Part shown: piece after piece, positions 1 through 64,000 of the stretch
Layout of the letters: every line of letters begins with the position of its first letter
How positions within the stretch are numbered: the first letter of the stretch is position 1
Source: Chitinophaga horti
GTDB taxonomy: Bacteria > Bacteroidota > Bacteroidia > Chitinophagales > Chitinophagaceae
Reading direction: 5' to 3'
Length of the DNA: 64,000 nucleotides
Assembly (NCBI RefSeq): GCF_022867795.2
Contig: NZ_CP107006.1
Span: 2,294,001-2,358,000 of the forward strand
Made by a program: the position numbers and the translations under genes
The notes under the pieces: generated by a model
Database searches by the model: none
Seen by the model: the letters and a program-made list of their open reading frames with translations, nothing else
Told to the model about the DNA's origin: nothing

Positions 1-185
1 AGCCAGGTATGTACGGAGTTCTGGACGACTTCCACAGGAAATAGCTGCGGCATTCGGTTTTGGTTTAAGCATGAAAATAGCGCCGGTGGTTAGCCGGAAC
101 GGTTGATACAATAACAATTTTCAAATGCTTAGACGGTAGGATAGGCTATACGCAATATACAATTAAAATTGAAATCTGCAAGTGC

Positions 186-193
186 TACCTTTG
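186..193 (+). promoter_or_regulatory. candidate -7 promoter element (TAnnTTTG) of the secreted glycosidase
   Basis: TACCTTTG matches the Bacteroidota -7 consensus TAnnTTTG and ends 5 nt before the ATG at 199, so the mRNA would be nearly leaderless. No good -33 TTTG lies at the usual 19-21 nt; the nearest TTG (169-171) is only 14 nt upstream. The placement is seen in the sequence; promoter function is inferred. Confidence 0.4.
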
Positions 194-198
194 GGTAG

Positions 199-2163
199 AT
201 GAAATGTGTGTTCCCCCTCTTACAGCTCCTGTTCATGGCGATGCCCGCATCTGGCCAGCAGAAAGAAGTTCCGCTCGATATTGCACGCTTTTACCAGGTG
301 GTAAGCTCCACTAAAAACCTGGAGGCGATGGTCGATGGCGACGTGAAAACTTGGCCGGAACCGCAGTATCACCTGCTCACCTACCCGGCCGAAATCCGGT
401 ACACGTTTCCGCCAGGTATGGACGTGCGCATTTCGTCGCTGCGTTTTTACGATGGCATGGGTACTGCGGAAGGCAAGCCGTTTAAAGTCTACGCTATCGC
501 ACCCGGCAGCTGGAAAAAGCAGTTGATCGCCACCTTTACCGGCGATGCATATAACGAATGGGTAACCGTGCAACTGAAGGCGCCGGTGCGCGCGCAATAC
601 CTCGTGATACAAAAAGGCATCCTGTTCCCCACGGAATTTAAGATTTATGGCGATTATACGCCCGTAAAAGAGGCGTTAGCGGATAAGCCGGGCAAACACC
701 CCTTCCGGGATTTCACAGGCGTAAATGGCTTTGAATGGAACATTCTGAAGGACCCCGCGAATGAAAGTACATTCGGGGAGATCGACGTGTCAAAGTTCAA
801 CCTGTTAAAGCCACTGTCTGCCATCCGCCATTACATGGATTGGGAAAAGATCGAACATACACCGGGTAAGTATACGTTCAGCCCGACGCGCTCGGGTGCG
901 TGGGATTACGACCGGATGTACCAGGCGCTGAAGGCTGACAATATCGAAGTGCTGGCCTGCTTTAAAACGATTCCTTCATTCATCATCAATACGTATCCCG
1001 AAAATGACCGGGACTATGGCAATGTACCGGCGCGTTACGGCGCAGATCTTACCCGCCCGGACACTTATGTGGAACAAGCCCGCGCCATCTTTCAGTATGC
1101 AGCACGATACGGGTCCAATCCGAATGTCGGTCCGAACCTGGTGAAGGTCGATTTCGCTCCGCAATTTGGTCCGGGTACCCGTGCGAATGAGCGAAAAATA
1201 GGTCTTGGGCTGATCCGCTACATCGAATGCGATAACGAGCGTGACAAGTGGTGGGCGGGACGTAAGGCTTACCAGACAGGCCGTGAATATGCAGCTAACC
1301 TCTCTGCTTTTTACGACGGCGACCAGGGACGGCTGGGCCCAGGCACAGGCGTAAAGGCGGCCGACTCTGCGATACAGGTTGTGATCGGCGGCATTGCCGC
1401 AGCGGAGCCGGATTATATCCGCGCCATTATCGATTGGTGCCAGGAATTTCGGGGCGGCGATCTGTGTTTTGATGTGATCAACTATCATCAGTATGCGAAC
1501 GATGCCGGCTCCGTACAATATGGTCAATCAACAAGAGGTATGGCGCCGGAAACGGCACGTTTGGGCGCTATTGCAGATAAGTTCACCGATCTCTCCCTTC
1601 GCTACGCCGGCGGTCGCGAAGTATGGGTAACTGAAACGGGGTACGATCTTAACCAGGCGTCGCCGCACCATGTGCCGGCTGTTGGCGGACGAAGCATCAT
1701 GCAAACGCAGGCAGACTGGATATTACGCACGGCTTTGCTGTATGCGCGCAAAGGCATCGATCGCTTGTTCTTTTACCAGCTTTTTGATGATAATCCCGGA
1801 CAGGAGTGCCAGTTCTGTACCACCGGCCTGGCGGACGAAGCGAACCGTAAGCGTCGCCCGGCGCTGGATTTTCTTATGCAGGCGAACCAGTTGATCGGCG
1901 ACATGGTATTTACATCTTCTTTAAGTGCTGATCCGGTGGTAGATGTATATACCAAAAATGCAAGTAAGGTGTACGTGCTGTATTCACCCACCGAAAGCGG
2001 CCGCAAGATCAGCTATGCTTTATCGGTACCCGCAGAAACCACCCAGGTGAAACTTTTTCGGCTGGCAGAGGGAAAAGATGCGCCCGAAATGGAGCTATTG
2101 GCGGTGCAGAAGGGAAAAATAAACCTGGTGCTTACCGAAACGCCCATCTTTATCACGTTTTAA
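199..2163 (+). CDS. secreted glycoside hydrolase-like protein with N-terminal discoidin-like domain
   Basis: A 654-residue protein with a short signal peptide ending near SGQQ (about residue 20). Residues 25-155 look like a discoidin/F5-8 type C carbohydrate-binding domain. The rest resembles a clan-A (beta/alpha)8 glycosidase: an Asn-Glu pair in YIECDNERD (E347) and VTETGYD (E479) are in the right order and spacing for acid/base and nucleophile. The specific GH family is not recognised. It would act in the periplasm or at the cell surface on a polysaccharide. It stands alone, with a cold-shock gene downstream; the SusC/SusD pair at 3.4-7.6 kb is on the same strand but is separated by a convergent regulator gene. 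Secretion is well supported, enzyme class moderately, substrate unknown. Confidence 0.75.
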   Translation: MKCVFPLLQLLFMAMPASGQQKEVPLDIARFYQVVSSTKNLEAMVDGDVKTWPEPQYHLLTYPAEIRYTFPPGMDVRISSLRFYDGMGTAEGKPFKVYAIAPGSWKKQLIATFTGDAYNEWVTVQLKAPVRAQYLVIQKGILFPTEFKIYGDYTPVKEALADKPGKHPFRDFTGVNGFEWNILKDPANESTFGEIDVSKFNLLKPLSAIRHYMDWEKIEHTPGKYTFSPTRSGAWDYDRMYQALKADNIEVLACFKTIPSFIINTYPENDRDYGNVPARYGADLTRPDTYVEQARAIFQYAARYGSNPNVGPNLVKVDFAPQFGPGTRANERKIGLGLIRYIECDNERDKWWAGRKAYQTGREYAANLSAFYDGDQGRLGPGTGVKAADSAIQVVIGGIAAAEPDYIRAIIDWCQEFRGGDLCFDVINYHQYANDAGSVQYGQSTRGMAPETARLGAIADKFTDLSLRYAGGREVWVTETGYDLNQASPHHVPAVGGRSIMQTQADWILRTALLYARKGIDRLFFYQLFDDNPGQECQFCTTGLADEANRKRRPALDFLMQANQLIGDMVFTSSLSADPVVDVYTKNASKVYVLYSPTESGRKISYALSVPAETTQVKLFRLAEGKDAPEMELLAVQKGKINLVLTETPIFITF

Positions 2164-2195
2164 TTTGGTAAGAAGAAGAATTATACCTACATTCG
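2164..2195 (+). promoter_or_regulatory. promoter of the cold-shock gene
   Basis: TTTG at 2164-2167, a 20-nt spacer, then TACATTCG at 2188-2195 (7 of 8 matches to TAnnTTTG). This gives a start near 2200 and a 5' UTR of about 20 nt before the ATG at 2222. The -33 box overlaps the stop codon region of the upstream glycosidase. Confidence 0.5.
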
Positions 2196-2221
2196 CTGGC
2201 ATAATTTTATAAATTTTAGAA

Positions 2222-2425
2222 ATGAGTAACAAAATCACAGGAACTGTAAAGTTCTTCAACGAGACAAAAGGCTTTGGCTTCATCAAACATGAAGATTCTA
2301 ATAAAGAGACTTTTGTGCATGTAACAGGCCTCGTTCACGAAATCCAGGCAGACGACCGCGTAGAGTTCGAAGTGCAGGAAGGAAGGAAAGGCGAGAACGC
2401 TGTTAACGTAAGGCGCATTGATTAA
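2222..2425 (+). CDS. cold-shock domain protein (CspA family)
   Basis: A 67-residue single cold-shock domain of the usual CspA length. RNP1 is seen as KGFGFI (about residues 17-22) and RNP2 as FVHV (about 31-34), the aromatic patches that bind single-stranded RNA or DNA. It begins GTVKFFNETKGFGFI, as the family does. It probably acts as an RNA chaperone in the cytoplasm. It has its own promoter just upstream and a strong hairpin terminator at 2449-2488, so it is monocistronic. Whether it is cold-induced cannot be told from sequence. Confidence 0.95.
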   Translation: MSNKITGTVKFFNETKGFGFIKHEDSNKETFVHVTGLVHEIQADDRVEFEVQEGRKGENAVNVRRID

Positions 2426-2448
2426 GTTTTGCTTTTTCATACCTTTTT

Positions 2449-2488
2449 AAAGAAGGCCGGTTCGAAAGACCGGCCTTCTTTCTTTTTT
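2449..2488 (+). terminator. intrinsic terminator between cspA-like gene and response regulator
   Basis: A perfect 13-bp stem (AAAGAAGGCCGGT at 2449-2461 with ACCGGCCTTCTTT at 2469-2481) and a 7-nt loop, followed by CTTTTTT. It sits between two convergent genes and overlaps the stop codon of the regulator, so it may serve both strands. Confidence 0.9.
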
Positions 2489-3128
2489 ACTTGATGAGCC
2501 CGCGCTTTAACGCTTCTTTCACAAGTCCCGCTGTATTTTTCACACCCAGTTTTTGCACGATATTAAAACGGTGCGCCTCCACCGTTCGCAAACTGATATA
2601 TAACTCCTCCGCTATTTCGTGATTATTATATTCCGCCGCAATTAATCTCAATACATCTTTCTCCCGGTTCGTTAACGGAATTTCGTACCTGCTTGTCCGT
2701 TGTCCGGTGATGGCTTCGTGTAACAGTTTCTGTTGTATCTGTTCATCAAGAAATTGTTTGCCATCCATGATCTTGTAAATCGCTTCTAAAATAGTTTGAT
2801 GGCTGGTGTTTTTCAGTACGTAACCCGACGCCCCGTTACGAATAATTTGTCGTACGTAATGTGCATCATCCAGGCTGGTTAGTACCATCACTTTTACCTG
2901 CGGATATTGCTTAATGATCGTGCGGCATAACTCTATGCCGGATACATCCTGTAATTGTATATCCATCAATACCAAATCGGGTTGTGTTGTCTTAAGCGCC
3001 TCGGAAAGCGCTATGCCACTGGTTCCTGCAAAACCTATCTCAATGCCCGGCACATCGCCAAGGCGTGAAAGCAGTCCGTCAATAACAATGGGGTGATCAT
3101 CTGCTAAAAATATTTTAACCGGCATCAT
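2487..3128 (-). CDS. NarL/FixJ-type response regulator
   Basis: A 213-residue two-domain regulator. The receiver domain starts VKIFLADDHP with the acidic pair at 10-11 and the phospho-acceptor D56 in LVLMDIQL. A LuxR-type helix-turn-helix occupies about 145-213 (LTNREKDVLRLIAAEYNNHEIA). An upstream start at 3209 would add 27 residues unlike any receiver domain, so the Met-Met at 3128/3125 is preferred. No histidine kinase is adjacent, so it is an orphan here. It probably acts as a DNA-binding transcriptional activator after phosphorylation by an unlinked kinase; targets are unknown. Confidence 0.92.
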   Translation of the reverse strand: MMPVKIFLADDHPIVIDGLLSRLGDVPGIEIGFAGTSGIALSEALKTTQPDLVLMDIQLQDVSGIELCRTIIKQYPQVKVMVLTSLDDAHYVRQIIRNGASGYVLKNTSHQTILEAIYKIMDGKQFLDEQIQQKLLHEAITGQRTSRYEIPLTNREKDVLRLIAAEYNNHEIAEELYISLRTVEAHRFNIVQKLGVKNTAGLVKEALKRGLIK

Positions 3129-3259
3129 AAGCTCACTTTGTGGTTTCCTTTTAGTGTGGGGTAGTGCAATAATAGCAGATGCAGCAATGATTCTAATACG
3201 TGTAAACACTTAGGTCTAAAAATAGGTGATCCACTCAATATACCTCAACGCACACAGCA

Positions 3260-3267
3260 TAGCTTTG
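3260..3267 (+). promoter_or_regulatory. candidate -7 element upstream of the SusC gene
   Basis: TAGCTTTG matches TAnnTTTG and would give a leader of about 95 nt before the SusC start at 3369. No convincing -33 box is seen at the right distance. Confidence 0.3.
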
Positions 3268-3368
3268 CATTTGGAACCATGAATGAATAGCAGAACAGTC
3301 ATGCCCGTACATGAGAAAAGTTGAGCCCTTTATCTGAAATGTAGCATTCGCTATTTAAATCACCTTAA

Positions 3369-6289
3369 ATGACAACCAAAATGAGAAAACTACTGCCTGG
3401 AGTGCTTGCGTTGCTGTGTTTAACGCTCTCATTCGCACTGCACGCCCAGCAAAAAAAGGTCACAGGGACCGTGACCGACCGCAATGGCGTTGTACTGCCT
3501 GGTGCTACTGTTACCGTTAACAAAGGCAAACAGGGCACAGTAACCAACGCTGAAGGTAAATTTGAAATTGTTGCCCCGGAAGATGGTACGGTTACCATCA
3601 ACTTCACCGGTTATAAAACGCAAACTGTAAAGGTGAGCGCATCCGGCGAAGTGAACGTATCCCTGCAGGAAGACATTGCCAAACTGGATGAAGTAATTGT
3701 AACAGGCCTGGCTACTTCGGTAAAAAGAAGGAATGCCGCCAACGCAGTAGCCACGGTGTCCGCTAAAGAGCTTTCAGGCACCGCACCTGCGCAAACATTC
3801 GACGCAGCGTTGAACGGTAAAATCACCGGCGCCAACATCGTTGCCAACTCCGGCGCTCCCGGTGGCGGCATCGCGATTAAACTGCGCGGTGTAACCACGT
3901 TTTATGGAAACACCGATCCGCTGTTCGTAGTCGACGGTATCATCGTAAACAACCGTGCCGTATCGGGCGGTCTGAATGCCATTACGGGTGCAGCATCGGG
4001 AGGGTCTACATCCTCGCAGGACAATGCCGCAGGCAGGATTGCAGACATCAACCCGGCTGATATTGAGAACATCGAGATCCTGAAAGGCGCTTCCGCTTCC
4101 GCGATCTATGGTTCACAGGCTGCCGCAGGTGTGGTGATCATTACAACTAAAAAAGGCCGCGCAGGTAAAACGCGTGTTAGCCTCAACCAGGACCTTGGGG
4201 TAATATCCGTACGCAAACTGCTTGGCCAACGTAAACTTACCGAACAGCGGGTAGAAGATTCCGGCTGGGATGTGGAGGATTACAAAGCTGCCGTAGCTGC
4301 TGGTAAACTTTTCGATTACGAAAAAGAAATGTACGGCAATGATGGTTTTGCCCGTAACACCAACCTGAGTTTAAGTGGCGGTAGCGATAAAACAACTTAC
4401 CTGCTCAGTGCTGGTACTAAAGACGAAGAAGGCATCATTAAAGGCACTGGTTATGCCAATAACAGCGTGCGTGTCAACATCGATCATCGCATCTCGGATA
4501 AAATAAAAATTGGTGTTACTTCTACCTACCTCCGCTCCTCCTCCGACCGTGGTCTGACGAACAACGACAACCGTGGCGCAACGTTCGGCGTGGCGCTATC
4601 CTCTACCCCATCATTTGCACAACTGCATCCTGATGCGGGCGGTGTATACCCGGAAAACCCATTCGCCGCTTCCAACCCGCTGGAAACCCGCGATAAGATG
4701 AAAAACAATGAACTGGTGAACCGCTTTATTGGTGGTATTAACCTGGAGGCAAACCTGCAACAGTCAGCCCGCTCTACCACCCGCTTCATTGGCCGTGCAG
4801 GTGTCGATTATTATAACCTGAAAAGTGCGCTCCTGTTCCCTTCGTCGCTGCAGTTCCAGGCGATTACGCAGGGGCAGAACGTACAGGGTAATGCCAATAA
4901 CATGTTTACCAACTGGTCTGCTTTCCTGGTAAACACCATTAATACTAAAAACAATCTTTCGTTCACCAGCACCGTAGGTCTAACGCACGAAACCGGCAGC
5001 TTCGACCGATTCTGAATGTGGCTTCGCAGCTGATCGGCGAACAAACCAGCTTAGACCAGGCGGGCGCGATCGATGTTACGCAAAGCCGTACCAGCTTCCG
5101 CAACGACGGGGTATTCGTTCAGGAAGAGGTCGCGATCAAAGAGTTCCTGAACTTTACTGCGGGTGTACGTTTCGACAAATCGACCAACAACGGTGACCAT
5201 GAACAATACTACCTGTTCCCCAAAGCGAACCTGGCGTGGAACATCACGAAAACAGGCGACTGGAGCAGCAACATTCTCAGCGACCTGAAAGTTCGTCTGG
5301 CTTATGGCGAGGGCAACGGTCTGCCCACTTTCGGCAGCCGCTTTACCACGCTCACGGGCAGCAACATCGGCGGCAAACCTGGTTCTGCGATCAACTACGT
5401 GTTGGGCAACAACCAGATCGAACCAGAGCGCCAAACAGAGCTGGAAGGCGGTGTGGACGTGAGCTTCCTCGACGGCCGCATCTCGCTTGAAGCCACTTAT
5501 TACAATAAGGTGATCCGCAATATGCTGTTACAAGCCGAACCTCCCGGTTCTACTGGTTTTTCTGTAGAGTGGGTTAACGGCGGTAAACTGCAAAACCGTG
5601 GGTTGGAGTTAGGCTTACGCACCATCCCGGTGAATACCAGGAATGTGCGCTGGGGTTCCAACGTAAACTTCTGGTTTAACCGCTCCAAAGTAAAAGAACT
5701 GAACGTACCTGCGTTTGACCCAGGCGGCTCCTTTGGTTCTTCTTATGGCACTTTCTTTATCGAAGAAGGACAGGCGGCTACGCAAATTATTGCGGTGGTA
5801 GACGAAGACGGCACCACTGCTAAAGTAGGTGATGCGGAGCCTGACTTCCAGGCGAACTGGTTCAACGAACTCACGTTGTTCAAAAACCTGAGCGTGCGTT
5901 TCCTTTTCCATTGGAAAAAAGGCGGCAGCAACGTAAACCTTACGCAACTGCTGTATGACCTCGGCGGTACCAGTGCTGACTATGACGTAAAAGCAACAGA
6001 AGATGAAACCCTTGGCCAATACCGTCCCCACACTTTTGCGGCGTACGTACAGGACGTTACGTACCTGCGTTTACGTGAGCTGGGCATCTTTTACCGCCTG
6101 CCGGTAAAGATGAAGTTTGTGGAAGGTATTACGCTGGGCGCTTCTGCCAATAACTATTTCACTTGGACCAAGTACAAAGGGTATGATCCGGAAGTTTCCA
6201 ACTTCGGTACCGGTTTTTCTACCGGTGTAGACGTAACCCCTTACCCGGCTACTAAACGCCTGCAGTTCCATCTTGCTTTTAACTTCTAA
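3369..6289 (+). pseudogene. SusC/RagA-type TonB-linked outer-membrane receptor, frameshifted
   Basis: Read as one gene this gives about 973 residues, the usual SusC length. Signal peptide 1-26; a CarboxypepD_reg-like beta-sandwich about 28-105 (GTVTDRNGVVLPGATV); a plug domain with LDEVIVTG and LFVVDGIIV; then a TonB-dependent beta-barrel to LAFNF at the C-terminus. The frame breaks at 5007-5015: the first part ends at TGA 5013-5015 after GSFDRF, and the homologous sequence resumes one frame back from 5009 as ILNVASQLIGE. One base appears to be missing near codon CGA/ATT. There is no other damage, so this is either a recent mutation or a base-call error. It is followed 10 nt later by the SusD gene; together they would import a glycan or other ligand across the outer membrane. 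Confidence 0.85.
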
Positions 6290-6299
6290 ACGCTGCAAC

Positions 6300-7607
6300 A
6301 TGAAGAAACTAATTACGATATCGATGATGAGTGCGGCCGCTTTTTTGTCGGCCTGTAATAAAAACGCGATCGATAACCCGAACGCGCCCACGATGGACCA
6401 GATCATCAGGAATCCAACTGTGTCTGAATTAAATAACCTGGTAACCGGTACGGAATCGGCCATGCGCCCGGACGTTGACCTGTATATCGAAACGGTAAGT
6501 GTGGTGGGCCGCGAGCTGTACCGCTTCTCCGGCTCCGAGTCAAGGTGGACGGGTGAAATTCTTGGTTTGAATGACCTGCCGCTTGACAACCAGTCGTTTT
6601 ATGTGAACCGTCCCTGGGTGTACCGCTACAGTGCGGTACGAAATGCAACGCTGCTGCTGGAAGGCACTAAAAACTCCACCTTCCTCACCACCGACGCGGC
6701 GCGCAACGGCTACTATGCTTTTGCAAAAACCATCGTGGCCTATCAGCTGTTGCTGAACCTGAACCTGACCTACGGAAACGGCATCCGTACAGATGTAAAG
6801 GATTATCGCAAACTCGGCCCCATCGTTACCAAGGATAAAGCTTTGGAAGATATCGCCACCCTGCTCGACGAAGCGAATACGCAACTGGCAGATGCCGAGT
6901 TCCTGTTTGAATTGTCTGGTGGCTTCGAGGGCCTTGACGATCCGGAAGGGTTCCGCAAATTCAACCGTGCATTGGCAGCCCGTGTTGCGGCTTACCGTGA
7001 AAGATGGGCAGATGTGCAGACGGCGCTTGCCGCTTCTTTCCTCGATTTGCAGAACGAACCGCAAAAAGGCGCTTACCACGTATATGCCGTGGCATCGGGC
7101 GACGTGCGTAATCCGCTGTACTATCCCAGGAACCAAAACGGTGAGATCCGGCTGGTGCATCCATCATACATTACTGATATTGCACCTGGCGACGATCGCA
7201 TCGGCAAGGCCTCACTTCGTACCAATGCTGTAACCAGCGGCGGTTTGACGGGTACCCACGACTTCTGGCTGTACCGCAGTGATGTAGATCCGGTGGCGAT
7301 TATCCGTAACGAAGAGCTGGTATTGCTGTATGCCGAAAGCAAAATTCAGCTGAACGAGCTCAACGAAGGCCGCGATGCGCTTAACACCGTACGCACCTGG
7401 CATAAGCTGGCAAATTACGGGGAGGCGATGACCAAAGATGCGCTGATCAATGAAATGCTCAAACAGCGCCGGTTCTCCTTATTCGGGGAAGGTCACCGCT
7501 GGATTGATATGAGAAGATATGGCCGCCTGCAGGAATTGCCGAAAGACCGTGCTAAAGACGACGTGTGGGAGCAAATGCCGCTGCCACTGTCTGAAGGGAA
7601 CAAGTAG
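6300..7607 (+). CDS. SusD/RagB-type outer-membrane nutrient-binding lipoprotein
   Basis: A 435-residue protein starting at ATG 6300 (MKKLITISMM). A lipoprotein signal peptide ends in LSAC, with Cys about residue 19. An upstream in-frame start at 6273 would put nine residues in front of the signal and overlap SusC, so it is rejected. The helical, TPR-like SusD fold is indicated by the C-terminal RRFSLFGEGHRWIDMRRYG, typical of the family. At 435 residues it is at the short end of the family. It pairs with the SusC receptor upstream as the surface lid that binds the ligand. No glycosidase or sigma/anti-sigma pair is in the same operon, so the substrate cannot be predicted. Confidence 0.93.
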   Translation: MKKLITISMMSAAAFLSACNKNAIDNPNAPTMDQIIRNPTVSELNNLVTGTESAMRPDVDLYIETVSVVGRELYRFSGSESRWTGEILGLNDLPLDNQSFYVNRPWVYRYSAVRNATLLLEGTKNSTFLTTDAARNGYYAFAKTIVAYQLLLNLNLTYGNGIRTDVKDYRKLGPIVTKDKALEDIATLLDEANTQLADAEFLFELSGGFEGLDDPEGFRKFNRALAARVAAYRERWADVQTALAASFLDLQNEPQKGAYHVYAVASGDVRNPLYYPRNQNGEIRLVHPSYITDIAPGDDRIGKASLRTNAVTSGGLTGTHDFWLYRSDVDPVAIIRNEELVLLYAESKIQLNELNEGRDALNTVRTWHKLANYGEAMTKDALINEMLKQRRFSLFGEGHRWIDMRRYGRLQELPKDRAKDDVWEQMPLPLSEGNK

Positions 7608-7633
7608 TTTTCCATCATCTATGCCATACAACA

Positions 7634-7669
7634 AGGGCCGGCGTGTAATGCGCCGGCCCTCTCTTTTAT
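7634..7669 (+). terminator. intrinsic terminator after the SusC/SusD operon
   Basis: A perfect 10-bp stem (AGGGCCGGCG at 7634-7643 with CGCCGGCCCT at 7651-7660), loop TGTAATG, then CTCTTTTAT. Confidence 0.88.
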
Positions 7670-7921
7670 AGAAATAAGTTTATGGTATATGTTAAATGTG
7701 ATTAAACTGACGCGAAGGTGGTGGAAGTAAAACAGCCGTTTTCATAACGTGGAAAATATATGAATAGGCTAAACGGCTTGTAATTCTATTAGCAAGATAC
7801 ATGTTTATTATTACTTAACCATCCTGCACTGTCGGTTTTTGTAAAAAAAGTTTACAATCGTTGATCCGGCCGCCCCTATTTAGCTATAAGTCCTTGTAAA
7901 TGAATCGCCAATTCCATTTCC
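7670..7921. other. intergenic region between convergent SusD and copper operons
   Basis: Apart from the terminator at its left edge this 250-bp stretch is AT-rich and holds no supportable ORF. The only structure noted is a short inverted repeat, TTGTAAA and TTTACAA around an A-rich spacer, at about 7839-7858. It lacks a terminal T-run in either orientation and is not assigned a role. Confidence 0.4.
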
Positions 7922-8131
7922 CTATAATTTCTCCGCCTTAAATCCCGCTTCCTGCACCGCTTTCTCTACTTCTTCCGCACTTGCCTTCTCCACGTCTACG
8001 GTCAGTGTTTTTTGCGCATCGGCCAGGTCTACCTGCCAGTGATCGTGTCCTACCAGTTTATCTAAGAACGGTGTAACGGTCGCTACGCAGCCGCCGCACT
8101 TGAGATTTGTTTTGAATTTCATACTGTTCAT
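7922..8131 (-). CDS. copZ: small heavy-metal-associated (HMA) copper chaperone
   Basis: A 69-residue single HMA domain. The metal-binding motif CGGC lies at residues 12-15, and the ferredoxin-like pattern ends in AEEVEKAVQEAGFKAEKL. Its ATG overlaps the TGA of the copper ATPase gene by the classic ATGA arrangement (8131-8128), indicating translational coupling. It probably carries Cu(I) to or from CopA in the cytoplasm. The name copZ rests on size, motif and linkage; the central Gly-Gly between the cysteines differs from the common MxCxxC of CopZ. Confidence 0.85.
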   Translation of the reverse strand: MNSMKFKTNLKCGGCVATVTPFLDKLVGHDHWQVDLADAQKTLTVDVEKASAEEVEKAVQEAGFKAEKL

Positions 8132-10323
8132 ATCTGTTTGATTTTAAGTAAAAGACTATTGCTGACTACCGACACCGAACTAAGCGCCATGGCCGCTCCT
8201 GCGATCATCGGATCTAACAGGAAACCATTTACAGGATACAGGATGCCTGCCGCAAGCGGGATGCCAATCAGGTTATAAATAAACGCCCAGAAAAGATTCT
8301 GGCGGATCGTACGGACTGTCGCCCTCGATAATGCGAGCGCCTTGGGAATGCTGTTCAGGTCAGCAGTGATGAGCGTCATTTTCGCTACGTCCATCGCAAT
8401 GTCGGAGCCTTTGCCCATGGCAATGCTCACGTCTGCCTGCGCCAAGGCCTGGCTATCATTGATGCCATCTCCTGCCATGGCTACCACTTTGCCCGCCGCC
8501 TGTAATTCCTGCACGAACTGAGCTTTACGGGCCGGTAACACTTCCGCTTCGTAATGGCGAATGCCCGTCTGTTTAGCTACAGCCGCAGCCGTAGCGGCAT
8601 TGTCACCAGTAAGCATATACACCTCGATTCCCTGTGATTGTAAGGTGGCAATCGCCTGTGCAGAACGCTCTTTCACCTTATCGGCAATAGCGGCCATCGC
8701 CACTACCTTCTCATCTGCGGAAAAATAGATGACCGTTTTCGCTTCCTGCTGCCAGCTGGCGGCTATCTTCGCTGAAGCTGCATCCGGCGTAATCAGTTGA
8801 CTGTTGCCGGCTTTATAGGTAATACCTTCGTAAGTCGCCTGCACGCCTTTACCGGTAATGCTTTCCATGTTATCCAGTTTTACAGGCCGGACGCCTTCCT
8901 GTTCCAGGCGCTTCACCAGTGCGGAGGCAAGGGGATGTTCGGATTGTAACTCCATCGCCAGCAGTAAACTTTTATAACGTTCGTCCTGGAAGGTCAAGTC
9001 CGTAACGACTGGCCGGCCTTCGGTGATAGTGCCCGTTTTATCAAGGATCACCGCATTCACTTTTCTTGCATTTTCGAGGCTTTCAGCATCGCGTATCAGT
9101 ATGTTGTGGTCTGCGCCTTTGCCCACGCCCACCATGATCGCCGTAGGTGTGGCCAGTCCAAGCGCACAGGGACAGGCGATTACGAGTACAGTGATCGCCG
9201 CCAGCAGCGCATGCGTAAAGGCGTGGTCGCCGCCAAGTATCATCCACAAGCCGAACGTAAGCACGGCGATACCCATTACCACCGGTACGAAGATGCCTGC
9301 GATTCTATCAGCCAGTTGCTGCACAGGTGCTTTGCTGCCCTGGGCCTCTTTCACCATTTTGATGATTTGTGCGAGAACCGTGTTAGCGCCAACCTTTTCG
9401 GCCTTCATGCGAAAACTGCCCTGCTGGTTAAGTGTTCCTGCAAATACTTTATCGCCCTGGGTTTTTGCGGCGGCTATCGGCTCACCGGTAATCGTACTCT
9501 CATCTACGTAAGAGCTGCCGGCTACAAGCGCGCCATCTACGGGGATTTTTTCTCCGGGTTTTACGAGTAATATGTCATTTACTTTCACATCACTGATAGC
9601 TACTTCCACCATACTGCCGTCGGCCTGTTCGCGCAGCACCGTTTTAGGTTGTAAGCCCATTAATTTTTTAAGGGCAGACGAAGTGTTGGATTTGGCACGC
9701 TCTTCCATCAGTTTACCAAGAGAGATAAAAGCAATTATCACGGCAGCTGCCTCGAAGTACACATGTGCGTGTAAACCGCGCTGGTGCCAGTATTGCGGAT
9801 AAAGCGTATTAAACAGGCTGAAGAGGTAAGCGATGCCCGTACTCAACGCCACCAGTGTATCCATATTGGCTTTGCCATGGCGGGCCTGCTTCCAGGCATT
9901 CACGAAGAAACCGCGGCCGAGCCATATTACCACGGGACTGCTCAATGCCAGCATAATCCAGTTAGCGTAAGGCATGTTCATAAAAAACATACCGATCACC
10001 ACTACGGGAAACGATAGGGCGATGGCCCACCAGGTGCGTTGTTTCAACTGCTGATAATGCGCTTTTTGCAGCGCGGCCTGTTTCTCCTCGCGATCTTCGG
10101 TATCAATCAGCAAATCGTAGCCTACACTGCGTATGGCCGCCTGTAATGTTTCGGGATTGGTTTGCCGGTCGTCGTACATCACCCAGGCATCCTGGTTAGC
10201 GAAGTTCACGCCCGCATCCTTTACCCCGGCCGAGGCCTTCAGGGTGGATTCCACGCTTGCCGCACAGGCAGCGCAGCTCATCTCTAATACGGGAAAGGTC
10301 TCTTTGATCAGGTGTTGGGCCAT
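8128..10323 (-). CDS. copA: copper-exporting P1B-type ATPase
   Basis: A 731-residue heavy-metal ATPase of normal length. In order: one N-terminal HMA domain (CAAC at 17-20), transmembrane helices, an actuator loop with TGEP, the intramembrane metal site CPC (about 384), the phosphorylation motif DKTGT (about 427), the hinge GDGIND, and two C-terminal helices. CPC with the Cu-type helix pattern predicts Cu(I) export from the cytoplasm across the inner membrane. The ATG at 10323 is preferred over a TTG start seven codons upstream. It is co-directional with the AraC-type gene upstream (gap 78 bp) and overlaps the chaperone gene downstream. Confidence 0.95.
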   Translation of the reverse strand: MAQHLIKETFPVLEMSCAACAASVESTLKASAGVKDAGVNFANQDAWVMYDDRQTNPETLQAAIRSVGYDLLIDTEDREEKQAALQKAHYQQLKQRTWWAIALSFPVVVIGMFFMNMPYANWIMLALSSPVVIWLGRGFFVNAWKQARHGKANMDTLVALSTGIAYLFSLFNTLYPQYWHQRGLHAHVYFEAAAVIIAFISLGKLMEERAKSNTSSALKKLMGLQPKTVLREQADGSMVEVAISDVKVNDILLVKPGEKIPVDGALVAGSSYVDESTITGEPIAAAKTQGDKVFAGTLNQQGSFRMKAEKVGANTVLAQIIKMVKEAQGSKAPVQQLADRIAGIFVPVVMGIAVLTFGLWMILGGDHAFTHALLAAITVLVIACPCALGLATPTAIMVGVGKGADHNILIRDAESLENARKVNAVILDKTGTITEGRPVVTDLTFQDERYKSLLLAMELQSEHPLASALVKRLEQEGVRPVKLDNMESITGKGVQATYEGITYKAGNSQLITPDAASAKIAASWQQEAKTVIYFSADEKVVAMAAIADKVKERSAQAIATLQSQGIEVYMLTGDNAATAAAVAKQTGIRHYEAEVLPARKAQFVQELQAAGKVVAMAGDGINDSQALAQADVSIAMGKGSDIAMDVAKMTLITADLNSIPKALALSRATVRTIRQNLFWAFIYNLIGIPLAAGILYPVNGFLLDPMIAGAAMALSSVSVVSNSLLLKIKQI

Positions 10324-10401
10324 GGTTAACCAGGTTTTGCGCAAAGTTACGCCGGGCTCCGAACGAACCTGTTATATTTATCGGTGTAAGTTGTATAAAA
10401 T

Positions 10402-10968
10402 TCAGACTTTGTCCAGCGGCATACGCCCCGTCAGCGGTGCTGTTTTGTATTGCGAAGGCGTTTGCCCCGTCACTTTTTTAAATTGCTGTGAAAGATGCTG
10501 CACACTGCTGTAGCCAAGGGCATAAGCGATCTCACTCAATGATAGTTGTCCGTAAGCGAGTAGCTCCTTTGCCTTTTCAATGCGTTGCTGAATAGCGTAT
10601 TTCTCAATGGTAACACCTTCCGCAGCAGAAAACTGGCTGCTCAGGTAGTGATAGTCCATGTGCAGCTCTTCCGCTAATATGACAGACAACTTGGTATTCA
10701 CTTCTTCGCCATCTGTATGATGAATAAGGCGGATGATGATATTTTTGATCTTCTCCACCAGCGTGCTGCGCCGGTCGTTCAGCAATTCGAAACCTAATGC
10801 AGACAACCGCTCGTGCAGGCTGCTCATCTCCGCAGGAGAAGGATTTGATTCCAACGCCACATCGCCCAGTTGCACCTTGCTGTAACCGATGCCTACAGCC
10901 TTTAACTGCTGTTCTACGACCATAATGCACCGGTCACAAACCATATTTTTGATATGAAGATGTGTCAT
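10402..10968 (-). CDS. AraC-family regulator with N-terminal HMA-like metal-sensing domain
   Basis: A 188-residue protein with two parts. Residues 1-70 look like a degenerate HMA domain with the metal motif CDRC (C11, C14). Residues about 80-180 are an AraC-type double helix-turn-helix (LSEIAYALGYSSVQHLSQQFKKVTGQTPSQYK). It lacks the usual cupin or amidotransferase sensor of larger AraC proteins. It lies just upstream of copA and copZ on the same strand, so it very likely senses cytoplasmic Cu(I) and controls the copper operon. Metal identity and sign of regulation are inferred from context. Confidence 0.88.
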   Translation of the reverse strand: MTHLHIKNMVCDRCIMVVEQQLKAVGIGYSKVQLGDVALESNPSPAEMSSLHERLSALGFELLNDRRSTLVEKIKNIIIRLIHHTDGEEVNTKLSVILAEELHMDYHYLSSQFSAAEGVTIEKYAIQQRIEKAKELLAYGQLSLSEIAYALGYSSVQHLSQQFKKVTGQTPSQYKTAPLTGRMPLDKV

Positions 10969-10988
10969 TTTGCAAAACTACGGATTAT

Positions 10989-12209
10989 CTATCTTTCCTT
11001 CATCGCGATCACATTTGCCACCCATTGATACGCAAAAGTGAGGATGATGGCGCCCATCAGCGGATAACTCAACTCAGTCCCAGACAGGATGGCGACGAGT
11101 ACGCCCGCCAGTCCCAATACACCGATCGTTATCGTAATACCCCGCAATATCCAACGGTTACGCGGTTTCTCCGGCGATTCCATCGTGGCCACAGGCAGGG
11201 TGAGCATGGCGGCGGTTACACAAAGCGCCAGCGCAGAAGCCAGGCCCAACGCGCCATACAGGATGCCACTTACCACAGCGGTGCCCAGTAATACACCAAC
11301 GGCTTCGGATATTTTCATTTCTTTCGGGCTCAGCAAATAGCGGCCGTAAGTATTAAAGCGCAGGAAAAGGTTGCTCACCGGCCCGATCAGCCAGGTAGAC
11401 AATACCAGTATAGTCAGGAAGATATACAATGGCCATACGTAATGATTGGCCAGCTGACTTAATGCGTAAATGCCCAGTATGATTGCGATCTGCATACGAC
11501 CGCTCTGTCGGGCCATAAAGAAGTTATATTTCAGGAAGATGCGGTACAACCAGTATTTCGACTTGATCGCCTGCACCATGCCGTTCCTTGCCCAATCCAG
11601 GTTCGGGTCCAGTCGGAGGGCTTCGCGGAAGTGATCCAGCGCTTCGTTGTGGCGGCCCGACTCCAGGTACTTCCAGCCCATATTGGCATGGGTGTAAGCG
11701 TTTTCCGGGTTCTTTTCCAGCGCAGTGCGTAATCCGGAAAAGGCATCTTCTCTCTGGTTAAGACTATACAGCGCGTGCGAACGCATGTTCAGGCATAACT
11801 GATCTTCCGGGTCGAACGCCAGGCCTTCTTCGGCTTTGCGTTGCGCGCCTGCATAGTTGCGCTGTAGCAGTAATATCTGGCTCCAGACGCCATAGTAGTG
11901 GGGCACCACGGGGTTCAAAGACACCGCTTCAGAAATCATCTCTCCCGCTTTCTTAAATTCCTTCCGGTCGGTTAATACACGCGCCTTCAGGTAAAAGAAA
12001 CGGTCGTCGTCTGGTGAAATGGACAATGCGTTCTCGATCACTTCTTCCGCTTCATTGTGCGCATCCATCTGCAAATGGCATAATGCCAGCAGATAAAGCG
12101 CCTCCGTGTCGGTGGAGTGTTCGTAGAGGTGTTGGTGTAAAGTTTTGATCGCGTCGCTGTACCGGCTTTGCTGCACGAGTATGCCAGCGCGCTCTAATAA
12201 AGCTGACAT
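10989..12209 (-). CDS. TPR-repeat multi-pass membrane protein
   Basis: A 406-residue protein. Residues about 1-195 hold tetratricopeptide repeats (patterns such as DTEALYLLALCHL and AYTHANMGWKYLESGRHNEALDHFREAL). Residues about 220-400 hold around six hydrophobic segments, including IILGIYALSQL and WPLYIFLTILVLSTWLIG. It begins 3 bp after the AAA+ ATPase gene (12213), so the two are co-transcribed and probably co-translated. The TPR part would face the cytoplasm and could dock the ATPase, which has its own TPRs. Function is unknown; it may be a membrane adaptor or substrate-recruiting partner. Confidence 0.82.
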   Translation of the reverse strand: MSALLERAGILVQQSRYSDAIKTLHQHLYEHSTDTEALYLLALCHLQMDAHNEAEEVIENALSISPDDDRFFYLKARVLTDRKEFKKAGEMISEAVSLNPVVPHYYGVWSQILLLQRNYAGAQRKAEEGLAFDPEDQLCLNMRSHALYSLNQREDAFSGLRTALEKNPENAYTHANMGWKYLESGRHNEALDHFREALRLDPNLDWARNGMVQAIKSKYWLYRIFLKYNFFMARQSGRMQIAIILGIYALSQLANHYVWPLYIFLTILVLSTWLIGPVSNLFLRFNTYGRYLLSPKEMKISEAVGVLLGTAVVSGILYGALGLASALALCVTAAMLTLPVATMESPEKPRNRWILRGITITIGVLGLAGVLVAILSGTELSYPLMGAIILTFAYQWVANVIAMKER

Positions 12210-12212
12210 GTC

Positions 12213-13538
12213 CTATTTCTTGATGTTGAGATACTTTAATACGTCGTCGTATAACCCTGCTTCGTTTGAGTACAGGGCGTAGTTGCGGGCGGCGTTAAAC
12301 CATTCGCGCGTAGTGGCCTTATGATTCTTTACGGCCTTGGCCAGTTCTTTCTGTGTTACGGGCAGCGGCGTGCCTGTATTCAATGCTTCCATCAGCTTTT
12401 CTTCCACGGCTACGTCGATCACACATTTCAGGTCGGCGCCGGAGAAGCCTGCGGAGGCTTTGGCCAGTGCGACAAAATCAATATCTTTTACTGGCTTATC
12501 GCGCAGGTGGATCTTTAAAATATCTTCCCTGCCCTGCTGCTCGGGCGGCTCTACGAAAATGATGCGATCAAAACGCCCGGGACGGCGAAACGCCGCATCC
12601 AGGTGCCAGGGTGCATTGGTAGCGCCGATGATCAGGACGTTCTCGTTATCGGCGGCTATACCATCCATTTCGGAAAGAAATTGGTTGATGAGGTGACTGG
12701 CCCCACTGTTGCGCATCGAGGTACGATTGGCGCCCAGCGCATCCACTTCATCGAAAAACAACACGCAGGGTTTATTCTGACGCGCCATCTCGAAAAGAGA
12801 ATGCAGGTTCTTCTCGCTATTCCCCACCCACATGTCCAGCACGTCATGAATACCTACATTGATAAATTCGGCGTTGATTTGTCCGGCCGTGGCCTTTGCC
12901 AGGTAGGTTTTACCACAACCCGGCGGACCGTATAACAAAATGCCCCCACCGGCTTTTTTGCCGTAAGCTTTGAACAAGTCGGGGAATTGCAGTGGTTTTA
13001 TGATTTTCAGTTCGATCTCTTTCTTTTCGCGTTCCATGCCACCTACGTCCGAAAAGTTGATTTCCGGTTTTTCGAGCATGAACAACCGTTCTCCCATTTC
13101 CTCATCGTCCTCGTCCATTTCCTGCGCGCCGCCTTGTGCAGCGCGAAACAGTCCGTCCAGCGGCTCATCACGAAAACCGGGATTGAGCTGAAGCAGGTGT
13201 TGGTATATGTCGCGGGCATCGTTCAGATGATTTTCCTTTACCAGCGTGCGGCAGTGTAGCAGCAACGCGTCGAAGTTGTTGGGGTCCTGGCCTTCAAGTT
13301 GTTCCAGCACGATGACAGCGGCTGAATATTTTTGCTGCTGGTAAAAAGTACGGGCCAGCCCCATTTGTGCGTCCCTGTTATCCGGCTGCAGTTCCAGCAC
13401 TTTCCGGTATTGCTCCTCCGCCTGCGTGTAATCCGCTCCCTGGAACAGCACCTGCGCTACATGCATCCTTAATGGCACATTCTCCGGCGAAAACTGCAGG
13501 GCCTCCAATAGCTGTTTGATCATTTCTGTTGACATCAC
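12213..13538 (-). CDS. TPR-AAA+ ATPase of the Cdc48/katanin-like classical AAA type
   Basis: A 441-residue protein. Residues 1-125 are TPR-like helices, followed by an acidic linker (about 140-150) and one classical AAA module. Seen motifs: FSDVGG entry at 162-167, Walker A GPPGCGKT 204-211, aromatic pore loop MWVG 236-239, Walker B LFFDEVDA 260-267, sensor GATN 305-308 and arginine-finger box RRPGRFD 318-324. The WVG pore loop resembles the meiotic-clade ATPases (katanin, spastin, Vps4) that pull polypeptides. No protease domain is present. It is the first gene of a two-gene operon with the TPR membrane protein, so a membrane-tethered unfoldase or remodeller is the best guess; the substrate is unknown. 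Confidence 0.87.
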   Translation of the reverse strand: MMSTEMIKQLLEALQFSPENVPLRMHVAQVLFQGADYTQAEEQYRKVLELQPDNRDAQMGLARTFYQQQKYSAAVIVLEQLEGQDPNNFDALLLHCRTLVKENHLNDARDIYQHLLQLNPGFRDEPLDGLFRAAQGGAQEMDEDDEEMGERLFMLEKPEINFSDVGGMEREKKEIELKIIKPLQFPDLFKAYGKKAGGGILLYGPPGCGKTYLAKATAGQINAEFINVGIHDVLDMWVGNSEKNLHSLFEMARQNKPCVLFFDEVDALGANRTSMRNSGASHLINQFLSEMDGIAADNENVLIIGATNAPWHLDAAFRRPGRFDRIIFVEPPEQQGREDILKIHLRDKPVKDIDFVALAKASAGFSGADLKCVIDVAVEEKLMEALNTGTPLPVTQKELAKAVKNHKATTREWFNAARNYALYSNEAGLYDDVLKYLNIKK

Positions 13539-13610
13539 TTATGCTGTTCGGTTAAACTAAATGTAATAATAGGGATTTCGCCGGTAAATGTACGAAATAG
13601 CGCTTACCGT

Positions 13611-13639
13611 AAAAAGGAAGCCCCACCGTAGGGCGGGGC
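13611..13639 (-). terminator. terminator-like hairpin in the leader of the AAA/TPR operon
   Basis: On the minus strand, GCCCCGCC and GGTGGGGC pair (8 bp with one mismatch, 13620-13639) around a 4-nt loop, and TTCC then TTTTT follow (13619-13611). It lies 73-101 bp upstream of the AAA gene and downstream of a TACCTTTG promoter element. It could end a short RNA or attenuate the operon. Confidence 0.5.
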
Positions 13640-13721
13640 GCCTTGACAACAATGAATGAAGGGCCTGGCGGCTATTTCATAGGTATTGGGGGCTTTGGTG
13701 TGCCTTTTGTAGTTAACAATA

Positions 13722-13729
13722 CAAAGGTA
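13722..13729 (-). promoter_or_regulatory. candidate minus-strand promoter (-7 element) of the AAA/TPR leader or a small RNA
   Basis: The minus strand reads TACCTTTG, a full match to TAnnTTTG. A weak -33 (GTTC in place of TTTG) lies about 18 nt upstream. Transcription would start near 13716, giving either an RNA of about 105 nt ending at the hairpin at 13611-13639 or a leader of about 178 nt for the AAA gene. The 308-bp gap 13539-13846 holds nothing else that can be supported. Confidence 0.4.
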
Positions 13730-13846
13730 GCAGGCCGTCACGCATTGAACATGTGCAGGAAAAAATCCGCTGCTCTTAAACTATTACATGGCCGAAACGT
13801 TATTTACAGGTAAATTTATAGCGGCCTTAATACCAGTACTTTATAC

Positions 13847-16800
13847 ATGAAGCTCAGCGCGCGTCAGAAAAAATGGATCAAAGTTCTGCTTATCCTCGTG
13901 GGCATCCGCCTGGTTGTTGGTTTGCTACTTTATTATGTAATCGAATATCGCTTCAGGGAAGTGATACAGGTACTCGTAGAGCGGGAATCCGGCGGTAAAT
14001 ACCATTTCGATGCGGAAGATGTGGACTTTTCTATCTGGAAAAAGAACATCCGCCTGAAGAATGCCTCCGTGATGGCCACTGACACCGGCGACGCCGTTAC
14101 CCGCCACCAGGTAAAAATCCCCGAAGTGTACCTGGCCATACAATCCTGGAAAGAACTGATCTTTCACCGGCAGGTGTATGTCGACAGTCTGAGCATACAA
14201 CTCCCCGACGTCAGTACGATCGCGGCCGCCCGGGCAGCGCGGCGCTCTTCTGTTACGCTGCAGGCCTCGGAAATATTCCGCGTGATGCGTAATACCATGA
14301 AACAGCTGCACGTACGGCGGCTCAACCTGCACAATGGTGCATTCAGTTATACCAGCACACCGGGACCGCCCTTCCGCAGCAGCCAGATTAACCTCACGGC
14401 GAGCAATGTAGGCAGCGACGATAGTACCGACAACCGTTTCCTTTTTGCCGATGACATTGACCTGAGTATTACCGACCAACACTGGCTCATGGCGGGAGGT
14501 GTGAAGGAGATCAAATTCCGGCGCCTGCATTTTTCCAGCAGTAACCAGTTTTTTGAGGCCGATTCCTGTATGGTGACAACCGCTCCCCAAAACGGGCAAC
14601 CAGGCGTTACGCTCAGCGCCGATAAACTATTTTTCAAAGGGCATGACCTGGCAGCGATCTATGAAAGAGACATGCTGTTGCTGGATACGATCATTTGTTA
14701 CCACCCGGTGATCACCCTTTCGCCGCGCAATGGTAAAAGAGAGCGCCAGAAGGCAGATACAGGCTCCATCGTACGGCAAACGATAAGTAAGATGTTTAAA
14801 GGCATCAACCTGAAATATGTAGATGTGCGCGAAGGCCAGGTTCGGATGAACTATGACTCCACCCAGGAAGCCGGTTATGTGACAGAACGTACCAGCCTGA
14901 AGATCTATAACCTCAACGTGCAAAATGAAACAAAACCGCACATCACCACGGATAGTGTGGACTTACGGCTGAAAGGCATCAACTTTTATACGGCCGACAG
15001 CCTGTACAAACTTACTATCGATGAATTTTCGCTGAACCGGCAGGATATTGTGTTCCGGCATGCGGAGTTCACGCCTACGGAGAAAAACAACCAGCAAAAA
15101 GGATTGTCCTTCACAGCCCCCCATCTGCGTTTGAATAATTTCAGCCTCGAAGACCTGATCATGCGCCGCCTGCATGCAGAAGAAGCAATTCTCGAATCAC
15201 CAAGGATAAAATTCTATTCCAATAAAAAATCGAAGAAACCCGGCGACAGCACCGTCAACATTTCCGGCGTGTATCAAACCCTGAATGGCGTAAGCGAACT
15301 GATTAAAGTAACAAGATTTCGGGTAACAGACGGCCGGGTAGAGTACCAGCCCGGCGTGCGACAGAAGGCCGTAATCGCCAGCATCAATGCCAACATTCTA
15401 CTTAGCCAGCTATTACAAAGTGATTCGCTGATCAATATTAAACAATCCATTCTTCAATTTGACGTAGACCGCATCAGCGTGAACTTTCCCAAACTTGCGC
15501 TGCAGGCTAAAGACATGCGCATCAACGGTGTGGAAGGTACAACTTATATCGGCGCGCTCGATATGGAATTAGGGGCTAATATTCACCTGAATGCCCAGCA
15601 GGTGTACTGGCTCAACCTGAACTGGGATGCGTTTCAGCAGGATAATAATATCATCGCCGACTCCATTCACATCCGCAAGGTGGCGGTTGACGTAGGGCGC
15701 CGCCCTACCCGCAATGCAAAGAAGGCCATGCCTTTTGTACGTATTCATAAAACAGGTATTGAACAGGTGATTTTCGATGGGGCACTGGCAGAAAACAGCC
15801 AGTTAGTATTTAACGTTAACCGCCTATATGTAGACGAGCTATCCTCGGAAGAGCAATACCTGCTGTGGGAACGGGCGCGCGGACAAGTAACCGGCATCCG
15901 CTTTAACAGTGAAAATATGCAGGCGAAGGTAGACAGGCTTTCGCTGGATACCCGACGCGAGAGTGTGATGAGCCAGGCGCATGTAACGACACATACGGCC
16001 GACATCACATTACCGGAATTACGCTTCCATGGCGATTTACGTTCCACCGGTGCCAGACAGATACGCGTTGCCGACATGCAGGCAAGTGCGCCTGTGGTTA
16101 AGTTGAGCAGCGGCCCGGCGAACGCCAAAGCAAGTAGAGACCTGAAAATACCCGTGGATTTATCTGTAGAACGAATGCTCGTCCGCAACGGCCTCCTCTC
16201 CTTCCAGGGCAACGATAGCCTGTCGCTGCAAGCCGGCCTGAATGCACGGTTACAGCGACTTGTCACTACTCCCGGGCAACGAAAAGCATTATCCTATGGC
16301 TTGCTGGAAGTAGATCTTTCCACCATACAACTGAACGGACAATATATGCAGGGTGGCGCCGGCACGGCGAGTATTCAGCTGAGCAACGGTGTACTTAGTA
16401 CAGATCACTCCCTGCTTACGACGCTGGGCGCCGACTGGAAGGATGTAGCCTTTCAGCTTGAAAAGCCTGACAGCACCGCGTTGAGCGTGGGGCCGATGAC
16501 AGGTCAGTTACACTATCCCGGTTTCCGGTACGCTCCTGGTAAACCCATTAACTGGGCCGCCTTTCTCGATAAGGCCAGCTTCGAAACGGGGCCGGTGGAC
16601 TGGCGTAATAAAGAACGGGCGGCACATGTAAACAACATTCACTGGACGAAGAACGGCGAAGTGCTGCAGATCGATAGTCTCGCAATGGCACCGCATACCA
16701 ATGAAGAAACGTTCGTGGCCGCACAGGCTTACCAGGTGCCCTATCTTGCTTTACAGACCAGCAAAATTACCATGGCTGGTCTGCACGAACGCGACAGCGC

Positions 16801-17608
16801 CTGGCAGGTTCGCAAAGTGGCGGTGGACGGCGTACAGTTTACCACGGCGAAGGATAAACGCAAGCCACTGCCGCCTGGACCTGATAAGCCCATGCTCACC
16901 CAATTACTGGCACGTGTGGGCGTGCCCTTTCATGCAGATTCGCTGCTGATTAACGATGCGCTGGTCGTAACAAAGGAAACTTCCCCGAAAACAAAAATGA
17001 CCAGCCACATACCCGTCGAACATATCACGCTGCTGGCGCGCAACGCCGGTAACAGGCAGCCTGCCGGGCAAGACAGCCTCATCCTGGAGGCACAGTTGCA
17101 ACTGTTCAATAACCAGATACGCCGCCTGTACTACAGTGAATCCTACAGCGATTCGCTCGCCGGATTTACAATGGATGTATCCGTGTCACCCATGCACCTG
17201 CCGCACCTCTCGCACATCACCACCCCGCTGGCCGCTATTAGCGTGAGTAAGGGCGAGGCGGACACTTTACATTACCACCTGTATGGTAACAAGTATGCGG
17301 CCGAAGGTGTCATGCACTTCGTGTACAAGGATTTGCGGGTACGGTTACTCTCCTTACCTGATACAAGCCGTAACGGCTTATTTACGCGGCTGAAAAACTG
17401 GGCCGCCAACTCCATCGTGCTCAACCGCAGGAATAGTAAGGAAGCCTACATCTTCTTTGATCGCGATCCGCAGAAGCTGTTCCTGAACTACTGGATCAAA
17501 AGTACTTTGCGCGGACTCTTGGCCAGTGCCGGTATCAAAAAGAACAAAAAGTACTACCGACGTTACGCCAGGCAGCACGAATCGTATAAGCTACCAAAGA
17601 AGCAATAG
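13847..17608 (+). CDS. giant AsmA/TamB-like envelope protein
   Basis: A 1253-residue protein with a basic N-terminus, one transmembrane helix at about 11-31, and then a very long region of beta-strand-rich sequence with repeated patterns such as RLRINGVEG-, LSVERMLVRNGLLSF- and VRVREGQVRMNY-type segments. This is how AsmA/TamB/YhdP-family proteins look: an inner-membrane anchor and a long periplasmic beta-groove that may carry lipids to the outer membrane. No enzyme motif is seen. It is monocistronic. The flavoprotein gene 40 bp downstream has its own strong promoter. The family assignment rests on architecture rather than a diagnostic motif. Confidence 0.7.
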   Translation: MKLSARQKKWIKVLLILVGIRLVVGLLLYYVIEYRFREVIQVLVERESGGKYHFDAEDVDFSIWKKNIRLKNASVMATDTGDAVTRHQVKIPEVYLAIQSWKELIFHRQVYVDSLSIQLPDVSTIAAARAARRSSVTLQASEIFRVMRNTMKQLHVRRLNLHNGAFSYTSTPGPPFRSSQINLTASNVGSDDSTDNRFLFADDIDLSITDQHWLMAGGVKEIKFRRLHFSSSNQFFEADSCMVTTAPQNGQPGVTLSADKLFFKGHDLAAIYERDMLLLDTIICYHPVITLSPRNGKRERQKADTGSIVRQTISKMFKGINLKYVDVREGQVRMNYDSTQEAGYVTERTSLKIYNLNVQNETKPHITTDSVDLRLKGINFYTADSLYKLTIDEFSLNRQDIVFRHAEFTPTEKNNQQKGLSFTAPHLRLNNFSLEDLIMRRLHAEEAILESPRIKFYSNKKSKKPGDSTVNISGVYQTLNGVSELIKVTRFRVTDGRVEYQPGVRQKAVIASINANILLSQLLQSDSLINIKQSILQFDVDRISVNFPKLALQAKDMRINGVEGTTYIGALDMELGANIHLNAQQVYWLNLNWDAFQQDNNIIADSIHIRKVAVDVGRRPTRNAKKAMPFVRIHKTGIEQVIFDGALAENSQLVFNVNRLYVDELSSEEQYLLWERARGQVTGIRFNSENMQAKVDRLSLDTRRESVMSQAHVTTHTADITLPELRFHGDLRSTGARQIRVADMQASAPVVKLSSGPANAKASRDLKIPVDLSVERMLVRNGLLSFQGNDSLSLQAGLNARLQRLVTTPGQRKALSYGLLEVDLSTIQLNGQYMQGGAGTASIQLSNGVLSTDHSLLTTLGADWKDVAFQLEKPDSTALSVGPMTGQLHYPGFRYAPGKPINWAAFLDKASFETGPVDWRNKERAAHVNNIHWTKNGEVLQIDSLAMAPHTNEETFVAAQAYQVPYLALQTSKITMAGLHERDSAWQVRKVAVDGVQFTTAKDKRKPLPPGPDKPMLTQLLARVGVPFHADSLLINDALVVTKETSPKTKMTSHIPVEHITLLARNAGNRQPAGQDSLILEAQLQLFNNQIRRLYYSESYSDSLAGFTMDVSVSPMHLPHLSHITTPLAAISVSKGEADTLHYHLYGNKYAAEGVMHFVYKDLRVRLLSLPDTSRNGLFTRLKNWAANSIVLNRRNSKEAYIFFDRDPQKLFLNYWIKSTLRGLLASAGIKKNKKYYRRYARQHESYKLPKKQ

Positions 17609-17613
17609 ATTTA

Positions 17614-17644
17614 TTTGCAACAACATTGCATTTAACTATATTTG
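17614..17644 (+). promoter_or_regulatory. consensus Bacteroidota promoter giving a leaderless mRNA
   Basis: TTTG at 17614-17617, a 19-nt spacer, then TATATTTG at 17637-17644. Both boxes match consensus fully. The ATG is at 17649, four nucleotides after the -7 box, so the transcript should begin at or next to the start codon. Confidence 0.65.
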
Positions 17645-17648
17645 CATC

Positions 17649-18548
17649 ATGCAGCAATATGAAGTAATTATTGCCGGCGGCAGCTACGCCGGTCTCTCAG
17701 CCGCCATGGCACTTGGCCGGGCGATCCGTAACGTGTTGGTCATCGACGGTGGCGATCCATGCAACCGGCAAACACCACATTCCCATAATTTCATCACGCA
17801 GGACGGTGAAACACCCGCTGCCATTGCACAAAAGGCGCGCGCCCAGGTGGCCGCCTATCCTACCGTGCAATTTCTTACGGACATTGTCACCGACGTGCAG
17901 CCTTCCGGTGAGGGTTTTGCAGTTACTACCGCTGCTGGTAAGCAGCTCGAAGCTAAAAAGATACTTTTCGCCACCGGTATGAAAGACGTAATGCCCGACA
18001 TTGCCGGCTTTGCCGAGTGCTGGGGAATTACGGCGGTGCACTGCCCATACTGCCACGGCTACGAAATACGCGGCTTAAACACCGGCATACTCGCCAACGG
18101 CGATATGGCTTTCGAGTTCGGTAAGCTGATCCGCAACTGGACCGACAAACTCACCATCTTCACCAACGGCCCGTCCACATTGCAGCCCGGGCAGGCAACG
18201 AAGCTCGCCGCCAAAGGCATCAGCATCAACGAGCAGCCGATAGCCGCCGTGGAGCATGTTGCCGGCGTTATAAAACGCATCGTTTTCAAAGACACGACCA
18301 CCTTGCCCCTGGAGGCACTCTACGCCAAAATCCCCATGCACCAGAAGTGCCCGATCCCCGAAGCATTGGGCTGCCAGCTGGATGAACATGGGTTTATCGT
18401 GGTAGATTTCTTTTCGAAGACGAATGTGCCTGGCGTGTATGCTGCCGGCGATAACACAACGATGATGCGCAGTGTAGCCGCTGCCGTTGCAGGCGGTACG
18501 AAGGCGGGGGCGATGATCAATAAGGAGTTGGTAGATGAGGGGTATTAA
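17649..18548 (+). CDS. thioredoxin-reductase-like FAD/NAD(P) oxidoreductase (CPYC type)
   Basis: A 299-residue single-subunit flavoprotein. The FAD dinucleotide fold is at the N-terminus (VIIAGGSYAGLSAA, about 6-19), the redox-active pair CPYC sits near residue 132 in HCPYCHGYEIRG, the NAD(P) fold follows, and the C-terminus has the FAD motif GVYAAGDNTTMMRSV. CPYCHGYE marks the branch that includes dithiol oxidases rather than classical TrxB (CATC). It could oxidise or reduce a small thiol or partner protein in the cytoplasm. A longer frame from 17526 is rejected because it overlaps the previous gene and the promoter fits the ATG at 17649. It overlaps the convergent ExbD-like gene by 4 bp. 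Confidence 0.88.
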   Translation: MQQYEVIIAGGSYAGLSAAMALGRAIRNVLVIDGGDPCNRQTPHSHNFITQDGETPAAIAQKARAQVAAYPTVQFLTDIVTDVQPSGEGFAVTTAAGKQLEAKKILFATGMKDVMPDIAGFAECWGITAVHCPYCHGYEIRGLNTGILANGDMAFEFGKLIRNWTDKLTIFTNGPSTLQPGQATKLAAKGISINEQPIAAVEHVAGVIKRIVFKDTTTLPLEALYAKIPMHQKCPIPEALGCQLDEHGFIVVDFFSKTNVPGVYAAGDNTTMMRSVAAAVAGGTKAGAMINKELVDEGY

Positions 18549-18925
18549 GCTTCCCTCAGCAACAGGCGCAGCCTGTAGACTTTCTTTTCTTTCAGGGCTT
18601 TCATGAGTTGATGCACGTGCAAGAAAGGCGTCCGCGCATCTGCCAGCAGCGTAATATGCTGGTCGGTGATATTGAAAACGCTCACCCAGCTACGGTCTGC
18701 CGCTTTCCAGAGGTTGCCATGCTGATCGAGCAACAGGTAAACACTATTGCTGTTTGGGTGCGTATGGCCTGCGGAGGCAGAACAGGTAGCATCATGAAAA
18801 GGTACCGGCAACGGCATCCGCGCCTTTGTCATCAAAAAAATAAACCCCGTCAATATCAATAGCAGGTTCGCTGTGGGAACCATAGAGATGTAAGATGACC
18901 TTCTTTTAAAAACACTTCGGGGCAT
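18545..18925 (-). CDS. ExbD/TolR-like small membrane protein
   Basis: A 126-residue protein with a basic cytoplasmic N-terminus, one transmembrane helix at about 18-35 (TANLLLILTGFIFLM) and a periplasmic domain, the layout of ExbD/TolR. The C-terminal pattern, with its predicted strands and a helix (FLHVHQLMKALKEKKVYRLRLLL), fits the ExbD periplasmic fold. The invariant Asp of the ExbD helix is replaced by Ala-Asn here (TANL), so it may not conduct protons. No ExbB or TonB gene is adjacent. It lies 50 bp downstream of map; a terminator-like hairpin overlaps its start codon. Confidence 0.65.
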   Translation of the reverse strand: MPRSVFKRRSSYISMVPTANLLLILTGFIFLMTKARMPLPVPFHDATCSASAGHTHPNSNSVYLLLDQHGNLWKAADRSWVSVFNITDQHITLLADARTPFLHVHQLMKALKEKKVYRLRLLLREA

Positions 18926-18955
18926 ACACAGCTTTCACACTATGATGCCCCGAAG
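18915..18955 (-). terminator. hairpin between map and the ExbD-like gene, covering its start codon
   Basis: On the minus strand an 11-bp perfect stem (CTTCGGGGCAT with ATGCCCCGAAG, 18955-18945 and 18925-18915) encloses a 19-nt loop and is followed by TGTTTTTAAAA. The ATG of the ExbD-like gene is the first triplet of the downstream arm. It can act as map terminator, as a start-codon lock, or both. Confidence 0.65.
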
Positions 18956-18975
18956 TTTATAATCCATAAAAGATA

Positions 18976-19740
18976 TTAATTCCAGATACCGTTCGATTCG
19001 GTGAGAATGAGCGGTTTGCCATCTGTCACCACAATGGTGTGTTCGTGTTGGGCGACGAAGCTGCCGTCACGCGCTTTCAGCGTCCAGCCGTCGGCCTGGG
19101 TGTAGGCGTAGGCGGCTTTGGTGGAGATGAAGGTTTCGATGGCGACAACGCTGTTCTTCGTAAAGCGCTGGCGATTGAAACGGTCATAGAAGCAGGCAAT
19201 TTCGTGTGGTTCCTCGTGCAGGGCGCGGCCTACGCCATGTCCGGTAAGATTTTTAATAACACGGTAGCCGGCTTTACGCGCTTCGTTTTCGATCAGCCTC
19301 CCGATTTCTGCGATGCGTACACCACCGCGGATGCTGTGGATGGCTTTGTGCAGGATGTATTTTGAAGCTTCCACCAATTTGGTGTGCTGGTGAATGTCTT
19401 CTCCCAATATAAACGACCCGCCATTGTCGGCCCAGAAGCCTTCCAGTTCGGCCGATACATCTACATTAATCAGATCGCCTTCCTGTAAAACAGTTTTGTC
19501 CGAAGGCATGCCATGGGCAATTTCATTATTTACGCTGATGCAGGTCCAGCCGGGAAAGCCGTAGGTGAGCCTCGGAGCCGATTTCGCGCCGTACTGCTCT
19601 AGCAGCATTCCGCCGTATTCGTCAAGTTCTTTGGTGGTCATGCCAGGACGCGCATAAGCTCTCATCTGGCTCAGGGTTTTTCCTACCGCGTCACTGATCT
19701 TCTGCATTCCTATTAATTCTTCCTGCGTTGATATGGACAT
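18976..19740 (-). CDS. map: type I methionine aminopeptidase
   Basis: A 254-residue protein of the usual E. coli Map length. It removes the initiator methionine from new proteins in the cytoplasm. All five metal ligands of the pita-bread fold can be seen in order: the two Asp in NVDVSAELEGFWADNGG, the His in LTGHGVGRALHEEP, and the Glu of AIETF and of QHEHTIVV. The substrate histidine in NEIAHGMP is also present. The N-terminus lacks the zinc-finger extension of type Ib/Ic enzymes. It is not in a ribosomal-protein cluster here, so this may be a second copy in the genome. Confidence 0.96.
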   Translation of the reverse strand: MSISTQEELIGMQKISDAVGKTLSQMRAYARPGMTTKELDEYGGMLLEQYGAKSAPRLTYGFPGWTCISVNNEIAHGMPSDKTVLQEGDLINVDVSAELEGFWADNGGSFILGEDIHQHTKLVEASKYILHKAIHSIRGGVRIAEIGRLIENEARKAGYRVIKNLTGHGVGRALHEEPHEIACFYDRFNRQRFTKNSVVAIETFISTKAAYAYTQADGWTLKARDGSFVAQHEHTIVVTDGKPLILTESNGIWN

Positions 19741-19787
19741 AAGCTGTTGGATTAGGCCTCTAAGATACTAAATACTCCATTAGTGCG

Positions 19788-19795
19788 TAAATTTG
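19788..19795 (+). promoter_or_regulatory. candidate -7 element of the CLC gene
   Basis: TAAATTTG matches TAnnTTTG, giving a start near 19801 and a leader of about 28 nt. The leader can fold into CCCG-CGTA-CGGG (about 19805-19816). No -33 box is evident. Confidence 0.4.
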
Positions 19796-19828
19796 CGACC
19801 GGCCCGCGTACGGGTCGTGTTATTTATC

Positions 19829-21058
19829 ATGAAGCAAACCATCGCACTGCTTACTTATTTAGTCAAATGGACGTTGCTGTCCATCCCCGTAGCCGTTCTC
19901 GCAGGATCGCTGGTGGCGCTGTTCCTATGGCTGCTGGATGTTGCTACGGCTACGCGCCACGATCAGCCTTGGCTGTTATACCTGCTGCCACTCGCCGGTG
20001 TCGGTATCTACTTTTTGTATAAAAAACTTGGCAAAAATGCCGAGGCAGGCAATAATCTCGTACTCGAAGAAATTCATCAACCTGGTGCGGGCGTGCCTTT
20101 CCGCATGGCGCCGCTGGTATTGGCCACTACGGTGATCACCCATTTATTCGGCGGCTCTGCCGGTCGCGAAGGCACGGCGGTGCAAATTGGCGGGAGCATG
20201 TCGGACTGGTTGAGCCGCCTGTTTAAGCTGAAAGCCGAAGACCGTCGCATGTTGCTGATGTGCGGCATCGCTGCCGGCTTTGGGGCGGTGTTTGGTACGC
20301 CACTTACCGGGGCGGTATTTGCGATGGAAGTACTGGCGGTCGGCATGATGCGTTACGACGCCCTGGTACCCTGCCTGGCAGCCAGTGTGTTTGCGGATAT
20401 TGTTTGTTCCGAATGGGGCATACACCACACGCAGTACCTGGTGACCACACCGTTTGTAAAAGATTTGGGTCTGGCCGGCTTCCTGTTATTGGGAAAAGTG
20501 ATCCTGATGGGGGCTGGTTCCGGACTGGCGGCCCGTCTTTTCTCCACCCTCATGCACCTGGTGAAGCAACAGGCGGCCCGTTTCATCAAACCGGGCTGGC
20601 TCATTCCGGTTGTCGGGGGTACATCAATCATCGTTCTTTGCTGGATAGTCGGCACCCGTGACTACATTGGTTTAGGGATACCCGGCATCACAGCTGCTTT
20701 TCATACAGGCGGCGCCGATACGTTCAGCTGGTTGTGGAAGATCGTGTTTACGGTCATCACCCTGGCGATGGGCTTCAAAGGAGGCGAGGTAACGCCATTA
20801 TTTTTTATCGGTGCCACGTTAGGCAATACACTGGCCGTGATGATGGGCGCCCCGGTCGATCTGTTCGCCGCACTGGGTTTCATTGCGGTGTTTGCAGGAG
20901 CAACCAATACGCCGGTTGCCTGTACGCTGATGGGCGCAGAGTTATTCGGCACACAACACATCCTGCATTTTGCCATTGCTTGTTTTACCGCTTATTATTT
21001 CAGCGGAAAGTCGGGTATATACTCGGCTCAACGAATGACGCTGCCTAAGAACCGGTGA
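19829..21058 (+). CDS. CLC-family chloride channel/transporter
   Basis: A 409-residue polytopic membrane protein with about ten hydrophobic segments. CLC filter motifs are visible: [14 protein letters not shown] (the GREGP/T region, about 108-121) and [18 protein letters not shown] (the GGxFxP region). The usual gating-glutamate motif is retained as GREG. There is no C-terminal CBS pair, so it is of the short bacterial type. The ATG at 19829 is preferred to an in-frame ATG at 19793, which lies inside the promoter element. It probably moves chloride or fluoride across the inner membrane; channel or antiporter mode cannot be told. Confidence 0.9.
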
Positions 21059-21114
21059 CTGCGGTGCACTCCGCGAAATGTTTTGTATTTTTAACGCCCC
21101 CAACAAAAGACCAT

Positions 21115-21801
21115 ATGATTAAAGTAATCGCATTTGACGCAGACGATACCCTTTGGGTAAACGAACCTTACTTCCAGGAAACTGAATATAAACTCTGTGC
21201 CCTGCTGGAGGATTACCTCCCCCACCACGCCGTAGAGCGGGAACTGCTGAAGTCGGAAATCGCCAACTTGAAACTTTACGGCTACGGCATTAAAGCCTTT
21301 ATTCTTTCTATGATCGAAACCGCTATCCGCGTATCGGAAGGCCGCGCGCCCATCACGATCGTACAACAGATCATGGATTTTGGAAAAGAAATGCTTCAGA
21401 AACCTGTCGAGCTGCTGGAAGGCATCGAAGATACGCTCGAAGCACTGAAAGGCGATTACCGCCTGGTGGTAGCCACCAAGGGCGACCTGCTCGACCAGGA
21501 ACGCAAACTGAAAAAGTCAGGCCTGGAGCATTATTTCCACCATATCGAGATCATGTCCGACAAACAGGAAGCTGATTATTTAAAACTGATCCGCCACCTG
21601 GACATAAAACCCGAAGAGTTCCTGATGATCGGCAATTCGCTGAAGTCGGACGTACTGCCGGTACTCGCTATCGGTGGCCATGGCATTCACATCCCTTATC
21701 ACATTACCTGGGAAATTGAGCGTGTAGACGTGCAGGTAGAGCATGAGAATTTCAGGCAGTGCGCCACGATCCGCGAGGTGCTGCCGTTTTTTATGCAGTA
21801 A
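21115..21801 (+). CDS. HAD-superfamily phosphatase
   Basis: A 228-residue HAD hydrolase with motif I at FDADDTLW (nucleophile D8, acid D10), a helical C1 cap, motif II at VVATKGD, motif III Lys in KKSGLEHYF and motif IV in IGNSLKSDV. The extra Asp and the TLW ending are typical of the YjjG/nucleotidase-like branch. It would remove phosphate from a small metabolite in the cytoplasm; the substrate is unknown. The ATG at 21115 is used because residues coded from 21055 are unlike the family and overlap the CLC stop. dinB follows 9 bp later. Confidence 0.88.
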   Translation: MIKVIAFDADDTLWVNEPYFQETEYKLCALLEDYLPHHAVERELLKSEIANLKLYGYGIKAFILSMIETAIRVSEGRAPITIVQQIMDFGKEMLQKPVELLEGIEDTLEALKGDYRLVVATKGDLLDQERKLKKSGLEHYFHHIEIMSDKQEADYLKLIRHLDIKPEEFLMIGNSLKSDVLPVLAIGGHGIHIPYHITWEIERVDVQVEHENFRQCATIREVLPFFMQ

Positions 21802-21806
21802 CTTTG
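21799..21806 (+). promoter_or_regulatory. candidate -7 element of dinB, next to its start codon
   Basis: TAACTTTG overlaps the stop codon of the upstream HAD gene and ends 4 nt before the dinB ATG at 21811. A clear -33 box is lacking, but if used it would give a leaderless dinB transcript independent of the HAD gene. No LexA-like palindrome was recognised nearby. Confidence 0.35.
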
Positions 21807-21810
21807 CTTT

Positions 21811-22884
21811 ATGCACCGCAAGATCATCCACATCGACATGGACGCCTTTTATGCGTCTGTGGAGCAGCGCGACAACCCGGAGTACCGTGGCAAACCGATC
21901 GTGGTGGGCGGCGGTCCGGAAGGGCGTGGCGGTGTGGTGGCCACTGCGAGTTACGAGGCACGCAAGTTCGGTATCCGCTCGGCCATGCCTTCCAAAAGAG
22001 CCTTGCAGTTATGCCCGCACGTGATCTTCGTAAAACCCCGCTTTGCCGCGTACAAAGAGGTGTCACAGCACGTACGCGAGATCTTCCGGCGCTATACAGA
22101 CCTTATCGAACCGCTGTCGCTCGACGAGGCCTATCTCGATGTCACAAAAGATAAGCGTAACATCGGTTCTGCCATCGGCATTGCCCAGGAGATACGCGCG
22201 GCGATTAAAGAAGAATTGCAGCTTACCGCGTCAGCCGGTGTTTCTATCAATAAGTTCGTGGCCAAGATCGCATCGGATATGAACAAGCCGGATGGCCTGA
22301 CTTTCATCGATCCCGCCCAGGTAGAAACGTTTATGGAGCAGCTGCCGGTAGAGAAATTCTTCGGCGTAGGTAAAGTCACCGCTGAAAAAATGAACCGTAT
22401 GCAGATCTTCAACGGCGCCGACCTGAAGAAGTTCACCGAGGATGAGCTGTACCGCTATTTCGGCAAGTCCGGCCGCTTTTTCTACCGCATCGTCCGCGGC
22501 ATCGACGACCGCGAGGTGCAACCCCACCGGGAAACGAAATCCGTAGGCGCCGAAGACACCTTCGCCTTCGACCTGGAACAACTCGACGACATGCATGCCG
22601 AGCTGGACAAGATAGCCCGTACCGTACACGACCGTTTAGAGCGCCACCAACTCCGCGGCCGCACCGTCACCCTCAAAGTCAAATACAGCGACTTCCGCCA
22701 GATCACCCGCAACCACTCCTTCACGTATTCCGTCGCCGAGCTCGACATTATTGCCGCGACCGCCAAGGAGTTACTGCTGAAAACTGATTTAGAGGGCGCA
22801 AAAATACGTTTACTCGGCATCACCGTCTCCAACTTCGGCGACGGCCCCGTTAAGCCCGATAGCGGTCAATTATCCCTTTTTTAG
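21811..22884 (+). CDS. dinB: DNA polymerase IV (Y family)
   Basis: A 357-residue error-prone polymerase of normal DinB length. Catalytic residues are seen: D9 in IIHIDMDAFYASVE and D105-E106 in LSLDEAYLDV. The steric-gate aromatic F13 follows the first motif. Palm, fingers, thumb (helix-hairpin-helix at VEKFFGVGKVTAEKM) and little-finger domain (SVGAEDTFAFDL) follow. The C-terminus ends in QLSLF, a canonical beta-clamp-binding motif. It copies past damaged bases in the cytoplasm. It follows the HAD gene by 9 bp but has its own putative promoter. Confidence 0.97.
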   Translation: MHRKIIHIDMDAFYASVEQRDNPEYRGKPIVVGGGPEGRGGVVATASYEARKFGIRSAMPSKRALQLCPHVIFVKPRFAAYKEVSQHVREIFRRYTDLIEPLSLDEAYLDVTKDKRNIGSAIGIAQEIRAAIKEELQLTASAGVSINKFVAKIASDMNKPDGLTFIDPAQVETFMEQLPVEKFFGVGKVTAEKMNRMQIFNGADLKKFTEDELYRYFGKSGRFFYRIVRGIDDREVQPHRETKSVGAEDTFAFDLEQLDDMHAELDKIARTVHDRLERHQLRGRTVTLKVKYSDFRQITRNHSFTYSVAELDIIAATAKELLLKTDLEGAKIRLLGITVSNFGDGPVKPDSGQLSLF

Positions 22885-22960
22885 CCCATCTTTCACCTCG
22901 CTTCTCCCCCGCCGTTGCGTCGCATACTTCTACCTTTTCTTCCCTTTCAGCCTGTTGATG

Positions 22961-23045
22961 GTATACCCATCGTATACCCTGGGTATATGCTAAATCGCTG
23001 AAAACCTTGCTGGCATATAGGGTGCATATACAATGGATATACCCT
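22961..23045. repeat. cluster of TATACCC words with a perfect palindrome
   Basis: TATACCC occurs at 22962, 22973 and 23037, and inverted as GGGTATA at 22981. TATACCC-T-GGGTATA (22973-22987) is a perfect 7-bp inverted repeat, and a near copy (ATATAGGGT) lies at about 23015. The words could be repressor sites or fold as RNA. Confidence 0.55.
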
Positions 23046-23070
23046 GCCCCTGAAAATGGACAGCAGATCG

Positions 23071-23182
23071 TAAGAGGATCCTAAGAGGATCCTTACTGAA
23101 TGGTAACTAAAACGCTACTGGATCAGTAACAATTAGCTACAGTTTAGTTACAGTTAGTTACAATCCAGTTAGGATCCTCTTA
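23071..23182. repeat. nested inverted repeat built on tandem TAAGAGGATCC
   Basis: TAAGAGGATCC occurs twice head to tail (23071-23081, 23082-23092) and once inverted as GGATCCTCTTA (23172-23182). Inside, GTAACTAAA (23103-23111) pairs with TTTAGTTAC (23143-23151), CTGGAT (about 23118) with ATCCAG (about 23163), and GTTAC/GTAAC words recur several times. The whole 112 bp can fold as one long branched hairpin. There is no ORF or transposase. Confidence 0.7.
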
Positions 23183-23201
23183 AGATGACGCCTGCCCTTT
23201 G

Positions 23202-23279
23202 CCGTCATTATAAGCAGCGCGAAGCAAACCTCCGCTCCAGTCTTCCCGGCAGTTGGCGGCGCTTCGCTCGCCATGACGG
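23202..23279. repeat. REP-like palindromic element (GTCATTGCGAGC-like family, degenerate)
   Basis: CCGTCAT (23202-23208) pairs with ATGACGG (23273-23279), and GCGAAGC (23219-23225) with GCTTCGC (23261-23267). The arm CGTCATTATAAGCAGCGCGAAGCAA resembles the widespread dispersed repeat whose arms read GTCATTGCGAGC...GAAGCAATC. Assignment to that family is from memory and needs a genome-wide copy search. Confidence 0.6.
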
Positions 23280-23316
23280 ACTAATCCAGCGCAGGTGCCC
23301 TGCCGATGGCCGAAAA

Positions 23317-23324
23317 TAAATTTG
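23317..23324 (+). promoter_or_regulatory. -7 promoter element of metY
   Basis: TAAATTTG is a full match to TAnnTTTG. Transcription would start near 23330, just before the palindrome at 23340-23356. No clear -33 box is seen. Confidence 0.45.
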
Positions 23325-23339
23325 GAGAAGGAATATTAG

Positions 23340-23356
23340 TCTACTAAATTAGTAGA
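23340..23356 (+). promoter_or_regulatory. operator-like palindrome in the metY leader
   Basis: TCTACTAA-A-TTAGTAGA is a perfect 8-bp inverted repeat around one base, 20 bp before the metY start codon and just downstream of the predicted transcription start. That position suits a repressor that blocks initiation or elongation. A winged-helix or Rrf2-type sulfur regulator is plausible; the protein is not known. Confidence 0.6.
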
Positions 23357-23363
23357 ATTATAA

Positions 23364-24716
<1,353 letters not shown>

Positions 24717-24723
24717 AAATACC

Positions 24724-24758
24724 GAAGCCGGGCCTTTATAGCAACCCGGCTTCTTTTA
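24724..24758 (+). terminator. intrinsic terminator after metY
   Basis: Stem GAAGCCGGG (24724-24732) with CCCGGCTTC (24745-24753), a 12-nt loop, then TTTTATTTT. It lies between convergent genes and touches the stop codon of the GAF-PAS gene. Confidence 0.88.
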
Positions 24759-25592
24759 TTTTATGGGCTCAAAGAGCCATATACTTCCTGTTAGTTGCCG
24801 GTTATCTACCTGGCGAAAAGAAACACGGTATCGCTGCGATGCCAGTTCCCATATCCATTCTTCCGGTGCGGCTGCGCTGTTCCCAAATACCTGGGCAGCC
24901 TGCCTGTTTACCTCGTCGCGGTTCGTTATCCGGTGACGCAGGTTGGCCATGGCGGCCGACAAATCTGCGGGGCTGTACTCCCCTGCTTTTTCCAGTTCCA
25001 GTAAAGCGGCTGCTTTCTCGTTTACCCAGCCGGCATGACCGCTGTCGTCGATAAAGACCAGTGCCTGGGGAATTGCTTCCAGGATAGCAGTGAAACGGTC
25101 GCAGGAACGGATAAGTGCACTCTGGGAATTGCTTTGCCCCAGGATGCCGTTCATGCGGGACCTTGCCATGGAAATAAACTCGCGGAAAGTGGTGTCGAAG
25201 GCCTGGGGGCCACTCCAGCCAAATACCAATAGTCGCTGCGATCCGCCGCATAATACGGGGATAATAATCGCAGAGGACAATGCCAGCAGCAGGTGACCAA
25301 ATACATTATTGGCCGGAATGTCGCGCCAGAAGATCGGTTCCTGGTGATGTTGCACCAAAAAATCGTCGAGGCGGTCGGCGTTAAAGGCGAGATCGTCCAG
25401 GAATGAAGGTGTAGCGTTTTTGATACGGGCGGTGTAACTGTCCTCCAGAACTATCTGTAAGGCCAGGTAAGCATCCGTACTATCCTTCAATAGCTCCAGG
25501 GCGAAGGGCACAAATAACTCGCAATCGTTTGAAATATCCCACTTACTGGTATGGTCCATGAATAACACGGCCTTACGCTCCCAATTGCTCAC
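24756..25592 (-). CDS. GAF-PAS protein without output domain, partner of RsbQ-like hydrolase
   Basis: A 278-residue protein. Residues about 20-150 look like a GAF domain and residues about 165-278 like a PAS domain (AILEAIPQALVFIDDSGHAGWVNEKAAALL, ending LTGSIWLFEPI). The chain stops at the end of PAS: no histidine kinase, PP2C phosphatase or GGDEF domain follows. It starts 12 bp after the RsbQ-like gene, using GTG at 25592; an internal ATG at 25559 is the alternative. In Bacillus, RsbQ works with the PAS-PP2C phosphatase RsbP, so this looks like the sensor half of such a pair. How the signal is passed on is unknown. Confidence 0.78.
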   Translation of the reverse strand: MSNWERKAVLFMDHTSKWDISNDCELFVPFALELLKDSTDAYLALQIVLEDSYTARIKNATPSFLDDLAFNADRLDDFLVQHHQEPIFWRDIPANNVFGHLLLALSSAIIIPVLCGGSQRLLVFGWSGPQAFDTTFREFISMARSRMNGILGQSNSQSALIRSCDRFTAILEAIPQALVFIDDSGHAGWVNEKAAALLELEKAGEYSPADLSAAMANLRHRITNRDEVNRQAAQVFGNSAAAPEEWIWELASQRYRVSFRQVDNRQLTGSIWLFEPIK

Positions 25593-25604
25593 GTTACGGT
25601 TTTA

Positions 25605-26411
25605 TCAGATGAAATCGGTAATCGCTTTTACTACAGCATCCGGCGCAGACATGTGCGGGAAGTGACCGTAGGCGTCTACGACGTGCAACTGGCTGTTCTT
25701 TATATGTTCGTGTAAATAATCCCCAACCACCAGCGGCACGGCTACGTCTTCTTTGGCATGAATCAGCAAGGTGGGAACGGTTGCCTTTTGCAACTCCGAA
25801 CGGTAGTCGGATTCGAATATCACTTTTGCCACAAACAGGGCAATGTCCGGGCGAATATCGGCCAGTGTGGCGGCGAACTCGCTCACGAGGTCGGGTCTTT
25901 CGGGGGCGGCCATTACCATGGCGGAGAAGCCGGCCGTCCACGCTTTGTAGTTCGAACGCATGGTATCATACAAACCTTCCAGGGCTTCCTGGGTAAAGCC
26001 ACCCGTATATCCTGCGCTGTCGTCGTTCAGGTAACGCGGACTGGCACCAACGAGTACCAGTTTTTTAAAGAATTCGGGATAACGGATGGAGGTGAGCAGG
26101 CTCACCATGCCATTCACGGAATGCCCCACATAAATCACATCCTTCAGTTCCAAGGCACGGAAAATATCGACCAGGTCGAGCACATATCCCTGCAGGGAGC
26201 TATACTTGGCATTGTTGAATGCAGCAAGGTCTGATTTACCTCCGCCGGTGTTATCGTACAAAATGATCCTGTAATCTTTCTCGAAATATGGCAGGATGTA
26301 GTTGAACGCTTCCTGGCTGGAGCCGAAGCCGTGGCCGAACACGATCGTTTGTGATGCGTCCGGGTTACCCACGATGTTAATGTTGTTTCTCTTGGTTACA
26401 TTGATGGACAT
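25605..26411 (-). CDS. RsbQ/KAI2-like alpha/beta hydrolase
   Basis: A 268-residue alpha/beta hydrolase whose size and motif positions match Bacillus RsbQ and the plant receptor KAI2. Catalytic triad: S98 in VGHSVNGM, D222 in HAKEDVAVP and H250 in YGHFPHMS; the oxyanion motif is FGHGFGSSQ. RsbQ-type proteins hydrolyse or bind a small hydrophobic ligand and pass the signal to a PAS partner. The next gene, 12 bp downstream, is a GAF-PAS protein, which supports the assignment. The ligand is unknown. It acts in the cytoplasm; no signal peptide is present. Confidence 0.9.
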   Translation of the reverse strand: MSINVTKRNNINIVGNPDASQTIVFGHGFGSSQEAFNYILPYFEKDYRIILYDNTGGGKSDLAAFNNAKYSSLQGYVLDLVDIFRALELKDVIYVGHSVNGMVSLLTSIRYPEFFKKLVLVGASPRYLNDDSAGYTGGFTQEALEGLYDTMRSNYKAWTAGFSAMVMAAPERPDLVSEFAATLADIRPDIALFVAKVIFESDYRSELQKATVPTLLIHAKEDVAVPLVVGDYLHEHIKNSQLHVVDAYGHFPHMSAPDAVVKAITDFI

Positions 26412-26476
26412 AAGCAGCAGGTATGGTTAAATTGATTGTACGCTAAAGTAAAACAACTTATCCATAGATTAAAACT

Positions 26477-26516
26477 AAAGACGGTCTTATCCCTGATGTG
26501 GAACAAGACCGTCTTT
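26477..26516 (-). terminator. intrinsic terminator after the YtxH-like gene
   Basis: AAAGACGGTCTT (26477-26488) pairs perfectly with AAGACCGTCTTT (26505-26516) around a 16-nt loop. On the minus strand it is followed by AGTTTTAATC. It separates the YtxH-like gene from the RsbQ operon. Confidence 0.8.
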
Positions 26517-26574
26517 ATGTTTACTGTCGCTTCAAGCGCAGTATGTGGGTGTTTCTTTCATCGCGTATCCAATA

Positions 26575-26775
26575 TCAGCTCATAGCGTGCTGCATGGAGT
26601 GTTGCGCATTCTTTTCTACCTTACGGTAATGTTTGTTCATTTTACGGAACGCGTTTCTTGCATTGTCTTTTACTTCGCCGATGGCGGAATCAACACGGTC
26701 GCGGTTACGCATGTACAGAACTACGCCAGCCGCTGCGGCGCCTAATACTGAGGCAGTGATTAAGATGCTTTTCAT
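26575..26775 (-). CDS. small YtxH-like membrane-anchored stress protein
   Basis: A 66-residue protein with an N-terminal hydrophobic segment (about 2-21, ILITASVLGAAAAGVVLYM) followed by a charged helix with DNARNAFRKMNKHYRK. This is the layout of YtxH/general-stress small proteins. The ATG at 26775 is chosen because the 15 residues coded upstream are unlike the family and contain no ribosome site. It is monocistronic, with its own terminator. No enzymatic role is expected. The 241-bp gap upstream (26776-27016) shows no feature that can be supported. Confidence 0.75.
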   Translation of the reverse strand: MKSILITASVLGAAAAGVVLYMRNRDRVDSAIGEVKDNARNAFRKMNKHYRKVEKNAQHSMQHAMS

Positions 26776-27016
26776 GGCTAATAAGTTTGTTTGATGAGTA
26801 AAAAACAAGCATCGTACCAAAAACGAAATTGTGGGTATGCCAACTAACGTACAGGAGCCTACCAGGTGCTGCTCTACTGCATTGATTTTAATAGTATTAA
26901 GCGTTTTAACAGATCTTTAAACGCGGGTGTGGCAAATGGGGCATTTGGGGTGAAATTGTTGCGGATTTTTGGCAACGATGAGCACTTTTGTGGCCTCGAA
27001 TCGTTAATTTGCCGCC

Positions 27017-27484
27017 ATGTCACGTACCTACCGTATCAAAGCCACACAGCATTTACCGATCACACTTGCCGAAGCATGGGATTTTTTCAGCCGACCAGAG
27101 AATCTCGCGAAGATAACACCTGGCGACATGGCATTTACCGTTACAAGTGAGCCGTCTGCCGCACACATCTACGCAGGACAAGTGATAGAATATACGTTAA
27201 AGCCATTATTCGGGATACCGGTGTACTGGATGACGGAGATCACGCACGTGAAAGACGGGGAATATTTTGTGGACGAGCAGCGGTTTGGCCCGTACAGCCT
27301 GTGGCATCACCAGCACCATTTCCGCGAAGTGGCAGGCGGCGTGGAAATGACCGACATTGTCCATTACCGCATTCCGTACGGCTTCATTGGCGACATTGCG
27401 AACGCGCTGCTTGTAGGCAAGAAAGTAAAAGGTATTTTCGACTACCGGAAAATAGCGGTAGAAAAGTTATTCCCATTACGATAA
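27017..27484 (+). CDS. SRPBCC-fold ligand-binding protein
   Basis: A 155-residue START/SRPBCC-type protein (ITLAEAWDFFSRPENLAKITP at the N-terminus, and the central VYWMTEITHVKDGEYFVDEQRFGPYSLWHHQHHF). Such proteins bind hydrophobic ligands in a helix-grip cavity, and many are annotated as CDP-paratose 2-epimerase-like or polyketide-cyclase-like. The His-rich WHHQHHF is typical of this branch. Function here is unknown. It ends inside the convergent gene at 27476 (9-bp overlap). TTAATTTG at 27004-27011, 5 nt before the ATG, is a 7 of 8 match to the -7 box. Confidence 0.82.
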   Translation: MSRTYRIKATQHLPITLAEAWDFFSRPENLAKITPGDMAFTVTSEPSAAHIYAGQVIEYTLKPLFGIPVYWMTEITHVKDGEYFVDEQRFGPYSLWHHQHHFREVAGGVEMTDIVHYRIPYGFIGDIANALLVGKKVKGIFDYRKIAVEKLFPLR

Positions 27485-27949
27485 CTTCTCCAGTTCGCGG
27501 CGGTAATCATATTGCAGATCTTCATGCTGCGCGTCGATCAGTTTACCAATCTTCTTTAACTGCTGGGCGTACATGCTCATGATGGCTACGCTATCGCGCA
27601 TACGAATGCCGGAGGTTTTCACTTTACGGCAAAAGTACAGGAGCAATTCTATTTCGGCAGGTTTAGAGCCTGCGTAACGTACATGTTTATTGGTGATGCG
27701 GAGGATCTTACGCAGGTTCTTTTTTACGAAATAGAGACCGGCAGTGGAGAGGTTCGCAAACTCTTCGTCCATCAAAGCCTTTACGGAAGCGATGTACTGT
27801 TCGGGATCATGCGCTTCGAAGAGCAGGTAAGTGAGCAGCTCTTTATTCTCCTTTTTATACTTGGATAGCCGCACACATAACTCTACGAGCTGGGCATGCG
27901 GCACGTCCTGTAATTCCTTTTTAAGTTCGTTAACCGAGGCGGTCTTCAT
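27476..27949 (-). CDS. conserved helical hypothetical protein
   Basis: A 157-residue, Lys- and Leu-rich, almost wholly helical protein starting MKTASVNELKKELQDVPHAQLVELC. No signal peptide, transmembrane helix or catalytic motif is seen. I do not recognise the family with certainty. It starts 9 bp after the AHSA1-like gene, so it may be the last gene of the long minus-strand run that begins with pxpB; it overlaps the convergent SRPBCC gene by 9 bp. Confidence 0.75.
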   Translation of the reverse strand: MKTASVNELKKELQDVPHAQLVELCVRLSKYKKENKELLTYLLFEAHDPEQYIASVKALMDEEFANLSTAGLYFVKKNLRKILRITNKHVRYAGSKPAEIELLLYFCRKVKTSGIRMRDSVAIMSMYAQQLKKIGKLIDAQHEDLQYDYRRELEKLS

Positions 27950-27958
27950 GCGGCGGTG

Positions 27959-28339
27959 CTAGTCTTGGTAAAAGTCGATCAACGAGCCGAAGTAGGCATC
28001 GTTCCAGCCTTCCACAATGTCGTCATATGCTTCATCGGGAATGTTGGAATGTTTCAGTTCGGCGGAAGTGCCTTTTTTATGCGGATGCAGGATAATTGTT
28101 ACGATAGATGCTTCTTCCTGGTCGCCGAAATACCATTCCTGTACGATCTTACGATCTTCCTCAAACTCGATGTTGCGGCCGGCGATGCTGTCGTCCCAAA
28201 GGGAAAATTCAGAGCCTGGTTCGGTGCTCATGATCGCAGGTTCACCGCTCCACAGGCGGATGGTAGCCGGATTGGTGAGCGCTTTATACACATCTTCCGG
28301 CGGTGCGGCCAGTACGAAATGCTTTTTATAATCTTTCAT
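27959..28339 (-). CDS. AHSA1/START-like SRPBCC protein
   Basis: A 126-residue protein with the AHSA1 pattern: an opening KKHFVLAAPPEDVYKALTNPATIRLWSGEPA and a closing helix with EGWNDAYFGSLIDFYQD. This fits the Hsp90-activator-homology branch of the SRPBCC fold. It is short for the family and lacks the N-terminal Aha1 domain, as do most bacterial members. The role is unknown. It is co-directional with the NRAMP gene upstream (gap 17 bp) and the hypothetical gene downstream (gap 9 bp). Confidence 0.87.
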   Translation of the reverse strand: MKDYKKHFVLAAPPEDVYKALTNPATIRLWSGEPAIMSTEPGSEFSLWDDSIAGRNIEFEEDRKIVQEWYFGDQEEASIVTIILHPHKKGTSAELKHSNIPDEAYDDIVEGWNDAYFGSLIDFYQD

Positions 28340-28356
28340 GTGGCAAAACTACTAAA

Positions 28357-29535
28357 TCAGGCGGATAACCAATTCTTAATTGTGACAATACACAGCCATC
28401 CCATTACCGCTACGACCGTCCACCCCGCCGCCTGCATCCATACCGGGTGACGATAAGCCACTACCAGCGAAGGGCGGGAAGCCGCGATGAGGATCACGGC
28501 CAGTGCCACCGGCAATATGAGCCCGTTGAGTGCGCCGGCGGTGACGAGTAACGTAACCGGATTGCCTACCATTACAAATACAATAGTGGAGAAGACGATA
28601 AAGCCGGTAATCCACCACTTGTCGTGTTTGGCGATCAGCGGATGAAAGGTTTTGAGGAACGACACCGAGGTGTAGGCTGCGCCTACTACGGATGTGATAG
28701 CAGCGCTCCATAACACCACGCCGAAGAAGCGGTAGCCCACCTCCCCTGCTGCCACGCGAAACACATCGGCAGCCGGGTTTTTCGGATCTAAGGTGGTGCC
28801 GGCGGTCACAACACCCAAAGCCGCCAGGAACAACAGCGTGCGCATCAACCCGGTAATAAAAATGCCGTTTACAGCAGCCCGGCTCACCACAGGGACCGAC
28901 TGCGGACCGCTGATGCCTGCATCCAGCAACCTGTGCGCACCGGCAAAGCTGATATACCCGCCAACCGTGCCTCCCACCAGTGTAATGATAGCGTTAGCGT
29001 CGATGGCAGACGGCCATACACTCTGCTTCACCGCATCCAGCACGGGAGGGTGTGAGCTAACGGCCACATACAGCGTGAGTAATATCATCAATATGCCCAG
29101 CCAGCGGGCGAAGTGGTCCATCATTTTGCCGGCTTCCTTCATCCAGAAGATGACAAGCGCGAGTACGCCGCTGAGGATGGCGCCGTAAGTTACAGGCATG
29201 CCTGTTAGCACATTGATGCCCAGGCCACAACCGCCAATGTTGGCGATGTTGAAGGCCAGGCCGCCGATTACCACCAGTCCGGCCAACAAGTAGCCAAGCC
29301 CGGGTAATAATCTATTGGAAAGATCCTGCGCGCGTGTATCAGTGACCGTTAGTACCCGCCAGATGTTCAGCTGTGCGCCGATATCGAGCAGTATAGACAC
29401 CAGTATTACGAACGCGAATGCAGCGGCCAGTTGTTGAGTGAATACGGTGGTTTGGGTAATAAAACCCGGTCCTATGGCAGATGTAGCCATCAGGAAAATA
29501 GCGCCGCCCACGGCGGATGCAGTTTGTTTTTTCAA
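28357..29535 (-). CDS. NRAMP-family divalent-metal/oxoproline-linked transporter (YcsG-like)
   Basis: A 392-residue, 10-11-helix NRAMP-fold transporter (GAIFLMATSAIGPGFITQTTVF in helix 1). The canonical metal-binding DPGN of helix 1 is not present; the corresponding segment reads IGPGF, so metal transport is doubtful. It starts with TTG inside the TTGA overlap with the pxpA stop (29535-29532); a longer frame from 29625 overlaps pxpA by about 90 bp and is unlikely. Its place directly behind pxpA matches Bacillus ycsFG, where the NRAMP-like YcsG accompanies the oxoprolinase genes. It may import 5-oxoproline or a related acid. Confidence 0.85.
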   Translation of the reverse strand: MKKQTASAVGGAIFLMATSAIGPGFITQTTVFTQQLAAAFAFVILVSILLDIGAQLNIWRVLTVTDTRAQDLSNRLLPGLGYLLAGLVVIGGLAFNIANIGGCGLGINVLTGMPVTYGAILSGVLALVIFWMKEAGKMMDHFARWLGILMILLTLYVAVSSHPPVLDAVKQSVWPSAIDANAIITLVGGTVGGYISFAGAHRLLDAGISGPQSVPVVSRAAVNGIFITGLMRTLLFLAALGVVTAGTTLDPKNPAADVFRVAAGEVGYRFFGVVLWSAAITSVVGAAYTSVSFLKTFHPLIAKHDKWWITGFIVFSTIVFVMVGNPVTLLVTAGALNGLILPVALAVILIAASRPSLVVAYRHPVWMQAAGWTVVAVMGWLCIVTIKNWLSA

Positions 29536-30272
29536 GGGTAGCGGATAATTAACCGGTGATCTCTTAATGATTGGTTGATGCGTTGCGCGAAGGCGGCGGC
29601 ATGTTCGCCATCGCCATGCAGGCAAATAGTTTCGGCGATGATCGGTACGATGTCGCCGGTGATAGCAGTTACTTTACCGGTGGTGACCATTTGTATTACC
29701 TGCTCCACGGCCAGGTCTTCGCTTTTGATGACTGCGCCCGGCATGCTACGGGGCGACAAAGTGCCATCGTCCAGGTAACTGCGGTCGGCAAATACTTCGG
29801 ATACGGCGGTAAGACCGGCGTTCGTGGCTTCGCTGATAAGCAGGCTGCCACTGAGGCCATAAAGCTTAAGTTCAGGATCTACATCTTTGATGGCGCCGGC
29901 AATGATTACCGACATTTCGCGGGACGTGGCCGCCATGTTGTACAGCGCGCCATGCGGTTTTACGTGATGCAGTTTTGCGCCCTGCTCGCGGCAGATGTGA
30001 TGCAGGGCATACACCTGGCTCGTGATAAGGTCGTACAGTTCATTGCCTTCCAGTTGCTGGTTGGTGCGACCGAAATTTGCTTTGTCGTTAAACCCGGGAT
30101 GTGCCCCGATGGCCACGTCGTATTGCATGGCCAGGTCGACGGTTGAGCGCATCGTGTGTTCGTCGCCGGCATAGGCGCCACAGGCAATGTTGGAGCTGCT
30201 GATAAAAGGCATGATCGCCGCATCGTTACCGATGCCCTCTCCCATATCGCAGTTCAGATCAATATAATGCAT
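29532..30272 (-). CDS. pxpA: 5-oxoprolinase subunit A (LamB/YcsF family)
   Basis: A 246-residue protein beginning DLNCDMGEG, the family signature; HPGFNDKANFGR and VKPHGALYN are also present. With PxpB and PxpC it opens 5-oxoproline to glutamate with ATP. The start at 30272 overlaps the pxpC stop by 14 bp, which fits tight coupling; an upstream start at 30344 is rejected. Oddity: the usual ACG(F/Y)HAGD reads ACGAYAGDE here, so the conserved His is replaced by Tyr34. The effect on activity is unknown. Confidence 0.93.
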   Translation of the reverse strand: MHYIDLNCDMGEGIGNDAAIMPFISSSNIACGAYAGDEHTMRSTVDLAMQYDVAIGAHPGFNDKANFGRTNQQLEGNELYDLITSQVYALHHICREQGAKLHHVKPHGALYNMAATSREMSVIIAGAIKDVDPELKLYGLSGSLLISEATNAGLTAVSEVFADRSYLDDGTLSPRSMPGAVIKSEDLAVEQVIQMVTTGKVTAITGDIVPIIAETICLHGDGEHAAAFAQRINQSLRDHRLIIRYP

Positions 30273-31251
30273 AAGCTTGTAGCCACTTTTCAAGTTGTAA
30301 TGTACACGCATTCCCGAGCAATTGCAAACGTTGCAGCTGATCATGGTGTAGTTGCACAGCGTCGTTTACCGACACCAGGGTAAAGCGCACGGCCTGCATG
30401 GGCCTGTGTTGTGCGAGTGAAGGCAGGTCTGCCGCAATCACATGTGCGATACGCGGATAACCACCTGTCGTCTGATGATCTGCCGTAAGGATGATCATTT
30501 GTCCGTCGGGCATGAGTTGTATAGCCCCGCGGGTAACGCCGGAGGAAAGCAGCTCGCCAGCCCTATAGTGTTTCAGTGCCAAGCCTTCGAGTCGGTAACC
30601 CATACGGTCGCAGTGTTTGGTGCAGCTGAAATCGTGCGTCAACAGCTGCTCCGGGTCGCTGAGCGATGTAAACTCACTGCCCGCGGTGATGCGCAGGTTG
30701 GTGGTAGTATACATGTTCTGCGTATAGATCATCCAGGGAAGGATTTTGAAGTCCTTATGATCGAGCAGTTTTGTAAAGTTCGCGCGCTGTCGTAACGGCA
30801 GCTGATCATTCTTTTGCAACGCGCGCCCCTGGAAGCCACCGGCGGCTGCCTTCAGGTGCGTGCTATAACTGCCCATCCAGGGCTGAATGTCGAAGCCGCC
30901 CCTTACCGCCATGTAACATCGTGCGCCCGATACAGGACCTTTGAAGTACAGGAGCGCCTGTGCTGCCACAAGCACCGGCTTGTTAAGCGGCAACACGCGG
31001 CCATCGATCATAGCGGTAAAATCTCCGCCAGAAAGAGCGATGACCGTACCCGATTCAAACAGGAAAGAGGAAGCAGGAAAATGCATCTCCAGCACGCCCT
31101 CCTCCGGTTTATTGCCGACCAGTGCGTTGACGGCACGAACGGCGATGCGGTCCATGGCGCCGCCTGGATTGATACCCAGGTGCTGTGAGCCGTAGCGGCC
31201 CAGGTCCTGGATAGTGTCCATTAGTCCGGGTTGTAATACGCGTATGCTCAC
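30259..31251 (-). CDS. pxpC: 5-oxoprolinase subunit C (biotin-dependent carboxyltransferase-like)
   Basis: A 330-residue protein of the KipA/PxpC family. It opens RVLQPGLMDTIQDLGRYGSQHLGINPGGAMD, the family start, and contains CDRMGYRLEG and TTGGYPRIAHVI. It partners with PxpB to form the ATP-dependent 5-oxoprolinase. Its ATG overlaps the pxpB stop by four bases (31251-31248). The length is typical. Confidence 0.95.
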   Translation of the reverse strand: MSIRVLQPGLMDTIQDLGRYGSQHLGINPGGAMDRIAVRAVNALVGNKPEEGVLEMHFPASSFLFESGTVIALSGGDFTAMIDGRVLPLNKPVLVAAQALLYFKGPVSGARCYMAVRGGFDIQPWMGSYSTHLKAAAGGFQGRALQKNDQLPLRQRANFTKLLDHKDFKILPWMIYTQNMYTTTNLRITAGSEFTSLSDPEQLLTHDFSCTKHCDRMGYRLEGLALKHYRAGELLSSGVTRGAIQLMPDGQMIILTADHQTTGGYPRIAHVIAADLPSLAQHRPMQAVRFTLVSVNDAVQLHHDQLQRLQLLGNACTLQLEKWLQAYALY

Positions 31252-31961
31252 GAGGTGGATTTAAGTTGATGGAACTGTTCAATTGAGATCGGCTCAAACG
31301 TTACCTGGTCGCCGGGTTGGCACCAGGCTGCGGGTGTACGTTCCGGGTCGAACATGCGTAATGGTGTTTGGCCGATGATATTCCAGCCGCCGGGCGATGC
31401 CAGTGGGTAAACGCCTGTTTGTGCGCCTGCTATGCCGACGCTGCCTGCCGGTACGAGCGGCCTGGGCTTCGATAACCGGGGTGCTATCAGGCGTTCATCT
31501 ACCGTACCCATATAAGGGAAACCAGGCAGGAAGCCTAACATGTACACCCTATACGTTCGGCCGGTATGTAACGCGATGAGTTGTTCGAGCGATAAGTTCT
31601 TTTGTGCAGCCAGCGCTTCCACATCCAGCCCCAGCGAAGGATCATAACATACAGGGATGCTGATATCACGGCCCGCAGTAACCTCCGTGGCAGTGATGTC
31701 GTCCAGTAAATCACGCACCTGCAGGCTTACCCAGTCTGCCACATCTTTATTAATCTTAGCATAAATGTAAAGTGCGTCGTACACGACGGTGAGCGAGGCA
31801 TATGCAGGAATGAGATCACGCACCCAGGGAAGCTGCAACTGTGTGATCCGGCGAAAAGCCGACATCACCTGGTGATTCACGACCGGGTCTATCTGCTGTG
31901 ACCAGTTCAGTAATAACGCGTTTTCGCCCTGCTGTATAATGTCGAATGAGGATGCCTGCAC
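31248..31961 (-). CDS. pxpB: 5-oxoprolinase subunit B (KipI family)
   Basis: A 237-residue KipI/PxpB protein. Hallmarks: GRTYRVYMLGFLPGFPYMG, VPAGSVGIAGAQTGVYP and SPGGWNIIGQTPLRMF. It is the first gene of a compact minus-strand operon pxpB-pxpC-pxpA-NRAMP, with overlaps between all four genes. It acts in the cytoplasm. The order B-C-A followed by a transporter differs from the ycsFGI-kipIA order in Bacillus but holds the same set of parts. Confidence 0.95.
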   Translation of the reverse strand: MQASSFDIIQQGENALLLNWSQQIDPVVNHQVMSAFRRITQLQLPWVRDLIPAYASLTVVYDALYIYAKINKDVADWVSLQVRDLLDDITATEVTAGRDISIPVCYDPSLGLDVEALAAQKNLSLEQLIALHTGRTYRVYMLGFLPGFPYMGTVDERLIAPRLSKPRPLVPAGSVGIAGAQTGVYPLASPGGWNIIGQTPLRMFDPERTPAAWCQPGDQVTFEPISIEQFHQLKSTS

Positions 31962-31988
31962 AAACTAAAAGTACGAAATTCCGGGCGG

Positions 31989-32807
31989 TTATTGCGATTG
32001 CTTCATGAGGCTGTAAAGGATCTTCTGCTCCCCTTCACTCATAGCCGCACCTTTCGTAGAATCGGCCGGATTAAACTTTCGGCGGAAAGCCTCCACGGCG
32101 CCGGTGCTGTCCTGCACATTGTAACCTACGATACGTAAGGCCATCTTCGTATCGAAATTGGCAGGCAGGCTTACAGCACTCGTATCAAACCAAAGCCCGA
32201 AGCCCTTCTCGGCCAGTTGCTGCCAGGGGAAATACACACTGGGATCTACCTTACGGCGGGGTGCAATATCGCCGTGGCCGATGAAGTTCGCAGCAGGAAT
32301 ATTGTAGCGGTGTTTGAGTGTGTCGAGCAACACGAGCAGACTACGCACCTGCATGGGCGCGAAGGGCTCCGTGCCATTGTTATCTAATTCAATACCGATA
32401 GAAGTTGAATTAATGTCCGTCACATTGCCCCACTTGGCCGCGCCGCCATGCCAGGCGCGCAGGTAGTCGTTGAGCATATGATGCACCACACCATCGCGGC
32501 AAATGACATAGTGCGCACTTACTTGGGTACGCGTCATCGTAAAGGTCTTAAGCGTTTGCTCGCAGGAGTTTTGGGCCGTATGATGAATGATGACGAAGTT
32601 CGGTTTACGGAGATTAAAGTTCACCGTACCTGCCCACCAGGCCGTTGGTTGCACTGAATCAACAGGTAGACCAATGGGCTGGTCCTGCAGTCCGCGGGCG
32701 AGGCTTTTCGCCTGTTGGCGGTATACTTTATTGGTGGCTTTATAAGGCTGCGGCGCGCAACTGCAAAGGGCCAGCAGGGCGAGTATGATTCCGTTTCGTG
32801 TGCTCAT
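31989..32807 (-). CDS. lipoprotein N-acetylmuramoyl-L-alanine amidase (Amidase_2)
   Basis: A 272-residue protein. A lipoprotein signal ends LCSCAP (Cys about 17), so it is membrane-anchored in the periplasm or on the outer membrane. The Amidase_2 (PGRP-like) fold follows: zinc His in FVIIHHTAQNSC, the GIELDNNG strand, and GHGDIAPRRKVDPSVYFPW with the second His and the Asp/Glu ligands. It would cleave the bond between MurNAc and L-Ala in peptidoglycan, perhaps for recycling like AmiD. The C-terminal 60 residues (about 210-272) form a small helical region of the peptidoglycan-binding type. Confidence 0.93.
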   Translation of the reverse strand: MSTRNGIILALLALCSCAPQPYKATNKVYRQQAKSLARGLQDQPIGLPVDSVQPTAWWAGTVNFNLRKPNFVIIHHTAQNSCEQTLKTFTMTRTQVSAHYVICRDGVVHHMLNDYLRAWHGGAAKWGNVTDINSTSIGIELDNNGTEPFAPMQVRSLLVLLDTLKHRYNIPAANFIGHGDIAPRRKVDPSVYFPWQQLAEKGFGLWFDTSAVSLPANFDTKMALRIVGYNVQDSTGAVEAFRRKFNPADSTKGAAMSEGEQKILYSLMKQSQ

Positions 32808-32852
32808 AAGATAAATATAGCATAATGCTGAGCAAATTCACTGCCAAAGCCG

Positions 32853-33419
32853 TCACCTTCGTCGGAACAGCGGTTTGGTCGGGTAACTGCGATGTTTGGT
32901 CGCATTGTTCACCAATAGTGCCACTGCGAGTAGTATCAGCACGCCCGTCAGCACCGGGCAAAGTACGTACAGGAAGCCTAACGATTCAATTCTCGGCGTG
33001 CCCATATTTGCGATAAGTGCCGTAGCGCCTCCCGGCGGATGCAGTGTTTTGGTGATCTGCATTGCCACGATCGACAAGGCCACGGCGATAGCGCCGCCCA
33101 GCCATAGTTCGGTAGGGAATAATTTATGACAGATAACGCCAATGATCGCACTGATCAGATGACCGCCCACAAGGTTACGCGGTTGCGCAAGCGGACTATT
33201 GATCACGCCGTAAATAAGTACTGAAGAAGCCCCAAAGGAGCCTATGAGGAAAAGGTTTTCGTGTGCAATAAGGTATTTGCTGTGTACAAAGCCGATCAGG
33301 CCAATGCCGAGGAAGGCGCCGAGAAAGGTGACAATGTGTTCTCTGGTGTCGATAAGCGTTTCGCGATATAGAATGTATTTTACTTTACGGTAACTCCGTT
33401 TAATCCGTTTAACAGGCAT
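32853..33419 (-). CDS. HPP-family integral membrane protein
   Basis: A 188-residue membrane protein with a basic N-terminal tail and about four transmembrane helices. The family name motif is visible as HPPGGATAL, together with FGASSVLIYGV and SPLAQPRNLVGGHLISA, the most conserved segments. HPP proteins are implicated in nitrite transport in plastids and cyanobacteria; the bacterial role is otherwise unclear. It stands alone, 45 bp from the amidase gene downstream. Confidence 0.93.
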   Translation of the reverse strand: MPVKRIKRSYRKVKYILYRETLIDTREHIVTFLGAFLGIGLIGFVHSKYLIAHENLFLIGSFGASSVLIYGVINSPLAQPRNLVGGHLISAIIGVICHKLFPTELWLGGAIAVALSIVAMQITKTLHPPGGATALIANMGTPRIESLGFLYVLCPVLTGVLILLAVALLVNNATKHRSYPTKPLFRRR

Positions 33420-33466
33420 GTTTTGGTGGCAAATTTGTATCTGGGCGCAAAGTTAACTAATCAAAA

Positions 33467-33931
33467 CTATCGTTCAAACCCCTCCTTCGCCATACTCCAG
33501 CACTCATCCAATGCCATGATCCTTGGTTTAAAGAACGAAATGACGACCGGCCACTGCTGCTGATCAAAGATGTTGGCGGGTTTCAGTTCTTTGGATATAA
33601 TGCTTTGCAGCTGCCCGTACTCATTACTCACCTCCTCCTGCCAATTCCACTGTTCGCCCAGGGTCTCATGCAAGAAGCCCTGCAATTGCACCAACTGCTG
33701 GTAATAGCGCTTACGGGTCGCCGCATCCGGATGATCGATGACGATCGCGATGGTGGCCTGTTTGGTGTCGGCCTCCATGGTGAAACGAATATGTTTAATG
33801 CCGGTCTTGTAATTGATCCAGTTGATCTTTGCCCCGTCTGCCGACAGGATGGGCGACATGTATTTGCCGAAGGTGGTCCAGAACGCCTGTCTTAACTGCG
33901 ATGCCTCTTGCCTGGTGTACATAGCCTGCAA
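33467..33931 (-). CDS. DUF4268-family protein
   Basis: A 154-residue soluble protein with the DUF4268 pattern: REAFWTTFGKYM-like start (RQAFWTTFGKYM), WINYKTGIKHIRFTMEAD, and a C-terminal VISFFKPRIMALDECWSMAKE. The domain is often fused to restriction-related modules, but the short stand-alone Bacteroidota forms have no known role. The start is at Met1 or Met4. Confidence 0.82.
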   Translation of the reverse strand: MQAMYTRQEASQLRQAFWTTFGKYMSPILSADGAKINWINYKTGIKHIRFTMEADTKQATIAIVIDHPDAATRKRYYQQLVQLQGFLHETLGEQWNWQEEVSNEYGQLQSIISKELKPANIFDQQQWPVVISFFKPRIMALDECWSMAKEGFER

Positions 33932-33948
33932 AAATAAGTATTCCGTCT

Positions 33949-35646
33949 TTAATCCACGAGCAGCTTAACGCCGGCCGGGCCCTTCGCCGTGGTTTTAATG
34001 CCGCCGTTAGCCAGCCTTTCGTGCCTTACCCGCACGATGCCGTGTGGCGTAGGGAATGTTCCCTCCGCAAAGCTTAAATCGCCTAAATGGGGCTTTATTT
34101 TGATGATTTTACAACCGGGGGCGGCTACGGTAATGCCAAGTACATGTTCTGTAAGCCATGGCGCCGGACCGGAAGCCCAGCCATGGCATAAACTGTGGCG
34201 AAAACCTTTGTAGCAGTAGGCGCCGTAATCACCGTGAATGTCCTTTTGCCCGGGCAGCACGAACGTATCGATGCGGGAAGCATTGGGCAGCCAGTCCATG
34301 TTGAAGTCTTCCCAGAAAGTGGTGGCACCCAGGTCCAGCATGGCACCCCAGTACGTGCGGATGTCGTTCATCGCGCCCTTGTAGTCGCCGGCGAGGGCTT
34401 TAGCCTGTAACATGTAGTAACCGTAGAAGGTAGAATAGTTTTTTACGCCGCCAACGCTCAGCACCTCGGTGTTCATCTTTTGTGCGGGGGCGAGTTTAGC
34501 CAGGGCGAGCAGCGCTGCGGCCTGTTTGGATTGATGATGATCCGGCGTGTGTTTGCGCAGACGGGCGGCGGCGTCCTGGCATAAACTGGCCAGTGTCGGA
34601 TCGTTCAATACTGCTGCCAGCTGCGCGCCGGCATCCATACTCATGAGGAGCAGTGATTGTAAACCGGCGTGTACGGCTTGCGGATCTTCGCTGGATGGCC
34701 AGTCGAGGAAACGCGTACCGTCGAGCTTTTCCTGGTTGTCGGCACCTATTTTAGTACGCAGGTGTTTCAAGAGTTCTTTTAGATAAGTGTGTTGTTGCTG
34801 CAGGTATTGCTTATCACCGCTATACTGGTACCAGTCACGCTGGATGATGATCCACCAAAGGGAATAGGCGCTGATGCCGTTCATGTAACGTGGTAAGGGA
34901 GTGATGTCGCGCGTGAGATCGAGACTTAACGGCACTACTTCATGCGCACCAAAAACCGCGTTGATCGTGGCTACTTCCGGGTGCATATCGCCCAGCCATA
35001 CTAAACGATCGCGTTTGATGCCGTCCCACAGGTATTCCTGCATGTTGAGATGCACGGTGTAGGCGGCAGTCTGCCAGATGCGGTTGAGTTTTTCGTCACT
35101 GCACCTGAACGACCCTACATAAGGAATGTCGCGGTATACGGAGATGGCGCGGGCTTCTTTAAGGGGCAGCTGATCTTTTTCATCCACCACATCGATGCGT
35201 ATAAAACGGAAGCCCGTGTTGCCAACTTCGAGCTTACCGTACGAAGGCACTTCCACGATCATGTCGCGCATGGCGTGGTCGTTGGTGGCGTTCTGTTTCG
35301 GTTCGATCTCGCTCATGGCTTCGGATACAGATTCGCCGAAACGCACGCGCAATTTTACAGGGCGGTTCTGCGGAGAAGCGCCGGCGACGAGTTGCAGGCC
35401 GCCGTGTATCTCACGACCATAATCCAGCATGATATAAGCACCCGGCTTCATGAAACAAAGCGGGTTGCCGGACAAGTCGGCCTGACCGTTTCCGGGAAGT
35501 AATAAACGTTCGGGATTAGTGATGCGGCCTTCCTGTTTTAAAATCTTTACAGGAGCGAGGTAGCTGCGCGTGAGCGGCGACACTTGTTGTGCAGTCAGCG
35601 TTGACGTAAAGGCAAACAGGACGAGGACCAGGAAGGTATACTTCAT
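33949..35646 (-). CDS. secreted alpha-L-rhamnosidase (GH78-like)
   Basis: A 565-residue protein with a signal peptide (about 1-19, ending TAQQ). The N-terminal beta region (about 25-170) is followed by an (alpha/alpha)6 barrel that opens WQTAAYTVHLNMQEYLWDGIKRDRLVWLGDMHPE. The D and R of DGIKRDR and the GD pair are the GH78 catalytic-site signature, with FWEDFNMDWL further on. It is shorter than most GH78 enzymes, which carry extra beta domains. It would release L-rhamnose from oligosaccharides in the periplasm or outside. It follows the GH106 gene by 52 bp on the same strand and lies next to the rhamnose catabolic operon. Confidence 0.9.
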   Translation of the reverse strand: MKYTFLVLVLFAFTSTLTAQQVSPLTRSYLAPVKILKQEGRITNPERLLLPGNGQADLSGNPLCFMKPGAYIMLDYGREIHGGLQLVAGASPQNRPVKLRVRFGESVSEAMSEIEPKQNATNDHAMRDMIVEVPSYGKLEVGNTGFRFIRIDVVDEKDQLPLKEARAISVYRDIPYVGSFRCSDEKLNRIWQTAAYTVHLNMQEYLWDGIKRDRLVWLGDMHPEVATINAVFGAHEVVPLSLDLTRDITPLPRYMNGISAYSLWWIIIQRDWYQYSGDKQYLQQQHTYLKELLKHLRTKIGADNQEKLDGTRFLDWPSSEDPQAVHAGLQSLLLMSMDAGAQLAAVLNDPTLASLCQDAAARLRKHTPDHHQSKQAAALLALAKLAPAQKMNTEVLSVGGVKNYSTFYGYYMLQAKALAGDYKGAMNDIRTYWGAMLDLGATTFWEDFNMDWLPNASRIDTFVLPGQKDIHGDYGAYCYKGFRHSLCHGWASGPAPWLTEHVLGITVAAPGCKIIKIKPHLGDLSFAEGTFPTPHGIVRVRHERLANGGIKTTAKGPAGVKLLVD

Positions 35647-35698
35647 GATACAAAATAGCGCTTCAGCGCGCAGTATGCCGATTTAATTTGATAAACGG

Positions 35699-38600
35699 CT
35701 AATACCGCACCACGTCCAGCTTTACGGGGCCGAGTAAGCCGGCCGATTGTAACTTACTTTCGGGTTGATACGGGTTCGCGTTCAGCCATGTTTTGCGGTC
35801 TTTTTCGGGCAGCCGGCTATCGCCGATCAGGCGGTTGACCCAGGTGTTCACGACTTCTACCTCCAGTTTGTTGCTGCCCTTCTTCAACGCGGCCGTTACA
35901 TCCACGCGATAAGGCGGCGTCCATACGGTGCCTACTTCTACCCCATTCAGTTTCACCTTCGCCATCACCATTACTTTTCCTAAGTCGATGTAGCTGGTAC
36001 CGAACGGCAGTTCGGCAATGGAGAAGCTGGTCGTATAAACCGCGCTGCCGGCGTAATGCCTGATCAGGCTATCGCTGTGTTGTGACCAGTCGGCCGGCTG
36101 TTCCATATCAATCGTTTTGGACGGACCGCGGCGCTCCCTTTCAAACTTCACCTCCCACGGATTACGTAACTCCTGCACTACCTGCGGCGTTGGGAAGTTG
36201 CGGGCGCCGGCTTTGGCTGCGGATGCGGGTTTGCGGAACACAACGAAGCCGCTTTCATAGGCTTCGAGTCGTATAGGCACCTGCGTGGTTTTACCGTTAA
36301 ACGTATATTCCGGCAACACCCGCATGGCGCCACTTACCGCATCCCACCACTCGGGTTGCAGGCCGCTTACACGGAACTCCGGGTAGATGGCGACGTTATT
36401 GTCTGTCTGGTTCGTGAGGAAGTATACATCGCCCTCCACTGTGCTGCGGTGTGCGTACAATACATCCTTGTTTTTGAGGGATACATCCGGCTTTAGCTGT
36501 ATTTCCGCCAGCGCCTGTTCCATCGTCATATTGTTCAACAGCCAGCCGTTGCCGTACTTCCGTTTGGCCAACGTGCGGTCGCTGCCCCACATGGCATAAG
36601 CCAGTTTACCGATCTGCTGGTCCGCCACCGGATAGTGTTGCAGACTGGGCGAACGTTTCGGGGCCGGACCAAATACCACGGCTCCCTGCTCTACCAGCTT
36701 TGCTATCTTCTGCAATAACTCCGGCCGCATAGTCGTGAGCTCAGGGAGGACGAGCATGCGGTAACTTACGCCCTCCGGCAGTACCAGGCGATTGCCTTTT
36801 ACGCTGAGGCGATTCAATATTACATCCGCATTAATATAGTCGTACCCGTAGCCTGCCGGCAGCTCGGGCATACGAACGCCCGTCATCTTAGGCGCATCTT
36901 CCCCGATAAAATAAGCAATGTCATTCACCGGGCGGCCTTGCTGCAACAGGTAATTACACCTGCGGATATAATCGATGAACGCCTTGCCCTGTGTAAACCA
37001 GGTATTGTTCCGATTAAACTCGGTGCCGAACCAGGCATTGATGCCCGGCTTACGATCATCCTCCGGCTGAGATATGAATACGTGTAACAGCGTGTTGTTG
37101 ATCCCTTCTGTAAATGACCAGTCGCCGCGCTTCTTCAGCAACGCGGGGTACCGTCCGTAAGTGTCGCCGGCCGACGTGAACGACTCTGCGGACACTTTGT
37201 TTTTGCCATAAGTATGTGCGGAGGACGACGCCGCCTTACATTCGATATTGCCCAGCTCTCCCTCGTTCCAGAACTCACCCCCGATCTCGTCCGCCAGGCT
37301 GCCATACTTCAGGAACTCTGAAGGAAAGCCCCAGTGACCGTAGTTCTCCAGCCATACTTTGAGGCCGTCCTTATTACTTTGCTGACGCAGTCCGCCTACA
37401 TACTCGGTCGCCACGCGATCAGCCACCAGCCGGCGGAGGTCCCAGAGAAAACGGTTGCTCTGGTCGGCAGAATTGACGATGCGGCCGGTGAGGACGGGCA
37501 GCCAGGGCACAGGATCATAGCCGTACTGCAGCTTAAAAGCTTTCGCCATATCATCCGTCCAGTTCTGGGAGCCGGTTTCATAGCTGTCTGCCACCACCCA
37601 CTTCAGCGCCTTTCGATCGGCTGCCGGTATGCGTTTGCGGATGTCGCCGATAAATGCGTCGTAGTGTTGCTGAACGGGCACGCGATTGATCTTGTCCACT
37701 TCAAGGCCTTGTCCCTCGGGTGTGGCCGGTGCATTAGTAACGTTCGTGGGGAGCATGCCGTATCGTACGACGAGCCACTGACCTGCCGGTGCATCCCAGT
37801 TTAACTGGCCCTTGTTATCGACATAGGCAGATATGTTTCTTACTTTTCCCGGCGTAATGACCAGCGCGCTGTCTTCCGGCTCGGCCTGTTGTGGCCACTG
37901 GTACTCCTTCCACAAAGGCAGCGGCGTCTGGAACATTTTAGACAGCTGCTTGTCCTCGAACCATTCAATACGCGGCGCCGCCAGCAGTTTAAACTCCGCA
38001 AACGCCGTGCTGCCCGAGTTCTTCAACACCAGCCGGAACCGTTTACCTGCCACCGCCGGAAAAGCGATGCTCACCGGTGCATACGGCTTAAAGCCCACGT
38101 TGCGGGCCGGGTTGGTACGATCGAACGTGAAACTGGTAATGCTATCATACTCCTTGCCGCGCTGCACTTGTAAGATCACTTCTGCCCGGGCCGGACGTCT
38201 AGCCGGGTACATCACCAGGCTGCGGGCCGTAAACGCTTTGTCTACATCAATGTCAAAGATGACCGGGTTGTTTGTATACACCACCTCAATATCTACCCCG
38301 TCCTCTGTATTGCCATCCATCAAACCCTGTATATTCTTTACGCTGGCATTGGAACTAAGTTTGGCCCCATGTGCCGCTATATCGTCCTGGTCGCCGACCG
38401 GCACCGGGAATGCGAGCGTTACGACATCCTGGAAGTGTTCTCCGGGGGCTGGGATCGTTTGGGAAATCTTACCCCCGCCCTTTACCCGCAGCTCGCTGTG
38501 CGCCAGGTAACGCATCGATTGCCCGGGTTTTATCCAGGGGCCCCCGCTCTGGCTCCAACCCGGACTGTTAAACAGGCCGATGTCAATGCCCAGGCGGCCG

Positions 38601-38938
38601 GCGTGTTTGATGGCCGTTTGCGTCACGTTGTACCATTCGTCCGAGAACAATTTGGCCTTACCGTACGGGATTTCTTTTTCACTCATACCGATGTTGCCGA
38701 TAAAAGCACGCCCGATGCCTACCTCCGCCATCGCGTCCAGGTCCTTTTTAACCCCGGCCGCCGATACATTGTCGTTCATCCAATACCAGTACACGCTGGG
38801 CCGCACGCTATCGGGCGGCGTGACGAACGATTGCTGTAATACCGTGGTCGCGGCGAACTTTGGCTGTTGTGCCAGGGCGGTAAGGGGGAAAGAAAGGCAG
38901 CTTATGAGGCTAAGCTTTACCATGTGCTGGGCTTTCAT
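35699..38938 (-). CDS. secreted alpha-L-rhamnosidase (GH106-like)
   Basis: A 1079-residue protein with a signal peptide (about 1-23, ending LAQQ). The start YWYWMNDNVSAAGVKKDLDAMAEVGIGRAFIGNIG and IDIGLFNSPGWSQSGGPWI are the conserved N-terminal (beta/alpha)8 segments of GH106. Galactose-binding-like domains follow, including GGVEVGTVWTPPYRVDVT-like (VEVGTVWTPPYRVDVTAAL) near the C-terminus. The start is set at ATG 38938; a GTG two codons upstream is possible. It probably starts depolymerisation of rhamnose-containing pectin (rhamnogalacturonan) or flavonoid glycosides, with the GH78 enzyme downstream. Confidence 0.9.
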   Translation of the reverse strand: MKAQHMVKLSLISCLSFPLTALAQQPKFAATTVLQQSFVTPPDSVRPSVYWYWMNDNVSAAGVKKDLDAMAEVGIGRAFIGNIGMSEKEIPYGKAKLFSDEWYNVTQTAIKHAGRLGIDIGLFNSPGWSQSGGPWIKPGQSMRYLAHSELRVKGGGKISQTIPAPGEHFQDVVTLAFPVPVGDQDDIAAHGAKLSSNASVKNIQGLMDGNTEDGVDIEVVYTNNPVIFDIDVDKAFTARSLVMYPARRPARAEVILQVQRGKEYDSITSFTFDRTNPARNVGFKPYAPVSIAFPAVAGKRFRLVLKNSGSTAFAEFKLLAAPRIEWFEDKQLSKMFQTPLPLWKEYQWPQQAEPEDSALVITPGKVRNISAYVDNKGQLNWDAPAGQWLVVRYGMLPTNVTNAPATPEGQGLEVDKINRVPVQQHYDAFIGDIRKRIPAADRKALKWVVADSYETGSQNWTDDMAKAFKLQYGYDPVPWLPVLTGRIVNSADQSNRFLWDLRRLVADRVATEYVGGLRQQSNKDGLKVWLENYGHWGFPSEFLKYGSLADEIGGEFWNEGELGNIECKAASSSAHTYGKNKVSAESFTSAGDTYGRYPALLKKRGDWSFTEGINNTLLHVFISQPEDDRKPGINAWFGTEFNRNNTWFTQGKAFIDYIRRCNYLLQQGRPVNDIAYFIGEDAPKMTGVRMPELPAGYGYDYINADVILNRLSVKGNRLVLPEGVSYRMLVLPELTTMRPELLQKIAKLVEQGAVVFGPAPKRSPSLQHYPVADQQIGKLAYAMWGSDRTLAKRKYGNGWLLNNMTMEQALAEIQLKPDVSLKNKDVLYAHRSTVEGDVYFLTNQTDNNVAIYPEFRVSGLQPEWWDAVSGAMRVLPEYTFNGKTTQVPIRLEAYESGFVVFRKPASAAKAGARNFPTPQVVQELRNPWEVKFERERRGPSKTIDMEQPADWSQHSDSLIRHYAGSAVYTTSFSIAELPFGTSYIDLGKVMVMAKVKLNGVEVGTVWTPPYRVDVTAALKKGSNKLEVEVVNTWVNRLIGDSRLPEKDRKTWLNANPYQPESKLQSAGLLGPVKLDVVRY

Positions 38939-39003
38939 CGACACAGTTAAGGTTTATGATATTTTGTAATATTACGACCTTTCTCTGGTAAAACGAACAA
39001 AAA

Positions 39004-39030
39004 AGCCGCCCGCCTGCGAGGCGAACGGCT
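39004..39030 (-). terminator. terminator of the rhamnose operon
   Basis: On the minus strand AGCCG-TT-CGCC-loop-GGCG-GG-CGGCT is followed by TTTTTTGTTCG. It separates rhaB, together with the duplicated tail downstream of it, from the GH106 gene. Confidence 0.75.
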
Positions 39031-39038
39031 ATGCTTTA

Positions 39039-39135
39039 AAACCGGATCGGATGGTTCAGTGATGGTTGGGTGATGGTTGGGTGACGGTTCCGTGACGGTC
39101 CCGTACCCAGATCGCAGCGTTGTGCGCGAGGGCAT
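39039..39135. repeat. copy 1 of duplicated rhaB tail with four 11-bp tandem units
   Basis: This 97-bp copy matches 39160-39245 except for one extra 11-bp unit and a few substitutions. It holds GTGATGGTTGG (39059, 39070), GTGACGGTTCC (39081) and GTGACGGTCCC (39092) in tandem. On the minus strand it still encodes ALAHNAAI, the end of RhaB, but the stop codon TAG has become TGG. Confidence 0.9.
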
Positions 39136-39159
39136 CCACCAGCGAACTGCCATTGCCCG

Positions 39160-39245
39160 AAACCGGATCGGATGGTTCAGTGATGGTTGGGTGACGGTTC
39201 CGTGACGGTCCCGTACCTAGATCGCAGCGTTGTGCGCGAGCGCAT
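39160..39245. repeat. copy 2 of duplicated rhaB tail, overlapping the rhaB stop
   Basis: An 86-bp copy with three 11-bp units (39180, 39191, 39202). It contains the genuine 3' end of rhaB (stop at 39217-39219). A 24-bp unique spacer (39136-39159) separates it from copy 1. Confidence 0.9.
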
Positions 39246-40590
39246 AATACTTGAGCTCGATGAGGTCGTTGGGCAGTGCCTTCCGGTTCCAGGAGCTGTG
39301 AACGGCCAGGGCGGCGCCCATCGCGGTTGCCTGTGCCATGGAGGCGGCGAATACTTCCGTTTCGGGGAACATGGCTGCCAGTAAGTTCATGTAAATCACG
39401 TTCTTACTAAAGCCACCGTCCACGAAAATACGTTTCACCCGGGTGCCTTTCAGCACCAACTGGGTGGATTTGTATTGTTCATCGGCGATATCGAGCATCA
39501 GCTGGTGATAAGCCTCCACGTCCGTACTAAACGTCGCCAGATCGCGGTTGCCGAAAGCAGTAATGCCTGTGCCTTTAGCTACCGGTTTGCGGTGACGAAG
39601 CGTGGCGATGATGCCTGCATCGAAATCGACGGAACGATAGCGCATCGTGTTCTGGTTAAAGTGTTCGGCAATCCGTTTTACCTGCAGCTCGTGCTCATAA
39701 CCTGCAAACAGCCTGGAGGCCTTTACCGGTTTGCGCTGGAAGGTCATATAACACAGGCAGTCCTGCGCCAGTTCGGCTTCCGTGAGCGGCGTATGGTTAA
39801 ACGGATTCATACTGATGCACCAGGTACCAGTGGAGATGAGCACGAACGGCTCGTGGAAGTTCACCAGGTAAGGGATGAGTGCTGCCGAGCTGTCGTGCAG
39901 CCCCGTGCCGATCGAATAGTTATTGCCCGGGAATACCGCGGGCATCACTTCGTTCGAGGCGACGAGGGGCGCCATTTTATCGAGCAAGCCCTCTTGCTTC
40001 ACCCAGGGATGGTAATCATTCTGTTGAAAGTCCCACAGGTTGGTATGGCAGCCGATGCTGGTAATGTCCGAGCAGGGCACGCCAGCGAGCAGGTAGCTCA
40101 TGTACTGTGGCAGGTGCAGCGCGTACTTCACGTCTTTGCAAAGTTCCGGGCGCTCGTGTTTGAGGCGGTACAATTGCATGCCGGAGTTCAGGCTGCCAAG
40201 CACGGGCGATGCCGTTTGGGCGGAAAAGGCGGCTTCTCCCCCATACTTTTGATAGAACTGCTGTTTCAGCGGTCCGGGATAGGTTTTGAGATAGTTATAC
40301 AGCGGTGTGAGCGGGCGGCCGTCTTCATCAATGTACACCAGGCTGGCGCCATAGGTAGAGAAGTTGATCGCCTTCACCTCTATATCTTTTCGTTTAAACA
40401 CTTCCCTGAGCGAGTCGAACACAGAAAGACGTAAGCTCTCCAGGTTTTCGCAGGGATCGCCGTCTTCGTCCGTGGTTTCGGTAAACCTGGCGGTACGTTC
40501 AAACACGATCTTATACTGCTCATCAAACAGAAACAGTTTTTTGTTGGTTTTGCCAACATCAAATATTGCTATAACCGGGTTTCTGGTCAT
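39217..40590 (-). CDS. rhaB: L-rhamnulokinase (FGGY-family carbohydrate kinase)
   Basis: A 457-residue FGGY kinase: N-terminal phosphate-binding VIAIFDVGKTNKKLFLFDE, a catalytic-domain FVLISTGTWCISMNPF strand, and the C-terminal VKRIFVDGGFSKNVIYMN adenosine motif. It phosphorylates L-rhamnulose to rhamnulose-1-phosphate with ATP in the cytoplasm. The assignment to rhamnulose comes from its place in the rha operon (22 bp after rhaI). The last eight residues lie in a duplicated segment. Confidence 0.92.
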   Translation of the reverse strand: MTRNPVIAIFDVGKTNKKLFLFDEQYKIVFERTARFTETTDEDGDPCENLESLRLSVFDSLREVFKRKDIEVKAINFSTYGASLVYIDEDGRPLTPLYNYLKTYPGPLKQQFYQKYGGEAAFSAQTASPVLGSLNSGMQLYRLKHERPELCKDVKYALHLPQYMSYLLAGVPCSDITSIGCHTNLWDFQQNDYHPWVKQEGLLDKMAPLVASNEVMPAVFPGNNYSIGTGLHDSSAALIPYLVNFHEPFVLISTGTWCISMNPFNHTPLTEAELAQDCLCYMTFQRKPVKASRLFAGYEHELQVKRIAEHFNQNTMRYRSVDFDAGIIATLRHRKPVAKGTGITAFGNRDLATFSTDVEAYHQLMLDIADEQYKSTQLVLKGTRVKRIFVDGGFSKNVIYMNLLAAMFPETEVFAASMAQATAMGAALAVHSSWNRKALPNDLIELKYYALAHNAAI

Positions 40591-40612
40591 TCCTTACTAT
40601 CGCTTTGCGCGG

Positions 40613-41887
40613 CTACAAGCCTGTAGCTACCGTTTTCAAGCCCCTCTCTTTGATGAGGTGTTCTCTCACTTTTTCAGCCCTGTACACGCCGAGCGGATTT
40701 AACGCACCGCCTGCACGCAAACGGGCCTCTGCCACCAATGCACGCACATCTGTACGGAAAGCCTGTTGCAGCACTTCCTGGGCGGCGGCTACATCATTGC
40801 TCTCCTGGGCTTCCTGGAGTTTTTTACGGTCGACCATCAGGGCCTGCGCATAAGAGATCATGATCGCTTCCACAGACTGCAATAAATCTTCCAACGGATC
40901 TTTCACATTGTGAGATGCGTCGATCATCCAGCCTAAACCAGTGGCATGGTCCATACCACGGGCATCCATACCTTCCACGAGTTCGTTGAAGATGAGGAAC
41001 AACTGGTAAGGTTTAATGGCGCCTACGGTCAGGTCGTCATCACCATACTTGGAATCGTTAAAGTGGAAGCCACCGAGTTTACCTTCCATCAGCAACAGCG
41101 ACACAATTTGTTCGATGTTCACGTTCGGATGGTGGTGACCGAGGTCTACGAGGGTATACGCTTTAGGACCCAGTTTGCTGGCGTACAGCAAGGACTGGCC
41201 CCAATCGCCGACGGTAGTGGAATAAAAGTTCGGTTCAAATGCTTTGTATTCCACGAACATTTTCCAGTCCGATGGCAGGGCGGCATAAATCTCCTGCAGG
41301 CCGCTCAGCGTGTGCTGGAAAGCCTGGCGGAAATTCAGTTGTCCCGGAAAGCAGGAGCCGTCCGACAACCAAACGGTGAGTGAATCAGACCCGAGTTCAC
41401 GGCCATAGTTGATCACTTCAATGTTATGGTCAATCGCTTGCTGGCGTACCTCTTTCTTTACATGCTGCAGGGAGCCGAACTTGTAGCTATGCTGCTGGTC
41501 GGGCTGGTCCTGGAACGTATTCGAGTTCATCGCATCGAAGCGGATGCCATGTTGGGCAGCCAGTGCTTTGATGTGAGATGCGTTTTTTGGAATATCCCAC
41601 GGAATGTGAAGGGAAATAGCGCCGCTGCTCTGGTTCAGTTTGTGCAGCAGGCCGATATCTTCTATCTTTTCTTCGAGACTGCGTGGCTCGCCACCACCGG
41701 GGAACCGGCCAAAGCGCGTACCACCGGTACCTAATGCCCAGCTGGGAATCGCCACCTGGAACGCTGCCAGTTTATCTATGATCGCCTGGGCGTTCTTTAC
41801 CTCGCCGCTGATGTAATCGAAAGCGCGTTTGTGCGCAGCCGAAGCAGCCTGGTTGTGCTCTTCTATCTTATACTTTTCTATTTCCAT
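40613..41887 (-). CDS. rhaI: L-rhamnose isomerase (RhaI type)
   Basis: A 424-residue sugar isomerase of the Pseudomonas/RhaI class, not the enterobacterial RhaA. A (beta/alpha)8 barrel is implied with metal-ligand motifs FVEYKAFEPNFYSTT, VDLGHHHPNVN and GGFHFNDSKYGDDDL. It converts L-rhamnose to L-rhamnulose. It is the fourth gene of the rhaT-rhaD-rhaM-rhaI-rhaB operon, 10 bp after rhaM. Confidence 0.95.
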   Translation of the reverse strand: MEIEKYKIEEHNQAASAAHKRAFDYISGEVKNAQAIIDKLAAFQVAIPSWALGTGGTRFGRFPGGGEPRSLEEKIEDIGLLHKLNQSSGAISLHIPWDIPKNASHIKALAAQHGIRFDAMNSNTFQDQPDQQHSYKFGSLQHVKKEVRQQAIDHNIEVINYGRELGSDSLTVWLSDGSCFPGQLNFRQAFQHTLSGLQEIYAALPSDWKMFVEYKAFEPNFYSTTVGDWGQSLLYASKLGPKAYTLVDLGHHHPNVNIEQIVSLLLMEGKLGGFHFNDSKYGDDDLTVGAIKPYQLFLIFNELVEGMDARGMDHATGLGWMIDASHNVKDPLEDLLQSVEAIMISYAQALMVDRKKLQEAQESNDVAAAQEVLQQAFRTDVRALVAEARLRAGGALNPLGVYRAEKVREHLIKERGLKTVATGL

Positions 41888-41897
41888 AACGCAAAAT

Positions 41898-42212
41898 TTA
41901 CGGGAGATAAAATACTTCTTTTAATGGAATTGATACGGGAGAATTATCCGGGTTAGTGTCCATGATGTCACTCATGTACTTCCACCAGCGTTGCATCACC
42001 GCTTCTGCGGGCAGTTTGTCCAGCGCAGCTTTGTTTTCCACCTTTAAGGTAGCAAACAGTATATGGGTTTCCTCGTCGAGGAAGATGGCGTAGTCGCTAA
42101 TTCCACTGGCTTTGAGCAACCCTTGTAATTCGGGCCAAAGCTCATCGTGGCGTCTTTTATACTCCTCCGCCATCCCCTCTTTGAGTTTCATTTTGTTGGA
42201 TACGCGTTCCAT
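41898..42212 (-). CDS. rhaM: L-rhamnose mutarotase
   Basis: A 104-residue dimeric alpha-beta barrel protein. Conserved residues: EEYKRRHDELWPEL (His and Glu), YAIFLDEETHILFATLKVE, and MQRWWKYMSDIMDTNPD. It converts the alpha and beta anomers of L-rhamnose in the cytoplasm. The length is that of the family; it lies 17 bp after the aldolase fusion gene. Confidence 0.96.
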   Translation of the reverse strand: MERVSNKMKLKEGMAEEYKRRHDELWPELQGLLKASGISDYAIFLDEETHILFATLKVENKAALDKLPAEAVMQRWWKYMSDIMDTNPDNSPVSIPLKEVFYLP

Positions 42213-42229
42213 AACGGGAATGATTAAAA

Positions 42230-44347
42230 TTATCTAACGAAAGCCATCGCTACACCGCCGTCGATGTTCAGTACGTTACCGGTTGCCTTGTTGAGCATAC
42301 CGCCTACGAATACGAAACATGCGTTGGCAATGTCTTCCGGCAGGATGATCTCATTGAGCAAAGTACGTTTGGCGTAGAATGCAGGCAGCTCTTCCACCTT
42401 CACACCATAAGCCTTCGCGCGACCTTCGGCCCAGGCACCTGCCCAGATCTTACTGTCAGAGATAACGGCATCCGGGTTCACCGTGTTCACACGAATGTGA
42501 TCTTTGCCTAGTTCCGCGGCGTTCAGGCGGCTGAGGTGCAGCTGTGCAGCCTTCGCAGAACCGTAACCGGCGTTGTTCGGACCGGATACCAGTGCGTTCT
42601 TGCTCACAATGTTGAGTACGTCGCCACCGGTGCCCTGCTTACGCATTACTTCCACACCACCTTGGGTTACGAGGAACTGGCCTTTTACCAGCACATCATA
42701 CAGGATGTCCCAATCCTGCTCGGTATGTTCTTCGATAGGTTTAGAAATGGACAGACCCGCGCAGTTCACGACGATATCTACGCCACCAAAAGAGAGAGCA
42801 GCTACGTCGAATGCTTTTTTAATTGTTTGGGCAGATGTTACGTCCAGCACTGCTGCGGCATACACGTCTTTCCCGAATGCTTTATCAAAATCTGCTTTGG
42901 CAGATTCGAGGCGTTGTGCGTCGTTATCGTTGATCACTACCACGGCGCCTTCTTCTGCAAACTTCTTAGCGATTGCTTTACCGATGCCACCTGCGCTACC
43001 CGTCACCAAAGCAATACGTCCCGACAAAGCCTTAGGCTTCGGCATACGTTGCAGCTTGGCTTCTTCGAGCAGCCAGTACTCGATATTAAAAGCTTCCTGG
43101 CGAGGCAGCGAGGTGTAAGAAGAAATAGCTTCCGCACCCTTCATTACGTTGATGGCGTTGATATAGAACTCCGCCGCTACACGCGCCGTTTGTTTGTCTT
43201 TCGCGAACGTAAACATACCCACACCCGGGTACAGGATCACCACCGGGTTTGCATCACGCACAGCCGGACTGTTCGGGTGTTTGCAAGCGTTGTAGTAATC
43301 GGTGTACATGTTGCGATATGCATCGAACAGCGGCGCGATCTTTTCTTTTATCGCAGCCACGTTGCCCAGGTCTTCACCCGCTTCCAGGTTCAGTACCAAC
43401 GGACTGATTTTCGTACGCAGGAAGTGGTCGGGACAGCTGGTACCCAGTGGTGCCAGGCGGTCGAGATCCTTAGCGTTGATGAACTCCAGTACACGATCGT
43501 CGTCTGTAAAGTGACCCACCATCTTCGTTTGGGAAGAACAGTAGCCACGCAGCACCGGTGCCAGCGCCGCAGCCTGTGCGAGCCTTGCTTCTTTAGGGAG
43601 CGACTGTATTTTAGCGCCACCAAATACAGGGGCTTTTTTACCGATGTTAGCTTCGAGGTATTCGGCACAACGTTCGATTACTTCGAGCGTGTTCATGTAA
43701 CTTTCATAAGCCGTATCACCCCAGGTGAACAGGCCGTGAGAGCCGAGCATGATACCACGGATACCAGGATTTTCGTCCAGGCACTGCTTCAGCTTCAGTC
43801 CCAGGTCGAAGCCGGGGCGCTGCCATTCCACCCAACCGATGGTGCCGCTGAACAGCTCCTGGGTGATCTTTTTACCGTCTTTTGCGGCGGCAATGGCAAT
43901 GGCTGCATCCGGGTGCAGGTGGTCGATATGTTTGAAGGGAAGAAATCCGTGCAGGGGCGTGTCGATAGACGGTGCCTTTGAGCTGAGGTCGTAAATGCAA
44001 TGGTTAAATAGTTCCACCATTTCATCCTCATGCTCTACACCGCGGTATACATTTTTCAAGCTACGCAGGCGGTCAACGTACAGCGCTGCCAGTCCGCTGC
44101 GTTTCAGCGTACCCAGGTCGCCGCCGGAGCCTTTTACCCACATTACTTCCGTGCTTTCACCGGTAAGCGGATCTTTAGCAAAGGCTTTGCAGGAAGTGTT
44201 ACCACCACCATAATTCGTGAGACGAAGATCGGCACCCAGCAGGTTAGAGCGATAGATCAGCAACGCGACCTCGTCGCCTGCCATTGAAGCCGCAGTGGCT
44301 TCATCCCACAGATAGCTCACATGTTTGAAAGTTTGTGTAAGAGACAT
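42230..44347 (-). CDS. rhaD: bifunctional rhamnulose-1-phosphate aldolase/lactaldehyde-type dehydrogenase
   Basis: A 705-residue fusion. Residues about 1-420 are a class II aldolase with LTNYGGGNTSCK and metal His in DTPLHGFLPFKHIDHLHPDA. Residues about 440-705 are a short-chain dehydrogenase with ALVTGSAGGIGKAIA and the catalytic Tyr-x3-Lys in AGYGSAKAAQLHL. The aldolase would split rhamnulose-1-phosphate to DHAP and L-lactaldehyde; the dehydrogenase would oxidise the lactaldehyde to L-lactate. It is the standard fusion of this pathway type in Bacteroidota, Rhizobiales and some Firmicutes. It follows rhaT by 19 bp. Confidence 0.94.
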   Translation of the reverse strand: MSLTQTFKHVSYLWDEATAASMAGDEVALLIYRSNLLGADLRLTNYGGGNTSCKAFAKDPLTGESTEVMWVKGSGGDLGTLKRSGLAALYVDRLRSLKNVYRGVEHEDEMVELFNHCIYDLSSKAPSIDTPLHGFLPFKHIDHLHPDAAIAIAAAKDGKKITQELFSGTIGWVEWQRPGFDLGLKLKQCLDENPGIRGIMLGSHGLFTWGDTAYESYMNTLEVIERCAEYLEANIGKKAPVFGGAKIQSLPKEARLAQAAALAPVLRGYCSSQTKMVGHFTDDDRVLEFINAKDLDRLAPLGTSCPDHFLRTKISPLVLNLEAGEDLGNVAAIKEKIAPLFDAYRNMYTDYYNACKHPNSPAVRDANPVVILYPGVGMFTFAKDKQTARVAAEFYINAINVMKGAEAISSYTSLPRQEAFNIEYWLLEEAKLQRMPKPKALSGRIALVTGSAGGIGKAIAKKFAEEGAVVVINDNDAQRLESAKADFDKAFGKDVYAAAVLDVTSAQTIKKAFDVAALSFGGVDIVVNCAGLSISKPIEEHTEQDWDILYDVLVKGQFLVTQGGVEVMRKQGTGGDVLNIVSKNALVSGPNNAGYGSAKAAQLHLSRLNAAELGKDHIRVNTVNPDAVISDSKIWAGAWAEGRAKAYGVKVEELPAFYAKRTLLNEIILPEDIANACFVFVGGMLNKATGNVLNIDGGVAMAFVR

Positions 44348-44366
44348 TTTCTACTATTTAAATTCG

Positions 44367-45455
44367 TTAATGACTAATTGCAGTTGGTTTCAGGTAGTTA
44401 CCGTAGCCTACGATGAGTACGGAGGCGAGTATTACGAGAATACCAACGATGATGGTGGTTTTAGTTTTCTTACTCACGCCTTTCCATTCGTTGAGCGCCA
44501 GGCCCCATGCGTTGGCGATAAGAATGATAAAGGCCATGTGTAATATCCAGGAGCTGGCACCGTTACCCAGCCGGCTTTCGCCCATGCCATAGAAAAAGAA
44601 TTGCAGGAACCAGGTAGTGCCGGCCAGCGCGGAGAACAGGTAGTTCTTTGCCAGCGGCGTCTTCGTATTCGTATAATCACCGAAGGTTTTATTACGTGCA
44701 TTCAGGATCATACACCATATAAGGTTGGTTGTAAGCCCACCCCATAGCAGCACGACATAAATCACGTTGTTGCGGTAGAGGAATTCACCTTCACCCGGGT
44801 GCTGCGCCTTCCACATATCGTTCGCTACAATACCCATCGGCGAACCCGCCTCGATGCCGAAGCTGAAACAGGCACTCAGCACACCGGAGATGATCGCCAC
44901 AGTTAAACCCAGGCCGATCTTAAACTCCTGGCTTACTGCCGTTCCCTTTGCCAGGTCCTTATCCTTCATGGCACCTGCTTTACCGCAGATGATGATGCCG
45001 ATTACACATACCAGTAGTCCGAGCAGTACACACTGGCCCCAGGCATTGCTCACCAGGTGCGTGATCGTATCCTTCCCTTCCGTGGCCACGATATCATAAT
45101 AAATCGAAGGAATAAGCGCCCCGAATACCGAACACAATCCCAGGATGATGGAACTGCCGAGCGAAACACCTAAGTAGCGTACCCCCAACCCATACGTTAA
45201 ACCACCAATTCCCCAAAGCACCCCCATGATGTAAGTCCATTTCAGTACGGAAAAGTCGGTAGCGCGGATGATGTCGGCAAAGTTTGGGATTGTTAAGTAG
45301 GCAGCCAGTGGCGGTACGATCAGCCAGGAAAACATGCCACCAATGATCCAATAACTTTCCCAGCTCCAGCCTTTTACTTTTTTATAGGGAATATAGAAAC
45401 TACCGGAGGCGAACCCGCCTATGAAGTGAAATAAAATACCTAAAATGGCTTGCAT
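44367..45455 (-). CDS. rhaT: L-rhamnose/proton symporter
   Basis: A 362-residue, ten-helix membrane transporter of the RhaT family: MQAILGILFHFIGGFASGSFYIPYKKVKGWSWE start and the YIMGVLWGIGGLTYGLGVRYLG segment. It imports L-rhamnose with a proton. The start at ATG 45455 is preferred to one at 45530, since residues coded upstream are non-hydrophobic and would block the promoter. It is the first gene of the operon, opposite the GntR regulator. Confidence 0.95.
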   Translation of the reverse strand: MQAILGILFHFIGGFASGSFYIPYKKVKGWSWESYWIIGGMFSWLIVPPLAAYLTIPNFADIIRATDFSVLKWTYIMGVLWGIGGLTYGLGVRYLGVSLGSSIILGLCSVFGALIPSIYYDIVATEGKDTITHLVSNAWGQCVLLGLLVCVIGIIICGKAGAMKDKDLAKGTAVSQEFKIGLGLTVAIISGVLSACFSFGIEAGSPMGIVANDMWKAQHPGEGEFLYRNNVIYVVLLWGGLTTNLIWCMILNARNKTFGDYTNTKTPLAKNYLFSALAGTTWFLQFFFYGMGESRLGNGASSWILHMAFIILIANAWGLALNEWKGVSKKTKTTIIVGILVILASVLIVGYGNYLKPTAISH

Positions 45456-45570
45456 CAGTCGTGGAAGTTTTGTGGCTAGTGAGTTAGTAATTTTTCTAAA
45501 AGTATAAAAACAGTGTTTTTCAACCGTCATGGACTGTCATGCCCCGGGTGGGGGATATTTTACAATTATT

Positions 45571-45588
45571 TTAGTATCATTGTACTAA
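45571..45588 (+). promoter_or_regulatory. operator-like palindrome between rhaT and the GntR regulator
   Basis: TTAGTA-TCATTG-TACTAA is a perfect 6-bp inverted repeat with a 6-bp centre, 18 bp before the regulator start. TATCATTG, a near match to TAnnTTTG, overlaps it. This suits autoregulation by the GntR protein; a second site for rhaT was not recognised. Confidence 0.55.
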
Positions 45589-45605
45589 CGGCTAAGCGAC
45601 TGAAA

Positions 45606-46640
45606 ATGATGAAGCAACATCCCATATTTAAATATTTATCGATCGACGACTTCTCGGCCACGCCCAAGTACTACCAGCTGGCCAACGCCATTATCAAGGC
45701 CATAGCCGACAAAAAGGTGCAGCAGGACGATGTATTACCTTCCATCAACGAAGTGAGTTACGTTTTCGAGATTTCGCGCGATACGGCCGAAAAGGCCTAT
45801 AAATACCTGAAGGGGCTGGGCATTCTCGGTTCCGTACCGGGCAAGGGATATTATGTGCAGAACGTCAGCCACGGCCAGCAGTATAAGATACTATTGCTGT
45901 TCAACAAACTCAGCGAACACAAAAAGATCATTTACGATTCCTTTGCCAGTACACTCGGCGAGCATGCGGGTATCGATTTCTATATTTACAACAGTGACCT
46001 GGCCCTTTTTAAGAAACTATTATCGCAGAAGCTGTCTGATTACACCCACGTGGTCATCCTCCCCCACTTCCGCGAGCGTTGGGATAATGTGGACGAGATC
46101 ATCAACAGCGTACCCAAGGAAAAACTCATCCTGCTCGACAAACGACTGAAAGGCGTGACCGGCGAGTACGGTGGTGTGTACGAAAACTTCCAGGAGGATA
46201 TTTACGCCGCACTGGAACAAGCGAAGGATAAGTTACAGAAATACCAGACCATCAAGATTATCTTCCCGGAGAACACCTATTACCCGGAGGAGATCCGCCT
46301 GGGCTTTTCCCAGTTCTGCCAGAACTACGCGTTCAACTTTAAGATTGTGAGTGAAGTGGAGGACGAACTCATTTCCCGGGGTGATGTATACATTAACCTG
46401 AGAGAAAATGACCTGGTGGTACTGATAGAGAAAGTAATCGACCTTAATTTATCGATCGGGAAAGATGTGGGCATTATATCTTACAACGAAACCCCGCTTA
46501 AAAAGCTGATCCTGAACGGGCTTACCACGATATCTACTGACTTCAGACTGATGGGCGAGCTGGCGGCGAAGATGGTATTGGAAGGAACTAAGGCGCAGAT
46601 AGAGGTGCCGTTTTATTTGACGATGCGGCCGTCGTTGTAA
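45606..46640 (+). CDS. rhaR: GntR-family rhamnose-operon regulator with sugar-binding domain
   Basis: A 344-residue protein. Residues about 18-85 form a GntR winged helix (PKYYQLANAIIKAIADKKV, LPSINEVSYVFEISRDTAEKAYKYLKGLG). Residues about 95-344 form a periplasmic-binding-protein-like effector domain as in LacI/GalR and in AraR, ending VPFYLTMRPSL. It probably represses the rha operon until L-rhamnose or rhamnulose binds. The ATG pair 45606/45609 is chosen; the long frame from 45513 crosses the operator region. It is divergent from rhaT. Confidence 0.9.
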   Translation: MMKQHPIFKYLSIDDFSATPKYYQLANAIIKAIADKKVQQDDVLPSINEVSYVFEISRDTAEKAYKYLKGLGILGSVPGKGYYVQNVSHGQQYKILLLFNKLSEHKKIIYDSFASTLGEHAGIDFYIYNSDLALFKKLLSQKLSDYTHVVILPHFRERWDNVDEIINSVPKEKLILLDKRLKGVTGEYGGVYENFQEDIYAALEQAKDKLQKYQTIKIIFPENTYYPEEIRLGFSQFCQNYAFNFKIVSEVEDELISRGDVYINLRENDLVVLIEKVIDLNLSIGKDVGIISYNETPLKKLILNGLTTISTDFRLMGELAAKMVLEGTKAQIEVPFYLTMRPSL

Positions 46641-46664
46641 CTCCGCGATGCGCATCATAAAAAA

Positions 46665-46689
46665 AGGCCGGCTCTCAAGTAGCCGACCT
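46665..46689 (-). terminator. intrinsic terminator after the GH2 gene
   Basis: On the minus strand AGGTCGGCT (46689-46681) pairs with AGCCGGCCT (46673-46665), one mismatch, and is followed by TTTTTTATG. It is oriented for the GH2 gene ending at 46712. Confidence 0.75.
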
Positions 46690-46711
46690 CTCCTCAACAA
46701 AAAAAGAACTT

Positions 46712-48562
46712 TTACTTAATCACCACCAGCGAAGGATTATACAGCTTACTATGCAGCTGGAATAACTTCGCCTCCGGGTTCTTCATTACTTTACGATCGT
46801 AGGTCATCAGGCCGTTCGTCTCCACTTCCACGTCGGTGGTTTGCGTGTATACGGCGGCGGACAAACCATCTTTAATCAGCGACTCCATGCGGGTCATGAA
46901 CGCTGAGTAACGTTTCAGCAGGTCTTCAGGTGTTTTAAAGCTCTGGTAGCCCCAGTTGTCTTTCTGCTGCCAAACGTGGCCGTCTACAGGCAAACCTAAA
47001 CCACCAAATTCACCGAGCACGATAGCGCGCGTAGCGCCATAGATGGCCGGATCGGGCATGGCGGGTTCGGGATAGTTGTGCAGGTCGATGATGTGACCGG
47101 TGTTGAAGAAGTTGCCGCCGCTCGCGCTGTTCACCAGGCGCGATGGGTCTTTCTTCATGGTCCATTCTGTTATTTCTACAGTTTTGAACTGTCCCCAGGC
47201 CTCGTTAAACGGTACCCAGCTTACGATAGACGGGAAGTTGTGCAGGGTATTCATGATGATTTCCCACTCTTTCCGGTAGTAACCTTCCGAAGCGGCATCG
47301 CGCTTTTGTTCGGTGCCACGGCCGATAATCGCAGGGCGTGGTTCCCAGCCGTTACCGAGGTCGCCGCTCGGCATATCCTGCCAAACGAGAATGCCGAGTT
47401 TATCGCAATGATAGTACCAGCGGGCCGGTTCGACTTTAATGTGTTTGCGGATCATGTTAAAGCCCATTTCTTTGGTCTTTTCCACGTCGTATTTCAGTGC
47501 GGCGTCTGTAGGTGCGGTATATAAACCGTCGGGCCACCATCCCTGGTCGAGCGGACCATATTGGAATACGAACTGGTTGTTCAGCAACATACGCTGAATG
47601 CCTTTATCATCCTTTCCCAATGAAGATTTACGCATCGCAAAGTAGCTCTGTGCTTCGTCGGCCACTTTGCCGTTACGTACGAGCGCAAATTTCAGGTCGT
47701 ACAGGAAAGGTGTGGAAGGCGACCAGAGTTTCGGGTTAGCGATCTTCAGTACGGCGGTGCCATTAGCATCCACTTCCTGTTCAGCCACTTTTTCGTTGCC
47801 GTTAAAAGCGCTCACCCGCACTTTGTCGCCGGCTTTTGCACCTGTAACGAACGAACTAACGGTCAGTGTTTGTGCGTCGATGTTGGGCGTTTGTTTGCTC
47901 GCGCTCAGGTAGGTTTGCGGTACGGCCTCGAGCCATACCGTTTGCCAGATGCCCGTCACCGGTGTATACCAGATCCCGTTGGGCTTCCGTACCTGTTTAC
48001 CACGTGGCTGCGTACCTTCGTCGGTGGGGTCCCACACTTTAACGGTCACTTCCTGGGCACCGCTTTTTTTCAATAAGGCGGTGATGTCGAAATTAAACGG
48101 ATCGAAGCCGCCCTCGTGGGTACCGGCCGATTTACCGTTCACAAATACTTCTGTTTGCCAGTCTACGGCGCCAAAATGTAACAGCACGCGTTTGCCTTTC
48201 ATGGCTGCCGGCACGGTAACAGTAGTACGGTACCACAACAGGCTGTCTTTACCCACGGTACGGCCTACACCCGATAAGGCAGATTCCACAGCATATGGCA
48301 CGAGGATCTTGCCTTCGTAGCTGGCCGGTGCAGCGTTACTGCGGGCGGTGATAGCGTAATCCCATAAACCATTCAGATTTTTCCAGTTGTTGCGAACGAA
48401 ATGTGGCCGTGGATACTCCGGCAAAGGGGCAGCGGGATCTACCTGCTCACTAAAAGTAGTCGAAATTTTACCGGGTACGATCTTCCAGGCGGGCTGCTGT
48501 GCAAAAGCAACACCGCAATGCATGGCGATCGCTACCAGCGATAACGTGAAAGCTTTGTTCAT
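46712..48562 (-). CDS. secreted glycoside hydrolase family 2 enzyme
   Basis: A 616-residue protein with a signal peptide (about 1-21, ending AFAQQ). The GH2 sugar-binding domain has LNGLWDYAIT and WYRTTVTVPAAMKGKRVLLHFGAVDWQTEVFVNGK; an immunoglobulin-like domain and then a (beta/alpha)8 barrel follow. The acid/base Glu is in WVPFNEAWGQ and the nucleophile Glu in VLGEFGGLG. The substrate cannot be told (galactoside, mannoside or glucuronide). It is not linked to the rhamnose operon by strand, but it may act on the same plant polymers. Confidence 0.92.
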   Translation of the reverse strand: MNKAFTLSLVAIAMHCGVAFAQQPAWKIVPGKISTTFSEQVDPAAPLPEYPRPHFVRNNWKNLNGLWDYAITARSNAAPASYEGKILVPYAVESALSGVGRTVGKDSLLWYRTTVTVPAAMKGKRVLLHFGAVDWQTEVFVNGKSAGTHEGGFDPFNFDITALLKKSGAQEVTVKVWDPTDEGTQPRGKQVRKPNGIWYTPVTGIWQTVWLEAVPQTYLSASKQTPNIDAQTLTVSSFVTGAKAGDKVRVSAFNGNEKVAEQEVDANGTAVLKIANPKLWSPSTPFLYDLKFALVRNGKVADEAQSYFAMRKSSLGKDDKGIQRMLLNNQFVFQYGPLDQGWWPDGLYTAPTDAALKYDVEKTKEMGFNMIRKHIKVEPARWYYHCDKLGILVWQDMPSGDLGNGWEPRPAIIGRGTEQKRDAASEGYYRKEWEIIMNTLHNFPSIVSWVPFNEAWGQFKTVEITEWTMKKDPSRLVNSASGGNFFNTGHIIDLHNYPEPAMPDPAIYGATRAIVLGEFGGLGLPVDGHVWQQKDNWGYQSFKTPEDLLKRYSAFMTRMESLIKDGLSAAVYTQTTDVEVETNGLMTYDRKVMKNPEAKLFQLHSKLYNPSLVVIK

Positions 48563-48802
48563 TACGAGTAGTTTGATGAATATGAGCCCTTAAAATATCC
48601 ATTATATTCGCTTCTGCACACATTTTTTTGATCAGCGGAGCATGTCCGGAAAAAATTTTCCATTTTCAAATGAAATCCTATCTTAGCGCTATCGTAAGTT
48701 TTAACCGCAACAATGAACACATCGGCCTAGCTGCATTCAGTATTGTTTCCCTCTGAGAGCCTTCAATCAAAACAATTCCACCAACAAATCCCTGCACACT
48801 GC

Positions 48803-49183
48803 ATGAACACTGCATTATGGATCGTACAAGCAATTTTAGGTATTTCCTTTATCCTGGCGGGCGTACGCAAACTCATCGAACAAAAGATTAAACTGGCCGC
48901 GCAAGTTCCCTGGACAGGCAGGTTTCCCGCCGCCGTGGTAAAAGGTATCGGCATTCTCGAAATATTGGCCGGACTCGGTTTTATTCTCCCCCACTTAACG
49001 GGCGTACAACCGCACCTCACGCCACTGTCGGCGCTGGCGGTGGCCGGGGCTATGGTATTTGCGGCCATTCATCATTTACGTTACAAAGAAGGTAAAGAGG
49101 CGATAGTGAACGTAGTGGTGTTAATACTGGCGGGCTTCGTAGCCCTGGGGCGTAACGAGGAAAACTATTTAGGTCTGCTTTAA
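48803..49183 (+). CDS. DoxX-family membrane protein
   Basis: A 126-residue membrane protein with four hydrophobic segments (LWIVQAILGISFILAGVRKL; VVKGIGILEILAGLGFILP; PLSALAVAGAMVFAAIHHL; IVNVVVLILAGFVALG). This is the DoxX/DoxD-like fold of uncharacterised small redox or detoxification proteins. The ATG at 48803 is preferred to one at 48743, which would add 20 polar residues before the first helix. It is monocistronic. Confidence 0.85.
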   Translation: MNTALWIVQAILGISFILAGVRKLIEQKIKLAAQVPWTGRFPAAVVKGIGILEILAGLGFILPHLTGVQPHLTPLSALAVAGAMVFAAIHHLRYKEGKEAIVNVVVLILAGFVALGRNEENYLGLL

Positions 49184-49234
49184 ATCATTAGTCAGCCGCC
49201 GTTGTGTCACTCACTTCGGCGGCTGTACTACTAT

Positions 49235-50071
49235 CTACTTCTTCTTTTTCTTTAACTTCTTCAGCTGTTTTGCCAGCTTCTTCTCATTCCCCATGTAAGA
49301 CGATAAATCATACACATCCACTTTACGGTATTCCACCGGGTGACTCTCGCTCTGCAAGGCGATGTAACCTTCTGTAAGTGCTTTGCCATCCTGCTTCTGC
49401 GCGGGATCGTAATTGCTTACGTTGCCGTCGCCGATCTGTGGTTTCACGTAACTGAGCACGGTGTCACCTTCTACGATATGTTGTATCAGGGAATCGCCGA
49501 GTACCAACACTTCGCAGCGTACCCACTGGTCACCGGCGTATGTTTTGGATTTGGAATTGATGCAATGCGAGCGATCGCGTTCGCCCCTCAGTACGATGTT
49601 CGTGCCGGGTGTACAAACGTTAGCAGTGGTACGTTCTTCTTTGCCGTTACCGCCCAACAACTGCACCTCTATGGAAATCGGGAAATCCTGGTCTTTGCCC
49701 ATGGTGTTGGCAGGCTGCGAGTGAATCATCGCGCCGCTGTTGCGCCAGGCCCAACCCGGGCCGGCAGCCACCTGCTCCCCGGTGAAGCGGTACTCCATTA
49801 CCAGCAGGTAAGCGGAAAACTTCTGTTTGTGGAAGATGTGGCCGTATTGCTCGTCGAACTTCGTATACCCGTCATACGACACTTTCAGCGCCCCGTTTTC
49901 TACGCGAAACGTATTGGCAAAGTTGTCGTCCAGGTTGTGGCCGGTAATCTTCACGTTCCAGTCGTTCAGGTCTTTGCCGTTAAAAAGGTGTATAGGTTTC
50001 GGCTGTGCCATGGCAACGCTGCCTGTTAATAAACTGCCGCCGAGCAGCAGGTAAGAAAATGCCTTCATCAT
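49235..50071 (-). CDS. secreted DUF1080 (3-keto-disaccharide hydrolase-like) protein
   Basis: A 278-residue protein with a signal peptide (about 1-22) and the DUF1080 jelly roll: IHLFNGKDLNDWNVKITGH start, FSAYLLVMEYRFTGEQVA, and the final EGYIALQSESHPVEYRKVDVYDLS. DUF1080 members hydrolyse 3-keto-glycosides or bind carbohydrates. The C-terminus is unusual: a lysine-rich tail KKLAKQLKKLKKKKK. It is convergent with doxX (51-bp gap). Confidence 0.92.
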   Translation of the reverse strand: MMKAFSYLLLGGSLLTGSVAMAQPKPIHLFNGKDLNDWNVKITGHNLDDNFANTFRVENGALKVSYDGYTKFDEQYGHIFHKQKFSAYLLVMEYRFTGEQVAAGPGWAWRNSGAMIHSQPANTMGKDQDFPISIEVQLLGGNGKEERTTANVCTPGTNIVLRGERDRSHCINSKSKTYAGDQWVRCEVLVLGDSLIQHIVEGDTVLSYVKPQIGDGNVSNYDPAQKQDGKALTEGYIALQSESHPVEYRKVDVYDLSSYMGNEKKLAKQLKKLKKKKK

Positions 50072-50109
50072 TATGCTAGTAGTAAGTTGGTGAAATTAAG
50101 TAAAATGTC

Positions 50110-50853
50110 TTACGGATTACGCCCCTTTTCGCCCGGGTACAACTCGTATACGTAATCGCTTTGTATTACTTTTTTAGTTTGCACTTCCAAGGCCGATATT
50201 TTGCCTTTAAACGCTGCGCCAGTGTCTACATTCCACACATTGCAGCCTTTCATGGGCATTTCAGAGCCGTAGTTGATCGTGGGCGTATGTCCGATAAATA
50301 TTTCCTTGTAAAGCAGCAGTCTTTTCGGATACAGGATGGAGGTTTTACGTAACCGCGGGCTCGTCGCCAGCGCCAGTTCCCACAGGGTGCGGTCCCAGCA
50401 GAAGTTGGAGGCGGCGCGCTCTGCGTGCGGGCCACGCAGGGAAGTGAAACCGGCATGAACGAACAGGCGGCCGTCTTCATCCTCATAAAAATTACGCATG
50501 CGGTTAAAAAAGCCACGGTGTACAGACTTCCGCTCTTCTGATACGTTGGCGTAGCTGTCTAACGTTACATGGCCACCCTGGTATACCCAAATGCTGTCCG
50601 GCGTATGGCCGTTCAGCCATTCTTCGCACCAGGCGTCGTGGTTGCCTTTCATGAAAACACAGTCGTATTGCTGGTCCAGCTCCATCAGGTAATCGATTAC
50701 GGCGGCGGATTGTGACCATCCGTCTACATAATCACCAAGAAAAATCAACCGGTCCTGTGGTAACGGTGCTATCCTGGCTATCAGTTGTTGCAGCGCGATC
50801 AGCGCTCCGTGAACATCTCCAATCGCAAAAATCCTGGCTTTTTGTTGCTTCAT
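50110..50853 (-). CDS. serine/threonine-type metallophosphoesterase
   Basis: A 247-residue calcineurin-like phosphatase: GDVHG (about 12-16), GDYVDGW (about 40-46), GNHDAWCEEW (about 70-79) and a late GHTP. This matches the bacterial PrpA/PrpB or ApaH-like group. It is soluble and cytoplasmic. It would remove phosphate from phosphoproteins or diadenosine polyphosphates. It is monocistronic. Confidence 0.93.
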   Translation of the reverse strand: MKQQKARIFAIGDVHGALIALQQLIARIAPLPQDRLIFLGDYVDGWSQSAAVIDYLMELDQQYDCVFMKGNHDAWCEEWLNGHTPDSIWVYQGGHVTLDSYANVSEERKSVHRGFFNRMRNFYEDEDGRLFVHAGFTSLRGPHAERAASNFCWDRTLWELALATSPRLRKTSILYPKRLLLYKEIFIGHTPTINYGSEMPMKGCNVWNVDTGAAFKGKISALEVQTKKVIQSDYVYELYPGEKGRNP

Positions 50854-50894
50854 ATCTCGTTGTCGGCTAATAAACGACCCGTAAATCGCGTCCC

Positions 50895-50926
50895 CAAATG
50901 TACAAGATGCCGCGCTTCTTTCACAA
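50895..50926 (-). promoter_or_regulatory. promoter of the metallophosphoesterase gene
   Basis: The minus strand reads TTG (50926-50924), a 21-nt spacer, then TACATTTG (50902-50895), a full -7 match. The start would lie near 50889, giving a leader of about 36 nt. Confidence 0.55.
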
Positions 50927-51009
50927 CGTATTATGCTAACCGGCTACAGCAGAGTGTTCTACGCTCGTGTGGCACGGTTTTGACGACTAATCCATAAAAA
51001 AACATACAT

Positions 51010-51189
51010 ATGAAAACGAATAATCAACAAAACATCCCGTCCAGCAAAGGGACCGGCAAGCAGCAACGCCCCGAGATAAGGGACAACCTCGACAGCCGCA
51101 AGAACGAGGAGCAGAATTTTAAAGGCGACGACCTCACGCACAACAAAAAAGAGCATCGCAGCGAAAAGCCGGGGCGCAAACAGGACTAG
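51010..51189 (+). CDS. small, highly charged hypothetical protein (59 aa)
   Basis: ATG 51010 to TAG 51187-51189 codes for a 59-residue protein without Cys, Trp or Tyr and rich in Lys, Arg, Asp, Glu, Asn and Gln (MKTNNQQNIPSSKGTGKQQ...SRKNEEQNFKGDDLTHNK). It is predicted to be disordered and very hydrophilic. AT-rich upstream sequence and a very strong terminator (51227-51259) support a real gene. No family is recognised; such proteins in this phylum are often stress-related. Confidence 0.6.
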   Translation: MKTNNQQNIPSSKGTGKQQRPEIRDNLDSRKNEEQNFKGDDLTHNKKEHRSEKPGRKQD

Positions 51190-51226
51190 TGTGGAACCAT
51201 TGCCCCGGGCTTACCGGAAAGGCAAT

Positions 51227-51259
51227 AAGAAAGGGCAGATAACTTATCTGCCCTTTCTT
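51227..51259 (+). terminator. bidirectional intrinsic terminator
   Basis: A 15-bp perfect stem AAGAAAGGGCAGATA with TATCTGCCCTTTCTT and a 3-nt loop. Flanking A and T runs fit both strands; it lies between two small convergent genes. Confidence 0.9.
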
Positions 51260-51290
51260 CAATTTAACACTTTATCAAACTACCAAATGT

Positions 51291-51482
51291 TTACTTCTTT
51301 GTTCCCGGTTTAGTCGTTTTCTTCTTCGCCTGGTTTTCTTTTTCCTTATTGGGCACCACTATTTTAGAAGTGGTTTTATCCGCCCGCTCGCGACTGATGT
51401 CGCGGCTGTAGTCGTTACCAAGATTAGGACCACCCTGCTCCAGGGCACCTTGTCCGCCGATTGATCTGTCTCTGATTGCCAT
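51291..51482 (-). CDS. small basic hypothetical protein (63 aa)
   Basis: A 63-residue protein: a Gly-rich N-terminal half (RSIGGQGALEQGGPNLGN) and a Lys-rich C-terminal half ending KKKTTKPGTKK. No signal peptide, Cys or transmembrane helix. No family is recognised. It is convergent with the 59-aa gene and shares its terminator. It could bind nucleic acid by charge alone, but that is inference. Confidence 0.6.
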   Translation of the reverse strand: MAIRDRSIGGQGALEQGGPNLGNDYSRDISRERADKTTSKIVVPNKEKENQAKKKTTKPGTKK

Positions 51483-51575
51483 AACACACGTTTTTATAAT
51501 GAATTAATAAGGTTTCCGCTTATAAATAATCTAAAAACATGCCACGCAAAATCCGTTTCTTTGTAGTGTCGTCGT

Positions 51576-52397
51576 ATGGCTTTATTTGTATCATCATTAA
51601 ATTCGGGCAGTAACGGTAATTGTTACTATGTGGGGAACAGCAGGGAAGCCGTTCTGGTAGACGCTGGCATCTCCTGCCGCGAGACGGAAAAACGGATGAA
51701 ACGGCTGGGCTTGTCGATGACGAAAGTAAAAGCGCTGTTCATATCTCACGAACACAGCGACCACATCCGCGGCGTAGCCGTTCTCGCTAAAAAATACCAG
51801 CTACCTGTTTACATCACCCCCGATACGTTGCGCCATGGACAACTGGACATTCTGCCCTCCCAGGTACACACGTTTACTGCGGCCGAAGCGGTACAAATCG
51901 GCGATATCCGGGTTACGGCTTTTCCTAAATTACATGACGCAGCTGATCCCTATAGTTTTGTGGTAGCCTGCGGTGGCGTAAACATTGGCGTATTTACGGA
52001 TATTGGCGCGCCCTGTAACGGTCTTACGCATCATTTTACCCAATGCCACGCCGCATTTCTCGAGGCGAATTACGATGAGGAAATGCTGGACAAAGGCCGT
52101 TATCCTTACTTCCTGAAGAACCGCATCCGTGGCGGCAAAGGTCACCTGTCTAACCGGCAGGCGTTAGAGGTGTTTTTAGCACACCGTCCGGCGTTTATGA
52201 CCCACCTCTTCCTCTCCCATCTTTCCAAAGACAACAACAATCCCGAACTGGTGCAGTCGCTGTTCGATCAGCATGCAGGTAATACGCGCATTGTGGTAGC
52301 TTCCCGTTACGAAGAAACAGCAGTTTACCACATACAACTCCCCTCCGCAGCGCCAGTCGCGCGGCCGACAGTTACAGTGTTAGAGCTGTTTAATTAA
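51576..52397 (+). CDS. MBL-fold metallohydrolase (YycJ/WalJ-like)
   Basis: A 273-residue beta-lactamase-fold protein. SSLNSGSNGNCYYVG is the typical WalJ start; the zinc motif HEHSDHIRG (about 58-66) and later His/Asp ligands follow (FPKLHDAADP, GVFTDIGAP, HLFLSHLSKDN). The family is 5'-3' exonuclease-like and linked to cell-wall or DNA repair signalling in Firmicutes; the role here is not known. It overlaps the convergent MCP-like gene by a few bases. Confidence 0.93.
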   Translation: MALFVSSLNSGSNGNCYYVGNSREAVLVDAGISCRETEKRMKRLGLSMTKVKALFISHEHSDHIRGVAVLAKKYQLPVYITPDTLRHGQLDILPSQVHTFTAAEAVQIGDIRVTAFPKLHDAADPYSFVVACGGVNIGVFTDIGAPCNGLTHHFTQCHAAFLEANYDEEMLDKGRYPYFLKNRIRGGKGHLSNRQALEVFLAHRPAFMTHLFLSHLSKDNNNPELVQSLFDQHAGNTRIVVASRYEETAVYHIQLPSAAPVARPTVTVLELFN

Positions 52398-52978
52398 GAA
52401 CGGGCTTCTGTTCGCTGAAAATCAACGGTTTGTCGGAAATAAGCAGGAGTACGATGGCCAGCAATCCCAGCACAATCAATAACGTTACTTCGAGATGAGA
52501 GGTCAAAAAAAGATGAGTTCACGATCGTTTTTGAATAGCGTTGCAGCACCTTACCTTCCGCCACCTGGATGTCGCTCAGGCTGTTCAGCGATTCCAGGCT
52601 TTTCAGGAAAGCGGCGTCGGTGCCGTGCTGCTCGTAATCTTTCCAGCGGGCTTTAAAAATGAGCCACTGTTTGCCTTCTTCCGGAGTAAGATGCGTGAGT
52701 TCGTACTCCTTCACTAATCCTGCAATAGCACGGTTGTGAGCGGCACGTGAAGTCGCATCGCCCGGCTGTAGCTGGCGTTGCTGGTATAAATGATTGGAAA
52801 TGCCGTATAAGTAGGTAGCTGGCAGCAGCCGGTCCTGGTATATGGCGGCTACAGAGTGGTCCAGGTTGGAAATGCTTCGTCTTTCCAGCACATTCTGCAA
52901 CAGCACCAATACCATGATCATGACGAATATCGCGCAAATCTTATAGCGCTTTCCCTTAACCTGGAGTAGCCAGTTCAT
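52394..52978 (-). CDS. four-helix-bundle (MCP-type) sensory membrane protein, probable frameshift
   Basis: As coded, 194 residues: an N-terminal helix 1 (about 13-28, CAIFVMIMVLVLLQNVL) and a periplasmic four-helix-bundle region as in chemoreceptors. After a run of seven T on the minus strand (plus-strand 52505-52511) the frame loses family character. Removing one T restores SFLTSHLEVTLLIVLGLLAIVLLL, a good second transmembrane helix, and a stop at 52390-52392. So the last 38 or so residues are probably out of frame. There is no signalling domain (no MA, HAMP or kinase) in either frame. Confidence 0.7.
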   Translation of the reverse strand: MNWLLQVKGKRYKICAIFVMIMVLVLLQNVLERRSISNLDHSVAAIYQDRLLPATYLYGISNHLYQQRQLQPGDATSRAAHNRAIAGLVKEYELTHLTPEEGKQWLIFKARWKDYEQHGTDAAFLKSLESLNSLSDIQVAEGKVLQRYSKTIVNSSFFDLSSRSNVIDCAGIAGHRTPAYFRQTVDFQRTEARS

Positions 52979-53020
52979 AACATGGAATGTTTGGTCCTAC
53001 TTAAGATACGAAATTTCGCC

Positions 53021-53485
53021 CTATTTATTGCGAATTGTTCGTTTCAGGGCCATAATGTACCCTGTATGCAATCCCTCGTGCATATCGATCATCGTAATTA
53101 CATCTTCTACCTTTTCTACTGCAATTCCATAGCGGTTCTGGAAGGTGTTATAAGTATGGAACAGACCTTTATTATAGTCCGCCTCTGTCTGATCGATGTG
53201 GGTGCTGAGCATCCGGCGCACGTTATCCATCGCTGCAGCGTCCATGAACGCGGCGGGTTTGGTACCGGGTTTGAACTGTTCGATAAATGCATCCTCTACC
53301 AGCGCCGGTACGTTGGAGTTGCGATAAATAAGGTTTTGCTGTGTGGCCACGAGGTGCGCGAGGTTCCAGGCGATGTTGTTGTTAAATCCTGCCGGTACTT
53401 CGTTCAGCTCTTCTATCGTAAGGTCATTTGTAAAATCAATGAGCCAGGCCCTTAGCTTGCGCATGATCTCGAATTGTTTCTGCAT
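53021..53485 (-). CDS. DinB-like (YfiT/DinB_2) metal-binding four-helix protein
   Basis: A 154-residue DinB_2 protein. The metal His triad can be seen as NLAHLVATQQ and HEGLHTGYI. Such proteins are helical bundles of the mycothiol- or bacillithiol-transferase type; the exact role is unknown. This family is unrelated to DNA polymerase IV, also called DinB. It is divergent from the sulfatase gene. Confidence 0.9.
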   Translation of the reverse strand: MQKQFEIMRKLRAWLIDFTNDLTIEELNEVPAGFNNNIAWNLAHLVATQQNLIYRNSNVPALVEDAFIEQFKPGTKPAAFMDAAAMDNVRRMLSTHIDQTEADYNKGLFHTYNTFQNRYGIAVEKVEDVITMIDMHEGLHTGYIMALKRTIRNK

Positions 53486-53593
53486 GTTGGTCCGTTTTAA
53501 ATGGCAGGAAAGATAAAAAATAACGCGCAGCTTTAGGTCGCCAGGCAGTGGAAATGACGTTTTTTACTGTCAGAAGTTTTATAACTTGTATTT

Positions 53594-55126
53594 ATGAGCA
53601 TCATCACAAAAACCCTCGGCTTCCTGTTACTGCTCTCCGCCCCTGCGATCGCACAACAGAAACGGCCTAACATCATCTTCATTTTCTCGGACGATCACGC
53701 CTTTCAGGCCATTAGCGCATACGGCGGTAAACTGGCGCAAACGCCCAATATTGACCGTATTGCCCGCGAGGGAGCGATCTTTCACAATGCAGTTGTGACG
53801 AACTCGATCTGCGGTCCGAGCCGGGCGACGCTGCTTACGGGTAAGTACAGCCACATGAACGGCTACAAAGCCAATGAAGGCCGCTTCGACGTAACACAGC
53901 TGCTGTTCCCTCGGGTGCTGCAACAAAATAACTATCAAACCGCCTGGATCGGCAAGTGGCACTTAGGCAGCCTTCCCGATGGCTTTGACTACTGGCGTAT
54001 CCTGCCCGGACAGGGCGCCTACTACAACCCCGACTTCATCGAAAAGGGGAAAGACACCGCCCGCATACCCGGTTATGTATCCGACCTGATCACCAACTTC
54101 TCAGTAGATTGGCTGCAGCACCGCGATACGAGCAAGCCGTTTTTCCTCGTGGTGGGACATAAAGCCACGCACCGCGAGTGGTTCCCCGATCTGCAAGACC
54201 TCGGAGCATATGATGACGTGGAGTTTCCCCTGCCGGGCAACTTCTACGACGACTATCAAAACCGGGCGGCCGCCCAAAACCAGGACATGACTATCGATAA
54301 AACGATGCGCCTGGCAGAGGACCTGAAAGTAAACGTCAACTACGATCGTAAAGTCGGCCTGTTCAGCCGCTTCGACCCGGAGCAAAAGGAAAAATTCAGC
54401 GGTTATTACCAGAAGATAAGCCGGCAGTTCGAAGCGCTGGCACTTAAAGGTAAAGCCCTCGTGGAATGGAAGTACCAACGCTACCTCCGCGACTATTTGT
54501 CCACCGCCCGCTCTTTAGACCGCAATGTTGGCAGGCTGCTGCAATACCTCGACGAAACGGGTCTGGCCGAAAACACGGTAGTTGTATACGCCTCCGACCA
54601 GGGATTTTACATGGGCGAACATGGCTGGTTCGACAAACGTTTCATGTATGAAGAGTCGCTTCGCACTCCATTCGTCGTGCGTTACCCGGGTGTGATCAAA
54701 CCTGGCACGAAGGTAGATCAGCTGATGTCTAACATCGATTGGGCACCCACCATGCTGGACATAGCCGGTGTTAAACCACCCGCAGAAATCCAGGGAAGGT
54801 CGTTTATGCCGCTGGTGAAAACGGGGTCTAAGAACCCGGACTGGCGTAAGGCGGCTTACTATCATTATTACGAATATCCCGAGCCGCACCGGGTGTACCC
54901 GCACTTTGGCGTACGAACGGCCCAATATACGCTGGTACACTTCTATGGCCAGACAGACAGCTGGGAATTATATGATCTGAAAAAAGATCCCACGCAGATG
55001 AATAACCTGTATGGCGACAAACAATATGCGCAGGTAACGGCAGGATTAAAGCAGCAGTTGCGCGGATTGATCAAAGAATATAAAGACGACGAAGCGCTGA
55101 AAATTTTGGATGCTTCAAAGCATTAA
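53594..55126 (+). CDS. secreted sulfatase (S1 family)
   Basis: A 510-residue arylsulfatase-type enzyme with a signal peptide (about 1-20, ending AIAQQ). The N-terminal RPNIIFIFSDDHAFQAIS carries the metal Asp pair; C73 in ICGPSRATLLTG is the formylglycine precursor in a CxPSR motif; K and H of GKWHLG and the DN/H residues in VVYASDQGFYMGEHGWF follow. It removes sulfate from glycans in the periplasm or at the surface; it needs a formylglycine-generating enzyme encoded elsewhere. It is monocistronic. Confidence 0.94.
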   Translation: MSIITKTLGFLLLLSAPAIAQQKRPNIIFIFSDDHAFQAISAYGGKLAQTPNIDRIAREGAIFHNAVVTNSICGPSRATLLTGKYSHMNGYKANEGRFDVTQLLFPRVLQQNNYQTAWIGKWHLGSLPDGFDYWRILPGQGAYYNPDFIEKGKDTARIPGYVSDLITNFSVDWLQHRDTSKPFFLVVGHKATHREWFPDLQDLGAYDDVEFPLPGNFYDDYQNRAAAQNQDMTIDKTMRLAEDLKVNVNYDRKVGLFSRFDPEQKEKFSGYYQKISRQFEALALKGKALVEWKYQRYLRDYLSTARSLDRNVGRLLQYLDETGLAENTVVVYASDQGFYMGEHGWFDKRFMYEESLRTPFVVRYPGVIKPGTKVDQLMSNIDWAPTMLDIAGVKPPAEIQGRSFMPLVKTGSKNPDWRKAAYYHYYEYPEPHRVYPHFGVRTAQYTLVHFYGQTDSWELYDLKKDPTQMNNLYGDKQYAQVTAGLKQQLRGLIKEYKDDEALKILDASKH

Positions 55127-55132
55127 AACTGC

Positions 55133-55182
55133 GGGCTGTATCAAAACCAGGTAGATTACTTTTGATACAGCCCTTCTTATTT
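55133..55182 (+). terminator. intrinsic terminator after the sulfatase gene
   Basis: GGGCTGTATCAAAA (55133-55146) pairs perfectly with TTTTGATACAGCCC (55160-55173), followed by TTCTTATTT. Confidence 0.88.
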
Positions 55183-56125
55183 ACAGCTGTCCCCTCCCCA
55201 CTCTCCATATCACCAATTCCGGGAAACAGGCGCCTACTTTGGCGTTCTTGTCTTTTTTATCGTAACTGCAGTCGCACCAGAACGTTTTCATCGCATGCAG
55301 CGCATATGCATCCAGACCACGGGGCAGTGTTCTAATAGATCCCTTTTCGTTCATCAGCTCCCATCCGTATTGGGTAGTCGCTTTGCCGCCCGCAATCACC
55401 GGGTGATTATGCGTTTGATCCGACCAGTAAACGAGCATTTTATCCATATCGCGATGGTCCACCGTAAGGATAGCCGCATGGGTACCCGCACAGAGGCTCA
55501 CAGTGAAAACACTCCAGCCACTTACATTACCGATCATGCCGCGCAGCGTGAACCACAGGCTGCCGTTCAGCTCATATGGATCGAGGTAACTTTTCAGCGA
55601 ATCGATCGGGATGATCTTACGACGGTTAAGCCCCGAGAAGCCAAGCACCTGCGTTTTAGATACCAGGCCCGAATCGCGCAACTGCTCCATCAGCACGTCG
55701 ATGCGATTGGTGCGGGAAAAGGCGTTGAACGCCGCGTGACGGCTGAACAGGCTGTCCGGGATACTGCTCTCACGGTAAAGTAAGTATTCAAGTCCGGCCC
55801 GTACGGTGTTGATGCACACCAGGCTGTAGGCTGGCGACCAAAGTTTGTTTTTAGGTTGTGCGCGCTTGGAAGCGTTACTGATCAGGAAGGTTTTCATCCG
55901 CTCTATTTCACCGGTGGTGAATACGTCGTCGCGGTAAGGCGGCGGAACTGAGTCAGTCTTAGCGGGTTTTGCTACCAGCTTGATTTTAGGCGCCTCCACT
56001 TTGGGCGCAGGTTTTTTCTTCTCTTCTTTCTTTTTTACGGCGGGTTTTTTATCCTGCGAAAAGGCTGGCAGGGTAAAGCTCAGGCACGCCAGTAAAACAA
56101 TGATGCTCAGGTTTGATCGCTGCAT
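55181..56125 (-). CDS. secreted hypothetical protein with Lys/Pro-rich linker
   Basis: A 314-residue protein with a signal peptide (about 1-23, ending AFSQD) followed by a Lys/Pro/Ala-rich stretch (about 27-58) and a compact domain (about 70-314). The domain has Cys in YSLVCINTVRAGLEYLLY, then His in LCAGTHAAILTVDHRDM and an aromatic YWSDQTHNHP. This Cys-His order could be an NlpC/P60- or transglutaminase-like fold, but no clear family is recognised. A longer frame to 56569 is rejected because the signal peptide begins at ATG 56125. Confidence 0.68.
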   Translation of the reverse strand: MQRSNLSIIVLLACLSFTLPAFSQDKKPAVKKKEEKKKPAPKVEAPKIKLVAKPAKTDSVPPPYRDDVFTTGEIERMKTFLISNASKRAQPKNKLWSPAYSLVCINTVRAGLEYLLYRESSIPDSLFSRHAAFNAFSRTNRIDVLMEQLRDSGLVSKTQVLGFSGLNRRKIIPIDSLKSYLDPYELNGSLWFTLRGMIGNVSGWSVFTVSLCAGTHAAILTVDHRDMDKMLVYWSDQTHNHPVIAGGKATTQYGWELMNEKGSIRTLPRGLDAYALHAMKTFWCDCSYDKKDKNAKVGACFPELVIWRVGRGQL

Positions 56126-56296
56126 AGGTGTATTCTGGTCTGTTAGTCCGGTTTTTCCGGTGGCAAATCTAATAAAAAAAAGATGTTGCGTGTAACTGCC
56201 TCTATGACAGTTTAGCCCAGACAAAACAACCTGATTTCGTAATTTTAGGGAACGGCACCTAATTTGGACAGGCAACCTTGTTTTAAACGACTCATT

Positions 56297-57184
56297 ATGG
56301 CATTTATAGATTACTATACCGTGTTGGGGATCGATAAAAAAGCGAGTACAGACGACATCAAAAAGGCATATCGTAAACTGGCCAGGAAGTATCACCCCGA
56401 CCTTAATCCCGACGACAAAGAAGCGAAACTGAAATTTCAGCAGATCAATGAAGCACACGAAGTGCTGAGCGATGCGGAGAAGCGCAAAAAATATGATGCT
56501 TACGGCGAGCATTGGAAAAATGCCGACCAGTTCGAACAGGCACGGCAGCAACAAGGTGCCGGCCAACAATATAGCTATAGTGGCGGCGATGGAGGATTTG
56601 ATTTCGGGGAAAGCGGTTTCTCTGACTTTTTCGAATCCCTATTCGGCAACACCGGCGGCCGGCGCAGTGCAGGCAAGTTCCGTGGCGGGGACGCGCAGGG
56701 GGAAGTACGGCTGACACTACGCGAAGCAGCCGAAACACATCAACGCACGTTCACCATCAACAACCAACAAGTACGCATTACCATACACGCCGGTGTAGCC
56801 ACCGGACAAAAGATCAAACTGAAAGGTCATGGTTCCGCAGGTGCGAATGGTGGTCCTGCGGGTGATTTATACATCACCTTTATCATAGAGGAAGATCCGG
56901 TATTTAAACGCGTGGAAAATGACCTTTACGCCCATGTAGACCTGCCGCTGTACACGGCTGTTCTCGGCGGGGAGGTGACCATCGACACGCTGAACGGTAA
57001 GATCAAACTGAAAGTAGTACCCGAAACACAGAATGGTGCAAAGGTGCGTCTCAAAGGAAAAGGCTTTCCCGTTTACCGGCAAGAGGGCCAGTTTGGCGAT
57101 CTTTACATCACCTGGAACATACAATTACCGAAGAACCTGACGGAGGAGCAGAAGGCGCTTTTCCGCCAATTAGCAGCATCTTAA
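56297..57184 (+). CDS. cbpA: DnaJ-type co-chaperone (CbpA-like)
   Basis: A 295-residue type II/III J-protein. The J-domain is at about 1-68 with HPD in [10 protein letters not shown]; a Gly/Phe-rich linker follows (about 85-125), then a C-terminal substrate-binding and dimerisation domain ([19 protein letters not shown]). It lacks the DnaJ zinc-finger Cys repeats, as CbpA does. It stimulates DnaK. The next gene, 9 bp downstream, is its modulator CbpM, which supports the name. The ATG at 56297 is preferred to 56264 because the J-domain begins there. Confidence 0.94.
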
Positions 57185-57193
57185 TTTCACATT

Positions 57194-57493
57194 ATGCAAA
57201 CTGATATGATTACGGTAAAGGAATACTGTGTTCAATACCACACAGAGCCGGGATTTATTGATGCCCTGGAGCAAAATGGGCTCATCTCCCTTGTGATCGT
57301 GGAAACGGAGCCCTGCATCCACTACGACGAGCTACACAACCTTGAAACGTATAGCCGCTGGTATTACGACATGAACATCAACGTAGAAGGGATTGACGCA
57401 CTCATCAATGTATTGAATAAAATGAAACGGCTGCAACGGCAGGTGGACCTGCTGCGCAGCCGTTTAAGCGTATACGAACAGGATCAATTATAA
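57194..57493 (+). CDS. cbpM: chaperone modulator CbpM
   Basis: A 99-residue MerR-HTH-like CbpM family protein (ITVKEYCVQYHTEPGFIDALEQNGLI start, YSRWYYDMNINVEGIDALINVLNKMKRLQ in the helical part). It binds the J-domain of CbpA and limits it. It is coupled to cbpA and overlaps the convergent dehydrogenase gene by 10 bp. Confidence 0.92.
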   Translation: MQTDMITVKEYCVQYHTEPGFIDALEQNGLISLVIVETEPCIHYDELHNLETYSRWYYDMNINVEGIDALINVLNKMKRLQRQVDLLRSRLSVYEQDQL

Positions 57494-58458
57494 ACTTCAG
57501 GGTTTACAGCATGCGGCAAACGCTCTCCGCGTAAGCCCGCGATGATGTTACGGGCGGCAATTTCGGCCATCGCGGTGCGCGTTTCTACCGTAGCAGAGCC
57601 GATATGCGGTAAAACGGCCACTGTCGGCATTGTTAACAGGGGATTGTCGGGTTGCATGGGCTCCGGGTTGGTCACATCCAGTCCTGCACCCCAGATCAAG
57701 CCATTATTTAGCGCGGTGACCAGGTCCTTCTCATTATGAATACCTCCCCGGGCAGCGTTGATGAAAATCGCCTCTTTTTTCATCTTTCGGAATGCATCCG
57801 TATTAAACTTTTCTTTTGTTTCGGAGGATAGGCCCGCATGAACAGACAACACATCGCTGCGGGAAAGCAATTCTTCAAAAGAGACGTATTCCGCACCATA
57901 CGTTTGTTCGGCCTCCTCGTTGCGATGCCGGTTATGATAAATCACCTTCATATCATATACCGCGATGCTTTTACGCGCCATTTCCATCCCGATCTTTCCA
58001 AGACCGAAAATACCCAGTGTTTTACCTTGCAGAGAGATGCCCAGGTTGTCCATAGGCGCTGTAAAACCCCATTCTCCATTAAGAATACGGCGATGCATGT
58101 AAAATGCTTTGCGTGATACGGCCATCATCAGGAGAAATGCCGTTTCCGCAGTGGCGGCGCTTAATACACCGGGCGTATTGCCGATAGGAATACCATGTTC
58201 CGTAGCCGCGGGTACGTCTACGTTATCATATCCGACAGAATGCAGCGCGATGACTTTAAGGTGGTGACATATGCTTAGAAACTGCCTGTCTATCTTACTT
58301 TTACCGGCAACCAGCAATGCATGATGATTCATACAGTGGCCGATCAGTTCCTCTGGTTCCAATTCTCTTTGTTCCTGCCATTGGGTTACTTCTATACCAG
58401 CGTCTTGCAGCAACTGCAGCGCCTCGGGGGCAATGGCCCTCGTCACAAATAATTTCAT
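57484..58458 (-). CDS. D-2-hydroxyacid dehydrogenase (glyoxylate/hydroxypyruvate reductase-like)
   Basis: A 324-residue NAD(P)-dependent enzyme. The Rossmann motif is GLGKIGMEMA; the catalytic Arg is in FINAARGG, the Glu in DVTNPEPMQ and the His in LPHIGSATVETR. This fits the GyaR/GhrB group that reduces glyoxylate or hydroxypyruvate. It is cytoplasmic and monocistronic, convergent with cbpM. Confidence 0.94.
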   Translation of the reverse strand: MKLFVTRAIAPEALQLLQDAGIEVTQWQEQRELEPEELIGHCMNHHALLVAGKSKIDRQFLSICHHLKVIALHSVGYDNVDVPAATEHGIPIGNTPGVLSAATAETAFLLMMAVSRKAFYMHRRILNGEWGFTAPMDNLGISLQGKTLGIFGLGKIGMEMARKSIAVYDMKVIYHNRHRNEEAEQTYGAEYVSFEELLSRSDVLSVHAGLSSETKEKFNTDAFRKMKKEAIFINAARGGIHNEKDLVTALNNGLIWGAGLDVTNPEPMQPDNPLLTMPTVAVLPHIGSATVETRTAMAEIAARNIIAGLRGERLPHAVNPEVYN

Positions 58459-58566
58459 GCAAGCGTATTTTCCGTGTGAATAGTGTTACTTAAGTTAGCA
58501 TTTAATCGGATAGTAGCGGGCAAAAATTGTTCCGCGTAACTTTAATATAATCTTAAATTGCGGACC

Positions 58567-58950
58567 ATGCAGCAGGAAAAGAAAATATCCGCCTACACAT
58601 TCTGGCCAGTCGTATTGCTGACGCTGGCCGGACTGATATATTTTGGCGGAGCAGCCTATCAGAAATATTTTGGTGCATCTGTGACGGCGGTCGTCACCGC
58701 ACCCGCCTATAATTGCGATACGCGTCCGCGGCTGCCTGTCCGCATCGGCACCCAACCACAACTTATGCGTTTAGGACGGCGTGCCTGCTATGACCAGCGA
58801 TATACTGTAGGAAAAGTACTACAGCTAAAGCTGCACCCGTTTACGGGAAGAATTATGGCTGACACCGCTATTCCGGAAGTTTATTTCGTGACGCTATTGG
58901 CTGTCGTAGTACTTGCCGGCCGGAAAAGGAAAAGTATCACATCTTTTTAA
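58567..58950 (+). CDS. two-helix membrane hypothetical protein (DUF3592-like layout)
   Basis: A 127-residue protein with hydrophobic helices at about 11-33 (TFWPVVLLTLAGLIYFGG) and about 100-120 (VYFVTLLAVVVLAG), and between them an extracytoplasmic loop with two Cys. The arrangement resembles DUF3592 proteins. Function is unknown. The start is ATG 58567. Confidence 0.6.
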   Translation: MQQEKKISAYTFWPVVLLTLAGLIYFGGAAYQKYFGASVTAVVTAPAYNCDTRPRLPVRIGTQPQLMRLGRRACYDQRYTVGKVLQLKLHPFTGRIMADTAIPEVYFVTLLAVVVLAGRKRKSITSF

Positions 58951-59006
58951 CGCATTTATCATACTGGTGGCACAATGCTTGTTCCTGTAAATTAAAAAGC
59001 AGTATT

Positions 59007-59237
59007 ATGTCCCAGTTCACCATCTCGCAACATAACGAAACAATTTCCGTAACCCAGGAAGCGAAAGACTCCTTCATTGTAGAAATGCCGGACAAAACAT
59101 TGTATCTGATCGTGAGACAGGACAACGAAGGCGCTAATCACTGGTTCGAGGAAGGAAGCGACAATGAGACCGAAGAAACGAAATCCATCGGTATTGCGAT
59201 AGAAACAGCGCTCGCAGAAAGCGGCGCGACTCACTAA
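59007..59237 (+). CDS. small acidic hypothetical protein (76 aa)
   Basis: A 76-residue acidic protein, mostly beta (FTISQHNETISVTQEAKDSFIVEMPDKTLYLIVRQD). No family is recognised and there is no signal peptide. It has a strong terminator 20 bp downstream and is likely monocistronic. Confidence 0.65.
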   Translation: MSQFTISQHNETISVTQEAKDSFIVEMPDKTLYLIVRQDNEGANHWFEEGSDNETEETKSIGIAIETALAESGATH

Positions 59238-59258
59238 AGCAATTGATTTATAATAGGA

Positions 59259-59295
59259 AGAGAGGGCTACCATTGATAGTCCTCTCTCTTTTTTT
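59259..59295 (+). terminator. intrinsic terminator after the small acidic gene
   Basis: AGAGAGG-G-CTA pairs with TAG-T-CCTCTCT around a 7-nt loop (59259-59287), followed by CTTTTTTT. Confidence 0.88.
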
Positions 59296-59307
59296 GCCCT
59301 AAATCAA

Positions 59308-59333
59308 AAGGCGCCAGTACTAACCGGCGCCTT
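59308..59333 (-). terminator. intrinsic terminator after the histone-like fusion gene
   Basis: AAGGCGCC (59308-59315) pairs with GGCGCCTT (59326-59333) around a 10-nt loop. On the minus strand a TTGATTT follows. Two convergent terminators therefore lie back to back here. Confidence 0.75.
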
Positions 59334-59339
59334 CTTACA

Positions 59340-60314
59340 TTATTTTTCTTCTTCGTCCTCGTCATCATCATCATCGTCGTCGTCTTCTTCGTCCTCGTCA
59401 TCTTCCTCATCTTCATCTTCAACGTCTTCTTCGTCCTCGTCATCATCGTCTTCCTCCTCGTCCTCATCCTCATCGGCGGTATCGCCCTCGCTCTCCTGTT
59501 TCGCCTGCCAGTTGATGCTACCTTCAGCGATTTCTGTGAGCAGCTCGTCTGTAGTTTTCTCCTCTTCCAGGATTTCTGCGAGGATCTCTGCGGCTTCGTC
59601 CTGACCCATTACTTTCGCCAGGGTAACCAGGCTGCCATAAGTGGCGATTTCATAGTGCTCTACTTTTTGGGCAGCCACGATAATGCCAGCGTCACGTGTG
59701 TTTGAGCCTTTCTGCGTTTCTTCTACGATGCTTTGAGCTTCTTTGATCAGTCCTTCCATTGCGTCGCACTTCATTGCCTGAGGCTTTTTGCCCAGCAGTT
59801 CAAACACCTGCTCCAGGCGGGTGGCCTGACTTTGCGTTTGAGCAGTATGCTCCTGGATGGCGGTTTTCAATTCCTGGCTGGTGGCTTCTTTCTGCAGTTT
59901 AGGCAGTGCTTTCGCCAGGTTTTTCTCCGCCCAATAGATATCTTTCAGCGAGTCGTGGAAGAACTTTTCCAGCTGTTCGCCTTCTGTGCCAAATTTCGCT
60001 GCTGCCTTTTTTGGAACTGCTGCTTTTTTAGCGGCGGCCTTTTTAGGAGCTACTGCCTTTCTTGCCGCTGCTTTTTTAGGCGCAGCCGCTTTTTTAGCTG
60101 CCGCTTTCTTCGGCGCTACCGCTTTTTTAGCAGCTGCCTTTTTAGGTGCAGCAGCTTTTTTAGCGGCGGCCTTTTTAGGCGCTACTGCTTTTTTAGCAGC
60201 CGCTTTTTTGGGTGTTGCTTTTTTCGCTGCAGCTTTTTTAGGCGCTACAGCCTTCTTAGCAGCTGCCTTTTTAGGCGCAGCGCTTTTACCGATTTGTTTT
60301 TTAGCTTTTGCCAT
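59340..60314 (-). CDS. tripartite protein: H1-like Lys/Ala/Pro tail, YciF/DUF892 ferritin-like domain, polyacidic tail
   Basis: A 324-residue protein with three parts. Residues 1-107 are about nine repeats of an 11-residue unit APKKAAAKKA(V/A), as in eukaryotic histone H1 tails and bacterial Hc2/HctB. Residues about 108-270 are a DUF892/YciF ferritin-like four-helix domain (LEKFFHDSLKDIYWAEKNLAKALPKL; VEHYEIATYGSLVTLAKVMG). Residues about 277-324 are an unbroken Asp/Glu tail, ending EEEK. The net charges of the two tails are opposite, so it may self-associate or switch DNA binding. YciF proteins are stress-induced; DNA binding plus an iron-binding fold suggests Dps-like protection, but that is inference. 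Confidence 0.85.
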   Translation of the reverse strand: MAKAKKQIGKSAAPKKAAAKKAVAPKKAAAKKATPKKAAAKKAVAPKKAAAKKAAAPKKAAAKKAVAPKKAAAKKAAAPKKAAARKAVAPKKAAAKKAAVPKKAAAKFGTEGEQLEKFFHDSLKDIYWAEKNLAKALPKLQKEATSQELKTAIQEHTAQTQSQATRLEQVFELLGKKPQAMKCDAMEGLIKEAQSIVEETQKGSNTRDAGIIVAAQKVEHYEIATYGSLVTLAKVMGQDEAAEILAEILEEEKTTDELLTEIAEGSINWQAKQESEGDTADEDEDEEEDDDDEDEEDVEDEDEEDDEDEEDDDDDDDDEDEEEK

Positions 60315-60577
60315 AACTTATAGAATTTAGGGTAGTGCTGATTTTTTGGGTTATGCAACCATGACACAAAGCATATGCCATTACGTAAATCCGCTGTAGC
60401 AGAGGGTTTCAAAATCAACTGCACGTATGTTGTAGAAATACTTGCCGGTATCATCACACTTTCGGCAACAGGAATTATATACATCATTCCCCGAATTGTA
60501 TAATCAACTGCTCCCTGAAAATGCGGAATTTTGAGGCAAATCAGGCGCAAAAGCCATTATCAAAAGGTTAAGTCACC

Positions 60578-60943
60578 GTGATCAAACGTTATTACATATT
60601 CATGCTTGTGTGCCTAGGGCTGCTGGTTTCCGGCGCACAGGCGGCCGTCGCTTGTAATCACGACGATCCGCCTGTACATCATGTGCTCAACGAATCTTGT
60701 TGCAGCAGTACCGACGATGCACCAGCGCCTCCCGCGCATGAATGCAGTAACGATTGTAACCACAACGGCTGCCCCTGTATGCATGCCTGCCATACCAGCC
60801 ACCAGGGCGTTACCGCCAGCTGGACTTACCAGCCTTTGCTCACCCCGCTCCCCTATGCGTGGTGTTATCCTGGCGGTCAGCTTCCCATGGTACACCTCTC
60901 CGATCGCGTACCGCCTAAAATAGGCGACCAGCAACTTGTATAG
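60578..60943 (+). CDS. secreted Cys/His-rich protein of the copper locus
   Basis: A 121-residue protein with a signal peptide (about 1-22, ending AQAA), if the GTG at 60578 is used; an ATG at 60602 would shorten the basic N-terminus. The mature part is rich in Cys and His (HDDPPVHHVLNESCCSS; HECSNDCNHNGCPCMHACH) and can bind metal. A C-terminal PPKIGD follows. It has no recognised family. Co-direction with a DUF3347 gene and a multicopper oxidase suggests a periplasmic copper sponge. The 263-bp gap upstream has no supportable gene. Confidence 0.65.
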   Translation: MIKRYYIFMLVCLGLLVSGAQAAVACNHDDPPVHHVLNESCCSSTDDAPAPPAHECSNDCNHNGCPCMHACHTSHQGVTASWTYQPLLTPLPYAWCYPGGQLPMVHLSDRVPPKIGDQQLV

Positions 60944-60982
60944 CCCATCATCCGTCTATTTATCAATCTTAAACTTTACATC

Positions 60983-61450
60983 ATGAAAAGCATTCTCGCT
61001 ATGACTATAGCTGCAGTACTCCTGTCCGCCTCTTTTTCCGTATCCGCTCAGAGCGGTGCAAATGCGCCGGGAACCGGTGCTGCCCTCCTGGAACAATACC
61101 TCGCGATTAAAGACGCCCTTGTGAAGTCGGACGCTACCGCGGCGAAAGCAGCCGCTGGTGCATTACTGAAAGTGATTACCGACAAACAGGCGACACTGCA
61201 ACCGCCCGCCGCTGCCATCGCCGGTAGCACCGACCTGGCCGTCCAACGCAAACAGTTCGCGCAGCTGGGTAATGCGCTTTATCCGATCGTTAAAACAATG
61301 CATCCGGGCAGCCCGGTGTATTATCAGCACTGTCCGATGTTTGCCAATGGTAAAGGCGGCAACTGGCTGAGCCTGGAAAAGGATATCAGGAACCCGTTCT
61401 ATGGCGCGCAAATGCTCACCTGCGGCAGCATAAAAGATACGGTCCAATGA
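60983..61450 (+). CDS. secreted DUF3347-type protein
   Basis: A 155-residue protein with a signal peptide (about 1-22, ending VSAQ). The DUF3347 pattern: YLAIKDALVKSDATAAKAAAGAL start, a helical middle, and the conserved YYQHCPMFANGKGGNWLSLEKDIRNPFYGAQMLTCG. The Cys, His and Met in that segment are likely copper ligands; similar domains occur at the end of CusB-like proteins in this phylum. Its stop overlaps the start of the oxidase gene by ATGA, showing translational coupling. Confidence 0.92.
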   Translation: MKSILAMTIAAVLLSASFSVSAQSGANAPGTGAALLEQYLAIKDALVKSDATAAKAAAGALLKVITDKQATLQPPAAAIAGSTDLAVQRKQFAQLGNALYPIVKTMHPGSPVYYQHCPMFANGKGGNWLSLEKDIRNPFYGAQMLTCGSIKDTVQ

Positions 61451-63573
61451 GCAGGATATTAATAACCGCACTGTGGCTGTTTGCCGTATTGTCGGCGACA
61501 GCGCAGCGGACGGTCACCTATCATTTGTACGTGAAGGACACCATGGTGAATTACACCGGCAAAACCCGGATGGCTTACGCCGTGAATGGCCAGATTCCCA
61601 TGCCGGCACTACACTTTACGGAGGGCGATACGGCGGAAATCTACATTCACAACGAGCTACATACCGAAACCTCCATTCACTGGCATGGGCTGATATTACC
61701 CAATAACCAGGACGGCGTGCCATACCTCACCACCGCTCCCATTAAACCACATACGGTTCATACGTACCGCTTCCCTTTGGTGCAAAATGGCACGTACTGG
61801 TACCACTCACACACCGCCCTGCAGGAACAATCGGGCATGTATGGGGCGTTCATTATTCATAAGAAGGATGCGCTGCCTGCACCGGAATACACCCTCGTAC
61901 TGAGCGACTGGACCGACATGCATCCGCACCAGGTGGAGCGCCGCCTGAAGATGGCGACCGACTGGTTCTCCATTAAAAAAGGACAAATAAAAAAGGGCGT
62001 AGTGCAGAGCTATGGCGAAGCGATTGCTGCCGGCCACTTCAAGACCAAAGTAGCCAACGAATGGAAACGGATGGAAGCCATGGACGTAAGCGATGTTTAC
62101 TACGAGCGTTTTCACGCCAATGGTCGCGATGCAGACAGCGCCACGGAGTTCCGCCCCGGGCAAAAGGTGCGGGTGCGGGTGATCAATGGCAGCTCGTCAA
62201 CCTACTTCTGGTTAACGTACGCTGGCGGCAAGATTAACGTGATCGCCAACGATGGTATGGATGTAGTGCCCGTTCCGGTGGACCGCCTGATCATTGCCAC
62301 TGCAGAAACGTACGACCTGGAACTTACGCTACCGGCCGATAGCGCTGCCGTTGAACTGCTGGCCACCGCAGAAGACCGTACCCGCAGCACTTCCCTGTGG
62401 CTGGGAAAAGGCGTTCGTCAAGCCGCGCAAACACTTCCCCCTCTAAAATATTTTGAGGGTATGAAGATGATGAACAGCATGATGAAAATGAACGGCCACC
62501 TGGACGATATGGGCATGAAAATGAGCCTTCAGCAAATGGACATGAACGCCGTGATGTACCGGGAGCCGCTGGCGGACATCAAAACGCTGAATTACGCCAT
62601 GTTACGCTCACCCGTGAAAACGACGCTGCCCGATGCGCCGGTGAAGGAGCTGAAGTTTACGCTGACGGGCAACATGAACCGCTATGTGTGGAGTATCGAC
62701 AATCGTACGGTGTCCGAGTCGGATAAGATCATCATTAAAAAAGGAGAAAACGTACGCCTCATCCTGTACAACAACTCCATGATGCGCCACCCGATGCACC
62801 TGCACGGGCACTTCTTCCGGGTACTGAACGGCCAGGGCGACTATGCACCACTCAAAAACACCCTGGACATTATGCCCATGGAAACCGACACCCTGGAGTT
62901 CGCCGCCACGGACAGCGGTGACTGGTACTTTCATTGTCACATCCTCTATCATATGATGTCGGGGATGGGGCGCATCTTTCAGTATGAAGATTCGCCGGAG
63001 AATCCCGCCCAGCAAATGAAAAAGGTGTATGCAGACGATCGTATGTTCCATTTTATGGCGCAAAACGACTTCGCCACTAACGGTAACGATGGTGAGGCGG
63101 TGCTGCAGAATACCCGCTGGAGTTTTCAGGCAGAATGGCGGCTCGGCTATCGTGATATGCACGGCTACGAGGTGGAAACCCATTTCGGGCGATACATGGG
63201 GCAAATGCAACGGTTGTTGCCCTATGTCGGCATCGACTGGCGGTACCGGAAGATGGAGCCGGGCGAAAAGGAAAAGAACCTGTTTGGCCAGGTGAGTACC
63301 AAAAATGAACGACGCGCGCTCTGTGCCGGCTTGCAATATACCTTGCCTATGCTCGCCGTACTGGATGCGCGCATCGATACAGATGGCAAAGCGCGCGTTT
63401 CACTGATGCGGGAAGACATCCGCGTGACTTCGCGGCTGCGCCTGGGTTTTATGGTGAATACCGATAAGGAATACATGGCCGGGCTGCGATACGTGCTCAC
63501 GCCGTTCATGGGCGTTTCGGCGCATTATGACAGCGACATGGGATTGGGGGCCGGCATCACTTTAAACTATTAG
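61447..63573 (+). CDS. multicopper oxidase with C-terminal CopB-like outer-membrane region
   Basis: A 708-residue protein with a signal peptide (about 1-19, ending ATAQR). Three cupredoxin domains hold all copper motifs: HWHG, WYHSH, HPMHLHGHFF and HCHILYHMMSGM. A Met-rich insert (MKMMNSMMKMNGHLDDMGMKM, about 340-360) is like that of CueO/CopA. After about residue 530 the sequence turns to amphipathic beta strands (WSFQAEWRLGYRDMHGYEVETHFGRYMG... ending VSAHYDSDMGLGAGITLNY), as in the CopB outer-membrane barrel. This would couple Cu(I) oxidation to the outer membrane. Start ATG overlaps the DUF3347 stop. Confidence 0.9.
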   Translation: MSRILITALWLFAVLSATAQRTVTYHLYVKDTMVNYTGKTRMAYAVNGQIPMPALHFTEGDTAEIYIHNELHTETSIHWHGLILPNNQDGVPYLTTAPIKPHTVHTYRFPLVQNGTYWYHSHTALQEQSGMYGAFIIHKKDALPAPEYTLVLSDWTDMHPHQVERRLKMATDWFSIKKGQIKKGVVQSYGEAIAAGHFKTKVANEWKRMEAMDVSDVYYERFHANGRDADSATEFRPGQKVRVRVINGSSSTYFWLTYAGGKINVIANDGMDVVPVPVDRLIIATAETYDLELTLPADSAAVELLATAEDRTRSTSLWLGKGVRQAAQTLPPLKYFEGMKMMNSMMKMNGHLDDMGMKMSLQQMDMNAVMYREPLADIKTLNYAMLRSPVKTTLPDAPVKELKFTLTGNMNRYVWSIDNRTVSESDKIIIKKGENVRLILYNNSMMRHPMHLHGHFFRVLNGQGDYAPLKNTLDIMPMETDTLEFAATDSGDWYFHCHILYHMMSGMGRIFQYEDSPENPAQQMKKVYADDRMFHFMAQNDFATNGNDGEAVLQNTRWSFQAEWRLGYRDMHGYEVETHFGRYMGQMQRLLPYVGIDWRYRKMEPGEKEKNLFGQVSTKNERRALCAGLQYTLPMLAVLDARIDTDGKARVSLMREDIRVTSRLRLGFMVNTDKEYMAGLRYVLTPFMGVSAHYDSDMGLGAGITLNY

Positions 63574-63665
63574 TAGCAATACCGCCTGCAGCCTGCGCGC
63601 TGCGGGCGGTTATTAAAGTCTGGCAAGACTGTTGCAGCGTTTCTTCGAAAACCAAAGCAATTCTT

Positions 63666-63905
63666 ATGATGATCCAGGCAAAAAAATTTCTGATGACAGA
63701 CCCAGTTAAAGGCCCTGAAATTAAGCCACCGTCCGAACCCGGCACCCATCCCGGGGCAAGGCCTGAAAATCCAGGCACTACGCAGGAACCGCCTATCCGT
63801 GAACCGGAGCCTGCGCATATTCCACAACCTGTTCCGCCGCAAATCCCCGATCTGCCGCAGCGGCCCGAAATACAGCCGCCCGTACCAGGAGCACCACAGC
63901 GATAG
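63666..63905 (+). CDS. small proline-rich hypothetical protein (79 aa)
   Basis: A 79-residue protein with over 30 percent Pro, often as Pro-Glu, Pro-Pro and Pro-Gln (KPPSEPGTHPGARPENPGT; PEPAHIPQPVPPQIPDLP). No Cys or transmembrane helix. It is probably extended and disordered. Start could be Met1, Met2 or Met10. It has a hairpin terminator 20 bp downstream. No family is recognised. Confidence 0.55.
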   Translation: MMIQAKKFLMTDPVKGPEIKPPSEPGTHPGARPENPGTTQEPPIREPEPAHIPQPVPPQIPDLPQRPEIQPPVPGAPQR

Positions 63906-63925
63906 TGAGTTAACTTATTTATAAA

Positions 63926-63959
63926 GGTAATGGCACATATACCCGTGTGTGCCATTATC
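63926..63959 (+). terminator. hairpin after the proline-rich gene
   Basis: GGTAATGGCACA (63926-63937) pairs with TGTGCCATTATC (63948-63959) with one G-T pair and a 10-nt loop. The T-rich tail is weak (ATTCATG). Confidence 0.6.
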
Positions 63960-64000
63960 ATTCATGCCCCTGATCTCCCTCATTTTTCACGACGCACAAC

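Follow-up and report, generated by a model that had tools for sequence, protein, structure and literature searches.

Introduction

In Bacillus subtilis, RsbQ needs both its triad and contact with the PAS domain of RsbP (PMC3183031), and the Bacillus partner of RsbQ is a PAS-coil-PP2C phosphatase (PMC3183031). Nadezhdin, Brody and Price described 45 RsbQ-PAS pairs in 2011, in which an output domain (phosphatase, kinase or diguanylate cyclase) is attached to an N-terminal RsbP-type PAS domain with a conserved F-alpha helix, in most cases by way of a coiled coil (PMC3183031). Two of the 45 PAS proteins had no output domain, a lack put down to a contig end in one case and a frame shift in the other, and the signal of the bacterial module was unknown at the time of that study (PMC3183031). 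In the open-licence literature we found nothing beyond a passing mention of RsbQ modules in Bacteroidetes, and no earlier report of a kinase-less GAF-PAS partner of RsbQ.

We analysed a stretch of 64,000 nucleotides of Chitinophaga horti (the window), in which an RsbQ-like hydrolase gene is followed by the gene of a GAF-PAS protein. The original prediction for this DNA, which agreed with PMC3183031 in taking the Bacillus partner to be a PAS-PP2C phosphatase, proposed a distinct small-ligand sensing system with its output elsewhere. The pair is real and conserved, and is a variant of the known RsbQ-PAS module. In sister genera the same GAF-PAS is part of a hybrid histidine kinase, which makes the pair a kinase-less derivative of that module and not a distinct system. 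It is plausible that the signal reaches a separate effector through protein contact.

Results and Discussion

The gene pair of the window

Both genes lie on the minus strand, with the coordinates and the 12 bp spacing that had been predicted (Table 1); in the Chitinophaga genomes examined the gap is 12–29 bp. Because terminator-like hairpins flank the pair on both sides, the upstream one lying between the pair and a preceding 81-aa gene, the hydrolase and GAF-PAS genes appear to make up a closed operon of their own. Of the 26 Chitinophaga sequences whose GAF-PAS start codon was checked (the window, at 25592, and loci L051–L095), 25 had GTG and the remaining one TTG, weak starts in comparison with the ATG of the window hydrolase. 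The conserved weak start may determine how much GAF-PAS is made relative to the hydrolase.

Table 1. Features of the hydrolase and GAF-PAS locus, in window positions
Feature	Position	Strand	Remarks
Terminator-like hairpin	24724..24753	-	3 bp beyond the GAF-PAS stop codon
Stand-alone GAF-PAS sensor gene	24756..25592	-	278 aa, GTG start, kept in the genus
PAS domain, residues 174-278	24759..25073	-	Pfam and AlphaFold2 model; ends on last strand
GAF-to-PAS helix, 40 residues (134-173)	25074..25193	-	Candidate dimer helix, AlphaFold2 model
GAF-like domain, residues ~21-133	25194..25532	-	AlphaFold2 model and Foldseek only; Pfam: none
RsbQ/KAI2-family alpha/beta hydrolase gene	25605..26411	-	268 aa, ATG start, triad S98-D222-H250
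Terminator-like hairpin, 18-pair stem	26476..26517	-	Upstream of the hydrolase

Similarity to solved structures places the hydrolase, over its full length, in the RsbQ/KAI2/D14 family, with whole-length matches to RsbQ (1wom, E 2.4e-70) and a KAI2-like protein (6azc, E 9.9e-71) and a wide gap before the next unrelated hydrolases (E ~6e-21). The predicted triad was confirmed, its three residues being aligned with those of RsbQ and invariant in 17 homologues. The protein scores equally well against RsbQ and KAI2, and shares a family with the plant butenolide receptors KAI2 and D14, which work through F-box and SMXL proteins.

In the GAF-PAS protein, Pfam found only PAS_8 (22.1 bits against a cut-off of 21.8), with no match to GAF, HisKA, HATPase or REC domains. 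An AlphaFold2 model built from 24 homologues (pLDDT 88) consisted of a GAF-like block at residues ~24–126, the joining helix and a PAS fold at 177–277, and placed the chain end on the last PAS strand, which bears out the claim that the protein stops exactly after PAS. In a Foldseek comparison with the PDB this model came closest to the GAF-PAS module of DhaR from E. coli (E 2.6e-9), and phytochrome cores were also matched. The predicted tandem architecture was therefore recovered by AlphaFold2 and Foldseek, while Pfam upheld its PAS part and not its GAF part. DhaR has a transcription-factor output of its own, unlike the stand-alone GAF-PAS protein, with which it shares just 14% sequence identity. 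In PDB entries 4lry and 4lrz, going by their titles, the DhaR tandem sensor is bound to an enzyme subunit distinct from it, DhaK or DhaL.

A second type of RsbQ partner

As in the RsbQ-RsbP and other RsbQ-PAS pairs, the hydrolase gene stands immediately upstream of a PAS-containing sensor gene and keeps its triad. The window sensor differs from theirs in having a GAF domain followed by PAS rather than an N-terminal RsbP-type PAS, and in having no coiled coil after PAS; the 278-aa chain carries no PPM, histidine kinase, cyclase or GGDEF output. From 33 Bacteroidota partners of RsbQ we built a profile of the N-terminal PAS domain. Canonical partners scored 137–179 bits against it and GAF-PAS proteins at most 8.4 bits, and hhalign gave a probability of 6.6% for the RsbP-type PAS against GAF-PAS. 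With its PAS domain C-terminal as well, the window sensor was ruled out as an RsbP-type PAS protein. Because of the low profile scores, GAF-PAS is, on this evidence, a second type of RsbQ partner, of which the window has the kinase-less form.

Two further kinds of locus were seen. At L141:4928-5968 (minus strand), another RsbQ partner with reduced output, of 346 aa, carries two PAS domains, one of them of the RsbP type, and a HisKA-like end, apparently without an ATPase domain. At L139:4800-6000 and L161:6618-7385, the gene directly behind the RsbQ homologue is an unrelated one and not a signalling gene.

The short form is widespread in Chitinophaga and under purifying selection

Short GAF-PAS open frames were present in 42 of 79 Chitinophaga genomes, sharing the same end point, and no fused GAF-PAS was found among the 79. 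A truncation peculiar to this strain is thereby ruled out. The hydrolase occurred in 36 of the 79 genomes, always together with GAF-PAS (36/36), and in 0 of the 37 genomes without GAF-PAS. GAF-PAS genes also lay in several unrelated gene neighbourhoods.

No conserved co-directional third gene followed the pair across the pair-bearing genomes examined. The next gene ran in the opposite direction in nearly all of them and its family differed by context, which rules out an output gene directly downstream. In L122, the genes beyond the pair are co-directional and by sequence look like a TetR, TolC and RND set, with no output domain. A kinase remnant downstream was likewise rejected, none being found on the same strand within 4 kb of the pair. 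The idea that the pair is a sensor whose output lies elsewhere thus survives both tests set for it, a downstream output gene in relatives and truncation in this strain only; it needs revising in that the pair derives from an RsbQ-linked hybrid kinase.

The GAF-PAS gene had dN/dS values of 0.035–0.11 in the 16 closest pairs, similar to those of the hydrolase (0.049–0.106), so a pseudogene is ruled out and the sensor half is kept under strong purifying selection. That GAF-PAS is the decaying, functionless leftover of a lost kinase is accordingly most improbable: it is shorter than the fused kinases described below, and some lineages have no hydrolase or have lost parts of GAF-PAS, but the selection test contradicts decay, the gene is retained in 42 of 79 species and in unrelated neighbourhoods, and its chain end coincides exactly with a domain boundary.

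The same GAF-PAS is fused to hybrid kinases in sister genera

The search for GAF-PAS relatives covered a sample of 299 genomes from the family and 295 from the class, and outside Chitinophaga it yielded matches in a few genera. The short form was also present in two close genera (g39, g84). In G086, G281, G207, G122, G181 and G707, GAF-PAS forms the first ~280 residues of a hybrid kinase of 813–936 aa; G707 belongs to another family and the others to sister genera. Domain calls, which cover all of these but G707, gave HisKA, HATPase and two REC domains. Fusions of GAF-PAS to an output domain, as originally predicted, therefore exist. As to whether a kinase or phosphatase follows the pair in relatives, no co-directional gene is conserved behind it in the pair-bearing genomes examined, and the sister genera carry a kinase fused. 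In G310 the GAF-PAS frame runs into HisKA, and then the contig ends.

The fused kinases (L111, L112, L114–L116, L144) resemble the window pair in having a hydrolase of the same clade, 2–33 bp ahead of them, and the same GAF-PAS family. The window GAF-PAS aligned end to end with residues 1–281 of the G086 kinase at L111 (32% identity, E 4e-40). They differ in going on with D-[IV]-T, a coil, HisKA, HATPase, REC and REC, often with Hpt, which followed in three cases (an Hpt gene in L112 and L114, an Hpt domain in L116). The junction in most fused proteins reads G-x-LWVF-x-D-[IV]-T and is followed by a helix; the short proteins terminate at or just beyond GRLWIFE. The C-terminal end of the L120 protein, FDNVTLFFF, is likely what is left of a D-x-[IV]-T junction.

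In the GAF-PAS tree, which is unrooted, all 34 stand-alone rows fell on one side of a branch with support 100/99, and in the hydrolase tree all GAF-PAS-linked hydrolases formed one clade (100/100). The alignments and trees together show that the stand-alone GAF-PAS is either a descendant of the GAF-PAS hybrid kinase or parted from it by a single split. Since the outer lineages and another family have the fused form, and since a kinase follows almost every other RsbQ homologue sampled in the phylum, the kinase would have been lost and not gained, once, in the ancestor of Chitinophaga and close genera. At L124 and L177 (G115), a hydrolase of the GAF-PAS-linked clade stands without a GAF-PAS gene.

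Gene fission, in which the kinase half would live on as an unlinked gene, has very little to recommend it: Chitinophaga genomes hold many hybrid kinases, but the kinase halves of the fused relatives are 51–64% identical to one another, while the best full-length Chitinophaga matches reach 46% and are proteins of 1393–1411 aa in genomes without the pair (G035, G013), and the pair-bearing G018, G019, G027 and G738 have no kinase-half match at 1e-60. An orphan kinase is thus not supported by these matches.

Proposed signalling by the pair

The main reading, to which we give a probability of about one half, is that what remains here is the sensory half of a histidine-kinase phosphorelay of the RsbQ type, stripped of its kinase half, and that its output is relayed to a separate protein. 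By analogy with RsbQ-RsbP of B. subtilis, the hydrolase would bind or convert a small ligand and contact the sensor. This contact would change the state of a GAF-PAS dimer, which would hand the signal in trans, by contact, to another protein. Relay by contact is proposed because GAF-PAS has no output domain attached, and the pair probably signals to a separate protein because the kinase half is gone yet the sensor half remains under strong selection. Co-folding the hydrolase and GAF-PAS as a tethered in-frame read-through chain gave confident folds and no confident docking (pTM 0.55).

Six genomes had GAF-PAS without a full hydrolase match (G002, G004, G030, G740, G753 and G768, the last keeping a 113-aa remnant), and in two the hydrolase beside GAF-PAS was broken, by an internal deletion in G747 and by a frame shift or stop in G762. 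GAF-PAS carried a deletion or frameshift in three of these eight (G030, G740, G762) and in none of 34 genomes with an intact hydrolase (Fisher 0.005), which fits a sensor that needs its hydrolase. In the other five (G002, G004, G753, G768, G747) GAF-PAS was intact, showing that it can outlast the hydrolase for some time, and its dN/dS between G002 and G004, both without hydrolase, was 0.107.

In the strongest rival the output is the hydrolase itself. GAF-PAS would then be its regulatory subunit, responding to a cue by switching the activity of the neighbouring enzyme, with no further effector. The unbroken association of the hydrolase with GAF-PAS in the genus, the confinement of GAF-PAS damage to genomes with a lost or broken hydrolase and the absence of a linked conserved effector gene from the window's genome all suit such an arrangement. 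It nonetheless seems rather unlikely to us, given the five genomes that keep an intact GAF-PAS, the constraint between G002 and G004, and the joining of the sensor to a kinase in all fused relatives, which implies flow from hydrolase to sensor to kinase.

Less likely still is that GAF-PAS acts as a free antagonist, binding or titrating a two-component kinase until the ligand-loaded hydrolase releases the kinase from it. The long GAF-to-PAS helix is retained, and the part lost, D-x-[IV]-T plus the coil, is the one that would drive an attached kinase, both points in its favour; against this, the window's genome has no second, kinase-fused GAF-PAS for mixed dimers (one match at E 1e-3).

If the sensory-half reading is right, the sensing step has been separated from output and retained, unlike the covalently joined sensors of the 2011 study, and the pair offers a system of just two proteins in which to look for the ligand and to study hydrolase-to-sensor communication. 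GAF-PAS extends the known RsbQ partners by one kind.

In C. fulva (G747; L089 and L182) an in-frame internal deletion leaves 151 aa of the hydrolase adjoining an intact GAF-PAS. In C. vietnamensis (G740; L093, L094, L181) GAF-PAS without hydrolase has a deletion in its GAF part and stands in two copies on one contig, possibly an assembly duplicate.

A candidate output

The most likely target of the sensory half would be a two-component protein, and the best candidate output, a lead and not a result, is a CheB/CheR hybrid-kinase cluster with its accompanying REC-HEAT-GT2 polysaccharide operon. An operon of REC, HEAT-repeat and GT2 glycosyltransferase genes lay divergently upstream of the hydrolase in the fused loci L113, L114 and L116 (71–77% identity among their REC and GT2 proteins). 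In G115 (L177), without GAF-PAS, the hydrolase was convergent at the end of a REC-HEAT-GT2-GT2 operon. In many Chitinophaga the pair was convergent with a REC-kinase/CheB/CheR/hybrid-kinase cluster, itself divergent from the REC-HEAT-GT2 operon. The HEAT gene had one copy, at most two, per genome searched. Three independent arrangements in nine contexts would arise by chance with a probability of ~2e-6 to 2e-5 by a simple binomial, for a linkage spotted after the fact and before allowing for the many neighbours viewed. This linkage provides a first guess at what an RsbQ-type module controls in Bacteroidota.

The REC-HK gene of the cluster was present in 35 of 36 hydrolase-positive and 20 of 43 other Chitinophaga genomes, counts that ignore relatedness, and the association was gone in genomes of at least 7.2 Mb (30/31 v 15/16). 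In G168 the pair is intact and the REC-HEAT-GT2/kinase block absent. An obligate partnership with REC-HK is weakened by this genome and by the stratification by size. In the window's genome the block (C1:1692819-1700693) lies ~620 kb from the pair and is thus unlinked. We regard as possible, though on the doubtful side, the more specific proposal that the hydrolase and a free GAF-PAS dimer form a detachable sensor cartridge acting in trans on the CheB/CheR-linked kinase cluster and so controlling a cell-surface polysaccharide synthase.

The block at L165:1-19900 (G000 C1:1690001-1709900) is conserved in Chitinophaga, with orthologous loci L166–L176. It comprises a hybrid CHASE3-GAF kinase, CheR, CheB and a REC-kinase, divergent from REC, the HEAT protein and the GT2 glycosyltransferase.

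Follow-up and report, generated by a model that had tools for sequence, protein, structure and literature searches.

The protein studied here, encoded by Chitinophaga horti within a stretch of 64,000 nucleotides (hereafter the window), joins a lysine-rich tail resembling histone H1, a ferritin-like YciF domain and a polyacidic tail. It is the extreme of a continuum of such proteins in the Chitinophagaceae, within a known family, and is not unique; a mechanism in which one of its opposite tails possibly restrains the other's grip on DNA is plausible.

Gene and parts of the protein

The gene is intact (Table 1), and the open reading frame, the Pfam match and the composition of the tails confirm the preliminary description of one polypeptide in three parts. 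The N-terminal tail contains 39 Lys or Arg and 48 Ala residues and no Asp or Glu, and 45 of the 52 residues of the C-terminal tail are Asp or Glu, with one Lys or Arg; the net charge of the whole protein is -17. The motif PKKAAA occurs nine times in the N-tail, eight times as the full octapeptide PKKAAA(K/R)K, which bears out the earlier count of about nine APKKAAAKKA(V/A) repeats, and TRF assigned the array a period of 33 or 66 nt, with 74 and 78% matches. When the polyacidic tail was used as a query, no second match was found in the same genome at E <= 10.

Table 1. Positions of the gene, its parts, flanking elements and other loci discussed (window coordinates unless a locus is named).
Feature	Position	Strand	Remarks
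Open reading frame	59340..60314	(-)	324 aa, ATG start
Lys/Ala/Pro tail, histone H1-like	59994..60314	(-)	residues 1-107, net +39; predicted disordered
YciF/DUF892 (PF05974) ferritin-like five-helix domain	59499..59993	(-)	residues 108-272, net -12
Polyacidic tail	59343..59498	(-)	residues 273-324, net -44, terminal Lys; predicted disordered past residue 277
20-nt upstream block GGCATATGCTTTGTGTCATG	60360..60379	(-)	shared with ortholog L132; exactly once in the genome
GGCGCC...GGCGCC inverted repeat, then TTTT	59310..59331	(-)	after the stop codon; found by eye
Conserved 76-aa protein	59007..59237	(+)	
DnaJ-type chaperone, then small MerR-like protein	56264..57493	(+)	
Cys/His-rich small protein, DUF3347 protein, multicopper oxidase	60578..63573	(+)	
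KKAAP protein, 140 aa	L182:1330..1752	(-)	same genome
DUF6496 protein, 161 aa	L181:1486..1971	(-)	same genome

An assembly artefact or a frameshift is very unlikely, and was rejected as the source of the lysine-rich or acidic part, because the syntenic ortholog of a sister species (L132, genome G015), which lies in the same gene neighbourhood, has all three parts (tail charges +42/-46), and because codon choice varies among the repeats. Compared pairwise, the eight octapeptides differ on average at 4.3 of 24 nt, with one identical pair among 28, and the N-tail array is more than a simple DNA repeat, its units having diverged in codons. Between the window protein and L132, 49 of the 59 changed codons in the aligned part of the N-tail are synonymous. 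In the C-tail the 52 aligned codons include 24 nonsynonymous and 14 synonymous changes, besides gaps; residue-by-residue constraint is weaker there, and acidity is retained.

The ferritin-like core

Residues 115-271 matched PF05974 (DUF892) with an E-value of 3.8e-56 and 190 bits, against a gathering cut-off of 23.7, over model positions 2-158 of 159. An AlphaFold2 model based on 56 sequences predicted helices at residues 110-143, 147-173, 184-199, 205-235 and 239-277, with pLDDT values, in ten-residue blocks, of 94-98 for residues 111-260, 81 for residues 261-270 and 51-70 in the structureless tails. The structure prediction suggested in the preliminary description thus returned a confident YciF bundle flanked by disordered tails; the bundle fold of the "four-helix domain" stood, but not its helix count: four long helices and a short fifth one were modelled. 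Foldseek found E. coli YciF (2gs4; E 7.8e-10, identity 48%), and VIA-align superposed the two with Z 25.0 and rmsd 1.1 over 153 residues. Klebsiella 7tmv also reached Z 25, followed after the YciF proteins by MrgA and Dps chains at Z 16.4-18.2.

The window protein retains E130, H156, E168, E192, D208, E219, H220, E222, E252 and D256, each common to 240-243 of 243 relatives, a count that leaves out the window protein itself and L132. The check for di-iron ligands thus found the family's conserved Glu, His and Asp residues kept, and these ten positions are candidate metal ligands. Two positions of helix 2, Gln159 and Gln163, are Gln in 100 and 75 of the 243 relatives, respectively, with Glu and His in many others. 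Three DUF892 proteins expressed in E. coli were reported to lower free iron, and iron sequestration was described (PMC5126674); E. coli YciF has been likened to rubrerythrin, as quoted in PMC6727835, where proteins of the YciF type are treated as stress proteins of unsettled function.

Comparison with known systems

The domain is that of the YciF/DUF892 proteins (2gs4 and 7tmv; identity 47-51%, rmsd 1.1-1.7). However, the six solved YciF relatives found by sequence are chains of 166-173 residues, approximately the bare domain, to which the window protein adds charged tails of 107 and 52 residues. With Dps the window protein shares a ferritin-like bundle and a flexible tail, and the composition and predicted disorder of its N-tail would fit a lysine-rich tail of the Dps type. 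It differs from Dps in its low identity to Dps and Dps-like chains (7-16%), in its Pfam family, in the length of its 107-residue tail and in the added polyacidic C-tail; Dps forms a dodecameric shell with ferroxidase sites between subunits, whereas YciF is a dimer. DUF892 was the sole Pfam family listed for the window protein at E <= 0.001, so there was no match at that level to PF00210, the Dps/ferritin sequence family. DNA binding through the tail has been reported for the Dps of Deinococcus grandis (PMC13319912).

The lysine/alanine/proline repeat tail is shared with Hc2, AlgP and PhaF, but in the window protein a ferritin-like domain and an acidic tail follow it on the same chain. Both curated H1-like models scored below their cut-offs (21.5 bits against 80 and 11.9 against 135), an NCBIfam H1-like model giving E 2.2e-4. 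The D/E tail of HMGB1, the acidic C-terminus of Hfq and the histone H1/prothymosin-alpha pair all provide a disordered acidic chain that neutralizes a cationic nucleic-acid binder, and a long D/E tail (-44) and a cationic region (+39), putatively nucleic-acid binding, likewise occur together in the window protein. Here, however, both polyelectrolytes sit at opposite ends of one bacterial ferritin-like chain, and no homology is claimed.

Distribution of the architecture

To survey the family without regard to tails, tail-blind samples were picked by a Pfam search for the DUF892 domain, which was present in 49 of 79 relatives, 101 of 195 genomes of the family and 99 of 395 genomes of the phylum (89 of these 99 passing the curated cut-off). 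In the same-genus set, 4 of 67 proteins (68 with L148, which belongs to another family) carry a C-tail charge of net -9 or stronger; these are the window protein, L132, L136 and L138, and all four tails are in fact -29 or stronger. Among the matches listed for the family, C-tails of net -9 or stronger were found in 15 of 125 proteins, the window protein included, and N-tails of net positive charge in 111. This set covers matches down to G190:C1:2167335, without G185:C11, G175:C5:91733 and G172:C793 (cut by a contig end), and includes five same-genus proteins, the window protein among them. In 15 members from the phylum, mostly longer ones (14 outside the family, one inside), the strongest acidic tail was -8 (L290). 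The window protein has the longest DUF892 open frame (325) among the phylum and family matches listed; in the genus search three open frames exceed it (359, 349 and 341).

The suggested survey of the architecture thus recovered the same order of parts with milder tails in relatives, and the graded versions across the family rule out a unique fusion. The earlier view that the order is unusual was upheld for the size of the tails only, as the order itself recurs with smaller tails in other Chitinophagaceae. In a search of the open-licence literature, no title or abstract describing the fusion was found. Three of the 15 phylum members, L286, L288 and L289 (genomes G834 and G716), which belong to another family of the class, combine this core with another kind of tail: their C-tails of 32-100 residues are rich in Gly, Ser, Asn and His, and their N-tails have no net charge.

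The host genome (6.3 Mb, one contig) holds three DUF892 matches: the window gene, L001 and L003. L001 has a short N-tail (eight Lys or Arg, no Asp or Glu) and a C-tail of two residues, about the length found in many other Chitinophaga homologs; L003 has five and four residues outside the domain. In a tree of the domain, the window protein and L132 fall in a three-tip clade (support 0.93), together with L176 of another genus by tip order, nested in a clade of 53 tips (support 0.73), and by tip order they stand apart from L001 and most other Chitinophaga homologs. This placement, and the fact that 30 of 32 comparable genomes, compared by eye, lack the gene next to the conserved 76-aa protein (Table 1), suggest that the window gene was acquired, or is an old paralog retained in a few species.

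Coupling of the two tail charges

Most homologs have a basic tail, so the co-occurrence of the two tails by itself says little, and basic tails also occur without acidic ones (L067, +16/-1; L105, +15/0). Among the matches listed for the family, the charges of the two tails were correlated (Spearman 0.48, n=125, p 2e-8; 0.40 under an alternative, nearest-ATG rule for start codons). In the genus set there was no rank correlation (Spearman 0.11, p 0.38, n=68 including the one protein of another family); N-tails there were +21 to +42 in the four acidic-tailed proteins, whereas the remaining 63 had a median of +5; these four, however, are two pairs of similar proteins and therefore represent about two events. 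With correction for the tree, contrasts over 188 tail-blind proteins gave r 0.38 and 0.45, values attained in 25 and 22 of 500 shuffles, respectively.

A larger set of 245 proteins was partly chosen by likeness to the full protein, which could favour long tails: 110 of its loci (30 + 80) came from a full-protein search and were mostly the best-scoring among the matches listed, so the set is not tail-blind. In it, Spearman between the tail charges was 0.60 among 38 acid-tailed proteins, tree-corrected r was 0.29 for raw values (6 of 500 shuffles), 0.18 for logarithms (25 of 500) and 0.08 for lengths, and the 10 tips with a C-tail of net -20 or stronger required 8 changes on the tree. Homolog starts were set at the first in-frame ATG, which makes some N-tails too long (L028 and L082 look overextended); results changed little under the nearest-ATG rule. 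In the family sample the two charges are clearly coupled, but the evolutionary independence of this coupling is only moderately supported. As proof of masking the correlation was rejected: when it was recomputed on tail-blind samples it held in the family, whereas the genus showed no rank correlation.

Genome neighbourhood

Upstream of the gene, the block GGCATATGCTTTGTGTCATG is a possible promoter or operator; it showed no clear regulon, the genome containing a single exact match and one further site with three mismatches. A -7-type search for a Bacteroidota promoter upstream of the gene found none, and a sigma-70 scan gave two promoter-like sites, both upstream on the (-) strand, against a mean of 1.0 in shuffles. 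The GGCGCC inverted repeat is a possible terminator, and was absent from an inverted-repeat scan with a loop limit of 8. Eight neighbouring ORFs were scanned with Pfam; a dehydrogenase, DnaJ, MerR, DUF3347 and a multicopper oxidase were recognized, and three had no match.

The 76-aa neighbour, which has no Pfam match, is conserved in 40 of 60 same-genus genomes. It does not form a conserved pair with the window gene: the two were side by side only in G000 and G015 among 32 genomes searched for both (those of the 40 also searched for DUF892), compared by eye, although contig breaks in drafts can hide pairs. The DnaJ-type and MerR-like proteins are a CbpA/CbpM-like pair; CbpA of E. coli is itself a DNA-binding stress protein. 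The three genes on the other side, adjoining the window gene, are possibly a copper-handling cluster, and their multicopper oxidase carries a C-terminal stretch past residue 514 without a Pfam match. Elsewhere in the same genome, L182 encodes an almost pure KKAAP protein beside the gene for ribosomal protein L27, falling just short of the Pfam HC2 cut-off (39.2 of 40 bits), and L181 combines a DUF6496 domain, a Pfam family of unknown function, with an H1-like Lys/Ala tail.

Proposed function and alternatives

The best explanation, with about an even chance of being right, is a ferritin-like stress protein that probably resembles Dps in its action and carries its own brake. Iron or peroxide would be handled by the folded YciF domain, and the H1-like tail would anchor the protein on DNA or on some other polyanion such as RNA or polyphosphate. 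By folding back onto its own chain or onto a partner subunit, the acidic tail would compete with DNA for the cationic tail, so that binding would be weaker and faster and unregulated aggregation would be prevented; the brake could come off at high DNA concentration or through salt, proteolysis or acetylation. The literature reports DNA binding by KPAA-repeat peptides and by a piece of the AlgP tail (PMC9239181), picomolar association of histone H1.0 (+53) with prothymosin-alpha (-44), whose charges are near the +39/-44 of the window tails (PMC7661507), and restraint of HMGB1 (PMC10250230) and bacterial Hfq (PMC5606850) by acidic tails. Such autoinhibition appears physically plausible and in keeping with the co-scaling of tails in the family, although the whole protein, at net -17, could instead simply be held off DNA. 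In a crude Monte Carlo model (residues 1-109 and 278-324, the bundle as a sphere, anchors an assumed 45 A apart), 35-74% of the Lys and Arg of the N-tail lay near the acidic tail at 0.1-0.3 M salt, against 0.1-0.2% with a neutral tail. The model illustrates electrostatics only, and it had not converged, since the seeds (two each) disagreed at 0.15 M (0.39 against 0.74). It replaced an earlier Langevin simulation from an extended start, which was too short and gave zero in all five runs.

A scaffold for polyphosphate or condensates is rather unlikely, yet compatible with the Dps-like explanation and not exclusive of it. The lysine tail would then bind polyphosphate or RNA, and opposite tails of different molecules would coacervate into an iron-storing granule, the protein not being a nucleoid protein. 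AlgP, whose tail is similar in Lys, Ala and Pro, is reported to sit on polyphosphate granules and space them (PMC9239181), and the strong association of oppositely charged disordered chains (PMC7661507) would serve such a granule equally; however, no polyphosphate enzyme was found among the eight neighbouring ORFs scanned with Pfam.

It is unlikely, too, that the D/E tail serves chiefly as an arm that binds iron or nucleates mineral and feeds the core, with the lysine tail keeping the protein near DNA and the charge balance a by-product of solubility. Acidic clusters can bind iron, and the drift of C-tail residues with charge kept would suit such an arm, as would the reported link of DUF892 cores to iron (PMC5126674). 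Against this, the C-tails of about two residues in L001 and many Chitinophaga homologs mean that not every such core needs an acidic tail.

That both tails are simple-repeat expansions of little function seems improbable: they are of low complexity and variable in length across the family, but the N-tail changes are mostly synonymous, its repeat units are synonymously diversified, and strong acidic tails require 8 changes for 10 tips on the tree and, in the family, accompany larger basic tails. Slightly less probable still is action in trans, with the acidic tail serving L181 and L182, the separate H1-like proteins encoded in the same genome, in the manner of a histone chaperone, because the protein's own basic tail would be present at far higher local concentration.

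Significance

A bolder form of the Dps-like explanation, which we put forward only tentatively and consider more probably wrong than right, is that tails have grown repeatedly around a ferritin-like core in the Chitinophagaceae, each a linker-histone-like tail with its own prothymosin-like chaperone, their charges co-evolving. If true, the protein would be a self-chaperoned bacterial 'histone' that carries iron detoxification to DNA and then releases it. Between the bare YciF domain and strong opposite tails lies a natural series, which seems to have arisen several times and opens two questions to testing. One is whether proteins of the YciF type act at DNA; the other is whether bacteria tune histone-like tails by acidic tails in cis, in the way known from HMGB1 or from the pair of H1 and prothymosin-alpha in eukaryotes.
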